This document shows positions 1 to 44,466 of a stretch of 44,466 bases of DNA, one piece after another. Origin of the DNA: Geminicoccus sp. (GTDB taxonomy: Bacteria; Pseudomonadota; Alphaproteobacteria; UBA7985); the NCBI GenBank assembly GCA_002705565.1, contig PAHJ01000156.1:1-44466 (forward strand). Reading direction: 5' to 3'. A program made the translations under genes and the position numbers. The notes below the pieces were generated by a model. That model had not been told where the DNA came from and ran no database searches. It worked only from the letters and a program-made list of their open reading frames with translations. How positions within the stretch are numbered: the stretch's first letter is position 1; each line of letters begins with the position of its first letter.

Positions 1-1646
1 TCCTCAACGAAACAATGGGCGACACCCTCGAAGGGTCCGTCCTCTCCGGTACCGTATTGAACATCGAAAATGATCTGGTGATCATCGATGTCGGCCTCAA
101 GTCTGAAGGCCGCGTACCCCTCAAAGAATTCACGATGCCCGGCCAAGAGCCGACCATCAAAGCAGGCGACACAGTCGAAGTCTTCGTAGAGCGCTACGAG
201 AACAAAGACGGCGAAGTCATGCTGTCCCGCGACAAAGCCCGTCGCGAGGAAGCCTGGGTTGAGCTTGAGAAGAAGTTCAACGATGGCGTCCGCGTGGAAG
301 GTGTCATTTTCAACCGCGTCAAAGGTGGCTTCACGGTCGATCTGGGCGGCGCGGTCGCGTTCCTTCCTGGTTCGCAGGTCGATATTCGCCCCGTGCGTGA
401 CGTCGCTCCGCTGATGAACAACGCGCAGCCCTTCCAGATCCTGAAAATGGACAAGGCGCGCGGCAACATCGTTGTTTCCCGCCGCGCCGTTCTGGAAGAA
501 GCGCGCGCTGAACAGCGTCAGGAGCTGATCCAGAACCTGGAAGAAGGCAGTGTGCTGCAGGGTGTTGTGAAGAACATCACCGACTATGGTGCATTCGTCG
601 ATCTGGGCGGTGTCGATGGCCTGCTGCACGTTACGGACATTTCCTGGCGTCGCATCAACCATCCATCCGAGGTGCTGACCGTTGGTCAGTCCGTCGAAGT
701 GCAGGTGATCAAGTTCAACCGCGAAACGCAGCGTATCTCGCTGGGTATGAAGCAGCTGGAGACCGATCCTTGGGAAACGGTTGCCGCTGAATTCCCGGTT
801 GGTACCAAGTTCAACGGCCGCGTGACCAACATCACCGACTACGGTGCTTTTGTTGAGCTGCTGCCGGGGATTGAAGGCCTGGTTCACGTTTCTGAAATGT
901 CCTGGACCAAGAAGAACGTCCATCCGGGCAAGATCGTTTCCACCTCGCAGGAAGTCGAAGTCGTCATCCTCGACGTTGATACCTCCAAGCGTCGGATCTC
1001 TCTGGGTCTCAAGCAGACCATGCAGAATCCTTGGGAAGCGTTCCTCGACACCTATCCTGTCGGCGCGTCCATCGAAGGCGAAATTCGCAACATCACCGAA
1101 TTCGGTCTGTTCGTTGGCCTCGAAGGCGACATCGACGGCATGGTTCACTTGTCAGATATCGACTGGAACCGTGTGGGCGAAGAAGCCGTCAAGGACTACA
1201 CCAAGGGCGAAACCGTTTCGGCCAAGGTCCTCGACGTTGATGTTGAAAAAGAGCGTATCTCTCTGGGCATCAAGCAGCTCGAAGACGATCCGTTCGCCAA
1301 CGCTATGGACGGCCTGAAGCGCGGTCAGGTGGTAACCACCGTGATCACGCAGGTACAGGACAACGGTATTGAGGTTCAAGTGACTGACGGTGTGACGGGC
1401 TTTATCCGCCGCTCCGATCTGGCACGGGATCGCGATGACCAGCGAACCGACCGTTTTGCGGTTGGCGAGAAGGTTGACGCGAAGATCACTGCGATCGACT
1501 CGAAGACCCGCAAGATCTCCCTGTCCATCAAGGCGCGTGAGACTGAAGAAGAGCAGGAAGCCATGGCCGAGTACGGTTCCACGGATTCCGGCGCATCTTT
1601 GGGCGACATCCTGGGCGAAGCCCTCAAGAAAGGCCGCAACTCCTAA
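1..1646 (+). CDS. rpsA: 30S ribosomal protein S1 (5' end missing)
   Basis: Ribosomal protein S1 binds mRNA on the 30S subunit and helps unfold and position it for initiation. The visible part holds six consecutive S1/OB-fold repeats, at roughly residues 4-70, 90-155, 178-247, 265-335, 350-420 and 438-505 counted from the ATG at 15. The repeats carry the typical '[17 protein letters not shown]' and 'ISLGMKQL' signatures. Codons before that ATG remain open (Leu-Asn-Glu-Thr) and read like the end of the usual S1 N-terminal leader. The ATG is therefore probably internal, and the true start lies about 15-20 codons upstream, outside the window. The gene ends at TAA 1644-1646. ihfB follows 101 bp later, a classical rpsA-ihfB arrangement. 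The six-domain architecture leaves little doubt. Confidence 0.97.
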
Positions 1647-1666
1647 GGAGTGAAAGCCACTCGCAC

Positions 1667-1700
1667 GTTCGCGGCCCGGCTAGGGGGCTGTGCCGCGAAC
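1667..1700 (+). other. 9-bp perfect hairpin between rpsA and ihfB
   Basis: GTTCGCGGC at 1667-1675 is the exact reverse complement of GCCGCGAAC at 1692-1700, with a 16-nt loop that is itself G/C-rich. No T-run follows, so it is not a canonical intrinsic terminator. It could stabilise the rpsA 3' end, attenuate read-through into ihfB, or be a processing site. The pairing is seen directly; the role is inference. Confidence 0.55.
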
Positions 1701-1747
1701 AGCGACATGCTGAACGGGCTAGAAATGCCAGAGAGCTAGGGGGAACA

Positions 1748-2041
1748 ATGACTAAATCTGAGCTGATCCAACTTGTTGCTTCGGACAACCCGCACCTTTA
1801 CCTGCGGGATATTACGAAGATCGTGAACACGGTTTTTGATGAAATCACCGAAGGGCTGACTCAAGGTGATCGGATTGAACTGCGCGGTTTTGGCGCCTTC
1901 TCTGTAAAGGTGCGCAAGGCAAGAACGGGCCGTAATCCTCGTTCCGGGGAGCCGGTCGAGGTTTCTGAAAAAGCGATCCCATATTTCAAAACGGGCAAGC
2001 AGCTCCACGAGCGCTTGAACGGCGGCGAAGATTCGGAGTAG
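1748..2041 (+). CDS. ihfB: Integration host factor subunit beta
   Basis: IHF-beta pairs with IHF-alpha (not in this window) to bend DNA sharply at specific sites in replication, recombination and transcription. The protein has 97 residues, the normal size for the DNABII/HU family. The beta-arm signature '[10 protein letters not shown]' (about residues 61-70) contains the proline (P64) that intercalates into DNA. The N-terminal 'MTKSELIQ' is typical of IHF-beta. The start ATG at 1748 sits just after a GGGG-rich ribosome-binding site. A strong terminator follows at 2063-2087, so ihfB ends the rpsA transcription unit. The beta assignment rests on the N-terminus and the rpsA neighbourhood; HU is the only real alternative. 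Confidence 0.95.
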
Positions 2042-2062
2042 TCGAACCTTATCGTCACGATT

Positions 2063-2087
2063 AAGGAGGCTCCGGCCTCCTTTTTTT
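2063..2087 (+). terminator. Intrinsic terminator after ihfB
   Basis: AAGGAGGC (2063-2070), loop TCCG, then GCCTCCTT (2075-2082) form an 8-bp perfect stem that runs into a T7 tract (2081-2087). This is a textbook rho-independent terminator 22 bp past the ihfB stop codon. Confidence 0.92.
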
Positions 2088-2222
2088 GTGCGCGACTGAA
2101 CCTCTGGCGACGATCGCGCGCACCCCTCAAATCTGTGCTTTGCAACCATCGGGTTTATCTGCCATTTAATAGGGAGAAGATGAGCGAGTGGTAAAACGCT
2201 TGCGGGCTTACGGGATGAGCCA

Positions 2223-2669
2223 ATGGATACGCGCCAAACAATCGGTGCCATCCGCAAGAGGAGAAGATCCAACCTAATGATCCGCTTTGTATCCTCCATC
2301 ATCGCCATTTTCTTTCTGGCGGTCCTCATCTGGTTTGTGGTTTCGAACACGCAGACCGCAACACTCCGTCTCGCCATTTTGGCGCCAGAAGGAATCGTTC
2401 AGCCCATGGCGCTGTGGATTTCTGCGACGGCTATTGTCAGCTTTGTGCTCGGTGTCTTATTTGTCTGGTTTCGGGCTGGTTCCCGACGCTCGGCCCTGCG
2501 CCGGACGACACGCTCGCTTACAAAAGCAGAAGACGAACTCGAACGCTTGCGCGCCGATTTGGGTGATCGGGACGCAGAAATCGTTCGTCTGGAAGAGCAG
2601 ATGGCCGCGCTGAAGACCATTGATCAACCCGTTGAAGACACCCAGCTTCAGCCCTTGCCTGCGATTTAG
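2223..2669 (+). CDS. LapA (DUF1049) domain inner-membrane protein
   Basis: A 148-residue membrane protein with two transmembrane helices (about residues 19-42 and 60-83), flanked by Arg/Lys-rich cytoplasmic ends, and a C-terminal coiled coil (about 98-132, Leu/Glu/Arg heptads). This is the arrangement of the LapA/DUF1049 family, related to E. coli LapA of the LapAB/YciM lipopolysaccharide-assembly system. Its place just downstream of ihfB is conserved in many proteobacteria. The start at 2223 has a modest GGGA upstream. An ATG at 2277 has a better AGGAGA motif but a long 13-nt spacing and would remove 18 mostly basic residues. The stop codon overlaps the next gene's GTG by one base, suggesting translational coupling. 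The exact molecular role is not shown here. Confidence 0.8.
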   Translation: MDTRQTIGAIRKRRRSNLMIRFVSSIIAIFFLAVLIWFVVSNTQTATLRLAILAPEGIVQPMALWISATAIVSFVLGVLFVWFRAGSRRSALRRTTRSLTKAEDELERLRADLGDRDAEIVRLEEQMAALKTIDQPVEDTQLQPLPAI

Positions 2670-3640
2670 TGCCCGTGCGTTTTGTTCCTGCTTCCGAAAT
2701 TGAAATTGCCCTGGATCAGAAAAGCCTGATCGAAGCCTTGCGACGTGCTTTTCGGATGGGTGCCTCGGCGCGCCCTTTCGAAGCGCCGCTGAGGAACCGG
2801 TTTCTGATCGAAAACGTCCACGAGGCGCCCACGATTTTGCTCAACATGCCGTCCTGGCAGATTGATGGGGATTTGGGCGTCAAGCTGGTGACTGTCAACG
2901 AAGGCAATCCTGCCAAAGGCTTGCCCCTGGTACAGGGCGTTTACCTGTTCATGGACGCCAGCACTGGCAAGATGCGTGGGATCCTCGAAGCTGAATCCAT
3001 TACGGCCAAGCGAACGTCAGCGGCCTCTGCGCTGGCTTCCAGCTACCTGTCCCGAGCGGACGCGTCCCGGCTTTTGATCGTTGGTGCCGGCGCTTTGGCC
3101 CGTCACTTTATCGACGCTCACCGCGCGGTTCGTCCGATCAAAGACGTTCTCGTCTTCAATCGCAGCCCCAAACGCGCCCATGATCTGGTGGCCAACTACA
3201 AGCTTCAGGACGACGCCCGGGAGCTTGATAGCATCGGCGTTACCGAAGATTTACAGGCTGCGGTGGGTGGCGCTGATATCGTGACGTGCGTGACATCCAG
3301 CAGCCAGCCAGTTGTGTTCGGTGACTGGGTTCGGCCGGGAACGCACGTTGATCTCGTTGGCGCGTTTTCGCCTGAAAACCGCGAGTCAGACGACAAGTTG
3401 ATCCAGAAGGCCCGCTTGTTCGTCGATACCCGAACGGGTGCTTTGGCCGAGGCGGGCGACTTGATCATTCCCATCAACAAAGGCTTGATAACGGCCGATG
3501 ACGTGGCGGCTGATTTGTTTGATCTCACCCAGGGCACGCGCGATGGCCGTCGGTTTTATGAGCAAATCACGTTGTTCAAGAACTGCGGTTCTGCCATCGA
3601 GGATCTGGTCGCAGCACGTCTGGCGTACCAGCGGACTTGA
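2669..3640 (+). CDS. Ornithine cyclodeaminase / mu-crystallin family protein
   Basis: A 323-residue NAD(P)-dependent enzyme of the ornithine cyclodeaminase/mu-crystallin family, which also includes ketimine (delta1-pyrroline-2-carboxylate) reductases and some amino-acid dehydrogenases. The Rossmann motif 'VGAGALA' lies at about 138-144. The conserved Lys72, Arg115 ('AKRTSAAS') and Asp228 ('HVDLVGAF') match positions important in characterised members. The segment 'DLVGAFSPENRESDD' resembles ketimine reductases at least as well as true cyclodeaminases, so the substrate is left open. The gene starts with GTG overlapping the lapA stop by one base and shows no separate promoter. It ends 15 bp before a convergent lipoprotein gene. 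Confidence 0.85.
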   Translation: MPVRFVPASEIEIALDQKSLIEALRRAFRMGASARPFEAPLRNRFLIENVHEAPTILLNMPSWQIDGDLGVKLVTVNEGNPAKGLPLVQGVYLFMDASTGKMRGILEAESITAKRTSAASALASSYLSRADASRLLIVGAGALARHFIDAHRAVRPIKDVLVFNRSPKRAHDLVANYKLQDDARELDSIGVTEDLQAAVGGADIVTCVTSSSQPVVFGDWVRPGTHVDLVGAFSPENRESDDKLIQKARLFVDTRTGALAEAGDLIIPINKGLITADDVAADLFDLTQGTRDGRRFYEQITLFKNCGSAIEDLVAARLAYQRT

Positions 3641-3655
3641 TCCGGTCCAGCATTC

Positions 3656-4411
3656 TTAGCGCTCGCGTCCCAGTTCGTTTCGGCGTGGATCGCGGACCAG
3701 AAAGGCTGCTTTTTTGCCGTTGATGATGACCGTGTAACGCTGCCCGATGACCAGCGGGTCAGGGCCTGGGTTCAGCTTGAGCGATTGTGCAAAAACCCTT
3801 TTATCCCGGCACGGCAGGCCCTGCTCTCGCAGGTCGTAGCTGCTGAGTTCCACATAGAAGGTGTCGTCGATGCGCTTGGCCTGGATCAAATCGGGGCGTT
3901 TGCAGTCGTTGAGCACGCGACCGGAAACCACCAGAACGACTTCGGGGCGGTCCTGCCGTACGCGCCGAGTTTGCACGCGAACACCTCTGAGTTTAAGGCC
4001 CAGGCTCGTGTCTGAAACCGGCTCATCGACCCACTTTACAGGCGGCAGTCCTTCTAGCGCGCGGAAACCGGAGGGTGGAATGGGGGTTTGAAAGGCGATT
4101 TGTGGGGCCGCCTCAGGGTCATCGATTGGGTCCGGAATAGCACCATGGCCCGTAGGCCGGCACGCACCACGCCGTACGTCAGCCGCCTCTGCAGCCCTGG
4201 CCCAGCATACGTTGCGGAACGTCTGGCGGAACGGGCCGCAGGAGGGCTCATCAATGCTGCAGAACGCCGGCTCCACCACCCCGCACACGGGTTGCACTGT
4301 TCGCTTGCAGCCTTCATCGATCTGGATGCCGCTGCAGGCAACCAGTGTCAGAAGAAGCAAGCTGGTCAGTGACCAGTGAAGGAGGCGCTGAAGCGCGCTG
4401 ACAGGGGGCAT
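3656..4411 (-). CDS. Lipoprotein with Kazal-like cysteine domain
   Basis: A 251-residue predicted lipoprotein of unknown function. A hydrophobic signal peptide (residues 11-25) ends in the lipobox LVAC with Cys26 as the lipidation site. Residues 35-84 carry six cysteines (35, 43, 51, 58, 69, 84) in the pattern 'PVCG ... TFRNVCWARAA ... RGAC', which resembles bacterial Kazal-type protease-inhibitor domains, with an extra two-cysteine insertion between the PVCG and TF-N-C elements. A Pro-rich linker and a beta-rich C-terminal domain (about 125-245) with no recognised family follow. Protease inhibition is suggested only by the fold signature. The gene lies downstream of ubiA on the same strand after a 159-bp gap. 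The start ATG at 4411 has a weak ribosome-binding site. Confidence 0.7.
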   Translation of the reverse strand: MPPVSALQRLLHWSLTSLLLLTLVACSGIQIDEGCKRTVQPVCGVVEPAFCSIDEPSCGPFRQTFRNVCWARAAEAADVRRGACRPTGHGAIPDPIDDPEAAPQIAFQTPIPPSGFRALEGLPPVKWVDEPVSDTSLGLKLRGVRVQTRRVRQDRPEVVLVVSGRVLNDCKRPDLIQAKRIDDTFYVELSSYDLREQGLPCRDKRVFAQSLKLNPGPDPLVIGQRYTVIINGKKAAFLVRDPRRNELGRER

Positions 4412-4570
4412 AATTTCCGGCGATTGGGATGAAAGGGAGAAAACATTAATTGAATTTCCATTTCATAGTGCAAATGCCCTGCCAATTGATGCCCAAACAT
4501 CGGCTGAGTCCTTGAAATGCGCAGCGGGCACGCCGCGTCGCGGTCGAAATCGAGGCCGCCGGATCGGGCT

Positions 4571-5539
4571 CTAATTTGGCAGCGCGACCAAGAGCCAGGC
4601 GAAAGCCAGAGCCGCTCCGAAGATCCAGCCGGTGACTTGCTCGCCCTTGAATGTGCGAAGACTGTCTGCCGGGTCATCAAAATTAGTGCTTTGGGCCGTG
4701 TACAGCATGCGCACGAGCACGAAGCCCAAACCGATCCCTGATATGAGGAATGCTCCCGTGAATCCGAGATTCAACAGGCAGAAAAGCCAGAAGGCAGCAG
4801 CAATCAAGTATGAAACGCTAATTGCCAAACGGCTGGCAGAACCAAATTTCAAGGCCGTCGAGCGCACGCCAACGATGGCATCGTCAGACTTGTCCTGGTG
4901 GGCGTAGACAGTGTCATAGCCAAAGGTCCAGGCGATACAACCGAGATAAAGCAGGGTCATGGGCCACTGAAATTCTTCGGAAATGGCGGCCCAGCCGATG
5001 AGGGCGCCGAAATTGAACGTCAGCCCTAAAACTGCCTGAGGATAGTCAGTTACTCTCTTGGCTAGGGGGTAAAGGATCACGGGCACCATGGAAACAAGCC
5101 CCAACACGATCCCTAGAGGTTTCATTTGCAAAAGGATTAGCAATCCGAGAGCCAGCAGCAGCGCCAGAAATACACCCGCCTGCGGCAGGCTCACAGCGCC
5201 AGACGCCAGAGGTCGCCCCCGCGTGCGTTCAACCTGACGGTCGAGGTCGCGGTCCCACATGTCGTTGATAACGCACCCTGCGCCACGCATGATGAGCGAG
5301 CCCAGAAACAGCAACACGATCACCCAGACCACCCGCAACGCTTCAACCTCTGGGTTGAAAATGCCGGCGAGCAGCGCGGCCCAGAGTCCGGGAATGAACA
5401 GCAAGTAAGCACCAATGGGACGATCAAGGCGCATCAGGCGTGTATAAGGTCGCGTCCAACCCGGCAAAACGCGGTCAAACCAGGTGGAAGCCTGAATATC
5501 CGTATAGGTTGCCTTTTCCTCGGAGGGATTTTTTGCCAT
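4571..5539 (-). CDS. ubiA: 4-hydroxybenzoate polyprenyltransferase
   Basis: UbiA attaches the polyprenyl tail to 4-hydroxybenzoate, the first membrane step of ubiquinone synthesis. The protein has 322 residues and about eight or nine hydrophobic helices. The first aspartate-rich motif NDxxDxxxD is at N92, D93, D96 and D100, followed by 'RTRGRPLASG'. The second, 'DTVYAHQDKSDD', spans 209-220. Both bind the Mg2+-diphosphate of the prenyl donor. The ATG at 5539 is preceded by AAGGAT at good spacing. The gene is divergent from rsmE with only 43 bp between start codons, so the two promoters must sit close together. The ubiA/rsmE/gshA neighbourhood is common in alphaproteobacteria. Confidence 0.95.
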   Translation of the reverse strand: MAKNPSEEKATYTDIQASTWFDRVLPGWTRPYTRLMRLDRPIGAYLLFIPGLWAALLAGIFNPEVEALRVVWVIVLLFLGSLIMRGAGCVINDMWDRDLDRQVERTRGRPLASGAVSLPQAGVFLALLLALGLLILLQMKPLGIVLGLVSMVPVILYPLAKRVTDYPQAVLGLTFNFGALIGWAAISEEFQWPMTLLYLGCIAWTFGYDTVYAHQDKSDDAIVGVRSTALKFGSASRLAISVSYLIAAAFWLFCLLNLGFTGAFLISGIGLGFVLVRMLYTAQSTNFDDPADSLRTFKGEQVTGWIFGAALAFAWLLVALPN

Positions 5540-5582
5540 TGAACGTTATCCTTCTGTCTTTGACCAACTCCAGTGAGGGGCC

Positions 5583-6368
5583 ATGACCAAGCCTGAACGT
5601 CCCACAGTCCGAGTTTTCGTTGAAGAGGATTTGGCCGAAGGGCAGGCCCTCGTTTTAGCGGAGGGCCCCTCCCACTACCTGCGGAATGTTATGCGCAAAG
5701 CCGAGGGCTCGGTCATCGGTCTTTTCAACGGGCAGTCGCCAGAGTTTGCGGCCAAGCTGGTCAAGGTTGCGAAAAAGGGAGTTCAAGTCGAGCTGGGGTC
5801 AGTCGTTGTCCCCTTTGAACCCGAGCCCTCGCTGACCCTCATGTTCTCACCGATCAAGCGTAATCCAATGGAGACCCTGATCGTCAAAGCGACTGAACTG
5901 GGCGTGACCCGGTTTCAGCCTCTGATCATGGAACATACACAGTCGGAGCGCATGAAGGTCGATCGCCTCAAGACCATCGCGATCGAAGCGGCAGAGCAGT
6001 GCGAACGGCTGACCGTCCCGACTTTTGCCGAACCGCAACCGCTGCGAGACGTCGTGGCGGAGTTTCAAGGCTCCATTGGTGCGGCCTTTGAGACCAGTGA
6101 CTTTGAGCCCGTGCAGGCAGTTCTGGCCCGAGTTGAATGCCTAGAAGGTCTGATGGTTGGACCAGAAGGCGGCTTCAGCGCGGCCGAAATCGATTGGTTG
6201 AAGCAGCAGCCCGGCGTCGTCGGTTTGGGCCTCGGTCCTCGCATTCTCAAGGCTGAAACAGCGGGAATGGTTTTGGTCGGAATCTATCAGGCGTTGAAGG
6301 GTGATTGGGATAAGCGTCCCGATTTTAGAGGACCAGAGAAGCCCGAAGGTAAGTTTAGTTTTGCTTGA
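5583..6368 (+). CDS. rsmE: 16S rRNA (uracil1498-N3)-methyltransferase
   Basis: RsmE methylates U1498 of 16S rRNA using S-adenosylmethionine. It is a SPOUT-class enzyme with a C-terminal trefoil knot. The 261-residue protein has the PUA-like N-terminal domain (about 8-75, including 'HYLRNVMR'). The knot signatures are 'KATELGVTRFQPL' (102-114), 'GPEGGFSAAE' (193-202) and 'LGPRILKAETA' (217-227). The ATG at 5583 follows GAGGGGCC. gshA starts 56 bp after the stop codon and is probably cotranscribed. Confidence 0.95.
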   Translation: MTKPERPTVRVFVEEDLAEGQALVLAEGPSHYLRNVMRKAEGSVIGLFNGQSPEFAAKLVKVAKKGVQVELGSVVVPFEPEPSLTLMFSPIKRNPMETLIVKATELGVTRFQPLIMEHTQSERMKVDRLKTIAIEAAEQCERLTVPTFAEPQPLRDVVAEFQGSIGAAFETSDFEPVQAVLARVECLEGLMVGPEGGFSAAEIDWLKQQPGVVGLGLGPRILKAETAGMVLVGIYQALKGDWDKRPDFRGPEKPEGKFSFA

Positions 6369-6424
6369 CCCAAACGCAGCAGCAACCCATTTGCAAACGA
6401 CGCATTTGTGTCAGAGGTACTGAA

Positions 6425-7804
6425 TTGTCTGCACCGCCTTCAGGAATATCTACGCCGATCCAATCTCGCGATGACCTTCTCTACGCGATCGAGAAGGGCA
6501 ATAAGCCGGAAGAGGATTGGCTGATTGGAACCGAACATGAGAAGTTCGGTTTCTCGCTGCGCGATCACCGTCCGATTGCTTTTGACGAGCCTGATGCCGA
6601 GCAAGGCGGGGTTAGAGACCTGCTGCAAGGACTGGCGCTGAGCTATGGTTGGACGCCTTTGTTGGAAGGCGAAAACGTCATCGCTCTGACCAAGGACGGT
6701 GCCAATATCTCTTTAGAACCCGGCGGACAGTTCGAACTGTCCGGCGCGCCGCTGGAAAATCTTCACCAGACCTGTTCCGAGGTGCACACACACCTCCACG
6801 AAGTCGAAACCATCGCGCGCCCGCTTAATATCGGTATGCTCGGGATTGGAACGCAGCCGCTTTGGACCCGGGACGAATTGCCATGGATGCCCAAAGGACG
6901 GTATCGGATCATGGGCGCTTACATGGAAAAGAAGGGCAATCTGGGCCTGGATATGATGAAAGGCTCGGCCACCATTCAGGTGAACCTGGACTTTTCTTCT
7001 GAAGCTAACATGGTGCAGAAGCTGCGGGTTTCCCTTGCTCTGCAACCCATCGCCACCGCCATTTTTGCGAACTCACCCTTTTCAGCGGGCGCCTTAAACG
7101 GTTACCAGTCCTATCGCGCTGCAATTTGGCAGGATACGGATCCTGACCGGACGGGTGGTTTGGACTTTGCGTTTGAGGATGGCATGGGGTTTGAGCGCTA
7201 TGTCGACTATGCGCTCGATGTTCCCATGTACTTCCTGTACCGCGATGGCGCCTATGTGGATGCAACCGGGCTTTCCTTTCGGGATTTTATGGACAGGAAG
7301 CTGCCGCTGCGGCCCGGCGAAATGCCAATGAAAACCGATTGGGACGATCACCTGACGACGCTATTCCCCGATGTTCGGTTGAAGTCGTTCCTGGAGATGC
7401 GTGGGGCCGACGGTGGTCCATGGCGCAATATCTGTGCGCTGCCAGCATTCTGGGTTGGCCTGCTGTACGACAGCGGCGCGCTCGATGCGGCTTGGGACAT
7501 CGTCCGGCACTGGACAGCCGAAGACCGCCGTTTGCTCGCGCTGAACACACCAAAACAGGGTTTGCGGGGTGAGGTTGCGGGTCGCTCGGTGCTGGAAATT
7601 GCCCGTGAAGTTACAAGCCTGGCCTATGGTGGGCTCAAGAATCGGGCGCGGGCTGGCAAAGTGACTGCGGATGAGACGGAATATCTTGAACCCGTGCGGG
7701 AGTGGCTGGCTGCAGGGCGTTCACCAGCTGACCGCTTGATCGATCGTTTTCAGAACGAATGGGGCGGGGATATTCACAAGGTTTTTGCCGAAGAGGCCTA
7801 CTGA
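6425..7804 (+). CDS. gshA: Glutamate-cysteine ligase (alphaproteobacterial/plant type)
   Basis: GshA joins glutamate and cysteine with ATP, the first step of glutathione synthesis. The protein has 459 residues and belongs to the plant-like class of glutamate-cysteine ligases found in alphaproteobacteria, marked by 'GTEHEKFGF' at 35-43 and 'GSATIQVNLDFSSEANMV' near the middle. TTG at 6425 was chosen because AGAGG sits seven bases upstream and the protein then begins at the usual place. A longer reading from TTG 6365 would overlap rsmE and add 20 residues with no family match. Glutathione-linked genes nearby include grxC. The end of the gene faces a convergent outer-membrane protein gene. Confidence 0.93.
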   Translation: MSAPPSGISTPIQSRDDLLYAIEKGNKPEEDWLIGTEHEKFGFSLRDHRPIAFDEPDAEQGGVRDLLQGLALSYGWTPLLEGENVIALTKDGANISLEPGGQFELSGAPLENLHQTCSEVHTHLHEVETIARPLNIGMLGIGTQPLWTRDELPWMPKGRYRIMGAYMEKKGNLGLDMMKGSATIQVNLDFSSEANMVQKLRVSLALQPIATAIFANSPFSAGALNGYQSYRAAIWQDTDPDRTGGLDFAFEDGMGFERYVDYALDVPMYFLYRDGAYVDATGLSFRDFMDRKLPLRPGEMPMKTDWDDHLTTLFPDVRLKSFLEMRGADGGPWRNICALPAFWVGLLYDSGALDAAWDIVRHWTAEDRRLLALNTPKQGLRGEVAGRSVLEIAREVTSLAYGGLKNRARAGKVTADETEYLEPVREWLAAGRSPADRLIDRFQNEWGGDIHKVFAEEAY

Positions 7805-7875
7805 AGCCGGCTTATCGGCCCCCAAAGCAGAATGTTCGGTGCTGTTGCCTTGGGATTGTCCAGGCCGACGCCACG

Positions 7876-8526
7876 CTAGAACTTCACTTTTCCGCCGAGG
7901 CCAAATGTGATCCCGCTGAGTGACGATTCGCGGGCAATGGTGGAGCCAACGACATCGACATCAATGTCGGTTGTCCCGAGATAGCCGACCTCTGCATGAA
8001 ACGTCGTTCGAGCCCCGAAATCGTACTCCGCGACGCTTTTTACCTGATACACCAGTCCGGTGCCACGATGGTTCCTGCCGGTGGTGTCTGTCAGTCGATA
8101 CTCACCAAAGCCCAGCCCACCACCAAGCTTGAACCGGGCGTTCGTATCGGGTTGGAACTTGTAATAGACGTTGGAAAACGCCGCCACGAGCCGTACTTTT
8201 TCCTTGGGAATCGACAGCGTGGGCACGCCGGCCACCGTGCGATAGTCGATTGTCCCGCTATAAATCGCCAATTCCAGTTCCCCATCCACGTCCGGCAGCA
8301 GTTGCAGCCCGGCCGCTGCAGAAATGCCCCAGCCCGCGTCAACGCCTGTCATGGAAGCGAGGCAAGCTTCGCCTTCATCTAAATCGAGCTGAAACGTCGT
8401 GTTCAACGATACCTTCGCGTAGCCTTGGACCATCGCTGGTGAAACGACATAGGTCAGTGACTGCGCCGAGGCGTGTGCGCACATTGCCAGCGCGACAAAC
8501 GAAAAAATGGCTCCCATGACTTTCAT
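7876..8526 (-). CDS. Outer-membrane beta-barrel protein
   Basis: A 216-residue secreted protein with a signal peptide ending ASA|QS (about residue 21). The rest is made of alternating polar/hydrophobic beta strands with frequent Gly and aromatic residues ('FKLGGGLGFGEYRL', 'TTFHAEVGYLG'), closing with '...FGLGGKVKF'. The terminal Phe is a hallmark of outer-membrane barrels recognised by the BAM complex. It resembles the small OmpA/OmpW/Opa-like 8-strand barrels, but no family is certain. The ATG at 8526 was preferred because GGGAG lies eight bases before it; that same GGGAG would be codons of a longer TTG-initiated reading. A sigma70-like promoter is proposed at 8604-8633. Confidence 0.75.
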   Translation of the reverse strand: MKVMGAIFSFVALAMCAHASAQSLTYVVSPAMVQGYAKVSLNTTFQLDLDEGEACLASMTGVDAGWGISAAAGLQLLPDVDGELELAIYSGTIDYRTVAGVPTLSIPKEKVRLVAAFSNVYYKFQPDTNARFKLGGGLGFGEYRLTDTTGRNHRGTGLVYQVKSVAEYDFGARTTFHAEVGYLGTTDIDVDVVGSTIARESSLSGITFGLGGKVKF

Positions 8527-8889
8527 GGCGGCGGCTCCCAAAAATAAGGGTTTTCGGCAAAGAAAATGAATCTGAAGTCAAAATACGACTCTGAAAACTT
8601 TCTAATATATGTTTAAGAAAGCTTATTAATCAATATGTAAGACCAAAAAATCTAGATAATACTTCGTGTTAGTCGACTCCAACGTTGTGCCGTACGATTT
8701 GAAGGCGTCGAAATACATAATGCGACTAAGGCACAAGGCCTTGTGAATGGCAGATAGGGCGATAAGGTTCTAACTATAGCTTGAGACTTTTGGTCAGACT
8801 GATTGCCGCATGCATGCATCATTAGGTTTGGCATAGTGTAACGAGGCGATCCGCGCCGTTGGGGCGTGGGTAACGGGACAGAAACGAAC
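8527..8889. other. 363-bp divergent intergenic region
   Basis: This gap separates the start codons of the barrel-protein gene (minus) and the DUF1223 gene (plus). Its left half (about 8560-8660) is strikingly AT-rich and holds the proposed minus-strand promoter. Its right half holds the 10-bp palindrome ATGCATGCAT at 8810-8819. No convincing coding sequence or structured RNA was seen. Confidence 0.5.
8604..8633 (-). promoter_or_regulatory. Putative sigma70-type promoter of the barrel-protein gene
   Basis: Read on the minus strand, TTGATT (8628-8633) and TATATT (8604-8609) are 18 bp apart and sit about 80 bp before the start codon, inside an AT-rich block. A 6-bp inverted repeat, CTTTCT/AGAAAG (8598-8603 and 8616-8621), overlaps the -10 region and could be an operator. 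This is by eye only. Confidence 0.4.
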
Positions 8890-9615
8890 ATGCAACTTAG
8901 GCTGTCGAACAAAGCTCTAGGCCTTATATGGGTGTTGATCCTGGCGTTTACGGGTCCCGTGAGCGCCGAAGATCGGGCCGCTTGGCCGGCTGTGCAAAGC
9001 AACCCTCTGGTCATCGAACTGTATACGTCACAAGGGTGCTCCAGCTGCCCGCCCGCTGATATGGTTCTTGATGAGCTTGCCGGTATTCCAGGAGTACTGG
9101 CGCTGGCCTTTCACGTGGATTACTGGGACTACATCGGCTGGAAGGACCCCTTTGCCACCGCTCTCTCCACCAAGCGTCAGAAGTATTATCGCCATGTGCT
9201 GGGCAACCGGTACATCTATACCCCGCAGTTCATTGTCGGCGGCAACGCGTCGCCGGACCTGAACGGCGAATCGCTCTTTGATCGTGATCTGATCGAGGGC
9301 AGCGAAGAAACCGACGTCATCCTCGTGACTGATGAGCAGGGGATCCGTTTTCCTCAGACGGATGCGCTGCGCAATGTTGCTGATGTCTGGTTGGTGCATT
9401 TTGACGAACAGCACCGAACCCAAATCGTAGCAGGGGAGAATGCTGGTCGGGAATTGGGGTACCGGCACGTGGTCCGGGACATTCGCTATCTGGGCGATTG
9501 GCGCGGTGAAGAACGCATGCTGCGGTGGCCAGAGAAAATCCGGTTTGGCGTGGCGCTGATTGTACAGAGCCGAGAAGACGGAACCATTCTGGCCACGTTG
9601 GTGGCGATGAATTAG
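8890..9615 (+). CDS. DUF1223 thioredoxin-like exported protein
   Basis: A 241-residue protein of the DUF1223 family, common in alphaproteobacteria and of unproven function. It begins with a signal peptide (about residues 1-26, ending VSA|ED). The thioredoxin-like core has 'ELYTSQGCSSCPPAD' with a CxxC pair at C50 and C53, followed by the family signature 'HVDYWDYIGWKDPFA' and 'YTPQFIVGG'. The CxxC implies redox chemistry or metal binding outside the cytoplasm. The ATG at 8890 was chosen over an upstream GTG at 8866 because it puts basic residues directly before the hydrophobic stretch; the ribosome-binding site is weak. The stop codon overlaps the convergent htpG stop by four bases. Confidence 0.85.
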   Translation: MQLRLSNKALGLIWVLILAFTGPVSAEDRAAWPAVQSNPLVIELYTSQGCSSCPPADMVLDELAGIPGVLALAFHVDYWDYIGWKDPFATALSTKRQKYYRHVLGNRYIYTPQFIVGGNASPDLNGESLFDRDLIEGSEETDVILVTDEQGIRFPQTDALRNVADVWLVHFDEQHRTQIVAGENAGRELGYRHVVRDIRYLGDWRGEERMLRWPEKIRFGVALIVQSREDGTILATLVAMN

Positions 9616-11483
9616 GTCAGGCTGCCGCTCATCATGGTGGTGAGCGACTTGCCGAAGGCCGCAGGGTCGCGCGGCGCTTCACCTTCAACAATCAAAGCCA
9701 TATCAAACAACAGCTCGGCAACCTGCTCAGCCCGGTCCGAGCCGGCCTGTGCCAGCACTTCAGCATTCAACGCAACCACCAAAGGGTGACTGGGGTTAAT
9801 TTCAAGGATCCGCTTGTCGGGGCCCGCATCCTGGCCACTGGCTTTGAGGATCTTTGACAGCTGCATGTCCATGCTGTTCTCCGCAGCGACAAAGCAAGCT
9901 GGACTGTCGGCCAGACGGTTGGTGGTGCGGATATCGGCAACGCTTTGGTCAAAGCGGGTTTTCAGCCACGTGACCAAGGTGTCCGTATCGGCGGGTTGAG
10001 CGTCGACTTCTTTGTCTGTCTGCTCCTCTGCGGCGCTGTCAAACTGCGACAAATCCGTCGAGCCGTGGGTGACGGAAACGAATTGCTTGCCCTGATAGGC
10101 CCCGGCGGTCGGGATCCAAAACGCATCGACAGCGTCAGAAGCAATCAAAACTTCGATCCCGCGCGCCTGGAACCCTTCCAGATGCGGAGAGGCCAGAATC
10201 GCGGCTTCAGACTCGCCAGTAGCGTAGAAGATCTGATCCTGTCCGTCCTTCATCCTGCCCAAATAGCCATCCAGGTCGGAAAGGCTGGATTGGGAAGTGG
10301 TTTTGAACTTCACCAGCGGCATGATGTCTTCACCCCGGTCTCGATCCTCGTACAGACCTTCTTTCAGCACGGCACCAAAGGTATTCCAGAAGAGATCGTA
10401 GCCCTCGGTATCGTCCTTCTTCCGCTTCGCGAGGGTGGAGAGGATCCGTTTGGTCAGCTGCTTGTTCATGACCTGTAACTGCGGCGCGTTTTGCAGCATT
10501 TCACGGCTGACGTTCAGCGGCAGATCCTGACTGTCCACCAGACCGCGGACAAAGCGCAGGTAAGCGGGCATCAGCTCCGGGGCGTCGTCAGTGATGAAAA
10601 CCCGGCGTACAAACAGCTTGAGCTGACAGCGGCGGTCGGTCTGAAATAGGTCGAAGGGCCGGTCGGTCGGAATGTACAGCAGGGCAGTGTATTCGAGCTG
10701 CCCTTCGAGGTTGAGGTGCAGTGTCTCCCAAGGGTCGTCAAAGGTTCCGGCGATGTGGTTGTAGAATTCCTTGTGTTGTTCGGCGGTGATGTCTGACTTG
10801 GAGCGCAGCCAGAGCGCTTGAGCGGCATTGATCTGCCGGGCTTCGCCGTCTTCGTCCAGCATGCTGACCGGGAAGGTTAAGTGGTCCGCGTAGCGGCGCA
10901 CCAGGCTGTCCAGCCGGTAAGATTCCAGAAATTCACTCGCATCGTCCTTGAGATAGAGCAGAACCGTCGTGCCTACGGGCGCGCTGTCACCATCGATTTC
11001 GGTGATGGTAAAGGTGCCGTCACCGGCGGACTCCCAACGAAAGGCCTGAGCCGTGCCGGCTTTGCGCGTATCAACCACCACACGTTCGGCCACCATAAAG
11101 GCACTGTAGAACCCGACACCAAATTGTCCAATGAGCGCGCTGGCATCCTTGGCTTCGGTCATGGCGGCGGCAAAATCAGCGGTGCCGGACTTTGCGATCG
11201 TGCCGAGATTGGCCATCAGGTCGGCGTGATCCATGCCGATGCCACCGTCCGTGATTGCCAGCGTGGCGCTTTCCTTGCTGGCGGCAATGAGGATTTTCAG
11301 GCTGTCGTCGCCGTCCAGCAGATCGGCCTGTTGCTGAGCCAGAAACCGACGCTTGTCGCAAGCATCCGAGGCGTTTGAAATCAACTCACGCAGAAACACC
11401 TCACGCTCGGAATAAAGCGCGGTTGCGACCAGATTAAGCAGGCGGGCGGTTTCAGCTTGGAAAGTATGGGTTTCAGTGGACAA
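9612..11483 (-). CDS. htpG: Molecular chaperone HtpG (Hsp90)
   Basis: HtpG is the bacterial Hsp90, an ATP-driven dimeric chaperone in the cytosol. The 623-residue length is normal. The GHKL ATP-binding motifs are 'ELISNASDA' (33-41), 'ITDGGIGMD' (77-85) and 'GQFGVGFYSAF'. The middle domain includes 'VRRVFITDD' and 'GLVDSQDLPLNVSREMLQ'. The start codon is TTG at 11483, with AGGG seven bases upstream; this site abuts the stop codon of the upstream methyltransferase gene (12-bp gap), so the two are likely one transcript. No heat-shock promoter element was noticed before htpG. Confidence 0.97.
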   Translation of the reverse strand: MSTETHTFQAETARLLNLVATALYSEREVFLRELISNASDACDKRRFLAQQQADLLDGDDSLKILIAASKESATLAITDGGIGMDHADLMANLGTIAKSGTADFAAAMTEAKDASALIGQFGVGFYSAFMVAERVVVDTRKAGTAQAFRWESAGDGTFTITEIDGDSAPVGTTVLLYLKDDASEFLESYRLDSLVRRYADHLTFPVSMLDEDGEARQINAAQALWLRSKSDITAEQHKEFYNHIAGTFDDPWETLHLNLEGQLEYTALLYIPTDRPFDLFQTDRRCQLKLFVRRVFITDDAPELMPAYLRFVRGLVDSQDLPLNVSREMLQNAPQLQVMNKQLTKRILSTLAKRKKDDTEGYDLFWNTFGAVLKEGLYEDRDRGEDIMPLVKFKTTSQSSLSDLDGYLGRMKDGQDQIFYATGESEAAILASPHLEGFQARGIEVLIASDAVDAFWIPTAGAYQGKQFVSVTHGSTDLSQFDSAAEEQTDKEVDAQPADTDTLVTWLKTRFDQSVADIRTTNRLADSPACFVAAENSMDMQLSKILKASGQDAGPDKRILEINPSHPLVVALNAEVLAQAGSDRAEQVAELLFDMALIVEGEAPRDPAAFGKSLTTMMSGSLT

Positions 11484-11495
11484 GGTGTTTCCCTC

Positions 11496-12407
11496 TTAAC
11501 TCTTCAGCGGGTGTTCTGTGGCCCCCAGGGCCTGGGCAAGACTGTTGGTGGCCTGGCCCGGACGTAGGGGTTTCTGTTGGGACTTATGTGGCGACCAGCC
11601 GGAAAGAAACAAGCAGTCGAATGTCGCCGGAACAGCGCCGTCGTCGTCGGCGAAATTTTCGATGTAGTGCTGCAGCGCACCAAACAAGACGCGACGTGAG
11701 GTCAGCGTGGTTTGCCGACCGATCACTGCATTCGTTTGGCCCATGCCGCGCAGATCCTGCAGCAGCTTCATGGGGTTGTCGTACGCAACGCTGATCCGGT
11801 CGATGTCGGCGACGGGCAGGTTGAAGCCCGCCCGCTGCAACAGTCCGGCCGCGTCGCGAAGGTCCATCACCGGGGACACCCGTGGATGATAGCCGCCGCT
11901 GATTTGCGTTTCCGCTTCGACAAAGGATGCGCGCAGTTCGTGCAGGGTTTCACCGCCCAGCGCACTCCCCAAAAACACCCCGTTGGGCCTTAGCGCGGCG
12001 CGAATTTGAGCCAGCATGCCGGGCAGGTCATTAATCCAATGCAGCGCCATGTTGGAAATGATCAGGTCGAAGCTGTTCGCGCGCAGGGGCAGAAATTCGA
12101 GTTCGGTTTGAGCTTGGGGGCGATTGAAACTGAGATCAACCACATGCGCTTTGCTCAACTTTTCTGGCACCAGCTCGCAGATATCCGTTGGCCACCAGCC
12201 CAAGACAGCGACGGTTTCAAAGTTATCTTCGAGGTCTAGCAGGCGATCGCTGAGCCGTTCGGCAGCCTCCGCGTGCAGAAAGTGGTGATCGTCCGCTGTC
12301 TCAACTGCATCTTGGCCCGTGCTGATGCCGTCAGCGGACGCAGCCCGCCGGATCTGCATCAGCTTAGCATTTGTATCGAACACGTTAGGCGCGAATGAAT
12401 CGACCAT
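11496..12407 (-). CDS. BioC/NDUFAF5-like SAM-dependent methyltransferase family protein
   Basis: A 303-residue class I methyltransferase-fold protein. The N-terminal 'VFDTNAKLMQIRRAA' and 'FLHAEAAERLSDRLLDL' are typical of the alphaproteobacterial group related to BioC and to mitochondrial NDUFAF5, a complex I assembly factor. The SAM-fold region runs about 55-150, with 'FDLIISNMALHWINDLPGML' as the post-motif II signature. The glycine-rich motif I is altered (VAVLGWWPTDI), as happens in NDUFAF5-like proteins. The gene is divergent from comF, and this pairing is common in alphaproteobacteria. The ATG at 12407 gives the expected N-terminus, although its ribosome-binding site is poor. The substrate is unknown. 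Confidence 0.82.
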   Translation of the reverse strand: MVDSFAPNVFDTNAKLMQIRRAASADGISTGQDAVETADDHHFLHAEAAERLSDRLLDLEDNFETVAVLGWWPTDICELVPEKLSKAHVVDLSFNRPQAQTELEFLPLRANSFDLIISNMALHWINDLPGMLAQIRAALRPNGVFLGSALGGETLHELRASFVEAETQISGGYHPRVSPVMDLRDAAGLLQRAGFNLPVADIDRISVAYDNPMKLLQDLRGMGQTNAVIGRQTTLTSRRVLFGALQHYIENFADDDGAVPATFDCLFLSGWSPHKSQQKPLRPGQATNSLAQALGATEHPLKS

Positions 12408-12447
12408 AATATCGCTTTGATTGAGTTGGGCGAATTTACCTCTATGC

Positions 12448-13302
12448 ATGGGCGATATGGACAAGGATGGACCGTTTCGCAACACCCTTAAGCCCGCTTT
12501 ACTTAAAGGGCCCCCCCGCCCCCGGCGCAGGGTGCCGCCGTTTTTGCGGAGTTTGATCGCAGGCGTGCAGGCCACAGTGGATTGGGCTCTGCCGCCGCGA
12601 TGCGCGCTGTGCTCGGACATGATCGGCGGAATGGCAGGCCTCTGCGGTTCCTGTTTTGCCACAATGCAGTTCCTCACCGACCCCCTGTGTGAGCAGTGCG
12701 GGCGACCAACATCGGTCAAAGAAACCTCATCCACCTGTGCCACGTGCCTCACCGCGCCGCCGCGTTATGACTGGTTGCGCGCGGCTTTCGCCTATGACGA
12801 TGCCAGTCGCTCCCTGATCCTTGCGCTGAAGTACCGCGATAGGCTGGACGTGGTTCCGGCGCTGGCCGGTTGGATGGCCGCAGCGGCGATGCCGAAGATC
12901 GAAGCCGGGGACATTATCATGCCGGTGCCCTTGCACTGGCGACGTTTCCTTGCACGACGGTTCAACCAGTCGGCGGCTTTGGCCATGGCGTTGGCAGAGC
13001 GTTCTGACGGGATCTATGCCCCGGATTGGATCGAGCGGACACGCAACACCCCACCGATGAAAGCCATGACCCGAAAGCAGCGCGCAGAAAACGTTCTGGG
13101 CGCCTTCAGCATTGCGCCCCCTCGTCGGGAGGCGCTGCATGGTCGGGGCGTTGTCTTGGTTGACGATGTCTTCACATCCGGGGCGACAATCGAAGAGTTG
13201 AGCGCCGAGCTACGCGCCTGCGGGGTATCACGTATCGGCGTTGTGGTGGTCGCGCGCGTGGTCAAGCATACCCATTTCCAACAAGAGTTCGAATTAGAAT
13301 AG
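12448..13302 (+). CDS. comF: ComF family phosphoribosyltransferase-like protein
   Basis: A ComF-family protein, homologous to the factor linked to DNA uptake in competent bacteria; in non-competent species its role is unclear. With the ATG at 12448 it has 284 residues. Four CxxC pairs in the N-terminal part (C52/C55, C66/C69, C81/C84, C97/C100) form the zinc-finger region. The C-terminal phosphoribosyltransferase domain shows 'PVPLHWRRFLARRFNQS' and the PRPP loop 'VVLVDDVFTSGAT'. The start is uncertain: a TTG at 12421 and an ATG at 12457 are also in frame, and none has a clear ribosome-binding site. The N-terminal 40 residues are Pro/Arg-rich and longer than usual. grxC follows after 10 bp. 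Confidence 0.88.
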   Translation: MGDMDKDGPFRNTLKPALLKGPPRPRRRVPPFLRSLIAGVQATVDWALPPRCALCSDMIGGMAGLCGSCFATMQFLTDPLCEQCGRPTSVKETSSTCATCLTAPPRYDWLRAAFAYDDASRSLILALKYRDRLDVVPALAGWMAAAAMPKIEAGDIIMPVPLHWRRFLARRFNQSAALAMALAERSDGIYAPDWIERTRNTPPMKAMTRKQRAENVLGAFSIAPPRREALHGRGVVLVDDVFTSGATIEELSAELRACGVSRIGVVVVARVVKHTHFQQEFELE

Positions 13303-13312
13303 GACGCTCCCT

Positions 13313-13573
13313 ATGGCCGACATCGAAATGTATTACCGCGATTTTTGCGGGTTCTGTGCCCGCGCAGAGCGGCTCTTGCAGTCCAAGAATATTGATTTCC
13401 GCAGAATCAACATCTGGGAAGTTGATGGCGCGAAGGAAGAGATGATCGAGCGATCCGGCGGTCGAAGAACGGTGCCGCAGATTTTCATCGACGGCCAATC
13501 CGTTGGCGGTAGCGATGAGCTGTTTGCGCTGGACGCCGAAGGCAAGCTCGACGCCCTGCTGAACCCGGCCTAA
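13313..13573 (+). CDS. grxC: Glutaredoxin 3 with CGFC active site
   Basis: A small cytosolic glutathione-dependent disulfide oxidoreductase of 86 residues, the usual GrxC length. The active site is CGFC (C12-C15), the cis-proline motif 'RTVPQIFIDG' is at 52-61, and the glutathione-binding 'GGSDEL' is at 64-69. Most GrxC proteins have CPYC; CGFC is intermediate to the monothiol CGFS class but keeps the second cysteine. The gene lies 10 bp after comF, an arrangement common in alphaproteobacteria. Glutathione for it would come from the gshA pathway. The end of the gene takes part in a hairpin with the convergent gene's 3' end. Confidence 0.93.
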   Translation: MADIEMYYRDFCGFCARAERLLQSKNIDFRRINIWEVDGAKEEMIERSGGRRTVPQIFIDGQSVGGSDELFALDAEGKLDALLNPA

Positions 13574-13592
13574 ACTCTTTAATCTAGCAGGG
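13554..13592. other. Hairpin across convergent stops of grxC and the MJ0042 gene
   Basis: CCCTGCT (13554-13560) pairs exactly with AGCAGGG (13586-13592) around a 25-nt loop containing both stop codons. No T-run follows the arm on either strand. It may act as a weak bidirectional terminator or 3'-end stabiliser. Confidence 0.4.
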
Positions 13593-14390
13593 GCCGTAGG
13601 ACCGAGCGTTGGACTGATCCGCCTTGGTCGACAGCGCTAGTGTTAATGGCTTTGACAGGTTGAGCGCGTCTGTTGAGGCAGTCGCTTCTATTGTTTCCCC
13701 CGACCGCATCGACCTTGTGGGACTTTCAATCAACGCCAGCTGGCCCAAGTCCCCCTTTACATAGAGATCCGGGAGCAAGCGGCGGAAGGTACTTGTGTTG
13801 GTCAGGCTATAGCTCAACTCGCCTTCCTCAATCTGGGCAACGCATAGGTCCCAGCGTCGAAGTTCGCTCCAGGGTTCCATCCCCATTGCGCGATAAAGGG
13901 GCTGTGTCACGGGGGCAGCGTTGACCACAGCTTGGCGGCCCAGAATCAGGATGGCAATCAGCACCGTCGCGCCGATCACTCCCAGACCCCATTGCCAACG
14001 GCGGCCCAGTTCTGCCTGGTCGGGCGCGTCAGCCGGTGCTGCCAGGGGCGCAAGTGCGTCTTCGATGGCCTCGTAGGCCGCGCCTGATGCATGCGGGTCG
14101 ATGTCTGCCGCCGCAGCACGGCCACTGTATAGCGGCGCGTCACTGTTGGCCTCGTCTGATCCGTCTTGAGTCAGATCAACGTTGATTGCAGCGGAGGCTT
14201 CCATGTTCATGGCTGGTTCGAGCATGTCCAGCAGCGGAGTGGATTTCTTACCCTCGCTCAACTCAGCCTCGCTGGCCGTTTGGTTCCAGCGATAGCCACA
14301 CTCGGTACAACGCAGCCGCCGCGCACCATCAACGAAGTGGATCGCGGCAACTTCGTACACCGTACTGCAGTTAGGACACTCGACGTGCAT
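13584..14390 (-). CDS. MJ0042-type zinc-ribbon membrane protein
   Basis: A 268-residue protein with an N-terminal zinc ribbon of the MJ0042 family, 'CPNCSTVYEV ... RCTECGYRW', with cysteines at about 5, 8, 28 and 31. An acidic, low-complexity middle is followed by a single transmembrane helix (about 133-152) and a C-terminal extracytoplasmic domain of about 110 residues. This is the usual build of the alphaproteobacterial zinc-ribbon protein found divergent from ftsE. Its role is not established; the location suggests a link to division or the envelope. The start at 14390 places the ribbon at the N-terminus. An in-frame extension to 14462 adds 24 unrelated residues. Confidence 0.82.
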   Translation of the reverse strand: MHVECPNCSTVYEVAAIHFVDGARRLRCTECGYRWNQTASEAELSEGKKSTPLLDMLEPAMNMEASAAINVDLTQDGSDEANSDAPLYSGRAAAADIDPHASGAAYEAIEDALAPLAAPADAPDQAELGRRWQWGLGVIGATVLIAILILGRQAVVNAAPVTQPLYRAMGMEPWSELRRWDLCVAQIEEGELSYSLTNTSTFRRLLPDLYVKGDLGQLALIESPTRSMRSGETIEATASTDALNLSKPLTLALSTKADQSNARSYGPC

Positions 14391-14583
14391 GGGTTCGTTG
14401 AACCTTTCATCCCAAAGAAGCAACTGGCCACCAGCGTGCGAGCCGTCATACCTCGCTCGCACCCTCTTTTAACCACGACGCAGCAAAAAAGGGGAGGGTC
14501 AATTGCGGTATAGCCTAAGACTATGCGATTAGATTATCTATCACAACGCGCGTGGTGCGGTTCGTGAACGAAGGGTGTTAACA

Positions 14584-15285
14584 GTGATTCGAATGGATCA
14601 GGTATCGGTAGACTACCCCTCGCGACCCGGGATTATCCGGAACGTCTCCCTTCACCTGCCAGCAGGCTCGTTTTGCTTTGTCACCGGCCCCAGTGGTGCT
14701 GGGAAAACCACGCTGCTCAAGCTGATGTTTCTCGGTTTGCGACCTACGGCAGGCACGTTGCAGGTCTTTGGACGGGATGTCGCCTCGCTGTCTCGGGACC
14801 AGCGAGCCTATGTGCGTTCACGGCTGGGGGTGGTGTTTCAGGATTTCCGCCTGATCGAGCACATGAGCATCTATGACAACGTCGCCCTGCCGTTGCGACT
14901 GGCGGGCAAGGACTCCCAGGGCGATCGCGATTACGTGCGCGAACTGCTCGACTGGGTGGGATTGGGCGATCACGCACAGGCTAAGCCTGAAGAGCTCAGC
15001 GGCGGCCAGAAACAGCGTGCGGCGATTGCCCGCGCGGTTATTAACAGGCCAGCCGTCCTGCTCGCGGATGAGCCGACGGGAAACGTGGATGACGGGATTG
15101 GCCTCAAGCTGTTGCGCTTGTTCGAAGAGCTGAACAAGCTCGGCACAACCGTTGTTGTCGCGACCCATAGCGAAAGCCTCCTGCAACGGTTTGAGTATCC
15201 GACGCTTCGTTTGAAGCAGGGACAGTTGGTCGATCGCGCACCCGCTGCGGGCGCCGTGGCTGAACAAGAACGAGGCGCATTGTGA
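14584..15285 (+). CDS. ftsE: Cell division ATP-binding protein FtsE
   Basis: FtsE is the ATPase of the FtsEX complex, which couples the divisome to peptidoglycan hydrolase activation. The 233-residue ABC domain shows Walker A 'GPSGAGKTT' (35-43), the Q-loop in 'GVVFQDFRL', the signature 'LSGGQ' (138-142), Walker B 'LLADEPTGNVD' and the H-loop 'ATHSE'. The GTG at 14584 has GAAGGG eight bases upstream. A GTG at 14575 is in frame but would overlap that ribosome-binding site. The C-terminal tail after residue 210 is slightly extended. The stop overlaps the ftsX start by four bases. Confidence 0.95.
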   Translation: MIRMDQVSVDYPSRPGIIRNVSLHLPAGSFCFVTGPSGAGKTTLLKLMFLGLRPTAGTLQVFGRDVASLSRDQRAYVRSRLGVVFQDFRLIEHMSIYDNVALPLRLAGKDSQGDRDYVRELLDWVGLGDHAQAKPEELSGGQKQRAAIARAVINRPAVLLADEPTGNVDDGIGLKLLRLFEELNKLGTTVVVATHSESLLQRFEYPTLRLKQGQLVDRAPAAGAVAEQERGAL

Positions 15286-16223
15286 CCCAGTCAAAGACAC
15301 AGCCGCCAAAGACTAAGGCACCAAAAACGAGGGCGCCTCGCCGCACGCGTGGTGTTCTGGCGACCCGCAGGCCGCTGATGGTGTTTCGCGGACAAAGCGC
15401 TGCTTTGATGTTGCCTGTGATCCTCGGGCTCATGGCTGTTCTGGCTACATTTTTTGCCCTTCAAACCACGCAAAAGGTGTTCGAGCTGCAAGAATCCATT
15501 GGGCTTGCGAATAGCGAATTGACCGTATTTGTCCCATCCACACCCGGTTTGACCCCAAGCGATACGGACCCGGCCGTGAAGCGGGCGTTGGATCTGTTAC
15601 ACAATAGCGCTGGGCTGGGGCGGATCGAGGTGCTGAGTCGGGAGGCGACGCGCGCGTTGATCGAAGGTACGCTTGGCAGCGCTATCCAGCCGCATGTGCC
15701 GCTTCCCAGTATCCTTTCTGTCAAACGCGCCCGCCGCGGGGATTTGGATGTTGCGGCGCTGGGGGTGGCACTGGACCGGGCCGCACCAGGTTCTCTGCTG
15801 GACGATAACGCCGCTCTGCGCACCAACTTGCAGGCCGCCCGCGCCGCCGAAATGGCCAAGGGCGCCGCTTTACTGGTGACGGTCCTGATTGTTGTTAGCA
15901 TCACCGCTGCTTTGGTCATTGGTCAGTCAGTGGAAATGCAGGGGGAAGTGATCGACGTGCTTTACGTCGCAGGTGCGTCGGATAGGGTGATCTTGTCTCA
16001 GTTTGTCGGCTTTACTCTGCGCAGTGCGCTGCTGGGTGTTGCCGTTGGTGCCCTGGGGGGGTGGACGCTGCAACTGGCCTATTGGCCTCGTGTGCTGAGC
16101 GAGCCCAACACTTTGCTGCCGCTGCAGGCCCCTGTGATGCTCGTGGTGATCCTATTGCTGGTTCTGGCGTCGGTTGGATCAGCGCGATGGAATGTTCTCA
16201 GAAAACTAAAACGAACATTTTAG
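15282..16223 (+). CDS. ftsX: Cell division protein FtsX
   Basis: FtsX is the membrane subunit of FtsEX. The 313-residue protein has a basic, Pro/Lys-rich cytoplasmic N-terminus (1-32), a first transmembrane helix (about 40-63), a periplasmic domain (about 64-185) that contacts hydrolase activators, and three further helices near 190-215, 238-262 and 280-302. This is the four-helix FtsX topology. The GTG start overlaps the ftsE stop (GTGA), so translation is coupled. Sequence conservation is low, as usual for alphaproteobacterial FtsX, and the identification leans on topology and on ftsE upstream. Confidence 0.92.
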   Translation: MTQSKTQPPKTKAPKTRAPRRTRGVLATRRPLMVFRGQSAALMLPVILGLMAVLATFFALQTTQKVFELQESIGLANSELTVFVPSTPGLTPSDTDPAVKRALDLLHNSAGLGRIEVLSREATRALIEGTLGSAIQPHVPLPSILSVKRARRGDLDVAALGVALDRAAPGSLLDDNAALRTNLQAARAAEMAKGAALLVTVLIVVSITAALVIGQSVEMQGEVIDVLYVAGASDRVILSQFVGFTLRSALLGVAVGALGGWTLQLAYWPRVLSEPNTLLPLQAPVMLVVILLLVLASVGSARWNVLRKLKRTF

Positions 16224-16316
16224 CTTAGACTTGAACCTGTGGGCTGGCGCGTTAACCTAGGCTGAGTCAGAGGTCGGTAACTGCTCTCGCAAAGACCCGT
16301 TGAGGAAAAAAACTGC

Positions 16317-17084
16317 ATGGCAAATCTACGTTCGACAATTGCGAAACTCGTTGGATATCTCTGGACGGGCGTTCTTGGGCTTTTGGGCTGGCCGGTCGTC
16401 TTTTTCGGTAAGGGTCCAACTTTTGCCTTTGGTCAGTTTTGGGCCAAGGGTGTTCTGGCGATTTCGCGCATATTTGCGGGCGTAACCTGGAAGGTTGAGG
16501 GCCTGGAGAACCTGCCCAAAAACCCCTACATCCTCGCCTCAAAGCACCAGTCTTTCTTCGACACTGTCGTTTGGTCACTGCTGATTCCAGACGCAGCTTA
16601 TGTGATGAAAGAAGAGCTGCTGAGCCAACCTATTTTTGGTTGGTTCATTCGTCGCCTCGATATTGTTGCATTGGATCGTTCGGCGGGCTTGTCATCGCTG
16701 AAAAAGCTGCTCGTGGACTCCGCGGCTAAGGCTGACCAGGGTCTGCCCGTGATCATCTTTCCTGAAGGCACGCGGACGATTCCCGGGGTTAAGGGACGCT
16801 ATCACCCGGGTGTCGCCGCTATGTACGAGAAGCTTGCCCTGCCTGTCGTGCCCGTGGGTACGGACAGTGGTGTTTTCTGGGATCGCGGATTTAAAGGGCT
16901 GAAAGCGGGACAGATCACCGTATCCATCCAACCGCCGATCATGCCGGGCCTGGACAAGCGCACGTTCCTGAACAGCGTGTCCAATACCATAGAAGATGCG
17001 TCCCTGAGGTTGCTGCCGGAGGGTTATGAACCCGAACAGTTACAAGCACAGGCCCAGACAAAGGGCGTTTCAGCGGACAAATAA
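16317..17084 (+). CDS. plsC: 1-acyl-sn-glycerol-3-phosphate acyltransferase
   Basis: PlsC acylates lysophosphatidic acid to phosphatidic acid at the inner membrane. The 255-residue protein has a hydrophobic N-terminus (about 10-30), the catalytic HX4D motif 'HQSFFD' (77-82), the substrate-binding 'FPEGTRT' (148-154) and a 'PVVPVGTDSG' strand. The ATG at 16317 follows GAGG at slightly long spacing. It lies 93 bp after ftsX on the same strand. This order is common in alphaproteobacteria, often with a YdcF/DUF218 gene between, which is absent here. Confidence 0.93.
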   Translation: MANLRSTIAKLVGYLWTGVLGLLGWPVVFFGKGPTFAFGQFWAKGVLAISRIFAGVTWKVEGLENLPKNPYILASKHQSFFDTVVWSLLIPDAAYVMKEELLSQPIFGWFIRRLDIVALDRSAGLSSLKKLLVDSAAKADQGLPVIIFPEGTRTIPGVKGRYHPGVAAMYEKLALPVVPVGTDSGVFWDRGFKGLKAGQITVSIQPPIMPGLDKRTFLNSVSNTIEDASLRLLPEGYEPEQLQAQAQTKGVSADK

Positions 17085-17285
17085 TCAAGCCAGCGTTAGA
17101 AACCACTCTTGCGAGAATACAATACGATGAACAATCGTTTATCTTTTCGCGAAATTGCTGCATTTGTCAGCTAGAGCTGGGTCTTAGTCTCATAAAACCT
17201 GCGTTTTTTGTTGGTTTTGCATGGTCTGCTTGGCCCGTTCGTTGGCCGTTTGACCTTGAGACATGCAATTTTGGAGTTTCCTCGT

Positions 17286-19130
17286 TTGACTTTCTTTCGC
17301 CTCTACCGCATCGCCGCTCTCGTCCCTTTGAGCCTCATCTGCGCGCCGCTTGCGGCAGCGCAAAGTGTCACGGAGATTGTGGAGGGCGAGCTGCACCACG
17401 CCTTTGGCCTGTTCGGGCCCGTTGCTTTCGACGCCGATGGCGTGACCGTCAGCGGCGACACAGCGACCCTGGATCGGGCGCGATACGGCGGTATTCTTGC
17501 GGGCGCAGTCAGTCTGGACATTCGTCCGCTCGGGGATGGCGTTTTTGATGTCCAAAGCCGGAACGTGCCCACAGATGTAATGAATCCCGATGGATCGGCG
17601 ATTACAGCGGACCAATGGCGTTTTGACGGGGAGTGGAATGATGCCATCAAGGGGTATCAAAGCCTCGACTACCAGATTTCAGGGCTGAGCATGATCACGG
17701 CCGACGGCGCCCTCTATGCGGCCTCGGATATCGTCATGCGCGCCGACGAAAATGGGTATTCCCTGCGTCTGACTGGACTGACACTGGGTGGAGGGGACGC
17801 TCCCGCGGTGCCAGGGGAGCTGGATACACGCTTTGGTCTGACGATCGAAAACCTGATTTATGAAGGCCGATGGACCGGCAGCGCCGCTGGGGCACCCTAT
17901 GCCAGTCTGGGCCGGTCGCTGGATCTGCGCTTTCTCGATGCGCGCGCAGAGGGAGGTGATGCGCTGCTGGCTTCAACCCTCGCGCATTTGGAGAACCTGT
18001 ACCTGCCAGCCTCTTCGTCCTTTACGGACCTGCAGGTATCAGGCCTGTCGCTGTATTTCGGGCCTCAGCAGCTTGAGGTCTCGCTGGAGAGTTTCTCTAT
18101 CCCCGCGTCATCACAGGGCGAGCAGTTGAAGTCCCAGATGATCAACATCGTTCTCGATGGACTGGATATTCGTCGGCGCGAAGATTTTGCCAGTTTGAAC
18201 AGTGGATCCATCAACGTGGATCTCGAAGGTGCTGACGTCGAAGGATTTTCGCGGGCACTGGCGTCGCTGTTCAAGCCTGCGGAACCCGGTGCCAGCTGGT
18301 CCATTCTTGCAGATACCTTGCTGTTCTTTGATTCAATCGGGTTCGAGGGATATGCGGAAGACTTGGTCTTTGCGCTGCCTGACCGGCTGTTTTCCTTGTC
18401 CATGAAGCAAGCGCGCGGAGCGCTGGGTCTGACGGACATGCGCCTGGATGGTGGCTTCATCACATTGCTTGGCCAGGCCGAAGGGATCGATCTGAGCGCC
18501 ATGACGTCGCCTGCGGGTGTTGAACCGGACCCGATTGTTATTCCCAGTGTTGTTCCCGTGCTGGGCGGCCGATTGATCCGGTTTGATCCCCTGTCTCAAA
18601 GCCTGGTTCCCAGCGAATTTGAAGGCACGCTGGAGGTGACTGGACTCCCCATGGCGAACCTGCGTCAGACCCTCGCCAGTTTGCCACGCAGTGGATCGGT
18701 TCAAGAACCCAGTGCGCTGATGCGCTCGCTGGTCAGCGGAGCCCTGGGCATGGTGACACCCTTCCTGATCCAACCCCCGCGCGTCGGTATAACCGATGCC
18801 TTTGCCCGGGCTGACGACTACACCATGACGATCACGGGCGAGCATCAAGTTATGCCCATTCCACCGCTGTTCGGTTTCGGAACCTTCACGGCAACGGTCG
18901 AGGGTTTGAATAAGGTGGAAGCCCGCGCCAATGCGGCGACTGAAGCGGCACTGGCGGCGGATGCCACCGACGAACAGGGTGTGGCCGACTATGGCCGCCG
19001 GATCGCCGGTTGGGCTGAACGCTTGCGGGATCTTGGCACAGCATCGAGTGCCAATGCGCAAACCTATGTCCTTGAATTGACTCAGTTCGGTGAGATTGAA
19101 TTGAACGGCAATCCACTCAACCAACGCTAG
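17286..19130 (+). CDS. Exported protein of unknown function, paralogue A
   Basis: A 614-residue protein with a signal peptide (about 1-25, ending AAA|QS) and no other clear transmembrane helix. The mature part is rich in beta-strand-like alternation ('SLDIRPLGDGVFDV', 'TRFGLTIENLIYEG'). I do not recognise a named family with confidence. The C-terminal pattern '...YVLELTQFGEIELNGNPL' resembles the closing strand of YdgA/DUF945- and DUF2125-type envelope proteins, which is inference. The C-terminal 120 residues align by eye with the next gene's product. TTG at 17286 was chosen because GGAG sits nine bases upstream and the signal peptide then begins correctly; a longer reading from 17208 adds 26 residues before it. 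The 201-bp gap after plsC shows no obvious terminator. Confidence 0.7.
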   Translation: MTFFRLYRIAALVPLSLICAPLAAAQSVTEIVEGELHHAFGLFGPVAFDADGVTVSGDTATLDRARYGGILAGAVSLDIRPLGDGVFDVQSRNVPTDVMNPDGSAITADQWRFDGEWNDAIKGYQSLDYQISGLSMITADGALYAASDIVMRADENGYSLRLTGLTLGGGDAPAVPGELDTRFGLTIENLIYEGRWTGSAAGAPYASLGRSLDLRFLDARAEGGDALLASTLAHLENLYLPASSSFTDLQVSGLSLYFGPQQLEVSLESFSIPASSQGEQLKSQMINIVLDGLDIRRREDFASLNSGSINVDLEGADVEGFSRALASLFKPAEPGASWSILADTLLFFDSIGFEGYAEDLVFALPDRLFSLSMKQARGALGLTDMRLDGGFITLLGQAEGIDLSAMTSPAGVEPDPIVIPSVVPVLGGRLIRFDPLSQSLVPSEFEGTLEVTGLPMANLRQTLASLPRSGSVQEPSALMRSLVSGALGMVTPFLIQPPRVGITDAFARADDYTMTITGEHQVMPIPPLFGFGTFTATVEGLNKVEARANAATEAALAADATDEQGVADYGRRIAGWAERLRDLGTASSANAQTYVLELTQFGEIELNGNPLNQR

Positions 19131-19248
19131 CCCAGTCTGGTCTTTGAGTGGATTTCGTTTAGGTTACACTAATGTACCGGTGTTTTAGTTAAGTTTAGGT
19201 TTGTCATTACTGCGACGCCTGATTGAAGTTTCTAAGGGGGCCTTACTG

Positions 19249-21552
19249 ATGAAAAAGCAACGTCGCACGCTGTTCTCCAGCGTCGCTATTTTGGTTGCAG
19301 GCATGTTTGCCAGCGGACTATCGCAAGCTCAGAACCTGTCTGTTGGGGCCGTTGAAAGTGCTGTGTCAGGCATGATGGAACGGCCCGTTTCGCTTTTCCT
19401 TGGCCTGCCGGTTGAATACAGTGGTGTTTCCGTTTCTGCAGTCGAAGGCTCTGATGCCGAATTCGATGTGGTCTTTGAGAATGCGAATATGCTGGGGCTG
19501 CCCTTGGGTGATGTCAGCCTTGACGCTGAAGTCAGTGCCTCCGGCGCGCTGCAACTCACTGCCAATCTGGCACCCGTGCTCACGGGCGTGCTGGGGATGC
19601 TGGATACCACGCTTGAAGTTGATACCTTCCGCCTCTCCATGTCGATCAATGTTGAAGCGCAGGCCATCGAGCGGGTGACTTTGACCGTCGATGATCTGTA
19701 TGCGGCGCCGGGGAGCACGACAGGACGGGATTATCTTAAACTCGATGGCGTCATTTTCGATTATGACGAGCGCGACGAACACGCGCTTGTCACCATCGAT
19801 TTTGGCATCGACGATCTGGTTTTTGCGCTTGATGGTGAAGAGATCGTCGCGCTGGAAACCATCGGCGCAAGTGCTGAGCTGATCAACATTGCGGGGTGGT
19901 ACCTGCACGAGGAAATCAATAACGCCCTCATGCAGTTCTTCATGGCCAATGCAGGCGCGGTAACGCCAACCGAGGCCATCGCATCGGTCATGGAAAGCCT
20001 GGCTCCCTTGTTCGAGGGGGAAATGACCGACCTGCGCGGTTCCATCGATATCGGCGAGGTGACCACGAATAGCCTCAGCCTACTGGATCTGGATGGAAAG
20101 GCTGTGTTCGACGGCCTGAGCCTGCGGTCCCACTATAACCACGAGGCTCTGACCGATAACACGGACATCGACATTGGCAGCTTGGAGCTTCTTGCAGAGT
20201 ACCCTTGGAGCGATGATGGCACCAGTTTCGAGCTGCTGACCTTTGACGGTGGAACCATAACGGGGCGCTCCACCTTTGCTCGGGAATACGATGTCAGCCC
20301 GCTCGCCGACATTTTGAGATACGTGGCCGAGGCGGTGCGGGGTTTGGATGCTGAGGTGTTGGTGGATCCGAGCAGCGCGTTGATCAATCTGTCCTTTGGG
20401 TCCGGTGGGCCCCTGCTTGATTGGTACACATCAATCGTAAAAACCTCAGATCTTGAGGTCGCTCTAGGCACCTTAGCAGTACAGATCCCGCAAGGACCGG
20501 GTGAAAATCTGGATTTCGTTCTTGAAGGATTTGAACTTGCATCTTTTCTGGCGATCGATGGTGACAGCAATAGCGACACCCAGTCCCTGTCCGGTCGATT
20601 GCTGGGCCTAGAGGCGGTTTTACCGGAAGAAGTGGGCATTTCCGCCGGTGAAATCTCTATGAGTACTCAGATTAATGACAGCCTGAACGTTCTCCGCGAC
20701 ATTATGAATTCGGCGGCGGTGGCAGGCCTAAATCTTGGCGACGGCATCGGTTTGGTGATGGCGCTTTATCTGCCCGATCTGAGTGTGGGCGTGAAAGACC
20801 TCTTTGGCTACACATCGACACCCACAGGCATGGGCGAAGTTTCCGTTGCGCTGGACTCGGCCGATATCGACTTTTCAACCGCAGACATGAGAACAGATCA
20901 GGCGCGGATTTCGCAGCTGATTGCCTTCGCCGGCCTCGATGTGGTGTTTACGGATGAGTTCATGTTTGATCCTGTGCTGGTGGACCTGGTGCTAAACCCG
21001 GATGGTCGCGGGTTGCTGCCCACAGATGCGACGATACAGGTCGATTTGACGGATATTCCGATGGCGATGATCCTATCGATTGCCAGCAACATTATGTTAC
21101 CGCCGATTGAAACGATGGTGGAGCCTGATTTTGATCCGACATCCCTGGCGCTGGCGGGTGCGGCGCTGGTCTCGCCCCTGTTGGGCTCCCCGCCGAGCCT
21201 GGTGGTTCAGCCCTCGGACATCAGCGGTGGCATGGTCGAGCTGACCGCTTCAGGCCGCGTTGACATCGCTCCCTTGGTGCCACCAAACTACTCGGTCGGC
21301 TCGGTCACAATCCGCGTGTCCGGGGTTGCAGATGCACAGGCGAAAGTCCAAGGCATTCTGGATGAAATCGCCAACGATCCCGATAGCGCTTTTCCAGATA
21401 CGTACGAGACCTTGCAGCAGATACTGGGTGGCCTCGCCATTGCTAGCGGTTTCGGCATTCCCGCCTCTGATGGTGCGCTGGAGTTTATCCTAGACATTCC
21501 GGCTGGCGAACCCGCGAGCATCAATGGCCTGCCCATTCCAGTGCCTTTCTAG
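19249..21552 (+). CDS. Exported protein of unknown function, paralogue B
   Basis: A 767-residue acidic protein with a signal peptide (about 1-27, ending SQA|QN) and a long, strand-rich periplasmic body without cysteine motifs or recognised domains. Segments such as 'FEGEMTDLRGSIDIGEV' and 'LDLDGKAVFDGLSLRSHYN' suggest repeated beta units. The end, 'GALEFILDIPAGEPASINGLPIPVPF', mirrors the end of paralogue A. The ATG at 19249 has GGGGG about 10 bases upstream and is followed by a typical Lys/Arg-rich signal start. The gene lies 118 bp after paralogue A and is closed by a strong terminator, so the two may form a unit. The function is unknown; an envelope role is likely from export. Confidence 0.7.
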   Translation: MKKQRRTLFSSVAILVAGMFASGLSQAQNLSVGAVESAVSGMMERPVSLFLGLPVEYSGVSVSAVEGSDAEFDVVFENANMLGLPLGDVSLDAEVSASGALQLTANLAPVLTGVLGMLDTTLEVDTFRLSMSINVEAQAIERVTLTVDDLYAAPGSTTGRDYLKLDGVIFDYDERDEHALVTIDFGIDDLVFALDGEEIVALETIGASAELINIAGWYLHEEINNALMQFFMANAGAVTPTEAIASVMESLAPLFEGEMTDLRGSIDIGEVTTNSLSLLDLDGKAVFDGLSLRSHYNHEALTDNTDIDIGSLELLAEYPWSDDGTSFELLTFDGGTITGRSTFAREYDVSPLADILRYVAEAVRGLDAEVLVDPSSALINLSFGSGGPLLDWYTSIVKTSDLEVALGTLAVQIPQGPGENLDFVLEGFELASFLAIDGDSNSDTQSLSGRLLGLEAVLPEEVGISAGEISMSTQINDSLNVLRDIMNSAAVAGLNLGDGIGLVMALYLPDLSVGVKDLFGYTSTPTGMGEVSVALDSADIDFSTADMRTDQARISQLIAFAGLDVVFTDEFMFDPVLVDLVLNPDGRGLLPTDATIQVDLTDIPMAMILSIASNIMLPPIETMVEPDFDPTSLALAGAALVSPLLGSPPSLVVQPSDISGGMVELTASGRVDIAPLVPPNYSVGSVTIRVSGVADAQAKVQGILDEIANDPDSAFPDTYETLQQILGGLAIASGFGIPASDGALEFILDIPAGEPASINGLPIPVPF

Positions 21553-21564
21553 GGCGCAGTAGCG

Positions 21565-21592
21565 AGGGGGAAGGTGACTTCCCCCTTTTTTA
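21565..21592 (+). terminator. Intrinsic terminator after paralogue B
   Basis: AGGGGGAAG (21565-21573), loop GTGA (a GNRA tetraloop) and CTTCCCCCT (21578-21586) form a 9-bp perfect stem leading into T6-A-T4. This is a strong rho-independent terminator 13 bp after the stop codon. Confidence 0.93.
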
Positions 21593-21613
21593 TTTTCAGG
21601 CTAACAAGCACCC

Positions 21614-22843
21614 ATGTCCACCACGCCCCGATCACCGCTAGACCTTTATGAACATGCCCTGACCACGGGAGAGTTGCGGCCTCAGGCGGCCCAGCGTCGT
21701 GCGGTTGAGGCTTTGGACTCTCTGTTCGATGAGTTGGTGCTCTCACCGTCGGCCCTGCGCCGGCGCAGAGCGCGAGCATCGGCCAACGCGACCGGCGGCG
21801 GGGAGGGGCAACGCGGATCTTCTGCTGTAAGCGGTGTCATGGGCTGGTTAGGGCGCCTCTTCGGTGGGCTCGGCAAATCGGGAGCGGGTGAGGCAGAGCG
21901 GGCGGTGCGGCGTAGCCTGTATCTCTACGGTCCTGTTGGACGGGGCAAAACAACAGCCATGGACTTGTTTTACGAGGCCATGGGTCCGCAGCAGGCCCAA
22001 CGTCGGCACTTTCACGAATTTATGAGTGAACTGCACGCAGACATTCACGCCCGACGCACCAAAGGTGACGCCCGTGGTGACACAGCGGCGCGCTTTGCAC
22101 GCGCCCAGGCGCGCAAGGCGCGGGTCCTGTGTTTTGACGAATTCTTCGTCAATAACATCGCTGATGCGACGCTGCTGGGGCGGGTGCTGTCGGTCATGTT
22201 GGATGAAGGCGTGACGGTGGTTACCACGTCCAATGAACCGCCCGATGCGCTCTATACGGGTGGGCTGAAGCGAGAGTTGTTCATGCCAACGATTCAACTG
22301 ATCGAGCGGGAGTTCGACGTGGTCAACTTGGACCATGCGCAAGACTATCGGCTTGGCGGGGCCGCGCAGGCTGAATCCTGGCTCTCGCCGCTCGACCCCC
22401 AGACCGCACAGGCCTTTCAGGTGACCTTTGCCCGGGAGGCCAAGGTAGTGCGCGGCGAACCAGCACAGCTTTCGGTTCTGGGCCACACCATTAACGTCCC
22501 CGAAGCCGCAGGCCGCACCGCGCGGTTCAGCTACGCCGATCTGTGTGAAAAGCCGCTGGGCCGCGATGATTATCAGCTCATCGCCCAGTCTTTCGATCGG
22601 GTGTTCATCGATACCATTCCCACAATCCGCGACAACACGCGGGACAGCGGCGAGCGCTTCCGTATCTTGATCGATGTCTTCTATGAGGCTGGAACCTGCC
22701 TCTATGCACGTTCAGCGGCGCCAATCGGCGAACTGGTGGACCTTGAAGGGCACGATGTTCAGCCCTTCATGCGCACCCAGAGCCGGTTGATGGAGATGCA
22801 AAGCCTCGCCTATCGCGAAGCCAAGGCCCCCATCGCCGCTTAG
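21614..22843 (+). CDS. zapE: Cell division protein ZapE (AFG1-like ATPase)
   Basis: ZapE/AFG1 is a P-loop ATPase; E. coli ZapE associates with the Z-ring and the mitochondrial homologue assists protein turnover. The 409-residue protein has Walker A 'GPVGRGKTT' (106-114) within 'SLYLYGPVGRGKTTAMDLFY', Walker B 'VLCFDEFFVNNIADATLLGR' (171-190), and the sensor region 'VVTTSNEPPDALY'. The segment 50-95 is an Arg/Gly/Ser-rich insertion before the ATPase core, longer than in E. coli ZapE. In many alphaproteobacteria zapE precedes mdh; here it faces the adenosyltransferase gene. The ATG at 21614 begins immediately after the preceding terminator. Confidence 0.93.
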   Translation: MSTTPRSPLDLYEHALTTGELRPQAAQRRAVEALDSLFDELVLSPSALRRRRARASANATGGGEGQRGSSAVSGVMGWLGRLFGGLGKSGAGEAERAVRRSLYLYGPVGRGKTTAMDLFYEAMGPQQAQRRHFHEFMSELHADIHARRTKGDARGDTAARFARAQARKARVLCFDEFFVNNIADATLLGRVLSVMLDEGVTVVTTSNEPPDALYTGGLKRELFMPTIQLIEREFDVVNLDHAQDYRLGGAAQAESWLSPLDPQTAQAFQVTFAREAKVVRGEPAQLSVLGHTINVPEAAGRTARFSYADLCEKPLGRDDYQLIAQSFDRVFIDTIPTIRDNTRDSGERFRILIDVFYEAGTCLYARSAAPIGELVDLEGHDVQPFMRTQSRLMEMQSLAYREAKAPIAA

Positions 22844-22884
22844 CTGGTTTTTGGTGCGGTGTGACTGGCTAAAGGAAAGCTGGG

Positions 22885-23457
22885 TCAGTCGCGGGACGCC
22901 CCGGGCACCCATAGAACATCCGCGCGCCCATCGTCGTTGCAGATCCGCGCCAGAACAAACATCAGGTCAGACAGACGGTTCAAGTAGCGAATCGACTCCG
23001 GATTGATATCGACCTTATCCCCCAACTCCACCGTTAGACGCTCCGCACGCCGCACCACTGTGCGGGCTAGGTGAAACTGCGTAGCGGCTCCGCTGCCACC
23101 GGGCAGGATAAAGGACTTCAGTGGCTCAAGCCGCGCGTTATAGAGGTCGATATCGCGCTCGACTTTCTCGACCTGGCCTTCTGTGATCCGCAGCGGTTCA
23201 TAGGATAACTCGGCATCCAGCGGCGTGGCGAGATCTGCGCCGAGGTCGAACATGTCGTTCTGCACGCGCGCCACGACCTTATCCAGATCAGGCATCTGAC
23301 TCAGGTGAAGCCGCACCAGCCCCAGGACTGCATTGGCTTCATCCACCGTGCCATAGGCATCGACGCGGAGGTCGTATTTCGCCACTCGGGTTCCAGTAGA
23401 CAGACTGGTTTTCCCCCGATCACCGCCTTTGGTGTAGATCCGCGTCAGTTCGACCAT
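22885..23457 (-). CDS. PduO-type cob(I)alamin adenosyltransferase
   Basis: This enzyme transfers adenosyl from ATP to cob(I)alamin, making coenzyme B12. The 190-residue protein has the N-terminal ATP-binding signature 'TRIYTKGGDRGKTSL' (5-19), 'DAYGTVDEANAVLGL' (33-47), 'RTVVRRAERLTVEL' and 'RYLNRLSDLMFVLAR', all classical for the PduO/MMAB five-helix-bundle family. It is not the CobA/CobO type. The ATG at 23457 lies six bases after the stop codon of the twin-TM gene, with GGAG at long spacing. The pairing with a twin-TM gene is conserved in alphaproteobacteria. The adenosylcobalamin user is not in the window. Confidence 0.94.
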   Translation of the reverse strand: MVELTRIYTKGGDRGKTSLSTGTRVAKYDLRVDAYGTVDEANAVLGLVRLHLSQMPDLDKVVARVQNDMFDLGADLATPLDAELSYEPLRITEGQVEKVERDIDLYNARLEPLKSFILPGGSGAATQFHLARTVVRRAERLTVELGDKVDINPESIRYLNRLSDLMFVLARICNDDGRADVLWVPGASRD

Positions 23458-23463
23458 AGGGTT

Positions 23464-23667
23464 TTACGCTCCAGAGCGGCTGCTCAGGAACATCAGCAGC
23501 ACACACACAATGGTGCCGCCCTGACAGACCGTTCGCGCCCGCATGAGTAGGTTGCCGTATTTTTCGTTGAATGTTCCGCCTCGACCCATAGAAAAGGCGC
23601 CGAGCAGCATGGTGACGAGTGTGCCAACAAGGAACACGAGCGTCAGTATAAGGAATATTGTTCTCAT
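23464..23667 (-). CDS. Twin transmembrane helix small protein (HIG1-like)
   Basis: A 67-residue membrane protein with two hydrophobic helices (about 3-26 and 47-63) joined by 'GGTFNEKYGNLLMRAR', the loop signature of bacterial HIG1-domain proteins. Mitochondrial HIG1 proteins associate with respiratory supercomplexes; the bacterial role is less clear. It is located directly upstream of the adenosyltransferase gene, as in many alphaproteobacteria, and 37 bp downstream of the barstar gene on the same strand. Confidence 0.82.
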   Translation of the reverse strand: MRTIFLILTLVFLVGTLVTMLLGAFSMGRGGTFNEKYGNLLMRARTVCQGGTIVCVLLMFLSSRSGA

Positions 23668-23704
23668 AGCCGTTCAACTGGGTTGCAAGATCGAAAAGTC
23701 AGGC

Positions 23705-23980
23705 CTAGCGCACTACGAAAGTCAAATCGCCGCGCCGGTCCGCTGCTTCTTCGAGTGTTTGGTACAAAGTGTCAATCCAACCTGTTCGAGATTTTGGACA
23801 AGCCAGCCAGCAAATCACGGCGGGTCCGGGCAACCAGTTCGGATCCCCCAGCACGTCTGCCACAGCGTCAAGATTGCGCCCTGCCTGAATCCCGAGCTGT
23901 TCATACAGACGCGCGATCTGCGTGGGGCAATCGTGCGCGCCAAGGCCATTGATGACGGCGCGACGGGTAGGGTGGTTCAT
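23705..23980 (-). CDS. Barstar-family ribonuclease inhibitor
   Basis: A 91-residue cytosolic protein that by family would bind and neutralise the barnase-like RNase encoded just upstream. It matches barstar along its length: 'RRAVING' at the N-terminus (barstar KKAVING), 'GRNLDAVADVL' (barstar GENLDALWDCL) and 'LEEAADRRGDLTFVV' at the end. The barnase-contacting acids Asp35, Asp39 and Glu76 of barstar correspond to D38, D42 and E78. Barstar Tyr29 and Trp38 are replaced by Ala, so the interface differs in detail. There is no signal peptide. The ATG at 23980 is preferred because GGAG is eight bases upstream; an ATG at 23986 overlaps the RNase stop as ATGA and is possible. Confidence 0.86.
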   Translation of the reverse strand: MNHPTRRAVINGLGAHDCPTQIARLYEQLGIQAGRNLDAVADVLGDPNWLPGPAVICWLACPKSRTGWIDTLYQTLEEAADRRGDLTFVVR

Positions 23981-23982
23981 GC

Positions 23983-24543
23983 TCATAACTCCGGGATCCG
24001 CTCAAAGCTGTCGTAGTGGTCAACCGTTAGCCAAATAAAGCCGCGATCGGTCAGCTCGCGGTCGTAAACCAGTCTGGCTGCCCCGCGGTTGCCGCGGACA
24101 TAATCTAGGTCCGCTTCTGCGTAGCGATCGCGGGGTCTCTGCGGCAGGCGGCCTTCGCGATTGCCGAAGGTGTCACCGCCGATGGCGCCGTCTGCATCGA
24201 TGTCATCCACGGTTGTTCCCGCGCTTTTCCAACCCTGCCCACGGGCCACGCTCTTGGTCATGTAACATTCGGGTAATTCGCCGATCAGCCATAGATAGGC
24301 GGTGACCTGAGAAAAAGCGTAGGGGAACCGCAGGCCTTGCTCTTCGCCAAAGGCCACAAGCGTTTCCACTTCGGGACCATCGAGATCAAGGTCAAAACCG
24401 CACACCTGAGCGGAGGCTTCCTGCTGCCTGTAGGAATCGAGGTCTACAGCGTGAGCGTCCTGTTGGTTGAGGTACCAGGCGCTCCCGGCAATCACCAGTA
24501 GCCCGAGTACGCCAAGACGGTTCAACATTGGTCGTGTCAGCAT
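23983..24543 (-). CDS. Exported barnase-type guanyl-preferring ribonuclease
   Basis: A 186-residue RNase of the barnase (N1/T1) family, which cuts RNA after guanine and is toxic inside cells. Residues 8-23 form a hydrophobic export segment, with possible cleavage after AHA (30-32). A 43-residue extension of unknown use follows, then the RNase domain (about 76-184). All six barnase catalytic positions are present: K97 (barnase Lys27), R129 (Arg59), E143 (Glu73), R153 (Arg83), R157 (Arg87) and H176 (His102), within 'LPECYMTK', 'IGGDTFGNREG', 'YAEADLDY' and 'WLTVDHYDSF'. C48 and C93 could form a disulfide; barnase itself has none. The ATG at 24543 has AGGAG nine bases upstream. The end overlaps or abuts the inhibitor gene. 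It is divergent from argJ. Confidence 0.93.
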   Translation of the reverse strand: MLTRPMLNRLGVLGLLVIAGSAWYLNQQDAHAVDLDSYRQQEASAQVCGFDLDLDGPEVETLVAFGEEQGLRFPYAFSQVTAYLWLIGELPECYMTKSVARGQGWKSAGTTVDDIDADGAIGGDTFGNREGRLPQRPRDRYAEADLDYVRGNRGAARLVYDRELTDRGFIWLTVDHYDSFERIPEL

Positions 24544-24644
24544 CCGGCAGTTCTCCTGCTCCGCGTTTCGTGATTTTCTGCTACGAACCACAGGATGCAG
24601 CCAGGCTCAAGGCTTGGATGCGCCAGAGCAATGGATTGTGAACG

Positions 24645-25856
24645 ATGGACCAATTGCCTGTTTCTCCCCTGAAGCCAAAGACCATGGCAGCCCTTGAACC
24701 CCAGCGCGGTCTGAAGATCGCAACCGGCAACTCCGGCACCCGTTATCGCGGTCGAGATGACGTCACGCTCGTCGTTTTTCCGGCTGGAACGACGGTCGCA
24801 GGCGTGTTCACGAAATCTCGCTGCCCCGGTGCGCCGGTGGACTGGAGCCGACAGGTTTTGACCCAGGGCGGCGGCACCGCTCGCGCGCTGCTGGTCAATG
24901 CGGGCAACGCCAACGCTTTTACCGGTTCGCGCGGTGTCCAGGCCTGTCAGGTGACGGCGGAAGCGGTTGCAAAGGCAGTCGGGTGCCGTCCGCAAGATGT
25001 CATGCTGTCTTCAACCGGCGTGATTGGTGAACCGCTTGAGGCGGACGCAATCGCCGCCGTCGCTACCGACTTAGCGGCGCAGGCCACCGAAGATGACCTG
25101 CACGCCGCCGCACAGGCCATCATGACCACCGACACCTTCCCCAAGTGGGCCGTCGCGCAAGCTGGCGATGTCCGGGTTTCGGGTATCTGCAAGGGCTCGG
25201 GCATGATTGCGCCGGATATGGCGACCATGCTGGGCTACATTTTTATCGATGCACCGCTACCGGCGGACTGGCTGCAGGCGACCCTGTCCCGTGCGACAGA
25301 ACGGACGTTCAACAGCATCACTGTCGATAGCGATACCTCCACAAGCGACACCGTGCTGGCTTTCGCGACGGGCGAAGAGGGCGGCGCTGCTGTGGATCTG
25401 GATGCCGTAGGGGACGCCATTTTTTCCGTCTGTGATCAGCTTGCTGAAATGCTCGCCCGTGATGGCGAGGGCGCTTCTAAACTGATCACCATCGACGTCG
25501 AAGGCGCTGAAAGCGATGCGTCGGCCAAAACCATTGGCCTGTCCATTGCCAACTCTCCTTTGGTCAAAACAGCCGTTGCCGGGCAGGACGCGAATTGGGG
25601 CCGGGTGGTGATGGCGGTTGGCAAGGCCGGGGAACCGGCTGACCGGGACCGGCTGTCAATTTGGTTTGGTCCGCATCGCGTTGCAGAGGCGGGCTTGCGC
25701 GACCCGGATTACAGCGAAGACCAGGTTTCCGCTTACATGACAGGCGAGGAAATCAGCATTCGGGTCGTTTTGGGCTTGGGGCGCGGCGCGGCGCGGGTGC
25801 GCACCTGTGATCTGACCCATGGTTACATTACCATTAACGGAGACTACCGCTCATGA
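24645..25856 (+). CDS. argJ: Bifunctional ornithine acetyltransferase / N-acetylglutamate synthase
   Basis: ArgJ moves the acetyl group from N-acetylornithine to glutamate in the cyclic arginine pathway. The 403-residue precursor cleaves itself at the Ala-Thr bond in '[12 protein letters not shown]', making Thr194 the N-terminal nucleophile of the beta chain. Other signatures are '[13 protein letters not shown]', '[10 protein letters not shown]' and '[13 protein letters not shown]'. The ATG at 24645 gives the usual 'VSPLKPK' N-terminus although the ribosome-binding site is weak. The gene is divergent from the barnase gene (101 bp between starts). The next gene overlaps it by four bases (ATGA). 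Confidence 0.96.
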
Positions 25857-26875
25857 GTAGTTTTGCGCCCCAGTGGTTCCCCGATACTCCTGAGCTGGCC
25901 AGCTTCAAAACCCCCAACCTGAGCCTAAGGCTGTTTGGCCCAGAACACCTGGATTTTGTCCAGAAGACCGCGGCGCAATGGGAAGTGGCGCAATGGCTCG
26001 CCCAGGTGCCACACCCCTATCCTGAAGACGGCGCGCGCACCTTTTTGACATCGGCTGAAGATTGTTTTTCGTCGGGGCAGGCTTTGCGCTGGGTGGTGAG
26101 TGACCGTCAGACGGGCGCGATGCTGGGTTTTGTCGGGCTGGACGCCAAGGCCGGAAGCGATGAGCCCTGGCATCTCGGCTACTGGTTCGCGCCAGAAGCC
26201 TGGGGTCGAGGCGTTGCGACAGAAGCGGCCTTCCACGCCCTGACCTTTGCCTTCTGGTACATGGAGCTTCCGGCCATTTGGACGGGGTTTCATGTCGAAA
26301 ACCATGCTTCCCGCCGTGTTCTGGAAAAATGTGGATTTGAAGGCTGGACCGAGAGCAGCATTGAGACCGTTCACAGCGGACCTACCCCGTCCTACGAAAC
26401 CACCCTTTCCCGCGGATCATTTGACGAATTCGTCTTCTCCGGCGGTTGCACCATGCAGCCCCAGCTCGACCGGAATGTACCAGTCGTCTGGGTCGTTGCA
26501 GCGGCTTTGTTCAACGAGCAGGATCAAGTCCTTGTTGCCCAACGCCCTAAGGGGAAAGCACTGGAGGGATTGTGGGAATTTCCCGGCGGTAAAATCGAGC
26601 CCAATGAAGGCCCGGAAGCCGCCCTCATCCGCGAGCTGAAGGAGGAGCTTGGCATCGACGTCGGTATCGGCTGCCTGGCACCGCTGACTTTTGCCAGTTT
26701 CCCCTATCCAAAGTTCCACCTGATGATGCCACTGTACGCCGCCCGAAAATGGCAGGGCGAGCCCAAAGGAGTAGAGGGGCAGGCGATCAAGTGGGTGTCA
26801 AAGTTCGAGCTGCGAGACCTTCAAATGCCACCAGCGGACGAGCCGCTGGTTCCGGTCATCATGGACTGGATGTGA
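25853..26875 (+). CDS. GNAT acetyltransferase fused to MutT-type NUDIX hydrolase
   Basis: A 340-residue two-domain protein. Residues 20-185 are a RimJ/RimL-like GNAT N-acetyltransferase, with the acetyl-CoA loop in '[16 protein letters not shown]' and '[18 protein letters not shown]'. Residues 205-340 are a NUDIX hydrolase with the box '[20 protein letters not shown]' followed by ELGI, and the MutT-like '[19 protein letters not shown]', suggesting 8-oxo-dGTP or related nucleotide sanitation. In many alphaproteobacteria these are separate adjacent genes after argJ; here no stop codon separates them. An ATG at residue 201 could allow internal initiation of the NUDIX part, but its upstream sequence is a weak ribosome-binding site. 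The acetyltransferase substrate is unknown. Confidence 0.88.
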
Positions 26876-26884
26876 GGCGTCGAC

Positions 26885-27673
26885 CTAGTAGGACGATGTA
26901 TCGAGCTTAGCGACGCCGCCTTTGATCTCTGCGACGATCGATGACGCGGCATTTTTGAGGATGCCGGCGTCTGACTGCACGGTGACCAACTGGAAGCCCA
27001 TTTCAATCATACGGACGGCGTAGGGTGCCGAACCGTTGTGCAGGCCGACCGGCTTTCCGGCGCTTCGACAGGCTTTGATGATCGTCTCAAAGGCCCGCAG
27101 CACAACCTCGTTTTCCGTATCCAGCATAGGCCGCTGTCCCAGCGCATTGGCAAGATCGTTGGGGCCGACATAAATGGCGTCGATGCCGTCAGTGTTGACG
27201 ATTTCATCAACCTTTTCGAGGCCTTCTTTGGTCTCGACCATAGCCATGCGAATGATTTCGTCGTTGGCTTTGTCGGTGTAATCCGCACCGCCGTAAATCG
27301 ACGCCCGGACCGGGCCAAAGGAACGCGTCCCCAAGGGCGGGTAGGAAGCGTAGTGGGCGAACAGCCGAGCGTCTTCACCATTGTTGATCATCGGGCAAAT
27401 CACACCATAGGCCCCGGCATCGAGCACCTTCATAATCAAGCCCGCATCCAGCCACGGCACCCGAACCATCGGTACGACATCGGTCGTTGAAATGGCCTGA
27501 AATTGCGAGACGGCGACCTGGTAGTCGATCAGGCCGTGCTGCATATCCACCGTGACACTATCCCAACCGCAATGGGCCATGACTTCAGCAGAAAATGCGG
27601 CCGGGGTTGCCAGCCAGCCATTGGCGACAGCGCCGCCCTGCTGCCAAATTTCACGGACTTTGTTGGGTCGCAT
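26885..27673 (-). CDS. HpcH/HpaI family class II aldolase
   Basis: A 262-residue metal-dependent pyruvate aldolase of the HpcH/HpaI/KDR family, which cleaves 4-hydroxy-2-oxo acids to pyruvate and an aldehyde. The catalytic and metal residues fit the family spacing: H46 ('DMQHG'), R71 ('MVRVP'), E147 ('MVETKEGL') and D173 ('YVGPNDLA'). The length is typical. The ATG at 27673 is preceded by GGAGA six bases upstream; an in-frame extension to 27829 has no family match and would run into the next gene's start. No other catabolic genes are nearby, so the natural substrate (aromatic-pathway or sugar-acid product) is undecided. The gene is divergent from the plcP-like gene. Confidence 0.88.
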   Translation of the reverse strand: MRPNKVREIWQQGGAVANGWLATPAAFSAEVMAHCGWDSVTVDMQHGLIDYQVAVSQFQAISTTDVVPMVRVPWLDAGLIMKVLDAGAYGVICPMINNGEDARLFAHYASYPPLGTRSFGPVRASIYGGADYTDKANDEIIRMAMVETKEGLEKVDEIVNTDGIDAIYVGPNDLANALGQRPMLDTENEVVLRAFETIIKACRSAGKPVGLHNGSAPYAVRMIEMGFQLVTVQSDAGILKNAASSIVAEIKGGVAKLDTSSY

Positions 27674-27828
27674 GGCGTCTCTCCTGTGTCTTTTGCGTGG
27701 AACTGTAGCGGTTTTGTCTGCCATGTCGATGTACGATGACGGAGGGGCATGCCTTTTTTGGCCTAGGCGGGCTTCCTGCAGGTGCCTAAAAGATAACCTT
27801 ACTTGGCGATGCGAGAACAGATCACCCA

Positions 27829-28599
27829 ATGACAGCCAAATCTGCCTTTCGAACCGTGTTCATCTCGGACACGCACCTGGGAATGACCGGCGTACGCAAT
27901 CGAACGCTGCTGTCGTTTCTGGAGACGCTGTCCTGTGAAACCCTGTATCTGGTGGGCGACATGATCGATGGCTGGGCTTTGCAGCGGCGTTGGCAGTGGT
28001 CCGCCACGGACGATGCGGTTCTGATGCAGATCAACCGGCTGGTCGGGGCAGGAACTCGCGTGGTCTACATTCCCGGCAACCACGATGACATGGTTCGCCG
28101 CGTGCTTGACGTCGAGCGGTTTCACGGTGTCGAGCTGCGCATGAATGATACCCATGAACTGGCTGACGGTCGGCGCTTTTACGTCACTCATGGCGACCAG
28201 TTCGATGCGGTAACACGCAATATGGAGTGGCTGTCTCGCTTTGGACACGTGCTTTACGAGGGCTACACGGCTATCATGCGGCAGGTCGCCAAAGTGCCTG
28301 GTTTCGGGTGGGCCCGAAATATGCCGGCGCAGGTCAAGAGTCTGTCCAAGCGCATCTTTCAGCCCCAAGGGGCCTTTGAGCGCGGGCTGAAACGCGAAGC
28401 CGCCGCCCTGGATGCGGTGGGTGCCATTGCCGGGCATATTCACCGTCCCGCTTTGAACACGAAAGACGGCTTTACCTATGCTAATTGTGGCGACTGGATT
28501 GAGTCGTGCACGGCACTGGTAGAAAACAACGAGGGCCGCTTGAGCCTGGTGTACTGGTCAGACGAAGGCCTGACCGATGAAAAGGAGTACGTTGCCTAA
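27829..28599 (+). CDS. plcP: PlcP-like metallophosphoesterase (probable phospholipase C)
   Basis: A 256-residue calcineurin-like phosphoesterase. The metal ligands are in order: D14/H16 ('SDTHLG'), D44 ('GDMIDGW'), N84/H85 ('GNHDD'), H121 ('THGDQFD') and H203/H205 ('GHIHRP'). Automatic tools often call such proteins UDP-2,3-diacylglucosamine hydrolase (LpxH). In alphaproteobacteria, the family member paired with a GT4 glycosyltransferase is PlcP, which cleaves membrane phospholipids to diacylglycerol during phosphate starvation. That pairing is present here: the stop overlaps the next start (TAATG). The role is inferred from family and context. No clear Pho box was found upstream and the ribosome-binding site is weak. 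Confidence 0.78.
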   Translation: MTAKSAFRTVFISDTHLGMTGVRNRTLLSFLETLSCETLYLVGDMIDGWALQRRWQWSATDDAVLMQINRLVGAGTRVVYIPGNHDDMVRRVLDVERFHGVELRMNDTHELADGRRFYVTHGDQFDAVTRNMEWLSRFGHVLYEGYTAIMRQVAKVPGFGWARNMPAQVKSLSKRIFQPQGAFERGLKREAAALDAVGAIAGHIHRPALNTKDGFTYANCGDWIESCTALVENNEGRLSLVYWSDEGLTDEKEYVA

Positions 28600-29642
28600 T
28601 GCATATCCTTCTGGTCAGTGACGCTTGGTATCCGCAAATCAACGGCGTGGTTCGCACGCTTGATACCACCCGTAAAATTGTAGAAGCAAAAGGGCATACC
28701 TTCAGCCGGGTTACGCCGGACTTGTTCGACGTGAACATGCCGATGCCCATGTATCAGGAAATCGGTCTCGCGCTGTTCTGGCCCGGTGAGGTCAGCCGGC
28801 GGATCAAGAAGATCATTGAGGAAAAGGGCGCCATCGACGCCATTCATGTGGCGACAGAAGGCCCACTTGGCATGGCCGCTCGGGCTTTTTGCCAGCGCAA
28901 CAAGATCCCTTTTACAACCTCTTTCCACACTAAGCTGGCCGAGTACATCAACGAGCGTACAGGGGTTCCTGCGGAATGGCTGTGGCGTTGGTTGGAATGG
29001 TTCCATCGCCCCGCGCAGCGCGTTCTGGTGACCAATCAGGGCATGGCGGATGAACTGGCTGAATTTGGCATTAAGCACACACATCTGTGGCCCCGCGGCG
29101 TTGATCTCGACCTGTTCCACCCGTCCAAAAAGCCGTCTGCACGCGTGGCTGAACTGGCCCGACCTGTGTTCGTCTATGTCGGTCGGGTAGCGGTGGAAAA
29201 GAACATCGAGTCTTTTCTTAAGTTGGATTTGCCAGGTACCAAGTTGGTGGTTGGCTCTGGCCCCTCGCTGGATTCACTTAAAGCGAAATACACCGATGCG
29301 GTCTTTACCGGACCCTTGCACGGTGACGAGTTGGCTGCGGCCTATGCCGACTCAGATGTCTTCGTTTTCCCCTCCAAGACCGATACGTTCGGCTTGGTTC
29401 TGCTCGAAGCCTGCGCGGCCGGGACGCCCGTTGCTGCTTATCCAGTGACGGGTCCGAAGGATGTGATCACGGACCCAACCGCCGGCACCCTGCGGGAAGA
29501 CCTGCACGAGGCCTGTATGACGTCGCTGGACCTGAAATCAGAAGATGCCCGTCGCTATTCTGAGGCGTTTTCATGGGAAGCCGCGACCGACACCTTTATC
29601 GAAGCTTTGGAACGAACCTCGGTGACGGGAAATGAGAGTTAG
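28599..29642 (+). CDS. Agt-like GT4 glycosyltransferase (diacylglycerol glycosylation)
   Basis: A 347-residue GT-B fold glycosyltransferase of family 4. The N-terminal 'SDAWYPQINGVVRTL' and the donor-site motif 'SKTDTFGLVLLEACAAGTP' (around E270, the EX7E region) are clear. 'FVYVGRVAVEKNIESFL' is typical of the group annotated as alpha-mannosyl or MGDG-type transferases. Placed directly after a PlcP-like gene, it matches Agt, which adds glucose or glucuronic acid to diacylglycerol to make phosphorus-free glycolipids. The start codon overlaps the plcP-like stop by one base, and the stop lies inside the next gene by 11 bases, so all three are probably translated together. Confidence 0.82.
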   Translation: MHILLVSDAWYPQINGVVRTLDTTRKIVEAKGHTFSRVTPDLFDVNMPMPMYQEIGLALFWPGEVSRRIKKIIEEKGAIDAIHVATEGPLGMAARAFCQRNKIPFTTSFHTKLAEYINERTGVPAEWLWRWLEWFHRPAQRVLVTNQGMADELAEFGIKHTHLWPRGVDLDLFHPSKKPSARVAELARPVFVYVGRVAVEKNIESFLKLDLPGTKLVVGSGPSLDSLKAKYTDAVFTGPLHGDELAAAYADSDVFVFPSKTDTFGLVLLEACAAGTPVAAYPVTGPKDVITDPTAGTLREDLHEACMTSLDLKSEDARRYSEAFSWEAATDTFIEALERTSVTGNES

Positions 29643-30189
29643 GTGCAGCGCTGTCTCTGTTCCACTTGCGCTGATTTTGGTTTCGGTGCTGCTGCTGTTG
29701 CCTGTTTTGCAACCCGCGCAGGCTGAGAGCCGCACCGCGCCCTTAGAGGCATTGTCATGGGAGCGGCGGGTGTTGCTGTTGTTTGCCGACCATCCTGCAG
29801 ACCCCTGGGCCTACAAGCAGCGTCTCGATCTGCTCGAAGATCGCTGCGACTTCAACAATCGAGATCTGGTCCTGCTGGAGGTCTATGCTGACCATGCGGT
29901 CCGGGTGACCGGTGTTTGGCTGGACGGACTGGCGCACGAGGAACAGGCGCTGAGCGAGGCCATGTTTGACGACGGCCAAAGGCCGATTCATAGCGCAGCA
30001 TTGCGAACCACTTACGGCATTCCGCAGGGCTTTGGTCTGGTCTTGGTTGGAAAGGATGGCTGGGAAAAACGCCGTTCTCGCATGCCTATCAGCGCGCACG
30101 AAATCTACGCTCAGATCGACGGTATGCCCATGCGCCAGCGCGAAATGCGCGATGATAATTGTGCTGGTCCGGCGACGAAGGGTTCCTGA
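29632..30189 (+). CDS. DUF4174 domain exported protein
   Basis: A 185-residue protein with a signal peptide (about 1-31, ending AQA|ES) followed by a DUF4174 domain ('PLEALSWERRVLLLFADHP', 'GLVLVGKDGWEKRRS'). DUF4174 has a thioredoxin-like appearance with no catalytic CxxC here and no proven function. The start overlaps the glycosyltransferase gene by 11 bases, tying it to the lipid-remodelling unit. The stop codon lies in one arm of a 9-bp inverted repeat. Confidence 0.8.
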   Translation: MRVRCSAVSVPLALILVSVLLLLPVLQPAQAESRTAPLEALSWERRVLLLFADHPADPWAYKQRLDLLEDRCDFNNRDLVLLEVYADHAVRVTGVWLDGLAHEEQALSEAMFDDGQRPIHSAALRTTYGIPQGFGLVLVGKDGWEKRRSRMPISAHEIYAQIDGMPMRQREMRDDNCAGPATKGS

Positions 30190-30211
30190 AGCCCAACACG
30201 TACAGGAACCC
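30180..30211. other. Hairpin over the DUF4174 stop codon
   Basis: GGGTTCCTG (30180-30188) and CAGGAACCC (30203-30211) are perfect reverse complements around a 14-nt loop. No T-run follows. It lies between convergent genes and may terminate or protect transcripts from both sides. Confidence 0.5.
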
Positions 30212-30234
30212 GTGCCATTTCCTAGCGCTGAGGC

Positions 30235-30537
30235 CTAGCCCAGCAGGATGGTCCGACGGTCCATCCGGTGCGCCACCTCTGCAATTTCATACCGGACCTG
30301 GGCGTTTCCGGTTTCCTGGAACGATAAAGACCGCCACTTGTTCAAGGCTTCTTCGTGGGTTTTGAACGGGCCGTGAATCTGGTTGGAGCGGGTCAGGACT
30401 GACTCAAACGAGGTGTCCGTGAATTCGCCTCCGATCACATAGAAGAACGTCGTTGCGGGATTGGCTTCCGAGGCGGCCGCAGTCTGGGCCGTGTTCGCAG
30501 TCTGGGCTGATGTTTGGGCCGATGCGTTAGCTGACAT
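30235..30537 (-). CDS. DUF4170 domain protein
   Basis: A 100-residue soluble protein. An Ala/Thr/Gln-rich N-terminal 25 residues, probably disordered, precedes a DUF4170 domain recognised by 'FFYVIGGEFTDTSFESV', 'IHGPFKTHEEALNKWRSLS' and 'QVRYEIAE'. DUF4170 is a small alphaproteobacterial family without known function. The ATG at 30537 has GGAGA six to eight bases upstream; a longer in-frame reading runs into the aceA terminator and was rejected. It lies downstream of aceA on the same strand, but behind that terminator. Confidence 0.82.
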   Translation of the reverse strand: MSANASAQTSAQTANTAQTAAASEANPATTFFYVIGGEFTDTSFESVLTRSNQIHGPFKTHEEALNKWRSLSFQETGNAQVRYEIAEVAHRMDRRTILLG

Positions 30538-30603
30538 GGTTCGTTCTCCATAGTTTGAGTGCGTTGACAAAGTGGGGGTCGGGGTTGGACTGAGAGGGGG
30601 TTG

Positions 30604-30636
30604 AAACAAAAAGAGGGGCCTTTTGGCCCCCCTCTG
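30604..30636 (-). terminator. Intrinsic terminator after aceA
   Basis: On the minus strand, AGAGGGGGGCC - AAAA - GGCCCCTCT is followed by TTTTTGTTT. The inner GGGGCC/GGCCCC pairing is perfect, and the outer AGA/TCT pairs with a small bulge. It sits 44 bp past the aceA stop codon. Confidence 0.88.
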
Positions 30637-30679
30637 TTCGGAGCCTTGGTGGTTTGCGGCTCCGGTATGACCGAAGAGC

Positions 30680-32005
30680 CTAATAAGCGGCGGCTTGCAC
30701 GTCGAATTGCTCTTCTTCCGTAGAGCCAGCCAGGGCCGTCACCGACGAAGTGCCGCCTTGGATTGTGGTGGTCACGTCGTCGAAGTAGCCCGCGCCCACT
30801 TCCTGCTGGTGGGAAACGAAGGTGTAGCCCTTTTCTGCATCCGCAAACTCTTGCTCCTGCAGTTCCACGTAAGCGGACATGCCGCGCTGAGCGTAATCGT
30901 TGGCCAGACGGAACATCGAGTTCCACATGGAGTGGATGCCCGCGAGCGTGATGAACTGGTAGCGGTAACCCATGGCGGCAAGCTCGGTCTGGAACTTGGC
31001 GATGGTGGCGTCGTCCAGGTTGCGCTTCCAGTTGAAGGACGGAGAGCAGTTGTAGGACAGCAGCTGGTCCGGATATTCCTTCTTGATCGCCTCCGCAAAC
31101 CGGCGTGCTTCGTCCAGATCCGGCTTGGCGGTTTCACACCAGACGAGATCTGCATAAGGCGCGTAGGCCAGACCGCGTGCAATGGCCTGGTCCAGACCTG
31201 CGTGGGTTTCAAAGAAACCCTCGCTCGTACGCTCACCGGTGATGAACGGCGCATCATAAGGGTCAACGTCAGAGGTGACGAGGTTGGCCGCGTTTGCATC
31301 GGTGCGGGCAAGAATGATCGTATCGGTGCCAAGAACGTCAGACGCCAGACGCGCGGAAACCAGCTTCTGCACAGCTTCCTGAGTCGGCACCAGAACTTTA
31401 CCGCCCATGTGACCACACTTTTTCACCGATGCGAGCTGATCTTCGAAGTGGACGCCCGCAGCGCCTGCGGAAATCAGACCTTTGGCGAGTTCGAAGGCGT
31501 TCAAAACGCCGCCAAAACCAGCCTCGGCGTCGGCAACGATAGGCAGGAAGTAGTCGATGAAGGCTTCCTCGCCTGCTTCCACGCCTTTGGCCCACTGAAT
31601 TTCATCAGCGCGAATGAAGGCGTTGTTGATACGCTCAACAACCGCCGGAACGGAGTTAACGGGGTACAGGGACTGGTCCGGGTACATGGTTGGTGCGGTA
31701 TTCGCATCGGCGGCAACCTGCCAGCCGGAGAGGTAAATGGCCTCGATTCCAGCTTTGGCCTGCTGCACAGCCTGGCCACCGGTCAGAGCACCCAGCGAGC
31801 GAACGGCCTTGTCGTCGCCCGTGCGGTTAATCAGCTCCCACAGCTTTCTAGCGCCATCCCGCGCAAGGGTGTTTTCGCGGGTCTTGGAGCCACGCAGGCG
31901 CACGACGTCTTCGGCGGTGTAACCGCGTTTAACGTTGCCCCAACGCGGGTTTGTGGCCCAGTCTTGCTGGAGTTCGGCGACTTGTTCCTTGCGAGTCTTC
32001 GACAT
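30680..32005 (-). CDS. aceA: Isocitrate lyase
   Basis: AceA splits isocitrate into succinate and glyoxylate, opening the glyoxylate shunt used on acetate and fatty acids. The 441-residue protein has the active-site 'KKCGHMGGK' with catalytic Cys197 and the '[12 protein letters not shown]' loop, plus '[12 protein letters not shown]' near the N-terminus. The ATG at 32005 has GGGAG eight bases upstream. An in-frame extension to 32053 enters the promoter region and lacks family similarity. The gene is divergent from a ScfR-type regulator gene and closed by its own terminator. Malate synthase is not in the window. Confidence 0.97.
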
Positions 32006-32110
32006 CTTGTTGTCTCCCGTGGGTTTTGGAGTTCGAGAAAAGAGATGCGACAAACTGGCAGGAAAACGATGTGTCTGTCAGACGTTGTCGAGTGGCATTG
32101 AAAATATTTA

Positions 32111-32144
32111 CAAACAAAATTGCTGTTTGCATGTTAATATATTA
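32111..32144. promoter_or_regulatory. Operator/promoter region between aceA and its regulator
   Basis: The 157-bp gap is AT-rich and symmetrical. CAAACA (32111-32116) and TGTTTG (32124-32129) form an inverted repeat with a 7-nt spacer. TAATATATTA (32135-32144) is a perfect 10-bp palindrome that also supplies TATATT-like -10 elements on both strands. A TTTGCA element (32126-32131) resembles half of the TTTGCAAA sites reported for ScfR-type regulators. It probably controls both genes. Confidence 0.5.
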
Positions 32145-32162
32145 CAATGCTAGACCAGCATC

Positions 32163-33524
32163 ATGGTTGCGGAACGAAAACTCTTTATCGGCCATAAGCT
32201 CCGTCGCCTGCGGCGGGAAGAAGGTGTGACTCAAGCCCAGATGGCGCACGATCTGGGCATCTCCGCTGCTTACCTTAACCTCATCGAACACAACCAAAGA
32301 CCCATCACGGTCAACGTCCTGTTGCGATTGGGTGATGCCTTCGGCGTCAATATCCAGGAATTTGCCGTTGATGATACGGACACGCAGTCTTCGCGGTTAC
32401 AGGAAGTGCTGGCCGATCCGCTGTTTTCGACCCTCGACCTCACCCGCCAGGACCTGCGCGATGCGGTGGAACGGGTTCCGCTGGTTGTGGAGGCACTCAA
32501 TCTTGTTTACAGCCGCTATCAGCAAGGCAGTGCGGATGGTGAGGGGCGGCCAGCGGGCGAAGCGTTGCTGGGACGACCAGCTGAAGTTGATGATCTGCTC
32601 GACGCCCTCGAAGCACGTCAGAACCACTTTGCCGTGCTCGAAAACGCAGCGGAAGCGCTGTCCAACGACGCCGGATTGCGCCAGAGCGCGCTTGAATCGG
32701 GTCTGACCCGTCATCTGGCCGAAGTCCACGGCCACGTCGTGCGGTCTATGCCGGCCCGCGTCATGGAAACAACGCCCTATCGTCATGATTTCCACGGCAA
32801 GCGGGTCTTGTTCAACGAGCTGGCGCCGCTGGAAACCCGTGTTTTTGCACTGGGAAAAACCGTGGCGGATCTGCAGTTGCGGGACGAGTTTAACGAAATC
32901 ATTGCCGCAACGAAGCTGCGTGAACCCACCAGTGAAGCGATGATGCGGACGACCTTGACCAGCTATTTCGCGGCGGCGTTGATGATGCCCTATGCCCGCT
33001 TTACTGAAGCGGCTTTGGAATCTCGGCATGACATCGACGTTCTGCAAGCACGCTTTGGCGCAAGCTTTGAGCAGGTTGCTCACCGCCTGACGACGCTACA
33101 GCGACCCGGAACGCGGGCCCTACCGTTCTTTCTGTTGCGCATGGATGCTGCGGGGAACGTGTCCAAGCGGTTCAGCGCAGGTGGCTTTTCGTTCTCGCGC
33201 TACGGTGGCGCCTGTCCGGCTTGGTCCATTGTCAATGCGCCGCAGCATCCAGGCAATCTGGGCGTGGACAAGGTGCAGTTACCGGACGGCAGCGAGTTCC
33301 TTTCGTTGGCAAAATCAATTCGCAAGGGGCTGCCACTTGCTGGCCGTCCGCAACGCCGCCTGACCGTCGTGCTGGGGTGTTCCTTCGAACACGCGGAGCA
33401 CGTCGTCTATGCCGATTCAGTGCGTGATGCACCTCCTTCGCCGGTGGGTACAAACTGTCGGCTTTGCCCCCGTTCGCGGTGTGAGCACCGGGCCTTTCCT
33501 GCATCAGGTGCAGCCCAGCTTTAG
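32163..33524 (+). CDS. ScfR-type XRE regulator (short-chain fatty acyl-CoA regulator, RamB-like)
   Basis: A 453-residue transcription factor. Residues 8-65 form an XRE/lambda-repressor helix-turn-helix ('VTQAQMAHDLGISAAYLNLIE'). The middle contains an ImmA/IrrE-like region (about 230-290), and the C-terminal part ends with 'CRLCPRSRCEHRAF', the cysteine cluster of the short-chain fatty acyl-CoA regulators (DUF2083). Relatives include RamB, PccR and MccR, which sense acyl-CoA and control isocitrate lyase or propionyl-CoA genes. Divergence from aceA makes aceA the likely target. The ATG at 32163 has no visible ribosome-binding site, so the mRNA may be nearly leaderless. Confidence 0.88.
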   Translation: MVAERKLFIGHKLRRLRREEGVTQAQMAHDLGISAAYLNLIEHNQRPITVNVLLRLGDAFGVNIQEFAVDDTDTQSSRLQEVLADPLFSTLDLTRQDLRDAVERVPLVVEALNLVYSRYQQGSADGEGRPAGEALLGRPAEVDDLLDALEARQNHFAVLENAAEALSNDAGLRQSALESGLTRHLAEVHGHVVRSMPARVMETTPYRHDFHGKRVLFNELAPLETRVFALGKTVADLQLRDEFNEIIAATKLREPTSEAMMRTTLTSYFAAALMMPYARFTEAALESRHDIDVLQARFGASFEQVAHRLTTLQRPGTRALPFFLLRMDAAGNVSKRFSAGGFSFSRYGGACPAWSIVNAPQHPGNLGVDKVQLPDGSEFLSLAKSIRKGLPLAGRPQRRLTVVLGCSFEHAEHVVYADSVRDAPPSPVGTNCRLCPRSRCEHRAFPASGAAQL

Positions 33525-33711
33525 AACGATGGCGCAGTATGGTCTGACACGTCGTTTCTGCACTAGCCACAGACCCTCAAACGGCGCATTGGCAGCTTTT
33601 GAAGCCGACCTTTCTGCGCAGTCCAAATGCGCCAAACCACAGGCGCGCTTCCCGGTTCTCATCTGACGCTCTTTTCCCCACCACGTTGAGCGTCTAGCGG
33701 GAGTTGTGGGT

Positions 33712-34686
33712 ATGACAAGTACGGTCGATACGACCCGGCCAACCATCCCTTTGGTGATGCTGTTGGTCGGGCTTTTCCTCTTTTCAGTGCAGGACGTGCT
33801 GATCTCTGATCTGACCGAACGCTATCCGGTGCACGAGATCGTTTTCGTGCGTTCGCTTGTGAACATCTGGCCCCTGATTTTGCTGAGTTTTGCCTTTGAC
33901 CAGGGCAAGAATATGCAGGTGACCCGGTTCTGGTTTCTGTTCCTGCGCGGCGGTCTGCTTTCGCTGTCCTACACGTGCTACTACCTCGCGCTGGCCGGTC
34001 TGGACTTTGCGCAGGCAACGGCTCTCTATTTCACAGCGCCGCTTTTCATCACCTTTCTGAGTTGGGTCACCACGCGGGTTCCTATTGGCTGGCGACGGCT
34101 AACGGGTGTTGTGATCGGCTTTATCGGGGTGCTGTTCATCGTCAAGCCGGGTGCAGGCGATATTCCGTTGCTGCCTGCCCTCATGGCGGTGGCGTCGGCG
34201 TTTTTCTATTCCCTGTCGGCTTTGATGACCAACTGGCTGGGTCGGACGGAATCGACAACCGTACAGTCAATTACCTTTGTGATCATGAACCTGTTTTTCG
34301 GCGCTCTGTTCTGGGCAGTCTTTGGTGATGGCTGGGCGATTCCCCATGCGCCGGCCGGGCTGGAGGTGCTGCTCAAGCCGTGGGTCTGGCCCACGCGCAC
34401 CGATGTTCTGGTCATGGTGGGCATTGGTTTGGGATCGGCAATAGGGTTCATCCTGCTGACGGCAGCCTATCGTAACCTCGAGCCGTCTTTCGCGGCGCCT
34501 TTCGAATACTGTCTGATGGGGTACAACTTGCTCTGGGGTATTTTGCTGTTCCGGCAGTACCCGGACGCGATGACCTTGGTCGGGATTTCGATCATCGTAC
34601 TCTCTGGCCTGTTCGTTCTTTATCGCGAAGGTGAGCGGCGGCAGTCGATTGTCCGCCGCCTGTTCCGTCCGCGTCGGGTTCGCTGA
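33712..34686 (+). CDS. DMT family (EamA) transporter
   Basis: A 324-residue inner-membrane permease with about ten hydrophobic helices in two EamA repeats (about 13-140 and 153-300), and a basic cytoplasmic tail ('RRLFRPRRVR'). The drug/metabolite transporter superfamily exports or imports small metabolites; the substrate cannot be told from sequence. The ATG at 33712 has GGGAG eight bases upstream and is preferred over the GTG two codons earlier. The 187-bp gap after the regulator gene shows nothing recognisable. Confidence 0.88.
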   Translation: MTSTVDTTRPTIPLVMLLVGLFLFSVQDVLISDLTERYPVHEIVFVRSLVNIWPLILLSFAFDQGKNMQVTRFWFLFLRGGLLSLSYTCYYLALAGLDFAQATALYFTAPLFITFLSWVTTRVPIGWRRLTGVVIGFIGVLFIVKPGAGDIPLLPALMAVASAFFYSLSALMTNWLGRTESTTVQSITFVIMNLFFGALFWAVFGDGWAIPHAPAGLEVLLKPWVWPTRTDVLVMVGIGLGSAIGFILLTAAYRNLEPSFAAPFEYCLMGYNLLWGILLFRQYPDAMTLVGISIIVLSGLFVLYREGERRQSIVRRLFRPRRVR

Positions 34687-34771
34687 GCCTTGCTGCTAAA
34701 CGCTCCGTGACCTGCGGGTCATAGGATTCTATAAGCAGCCTCTGTTTTGGTTCAGGGGGAGCGCGCGCTGC

Positions 34772-35731
34772 ATGCGGATATTCGGACTGGTTGCCATCAC
34801 CATGGTCGGCCTGCTGGTCGGCGGTGGGGCGTGGATTTGCAATGCTATCTATGGTGCAAACCTCTACGTGGATCCCGACTGCCACGCTATGCCACTCTAT
34901 TCGCGTGACAGCGCAAAGTTGCTGGTTGCCGACAACCCGTTGGCACATCGCATCGACCCGGCTGTCTATGCCGGGGTTGTATCGGTCACCTTCCCTGCGC
35001 GCGACGGCAAAGTTGCGGTCGCCGGTCTGCTAAGTCCGCCGCCGTCAGGTGCGCCGCTGGTGATTGCCACGCACGGATTCACAGGCTGCAAGCACCACAA
35101 ACACCTTGTCACGGTGCTGGGTATTCTGGCGAGCGCGGGCTACGGCGTTCTGGCGATCGATCTGCGAGAACACGGGGAGTCGACGGTTCTCGATGGCGTT
35201 GCAGCGATGGGCAGCGACGAGTTCAGCGACGTTTTGGGGGCATTTGACTATGCCCGTACCGAGCTCGGCCTTAATCGATCTCAGATCGGGTTCTGGGGCG
35301 AAAGCATGGGCGGCGCGACCACGCTGATCGCCAACACGCATGAGGACTTGGGGCCCTTGTTCCTTGATGCGCCGTACGCCGATATTCGGACAGTGCTGAA
35401 AGACAATGCGGACCGCGCCTCTGTTCCGCCCTGGACCATCGAGCTGATTTCCCCAGCGGTTGCCTTGCTGCGGGGGCACAATTTTATGAGCGTTAATCCT
35501 ATCGACGGCCTGGTTGCGCGCTCGACGCAGCCGATTTACTGGGTACACGGAACCGAGGATGCGACCGTTGGTGTTCACCACGCGCACTGGGCCCAGGACG
35601 CCATTGGTCCAGACGACCGCGTCAGCGTCGAGCTGTTCGACGGCTTGGGGCACGTCGCAACAATGTGGGACCGGCCTTCGGCGTATCGAAGCGCGCTCCT
35701 ATCCTTCTTTGACGAACACCTCAAGGGCTGA
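34772..35731 (+). CDS. Membrane-anchored alpha/beta hydrolase
   Basis: A 319-residue serine hydrolase of the alpha/beta fold. An N-terminal hydrophobic helix (about 3-25) anchors or exports it. The nucleophile elbow is 'GESMGG' with Ser178; Asp263 ('GTEDATV') and His294 ('GLGHVAT') complete the triad. The oxyanion region is 'ATHGFTGCKHHK'. It resembles the YqkD/FrsA-like or dienelactone-type esterases often annotated as alpha/beta hydrolase, with no specific substrate. The stop lies four bases before the TauE/SafE gene start, so the two are probably one operon. Confidence 0.87.
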   Translation: MRIFGLVAITMVGLLVGGGAWICNAIYGANLYVDPDCHAMPLYSRDSAKLLVADNPLAHRIDPAVYAGVVSVTFPARDGKVAVAGLLSPPPSGAPLVIATHGFTGCKHHKHLVTVLGILASAGYGVLAIDLREHGESTVLDGVAAMGSDEFSDVLGAFDYARTELGLNRSQIGFWGESMGGATTLIANTHEDLGPLFLDAPYADIRTVLKDNADRASVPPWTIELISPAVALLRGHNFMSVNPIDGLVARSTQPIYWVHGTEDATVGVHHAHWAQDAIGPDDRVSVELFDGLGHVATMWDRPSAYRSALLSFFDEHLKG

Positions 35732-35735
35732 GGCG

Positions 35736-36575
35736 ATGATTCTCGGCCTTCCCGTGCCCGATTTTCTGATGTTCGTTGCAGTGATGGCTGCGGGCGCCGT
35801 GGTCGCTGGTTTTGTCGCGGGGCTGTTTGGTGTGGGCGGGGGTATCGTGATGGTGCTGATGCTGACCGAAGTGTTTGGATTAGGCCTGGCCGGATCCAGC
35901 GTTGAACACGCCCGGCATCTCGCTGTCGGAACATCACTGGCCATTATCGTCCCGACGTCGATCCGATCGGCCAGCACGCATTACGCCTCTGGACAGATGG
36001 ATATGAACCTGCTGCGCAAGTACGTGATTTTCATTCCTGTGGGGGTCGTGGTGGGGCTCTATCTTGCAACCATCATGGACGCAGGCGGTCTGGGAGTCCT
36101 GTTTGGCGCGATTGCACTGTGTGTGGGGACATACCAGCTCGTTGCCTCGCCAAACCTGCGGCTGGCGGACCAGGTTCCGGGCACGCCTATTGCCCAGGGT
36201 GCGGGGTTGTTCATCGGATCCTCGTCCACGTTGATGGGCATCGGTGGCGGGGTCATGAATAACCTGTTCATGACACTCAGTGGGGCTGAAATCAGGCGGG
36301 CTATCGCGACGTCAGCCGGCGTGGGGATCCTGATTTCGGTGCCTGCAGCGCTGGGGTTCGTGGTGATCGGGCTTGGCCAGCCTGACTTGCCGCCGCTTTC
36401 GTTGGGCTATGTCAACGTCATTGCCCTGGCTTTCATGATTCCCTTTACCATCGCCACGGCGCCTGTTGGTGCGCGTCTCACGCACCGTCTGCCTGGACTC
36501 TTGATGAAAAGGTTGTTCAGTGCATTCCTGATCCTCGTAGCAATACGGACATTTTGGAAAGTCTTTCTCGGTTAA
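35736..36575 (+). CDS. TauE/SafE family permease
   Basis: A 279-residue membrane protein with seven to eight helices in two homologous halves. The first half carries 'VAGFVAGLFGVGGGIVMV' and the second 'LFIGSSSTLMGIGGGVMNN', the paired Gly-rich signatures of the TauE/SafE (DUF81) family, which moves sulfite, sulfonates or other organic anions. The ATG at 35736 lies four bases after the hydrolase gene, with AAGGG nine bases upstream. A longer in-frame reading back to 35514 overlaps the hydrolase gene and is not credible. The substrate is unknown. Confidence 0.9.
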   Translation: MILGLPVPDFLMFVAVMAAGAVVAGFVAGLFGVGGGIVMVLMLTEVFGLGLAGSSVEHARHLAVGTSLAIIVPTSIRSASTHYASGQMDMNLLRKYVIFIPVGVVVGLYLATIMDAGGLGVLFGAIALCVGTYQLVASPNLRLADQVPGTPIAQGAGLFIGSSSTLMGIGGGVMNNLFMTLSGAEIRRAIATSAGVGILISVPAALGFVVIGLGQPDLPPLSLGYVNVIALAFMIPFTIATAPVGARLTHRLPGLLMKRLFSAFLILVAIRTFWKVFLG

Positions 36576-36635
36576 GACCTTGCGTTTTGGCGGGAAAATC
36601 TGCGAAGGTCGCGCTCTAACTTGGGGGGATTTGGG

Positions 36636-37097
36636 ATGACAGCCGAACTGGATCACATTGACCGCGCAATTCTGACGACTCTTCAGCGCGACAGCAGGCT
36701 GTCTATGGCTGAGCTGGGGGAGAAAGTAGGCCTGTCGTCTTCGGCCTGCCATCGACGCGTGTTGCAGCTCCAGACCGCAGGTGTCATCGAAGGATACGCG
36801 GCACGGCTCAATGCCAAGTCACTTGGGCTCGATCTGCATTTCATCGTGGATGTATCCCTACGCTCGCAGGCTGAGGAAGACCTCGAGGCCTTTGAACGCG
36901 CCGCACGTGATAATACTTCGGTGCTGGAATGCTTTTTGATGGCGGGGCAAGCTGACTTCTCACTCCGCGTTTCTGCGCATGATACGGCGCACTACGAAGA
37001 AGTGCACCGCCAGATCGCCCACATGCCGGGCGTGACCCGAATTGAATCAAAACTGATTTTACGGACAGTGAAAAAGTGGATGGGCTACAAGGTCTGA
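36636..37097 (+). CDS. Lrp/AsnC family transcriptional regulator
   Basis: A 153-residue regulator with an N-terminal winged helix-turn-helix (about 5-50, 'LDHIDRAILTTLQRDSRLSMAELGEKV' in outline) and a C-terminal RAM effector-binding domain (about 65-145, 'ECFLMAGQADFSLRV', 'HMPGVTRIESKLILRTVK'). Family members respond to amino acids and often control neighbouring transport or catabolism genes. The ATG at 36636 is preceded by a run of G that serves as ribosome-binding site. The 3' end forms a hairpin with the intergenic sequence. The target is unknown. Confidence 0.93.
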   Translation: MTAELDHIDRAILTTLQRDSRLSMAELGEKVGLSSSACHRRVLQLQTAGVIEGYAARLNAKSLGLDLHFIVDVSLRSQAEEDLEAFERAARDNTSVLECFLMAGQADFSLRVSAHDTAHYEEVHRQIAHMPGVTRIESKLILRTVKKWMGYKV

Positions 37098-37112
37098 CAC
37101 CCAGTAGCCCAT
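37080..37112. other. Hairpin over the Lrp/AsnC stop codon
   Basis: ATGGGCTAC (37080-37088) and GTAGCCCAT (37104-37112) are perfect 9-bp reverse complements around a 15-nt loop containing the TGA stop. It lies between convergent genes and has no U-tract. Confidence 0.5.
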
Positions 37113-37129
37113 TGCAAAGATCGGTCCCT

Positions 37130-39796
37130 CTACAGCGACGTATCGTCGTAGAAGATGATCGAACCGTTCCACGTCTGGGAAATGGTATCACCGCCGCCAG
37201 ACTGATAGGTTGATGTCCCCGCCTCACCGATAGCGACGAGCAGTTCATCAGCCCCGATGTTACCATCTGCGCGCTCGGACTGTTCGATGCTGCCCGGTAT
37301 GACCTGCAGATCAACCGCACCCGGTACAGGTTCAGTCGTGAACATTTGTGTCACCACTTGCGGGTTGGTTAGATCGACGTCGAAGAAACGGATGATCGGC
37401 GTCTGATCCAGAACATCGAGAACAGCAAGTTCAAGATCGTCGTCACCATCAAAGTTACCAGCCTCGATTTGGCTGGCTTTGATATCGGCGATGTGCAGGC
37501 CTTCGTTGGTCACGGTCAGGGCCTCTGGCGCGTCGAGGCCGGAGTGGAAGGCTTTGCTGTAATAGACGCCTTTGTCGGTGGCGGTGAAAACAACATTGCC
37601 AATGACAGCAACGTCGTTGTGGCTGATCCCGGAACCCGCGCTGACAATGCCGTCAGACGAATCGCCATCAAGGAAAACCATACCGATGCCGTCGCCGCCG
37701 TTGGTGCCGTAGGTCCCCACGGAGTATTCCGTATCGTTAATGACCAGGCTTTCCACCTCGTTGAACTGCCATCCACCCTGCAATTGCTCTGAGTTGAAGG
37801 CATACTCAAGATCATCGTAGTAGATCGAGTAAAGAGCATCCTCCGCCGCAACGTCGTTGGTGCCGCCGCCGATGACCATCACTTTTTTCATGTTGGTCGG
37901 GGACGTTTCCTTACTGACGTTGTTGGAATTGAAGTGGCCAATGAGAACGTCTTCGATCTTTGACGGCTCAGAGTCCTTGTCGGCTGCTTTGAACGTGAAT
38001 TCGCCCGACTTGCCAACTTCCCAGATTTGAACCACTGAGTCCGAGCTGCTGGTGCCGCCGCTACCGGCGACCACGATGTCAGCGTAGCCATCACCGTCAA
38101 TGTCATCCATGTCGATCGCACGGACTTCATGAATGCGGTATTCGGCATCGATTTCCGTGCTGTTGGTGGAGTAATTCTTTGAGTTCGAGAAGCCGCCTGT
38201 GCCCGTCAATTCGTGCACGGAAAACGCATTTTCTGCTTCCGAGTGGAACGACGCCAGCATGAACTGTCCACCGTCCACGTTGTAGTGGTACTCGACTTCG
38301 TCCATGAACGGCAGCCAGTCGGTACTGTCCGCAGCGCCAGATGTGGTGCTGTTGAGGCCGTTGAACTTCAAACGCGTGATGTTGGCTTCCCGCACGTACT
38401 CGTAGGGGCTGTCATCATCCGTTGAGTTCGAGATTGTAAATTCGAATGTCCGGTAATCGGTCAACGCCGAGCCGTCTGAAACCTCAATCACAACGGTTGC
38501 TGTGTTCTGGTCAAAGCGGGTGCCGTCGGCGTCATTACCCGGCTGACTGTAGTCGAGCCGTTCCGAGATAATCAGCTCGCCATTCTCGTTAATTTCGAAA
38601 ATGTTCGTAATATCTGCACCCAGGTGCTGGGAATCGATCCGGTACATGAGCTCGTCGCCCTCTGGATCTGAGGCACCCAGAACACCGACGATCGTATCCG
38701 CTTCGACCAGGTCAAAGCTTCCACTTGAGTTGCTGAATTGGCTGAAGGTGATGCCGGTTGGGCCCTCGTTTTCAGGGTTGGTGTTGGTGACGGGGAACTC
38801 AGGATCAGTGCCGTCGTCGACTTCCTCGCCCTCACCTTCACCTTCACCTTCGCCGGAGCCGTCACCAGTGCCGTCCGTACCGTCACCCGTACCGTCGCCC
38901 GTACCGTCGCCAGAGCCATCGCCCGTGCCATCGCCGGAGCCATCGCTACCGGATCCATCTGTACCATCTGCACCGTCCGCGCCGTCAGCGCCATCGCGAC
39001 CAAACGCGCCTGTGGCTGCTGCCGCACCCAGGCCCAGAGCGCCAATGCCCAGGACACCGGCTGCAACGGGTAGACCCCAGCCGCCGCCGATACCGTAAAC
39101 CCGGCTCAGAACAGAAGTTGATTCGGAGACCCCACCCAGACTGCCCGCAATATTGGAGGCCAACCAGACGTCGCCGCCGTTAAAGGCATAGTCGCCAGCT
39201 TGCGCGGTCAGGTAATCACCGTTTTTGAGCACAACGGACAAGCTGCCATCGTCAAGGCGTTGTGTGCTGACAACATCCGATTGGACGTTGCGGAAATCCT
39301 TGGTTTCCACGCTGGTCGCAACGTCGCCAATTTGAACCTGATTAAGCGGGTCCAACAGGGTGACTTGCGTTGTTTGTGTCTGCTGCGTGGGGAAATAGGT
39401 CGGTGTGGTCGAGGCCGTTTGGCCTGAAGACCAGCGCTGAATTTCCGACGCTTCAGTGGTGATAGGAGCCAGGTCGCTCATCACGTTGATCACACCAAGA
39501 TCAGAACTGCCGCGCGTGGTGGGCAGCGCTTCAAGAGCGTTGAAGCCGTCACTTGTGAAGCTGGTGTTCGGACTGCTGGCCAACTCACCGGGATGGACAT
39601 GCGGGATCTCGGTACCCGTCTCATTGCCAAAGAGTGGGCCAGTGGTCGTCGTGCCATCGTTCTTAAGCATGACTGTGTGGCTGAGGGCTTCGCTACCAAC
39701 AAGGGCACTGACACCCACGCCAGCGAAAAGTCCAGCACGTAAGAGGGTACGCTTCTTAGGCGCAAGTTCGCTTTTAGCATTTAAAATATAATGCAT
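37130..39796 (-). CDS. Large cadherin-like / FG-GAP repeat protein with Gly/Asp linker
   Basis: An 888-residue acidic protein of unknown function. Residues 13-40 look like a signal peptide or anchor. Residues 180-265 hold 'LDDGSLSVVLKNGDYL' and a Gly/Ala-rich hydrophobic stretch (238-265), reminiscent of the N-terminal prefix of BapA-like adhesins. Residues 266-328 are a collagen-like Gly/Asp/Glu linker. A cadherin-like domain follows (about 345-455, 'GASDPEGDELMYRID'). The C-terminal half has FG-GAP/VCBS-type calcium motifs ('DMDDIDGDGYADIVVAG', 'EAGNFDGDDDLELAVLD'), indicating a beta-propeller. Surface display or adhesion is inferred. The ATG at 39796 follows GGAAACGGGAAT. No type I secretion genes are nearby. 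Confidence 0.72.
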   Translation of the reverse strand: MHYILNAKSELAPKKRTLLRAGLFAGVGVSALVGSEALSHTVMLKNDGTTTTGPLFGNETGTEIPHVHPGELASSPNTSFTSDGFNALEALPTTRGSSDLGVINVMSDLAPITTEASEIQRWSSGQTASTTPTYFPTQQTQTTQVTLLDPLNQVQIGDVATSVETKDFRNVQSDVVSTQRLDDGSLSVVLKNGDYLTAQAGDYAFNGGDVWLASNIAGSLGGVSESTSVLSRVYGIGGGWGLPVAAGVLGIGALGLGAAAATGAFGRDGADGADGADGTDGSGSDGSGDGTGDGSGDGTGDGTGDGTDGTGDGSGEGEGEGEGEEVDDGTDPEFPVTNTNPENEGPTGITFSQFSNSSGSFDLVEADTIVGVLGASDPEGDELMYRIDSQHLGADITNIFEINENGELIISERLDYSQPGNDADGTRFDQNTATVVIEVSDGSALTDYRTFEFTISNSTDDDSPYEYVREANITRLKFNGLNSTTSGAADSTDWLPFMDEVEYHYNVDGGQFMLASFHSEAENAFSVHELTGTGGFSNSKNYSTNSTEIDAEYRIHEVRAIDMDDIDGDGYADIVVAGSGGTSSSDSVVQIWEVGKSGEFTFKAADKDSEPSKIEDVLIGHFNSNNVSKETSPTNMKKVMVIGGGTNDVAAEDALYSIYYDDLEYAFNSEQLQGGWQFNEVESLVINDTEYSVGTYGTNGGDGIGMVFLDGDSSDGIVSAGSGISHNDVAVIGNVVFTATDKGVYYSKAFHSGLDAPEALTVTNEGLHIADIKASQIEAGNFDGDDDLELAVLDVLDQTPIIRFFDVDLTNPQVVTQMFTTEPVPGAVDLQVIPGSIEQSERADGNIGADELLVAIGEAGTSTYQSGGGDTISQTWNGSIIFYDDTSL
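38813..39001 (-). repeat. Low-complexity repeat encoding the Gly/Asp/Glu linker
   Basis: Short in-frame units encode G-D-G-T, G-D-G-S, A-D-G and G-E repeats (residues 266-328 of the surface protein). On the plus strand this appears as reiterated CCGTCGCC/CCGTACC-like blocks. Such DNA is prone to length change by slippage or recombination. Confidence 0.85.
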
Positions 39797-40143
39797 ATTC
39801 CCGTTTCCAGATCAGTCTGCAAATCTGTCAGAAGTTGGCCCCGAAAATTGAGGCTTCCTTGTCCACTGACGTCCCTACAGGGGTATGAAATAACTCGCCA
39901 AACGTTATGAACGCATCGCAACTACATCGGTATGTACCTAGACTTTTAAACTCATGCAAGAAGAAATTTAATTAACCTACTGTAAAATTTGAATTTTAGG
40001 ATCAAGTCCCCGAAAGAGCATAAAATTCTATGTAAGTTAGATTATCGGTGGTCAGCCGAATCTTCTGCGAAAGCGAAGTCAGGCGTTGGGAATGATCCAG
40101 CCGCCTTAATTCATGCAGCGCAATTTTGCCATTATTGGCGACA
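39797..40143. other. 347-bp intergenic region upstream of the cadherin-like gene
   Basis: This gap lies between the 3' end of the LpoA-like gene and the start of the cadherin-like gene, both on the minus strand. Its central part (about 39900-40050) is AT-rich and probably holds the promoter of the surface protein. No convincing gene, U-tract terminator or structured RNA was identified by eye. Confidence 0.45.
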
Positions 40144-41637
40144 TCACGAGTCAGCCGGTACCCACACTCGATTTTCCCCTGTCCCAATCCATCCGCCGTC
40201 ACCCTGGGGCGCATAAACTTGAGTTTGAGTCACCCGGGTCGTGGTGTAGGTGGCCGTTGAGTTTGGGGATTGCGTGACAGTGGACGTGCCGATGTTTGAG
40301 CCAGCGCCCGGCTGTGCCTGAATGGTCATGGAGGTGGTCGTGCTGCGATACAGGCTCAAGGGGGCATCTTCGACCAGCTCAAGGCCCACGCTGCTGATCC
40401 GCTTGATCGCCATTCCTCGTTCAACGCGTTTGTCGAAACGCAGGGCGAATGGCCCGTCGACGCCTTCAAAACCTTGAGGACGTTCCAGCTCTGCATTTGA
40501 AAATGTTGGGTTCGGCGTCCGACCTGCGATTTCCAGTACCATGGCCACGCCGTCGTAAGACACCGAAGACAGCGGATGCGGCGACGCACCGAACGCACCC
40601 TTGAAGGATGCCTGGAAGGCTGCAAATCCGCGTTCTGCCGGGGACGCATAAACGGCACCAAGTAGTGCCTGTTCAGAGATCAACTGGTTGGCCTGCTGAT
40701 CCCAAATCGGCACCCCGAGGAAGCGCACCCGTTGCGGATTGACGCCGTAGAAGTACAGCAGTGAAGCCATGTCACCGGCTTCTGCGGTATCGGGCAGGTA
40801 AATTGCGTCAAATGTGCTGGACCGGTCACCCACCGACTGCGCCACAGCTGTGCGGCCCGGTCTGTCGTTGGCATCGGCAGGGTAGTTTTCCGTAAACACG
40901 ATCTGGGCACCGACATAGTCTGCCAGTCCGTTGGCAGCGTCTGCTGCGGCACGACCGTAGGTATCCGAGGGGGCAACCACAGCAATACGGCGCTGTCCCC
41001 GTCGCGCGGAATACTCAAGCACGCGCTTGGTCACCGCTTCGGGAGTGATGCCCATGACGTAGGCATTGGGCGTCGCGCGGGTGATGTCGTTGCTGAAGCT
41101 CACAACATTGACGCGCCGACGGGAGGCCAGGCGCGATACGGGCGCGATCGCTTCGCCGCGCAGCGGTCCAAGGATGACCTTTGCGCCATCCTGCAGGGCC
41201 TTGGAGGCTGCGGCTTGCGCGCCGGTGTTGCTGGAACGCGTATCATAAATACGGGTTTCGAACGTGCCGACAATCCCCTTTTCTTTGATCGCCAGCTCCG
41301 CCCCCTGTTTCATGGCTTCACCGATTTCAGACAGCGTCCCGGTCAGCGGCAGCAGAATGGCGATGACCGGTGGGGTGGTCGGTTGCATGTTTTGGACGTT
41401 GGCGCTGGCCGGCGCCTGCTCCGGGTCGATCAGGAAACCTTCGGGCGTGATGACGCGCAAGCCGTTCGGGGTCATCACCATGCGGTAGGCGGGATCCGTC
41501 TGCGCGGAGGTCGTCGTTGTTGCGACCTGCCCGTCAAGCGTCGTGTAGGTTGTTTCGACACAGGCCGTCAGCGCGCCCAGACAAAGGACGGCCAACCCAA
41601 GAATCATCGTTTTTGTGGGAGTGTACCAGCGACCCAT
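40144..41637 (-). CDS. Penicillin-binding protein activator (LpoA/LppC-like lipoprotein)
   Basis: A 497-residue lipoprotein with a lipobox ending ALTAC (Cys26) and a periplasmic-binding-protein type I fold (about 85-400; 'IAILLPLTGTLSEIGEAMKQGAELA', in outline, 'VILGPLRGEAIAPVSRLA', 'RRIAVVAPSDTYGRAAAD'). This is the LppC/LpoA family; E. coli LpoA activates PBP1a, while alphaproteobacterial members are assigned by homology. The C-terminal 90 residues are Thr/Ser/Gln-rich and probably disordered. The ATG at 41637 has GAGG nine bases upstream; a nine-codon extension is not needed. Members of this family often lie divergent from rsmI; here the divergent neighbour is ispG. Confidence 0.88.
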   Translation of the reverse strand: MGRWYTPTKTMILGLAVLCLGALTACVETTYTTLDGQVATTTTSAQTDPAYRMVMTPNGLRVITPEGFLIDPEQAPASANVQNMQPTTPPVIAILLPLTGTLSEIGEAMKQGAELAIKEKGIVGTFETRIYDTRSSNTGAQAAASKALQDGAKVILGPLRGEAIAPVSRLASRRRVNVVSFSNDITRATPNAYVMGITPEAVTKRVLEYSARRGQRRIAVVAPSDTYGRAAADAANGLADYVGAQIVFTENYPADANDRPGRTAVAQSVGDRSSTFDAIYLPDTAEAGDMASLLYFYGVNPQRVRFLGVPIWDQQANQLISEQALLGAVYASPAERGFAAFQASFKGAFGASPHPLSSVSYDGVAMVLEIAGRTPNPTFSNAELERPQGFEGVDGPFALRFDKRVERGMAIKRISSVGLELVEDAPLSLYRSTTTSMTIQAQPGAGSNIGTSTVTQSPNSTATYTTTRVTQTQVYAPQGDGGWIGTGENRVWVPADS

Positions 41638-41822
41638 GGAAGCAAACCTCAACTCAACCCTCAATTCGTGTGTGCATCGTATTTGAGCCCTTCGGCTCTC
41701 TCACGCCGGTCCGGGTCATACCGACAACGCATGCGCCCTGTCCGATCAAAGCCCGTGACTCGCATGAACGATGCAACCACCTTTAGGAATACTTTACAGA
41801 ACGGAAACCCGTAAACGAAAGC

Positions 41823-41851
41823 CTGACACTTTTATACGTTATTGTTATCGT
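41823..41851 (+). promoter_or_regulatory. Putative promoter of ispG
   Basis: CTGACA (41823-41828) and TATCGT (41846-41851) are 17 bp apart and about 55 bp before the ispG start. The -35 matches five of six consensus bases; the -10 is weaker. Assigned by eye. Confidence 0.35.
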
Positions 41852-41907
41852 GCACTGAGGCTTTCCAACACCAATTGGGCGTAATTATGCCCTAGGAGAA
41901 CGATTGA

Positions 41908-43017
41908 ATGTCTTCGATCAGGCCCTGGCGGGACATCGAACGCCGAAAAACTCGGCGAATCATGGTTGGAAATGTTCCCGTTGGCGGCGAGTCTCCCATC
42001 ACTGTGCAGTCGATGACGAATACGCCGACGCCGGATGTGCAGGCCACAATCAACCAAATCCGTGACCTCGAAGAAGCTGGTGCTGACATCGTTCGGGTGT
42101 CCTGCCCGGACGAAGACTCGACGCGCACCTTTAATCAGATCGTCAAAGCTGTTTCGGTTCCTCTGGTCGCAGACATTCATTTTCACTACAAGCGCGCGCT
42201 GGAGGCCGCCGATCAAGGCGCCGCATGTCTGCGCATCAATCCCGGCAATATTGGCAGCAGGGAGCGGGTCGGTGAAGTGGTACGTGCGGCTAAGGCGAAT
42301 GGCTGCTGCATCCGCATTGGAGTCAACGGCGGGTCGCTGGAAAAGCACCTGCTAGAGAAATACGGCGAGCCTTGTCCCGAGGCGCTGGTTGAGAGCGCGT
42401 TGGATTCCATCAAGATGCTGGAAGACTGGGACTTTCACGACATCAAGATCTCGGTGAAGGCCAGCGACGTGTTCCTCGCTGTCGCGGCATACGCGGGTCT
42501 GGCCGATGCTTGCGATTATCCTTTCCACCTTGGTATTACCGAAGCCGGTCCGGCGCGTCTGGGTACGGTGAAAAGCGCCGTGGGCATGGGCAACTTGCTC
42601 TGGTCCGGCATTGGCGACACCATCCGCGTGAGCCTTTCCGCCGATCCGGTCGAGGAAATCCATGTTGGTTTTGATCTGCTCAAGTCACTGGGTTTGCGCC
42701 ATCGCGGCGTGAATATCATTGCCTGCCCGTCGTGCTCGCGTCAGGGATTTGACGTTATTACGGTCGTCAAGGAAATCGAACACCGCGTGGCCCACATCAG
42801 CACGCCGATGGACGTGTCAGTGCTGGGTTGTGTCGTGAACGGTCCCGGTGAGGCAGCACAGACGGTTCTAGGCCTAACCGGGGGTGGCAACGGGCGGCAT
42901 AAAGTGTACATGGGCGGTAAGCCTGATCATAACGTCACAGATGCCGAAATGGTGGATCATTTTGTGGCATTGATCGAACAGGAAGCTGAGAAGATCGAGG
43001 CGGCATTAGAGCAGTGA
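41908..43017 (+). CDS. ispG: 4-hydroxy-3-methylbut-2-en-1-yl diphosphate synthase
   Basis: IspG (GcpE) converts methylerythritol cyclodiphosphate to HMBPP in the non-mevalonate isoprenoid pathway, using a [4Fe-4S] cluster. The 369-residue protein has the TIM barrel with 'VQSMTNTPT' and '[13 protein letters not shown]'. The cluster ligands are C273 and C276 ('ACPSCSRQ'), C308 ('[10 protein letters not shown]') and E315. The ATG at 41908 has AGGAGA nine bases upstream. It supplies isoprenoid units that feed, among others, UbiA's prenyl donor. The stop overlaps the ribF GTG start by four bases. Confidence 0.97.
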
Positions 43018-43985
43018 AATGGTATCCTTCCGTCCCTCTTGAAACCCTGCGGAGCTGGGATCGGAAATTCAATGACGTGGTCTTCGCCGTCGGTAACTTT
43101 GACGGCGTGCATCGTGGACACCGGGCTCTGCTTGAGGCGGCTCGCGCCAAGGCTGATGAACTGGGATGCCGCGCTGGAGTTCTAACCTTTGCCCCGCATC
43201 CACGGCGCTATTTCGCTGGCCCCGACAAGCCCCCGTTTCTGTTGACGCGCGGGGTTGAGCAGCGGGGGGAGCTGCTTGAGGCAACCGGGATGGTTGATGC
43301 CATGGTGGAACTGGCTTTCAATACCGAGCTTTCGAGCGTCGAAGCAGAAGATTTTGCGCAATCAATCCTCGCTGTCCATCTGGGCACCCGCCACGTCCTC
43401 GCTGGGCCTGATTTCCGGTTTGGCCACAAACGCGGCGGCGATATGCTGCAGCTGGGTCGCTGGGGGCAGGATATGAGTTTTGGCGTGTCCGCTGTTCCGC
43501 TGCGCCACGATGATGAGGAGGGCGGCGTCATATCGTCTTCCCGAGTGCGTCAGGCGCTGATGGATGCCGACATCGTGACCGCCAATCGCCTGCTCGGACG
43601 CCGGTGGAGCGCCGAAGGTGTTGTCGAAAGGGGGGATCAGATTGGACGCACATTGGGCTTCCCAACCGCCAACCTGAGCTGGCCAGCACTGCAACTGCGG
43701 CCCCATTTTGGGGTTTACGCAGGCTGGGCCGCGATTAATGGGGGCGAGCAGTTGCCTGCGGTCTCTTACCTCGGCACCCGTCCGACCGTAGACGGGATGG
43801 AGGAGCGGTTTGAGGTGCATTTGCTCGATTGGACCGGCGACATTTACGGTGAAAGTGTTCGCTTCTGGTTCGACAGCTTCATTCACCCTGACCTCGAATT
43901 CCAGGGCTTGGAGGCATTGAAGGTGCAAATCGCTGAGGACTGCGGCGAGGCGCGCCGCCGGTTGGGTCTTGGGCCTAAGACCTAG
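43014..43985 (+). CDS. ribF: Bifunctional riboflavin kinase / FAD synthetase
   Basis: RibF phosphorylates riboflavin to FMN and adenylates it to FAD. The 323-residue protein has the nucleotidyltransferase motif '[14 protein letters not shown]' (27-40), 'FAPHPRRYF', '[11 protein letters not shown]', and the kinase domain with '[11 protein letters not shown]' and 'GVYAGWA'. The GTG at 43014 overlaps the ispG stop (GTGA). ribF followed by ileS is a widespread bacterial order, usually continuing to lspA. The 98-bp gap before ileS shows no clear terminator. Confidence 0.96.
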
Positions 43986-44083
43986 TCGATTAGCCGCGTT
44001 GCGCCTGCTACACTCGCGTTTCGCGCGGCGTACCTGTATTGCGTATCTTATCTATTCAACGTTGACCGAGTAGCCTTGAACCC

Positions 44084-44466
44084 ATGAGCGACACCGAAAA
44101 CGCCCGCGATTTCCGAGATACAGTGACGACCCCGGAAACGGCTTTTCCCATGCGAGGCAACCTGCCGACCCGCGAGCCTGAATGGTTGGCAAAGTGGGAG
44201 GAAATGGGCCTGTTTGACCGGATCCGCGAGGAGTCTAAAGGACGACCCAAGTTCGTCCTGCACGATGGCCCCCCTTACGCGAACGGCAACCTGCACATTG
44301 GGCACGCGCTGAACAAAGTCCTGAAAGACGTCATCAACCGCAGTCACCAGATGATGGGCAAGGACGCACACTACGTGCCAGGCTGGGACTGTCATGGTCT
44401 GCCAATCGAATGGAAGATCGAAGAACAGTACCGTGAGCGCGGGCAGGACAAGGACGACGTAGACGT
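44084..44466 (+). CDS. ileS: Isoleucyl-tRNA synthetase (3' end missing)
   Basis: IleRS charges tRNA-Ile. Only the first 127 codons are in the window; the reading frame is open to the last base. The class I signature '[18 protein letters not shown]' (61-78) with HIGH at 71-74 is followed by '[13 protein letters not shown]', exactly as in IleRS. The N-terminal '[18 protein letters not shown]' is also typical. The ATG at 44084 gives the usual length to HIGH. It lies 98 bp after ribF, the common ribF-ileS order. Confidence 0.97.

Follow-up and report, generated by a model that had tools for sequence, protein, structure and literature searches.

The two overlapping genes at positions 23705 to 24543 of the window (the whole 44,466-nucleotide stretch of Geminicoccus sp. 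DNA analysed here) very probably form a barnase-barstar pair of the ordinary kind, consisting of an exported RNase, which probably has a housekeeping role, and a co-translated cytosolic inhibitor; the locus is fixed and inherited vertically. The features on which this reading is based are as follows.

23983..24543, minus strand: barnase-type ribonuclease, predicted to be exported (PF00545, binase match, AGGAGA upstream of the ATG)
24469..24513, minus strand: N-terminal hydrophobic segment, putative signal peptide or membrane anchor (Kyte-Doolittle)
24400..24402, minus strand: Cys48, which lies in the N-terminal extension and may pair with Cys93 in a disulfide (alignment)
24265..24267, minus strand: Cys93, at the position of barnase N23 (alignment)
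24115..24117, minus strand: Glu143, equivalent of the barnase general base Glu73 (alignment, codons; Val in congeners without barstar)
23983..23986, minus strand: ATGA shared by the stop codon of the RNase gene and the start codon of the barstar gene, which probably couples their translation
23705..23986, minus strand: predicted barstar-family inhibitor of 93 aa without signal peptide (PF01337, AlphaFold, Foldseek)
23464..23667, minus strand: small HIG_1-domain membrane protein, conserved neighbour (PF04588 24.2 bits, synteny)
22885..23457, minus strand: cobalamin adenosyltransferase, conserved neighbour (PF01923 208 bits, synteny)
24645..25856, plus strand: argJ, divergent neighbour (PF01960 451 bits, synteny)

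A barnase-type RNase predicted to be exported

Counted from the ATG at 24543, the RNase comprises 186 aa (the longest open reading frame runs from 24591 to 23983), and the AGGAGA at 24552-24557, upstream of this ATG, is a plausible ribosome site. The protein matches PF00545 with 51.8 bits and E=1.2e-13, above the gathering cut-off of 24 bits, and it matches the solved binase with E=1.7e-18, the solved binase and barnase structures being found at E about 1e-18. Its partner also exceeds the gathering cut-off of its family (PF01337, 37.3 bits, E=2.7e-9, cut-off 23.4 bits), which places both proteins in the families named in an earlier note on this DNA; together, the two profile matches are far beyond chance. 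In the alignment, barnase K27, R59, E73, R83, R87 and H102 correspond to K97, R129, E143, R153, R157 and H176, so that all six catalytic positions listed in the earlier note are present with the numbering that it gave, which fits the ATG at 24543. Glu73 has been described as the general base of barnase (PMC6389863).

The N-terminal hydrophobic segment, GVLGLLVIAGSAWYL, has a Kyte-Doolittle mean of 1.83 and is a possible signal peptide or anchor; the RNases of several relatives could be held at the membrane. Cys48 and Cys93 occur together in every one of the 10 RNases from the order, as well as in G070, and this conservation suggests a disulfide that is formed outside the cytoplasm. Compared with barnase, the window RNase carries an N-terminal extension, a four-residue insertion before the last strand and the cysteine pair. 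A structure model of the RNase built from four sequences was poor (pLDDT 50) and was discarded. The RNase of an uncultured Alphaproteobacteria relative is 85% identical to that of the window; the scan of genome contigs gave only three relatives, and that of plasmids four weak ones.

An overlapping gene for a barstar-family protein

The RNase and barstar genes, described earlier as adjacent and overlapping or abutting, do overlap by 4 bp (ATGA) on the minus strand, and the same 4-bp overlap occurs in most alphaproteobacterial RNase-barstar pairs. As a prediction from sequence, the combination of an exported RNase, a cytosolic barstar and translational coupling is well supported. With the window barstar as a single-sequence query, phmmer found no barstar in the PDB, and an intermediate barstar and a fold search were therefore used instead. 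The AlphaFold model of the barstar has a pLDDT of 86, and its best 26 PDB matches in Foldseek are all barstar-family chains with TM scores of 0.71-0.77, including 1x1w_D at 0.77.

The contact acids reported before as D38, D42 and E78 are present and become D40, D44 and E80 when counted from the first ATG; they align with barstar D35, D39 and E76, which are contacts to barnase (PMC8837141). A further claim, that the equivalents of barstar Tyr29 and Trp38 are both Ala, stands for W38, whereas the Y29 region falls in a two-residue alignment gap and is not a clean Tyr-to-Ala replacement. With Ala in place of W38 and a shorter Y29 loop, the affinity may differ from that of the Bacillus pair. The system is like barnase-barstar of Bacillus amyloliquefaciens in its RNase family, in the equivalents of the six catalytic residues, in the inhibitor fold (predicted here) and in the acidic contacts, and differs from it in the adjacency and overlap of the genes and in the Ala at W38.

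Between G000 and G004, dN/dS is 0.026 for the RNase and 0.106 for the barstar, ratios that, like those given below, are rough because a number of the comparisons have dS values close to saturation; judged by them, both genes are under purifying selection. This bears on the possibility that the barstar has drifted from its role as an inhibitor and that the RNase is restrained by export and disulfide formation alone. In favour of such a drift are the low PF01337 score (37 bits, where scores of up to 79 occur elsewhere), the Ala at W38 and the shortened Y29 loop, and three relatives with a catalytically intact RNase in which barstar was not found genome-wide. However, the equivalents of D35, D39 and E76 are retained, the barstar is constrained and its gene still overlaps that of the RNase, and we consider this explanation very unlikely.

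The pair is common in the phylum

The earlier note stressed the adjacency of the two genes, in contrast to Bacillus, as if it were unusual, and proposed a survey of the pair in related genomes. In that survey the pair recurs across the phylum, with barstar directly downstream of the RNase at 49 of 56 loci. Outside the Alphaproteobacteria this holds for 30/30 loci read from other classes, where the start of the barstar domain lies at most about 340 bases away, and for the Alphaproteobacteria the count is 19 of 26, in a sample that is uneven because it takes in all members of the window's order (two polymorphic-toxin-like G036 genes were left out). Simple barnase-barstar gene pairs, with the RNase first and barstar directly after, were already stated to be 'widely distributed' in 2012 (PMC3482391), and the window pair shows no basic difference from them. 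Adjacent genes are thus the normal case, and that the Bacillus pair differs in this respect is nothing new.

In the class, 21 of the 385 genomes sampled carry PF00545, and the window genome (3.0 Mb, 83% complete) has one RNase and one barstar of the PF00545 and PF01337 families. In contrast to the window RNase, the RNases of most pairs in other classes form a different subgroup: in most of these proteins (L078-L104) nothing aligns with the K27 helix region of barnase, and E-Y-T replaces E-A-D. At one locus (L041, in G241), the barstar frame runs on into a 368-aa open reading frame downstream of the RNase, a possible barstar-enzyme fusion.

A fixed chromosomal locus

The genes lie in the order argJ, RNase, barstar, HIG_1 membrane protein and cobalamin adenosyltransferase. 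By synteny, the RNase occupies the same locus throughout the order, and likewise in families f59 and f90 and in G137, and the succession of RNase, HIG_1 and adenosyltransferase genes is found in the whole order, in the family of G187, G282 and G358, in the genus of G097, G209, G300 and G377, and in G137. Among the annotated genes of the window there is no sign of a mobile element or secretion-system island near the pair; the PADLOC defence library has no match at the pair, and NCBIfam gave nothing useful. Pfam profiles reveal no second toxin, delivery or repeat domain in the RNase, which is a stand-alone protein of 186 aa with PF00545 only, and the pair lacks the trafficking or repeat domains and the variable C-terminal toxin that mark polymorphic toxin systems.

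These observations weigh on the use against competitors that had been suggested for the pair. Under that explanation the RNase would be a released antibacterial toxin that enters and kills competitors, and barstar would be the immunity protein that protects the producer; the gene order is indeed the toxin-immunity order discussed in PMC3482391, and the RNase, with its hydrophobic N-terminus, looks exported. In contrast, a locus fixed among metabolic genes across the whole order, the strong conservation of the RNase, whose dN/dS of 0.026 gives no hint of diversifying selection, and the absence of a delivery or repeat domain and of a PADLOC match all disfavour it. Because delivery domains, diversification and mobility are lacking, a weapon role is the less likely one, and we regard this explanation as unlikely.

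Elsewhere in the window, the region directly after argJ (25853-26875) is one open reading frame in which a GNAT acetyltransferase domain is fused to a NUDIX domain, and two large open reading frames at 17208-19130 and 19201-21552 (640 and 783 aa) have no Pfam match at 1e-5.

Syntenic loci without barstar

Barstar is missing at seven of the syntenic RNase loci, namely those of G001, G003 and G005 in the window genus, of G007, G009 and G010 in the same order, and of G209 in a separate genus; such loci include L022-L024 and L026-L028, with one group having Val in place of the general base. A sensitive profile search of the seven whole genomes found no barstar elsewhere, although the absence is weaker for the three genomes that are 63-86% complete than for G005, G007, G009 and G209 (94-99%). 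Neither open reading frames nor profiles indicated barstar remnants in the gaps between the RNase and HIG_1 genes, and this gap measures about 310 bases in the window and about 140 in the six barstar-less genomes of the order. At the G209 locus (L051), a 249-aa open reading frame lies between the RNase and HIG_1 genes, at the place of barstar. Well supported branches of the RNase tree force the conclusion that the state of barstar changed three times.

All 49 RNases that have a barstar carry Glu at the position of barnase E73, where G001, G003 and G005 have Val (codon GTC); the position of R59 is Arg or Tyr in 49/49 and Ala in G209. G007, G009 and G010 keep all six catalytic residues without barstar, so that a catalytic position is changed in two of the three barstar-less lineages and the third is intact. 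Tyr at the R59 position in G006 and G008 was considered as a lesion and rejected as natural variation, being found in five more barstar-bearing RNases. A post hoc Fisher test over lineages associates barstar loss with catalytic change (p=0.012), whereas a phylogenetic independent-pairs test, with three pairs only, gives p=0.5. The coupling was noticed post hoc, and its three events are too few for significance given the relatedness of the genomes.

The RNases with Val have dN/dS values of 0.039 (G001-G003) and 0.050 (G003-G005), and 0.38 on few changes in the close pair G001-G005; for the catalytically intact RNases without barstar, the range is 0.045-0.138. By this measure purifying selection persists in the Val-bearing RNases, and the intact RNases without barstar are constrained as well.

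Discussion

We propose that the RNase would be made with its N-terminal hydrophobic export segment and would act outside the cytoplasm, in the periplasm, at the membrane surface or in the medium, presumably as a guanyl-type endoribonuclease. Barstar, translated from the overlapping ATGA, would bind RNase that has folded in the cytosol and block its active site. The role of such a pair is more likely to be RNA turnover or phosphate or nucleotide scavenging than warfare, even though scavenging and competition are indistinguishable by sequence.

The missing barstar in sister lineages indicates that the inhibitor is not always needed. The pattern fits a loss of the inhibitor that was tolerated after the enzyme had weakened, or the reverse order of events; as the third lineage keeps all six residues, weakening is not required for the loss. 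Binase-type RNases of B. pumilus and B. licheniformis have no barstar of their own (PMC8837141), and binase is thus a precedent for G007, G009 and G010 as a catalytically intact barnase relative without barstar; the window differs from binase in having one, and G001, G003 and G005 in having Val in place of the general base. In those members of the window genus where barstar has been lost and Glu73 replaced by Val, the result might possibly be a conserved, exported and catalytically weakened RNase-fold protein with another job, for example membrane RNA binding, a suggestion that we make tentatively.

In summary, the pair itself is one more member of a widespread kind, and its syntenic relatives without barstar form a natural experiment that asks under which conditions a cell may dispense with the inhibitor of its own exported RNase. 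Doing without barstar may go with a changed catalytic residue, as in two lineages, or may be possible where other means, such as export or disulfide formation, suffice, as in one.

Follow-up and report, generated by a model that had tools for sequence, protein, structure and literature searches.

Among bacteria that carry the lipid-remodelling genes plcP and agt, the commonest ('type 2') arrangement places agt downstream of plcP (Sebastian et al., PMC4796936). Deletion of plcP-agt in Methylosinus trichosporium results in the loss of glucuronosyl diacylglycerol (PMC9239053). The Agt clade was defined by Wei et al. by the motifs GRVAXEKN and FPSXTDTFG and by a His104-Asp256 pair (PMC8231724), and the activity of GTcp is almost lost upon mutation of Gly16, Gly82, Gly85, Arg190, Lys195, Thr257, Phe258, Gly259 or Glu264 (PMC8231724). 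Proteins of the DUF4174 family, a member of which is encoded next to the locus described here, have been predicted to be oxidoreductase-like (PMC10364804).

The window, that is, the whole stretch of DNA that was analysed, comprises 44,466 nucleotides from a draft genome that is 83% complete (G000). It was compared with the genus, which is represented by six species (G000 to G005, the source genome included), and with the order, which is represented by 11 genomes. The features of the locus are the following:

27829 to 28599, forward strand: plcP, a PlcP-type metallophosphoesterase (phospholipase C-like) of 256 aa, assigned by Metallophos domains, the LpxH model score, motif and tree, and the S. 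meliloti homologue
28599 to 29642, forward strand: agt, a predicted GT4 diacylglycerol glycosyltransferase of 347 aa, assigned by GT4 domains, motifs and critical residues, and the neighbours of PlcPs in the class
29632 to 30189, forward strand: the DUF4174 gene, encoding 185 aa with a predicted Sec-type signal peptide, assigned by PF13778 and its N-terminus and found in three of the six species of the genus
27674 to 27828, no strand: the intergenic region between plcP and a divergent HpaI-family aldolase gene opposite it, free of a Pho box according to a six-congener alignment and Pho-box scans
30180 to 30211, forward strand: a stem-loop across the stop codon of the DUF4174 gene, with a perfect 9-bp stem that is not followed by a U-run

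We read positions 27829 to 29642 as a known 'type 2' plcP-agt bicistron, the activities being those expected by analogy, to which a lineage-specific and non-required DUF4174 gene has been added; the probability of this reading as a whole is approximately 0.86. The original prediction had described three overlapping genes forming a phosphate-sparing lipid-remodelling operon. Coordinates, strand and overlaps were all reproduced: plcP and agt share 1 nt (TAATG), whereas agt and the DUF4174 gene share 11 nt. The core of the prediction, remodelling by plcP and agt, is right, but already known; the identities of PlcP and Agt and the expected mis-annotation as LpxH hold, whereas the proposed DUF4174 role and Pho control are unsupported. 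The Pfam domains across the three open reading frames are Metallophos, GT4 and DUF4174. Among three congeners, dN/dS amounts to 0.06-0.11 for plcP, 0.03-0.04 for agt and 0.15-0.18 for the DUF4174 gene; this purifying selection indicates that all three are real genes.

Elsewhere in the window, at 25853-26875 and downstream of argJ, a single protein of 340 aa combines a GNAT acetyltransferase domain with a MutT-like NUDIX domain. Each of the six congeners has it as one long ORF (337-342 aa), and since it is unbroken throughout, the fusion is probably real.

By its sequence, the first gene is a PlcP-type metallophosphoesterase and not LpxH. All calcineurin-like metal-binding motifs are present (SDxHLG, GDxxDGW, GNHD, HGD and GHxH), and the third of these reads GNHD (GNHDD) at the place where LpxH has GNRD (GNRDF). 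In a tree of 41 PlcP-like and 5 LpxH sequences, the gene product is located on the PlcP side of a branch with 100/100 support that separates the two groups; the phylogenetic placement proposed along with the original prediction thus shows no clustering with LpxH. Public homologues, including the one from S. meliloti, bear the name 'UDP-2,3-diacylglucosamine diphosphatase', in agreement with the anticipated misnaming, and the analysis sets right the naming of a gene for which annotation pipelines would choose LpxH. These database names, together with weak similarity to models and structures of LpxH, are what would speak for a true LpxH acting in lipid A synthesis. Such a function is extremely improbable: the match to the LpxH model scores 36.6 bits, far below the curated cut-off of 190.35, and both motif and tree position contradict it. 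Moreover, LpxI was found in 11 of 11 genomes of the order, none of which has an LpxH above the cut-off; with LpxI everywhere and no LpxH, the gene is not needed for lipid A synthesis.

Within the same tree, the PlcPs of the genus form a branch of their own outside the subgroup that holds the S. meliloti homologue (39.5% identity; the species and the best match, rather than a locus tag, determined the choice of this reference). Given this position, the substrate choice of the genus PlcP could differ. The record that holds this S. meliloti reference, named plasmid pSymB (CP090106.1; L173), has a size of 3.7 Mb, far above that expected of pSymB, and may be a mislabelled chromosome.

The second gene, which had been proposed to encode an Agt-like GT4 enzyme, carries the hallmarks of that clade and is, as judged by its motifs and the His-Asp catalytic pair, an Agt; glycosylation of diacylglycerol would follow from its homologues. 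The two motifs occur as GRVAVEKN and FPSKTDTFG. Residues G16, G88, G91, H110, R196, K201, D262, T263, F264, G265 and E270 correspond to all eleven activity-critical residues of GTcp, matched by motif and by an offset that stays at six for every residue beyond the first glycine rather than by an alignment with GTcp. An Agt relative with 42-52% identity adjoins PlcP in all 28 of the closest PlcPs of the class; in one of these loci (L026), its position as computed is unusual.

The order plcP then agt is found in all six congeners and also in both order mates examined (G008 and G009). BtaA, which represents another route to non-phosphorus lipids, was not found in the six congeners, several of whose genomes are incomplete; plcP-agt is accordingly the sole such route found within what was tested. 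Characterised homologues suggest how the two enzymes could act in sequence: PlcP would cut the head group off membrane phospholipids, yielding diacylglycerol, to which Agt would add a sugar from a UDP-sugar, yielding a phosphorus-free glycolipid. By this analogy, the two genes very probably enable a marine bacterium to exchange phosphorus lipids for sugar lipids, and an uncultured genus of marine alphaproteobacteria joins the bacteria in which glycolipids very probably take the place of phospholipids.

Whether this exchange responds to phosphate is a separate matter. PhoB-mediated control is possible, but the genus has no recognisable Pho box at this locus: within ~300 nt upstream of plcP, none was detected in any of the six congeners, the best site scoring 4.3 bits. 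Phosphate control of the operon, part of the original prediction, is thus unsupported in the genus by this matrix search upstream of 27829, although not contradicted. The PHO-box matrix was hand-built and would overlook weak PhoB sites. The positive control, pstS, is preceded by Pho boxes that score 22-23 bits in G003 and G004 and by weaker ones of 12-15 bits in G005 and G000. PhoB itself is encoded in the source genome (323 bits; cut-off 296). Glycolipid production may alternatively be constitutive, or governed by a regulator different from PhoB, instead of being a phosphate-starvation response. The boxless plcP in all six congeners, set beside an encoded PhoB and four boxed pstS genes, points in this direction, as does the fact that the same matrix finds a site scoring at least 12 upstream of plcP in 5 of 28 class loci; yet many plcP genes of the class also lack a box by this very scan, and the hand-made matrix lets weak sites escape. 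A Pho box is present at some plcP loci and not at others, and does not strictly define them. This alternative is possible, but rather doubtful. In the intergenic region at 27674-27828, which separates plcP from the divergent aldolase gene, the blocks TGTCGAT and TGCnTTTTTnGnCCTA are shared by all six congeners, and both are possible candidates for the binding site of a regulator.

The third gene matches PF13778 with 83.8 bits (cut-off 27). The N-terminus of its product, read by eye, has a charged part and a hydrophobic stretch ending in AQA-E, as in a Sec-type signal, whereas PlcP and Agt have no signal peptide and their domains start directly at the N-terminus. Owing to this signal, the DUF4174 protein probably has its site of action beyond the cytoplasm, separated from PlcP and Agt. 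Its thioredoxin-like fold rests on the published prediction, since its alignment profile gave only sub-threshold matches to PDB sequences, the best being a peroxiredoxin with E 0.065; a CXXC motif is not present in the protein. Among the three congeners, its amino-acid sequence changes faster than those of its neighbours (dN 0.25-0.30 versus 0.04-0.13). The stem-loop at 30180-30211 has a conserved loop and occurs in the three DUF4174 carriers only. A mobile or repeated hairpin was considered and rejected, the full pattern occurring once per carrier genome.

Behind agt, the DUF4174 gene is found in three species of the genus (G000, G002 and G005), with the same 11-nt overlap in each. In the other three (G001, G003 and G004), synteny extends from the argJ region upstream of the locus to past isocitrate lyase, yet there is no DUF4174 gene; instead, the DUF4170 gene comes within ~70-115 nt after agt. 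No DUF4174 match was found elsewhere in these three genomes, one of which (G003) is 94% complete. In a sample of 385 genomes of the class, PlcP was detected in 146 and DUF4174 in 22. The co-occurrence check proposed earlier yielded a modest excess only, plcP being present in 13 of 20 DUF4174 genomes versus 144 of 383 overall (Fisher p = 0.016, without correction for kinship), and linkage of DUF4174 to plcP-agt is not conserved. Among the matches listed, plcP adjoins DUF4174 in none of the 13 alphaproteobacterial genomes outside the genus that have both; the two genes lie on separate contigs or are 135 kb or more apart. Of 80 named DUF4174 loci, only that of the congener MED834 has PlcP and Agt nearby; this metagenome-assembled genome, recorded as Rhodospirillaceae bacterium, is G002, and its contig matches the public locus letter for letter. 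Neither PlcP nor Agt was found near DUF4174 in the 79 named loci from other genera (flanks of up to 6 kb, some shortened by contig ends), and across these 79 loci no DUF4174 neighbour is frequent across phyla.

The original prediction had further raised the possibility that DUF4174 helps the process at the membrane, as a functional third component of lipid remodelling that would have been recruited in one clade. The overlap with agt, conserved in the three carriers and accompanied by purifying selection, suggests co-translation of DUF4174 with agt in the species that have it and leaves room for a clade-specific role, and the co-occurrence of plcP and DUF4174 in the class sample is somewhat above chance. 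On the other hand, half of the genus has the same operon without DUF4174, no linkage to plcP-agt was found elsewhere, 7 of the 20 DUF4174 genomes of the class sample are without a detected plcP, and the signal peptide places the protein across the membrane from PlcP and Agt. Such a partner role is therefore quite unlikely. There is similarly little chance that an exported DUF4174 protein, recruited by translational coupling, assists the handling of glycolipids outside the cytoplasm in one clade; if this were true, DUF4174 would gain its first link to a function in bacteria. DUF4174 is better regarded as an accessory, an essential partner role being unlikely: the gene is a lineage-specific addition behind agt, probably translationally coupled through the 11-nt overlap, and its product, probably periplasmic and thioredoxin-fold-like, is likely expressed together with the pathway, which does not require it. 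Being local and restricted to one clade, the linkage is no basis for assigning DUF4174 a role in lipid remodelling.

Compared with known systems, the first gene has the metallophosphoesterase superfamily in common with LpxH of E. coli and H. influenzae, but differs from these in having GNHD instead of GNRD, in scoring far below the cut-off and in belonging to a separate clade, and the genome uses LpxI. The third gene product matches the DUF4174 domain (PF13778) over its full length, including the GKDG and MPMR signatures, whereas the mature protein has two cysteines, conserved in the three congeners, that most other DUF4174 members of the class lack. With Agt/GTcp (PMC8231724), the second gene product shares both the GRVAXEKN and FPSXTDTFG motifs and all eleven activity-critical residues, its sugar donor being a predicted one. 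Relative to the 'type 2' plcP-agt loci of Pelagibacter HTCC7211 and Erythrobacter NAP1 (PMC4796936) and to M. trichosporium OB3b (PMC9239053), the present locus differs in the additional, overlapping DUF4174 gene of one clade, in having no detected Pho box and in a PlcP outside the S. meliloti group; it shares with them the adjacency and order of the two genes as well as the conserved motifs and catalytic residues of Agt.
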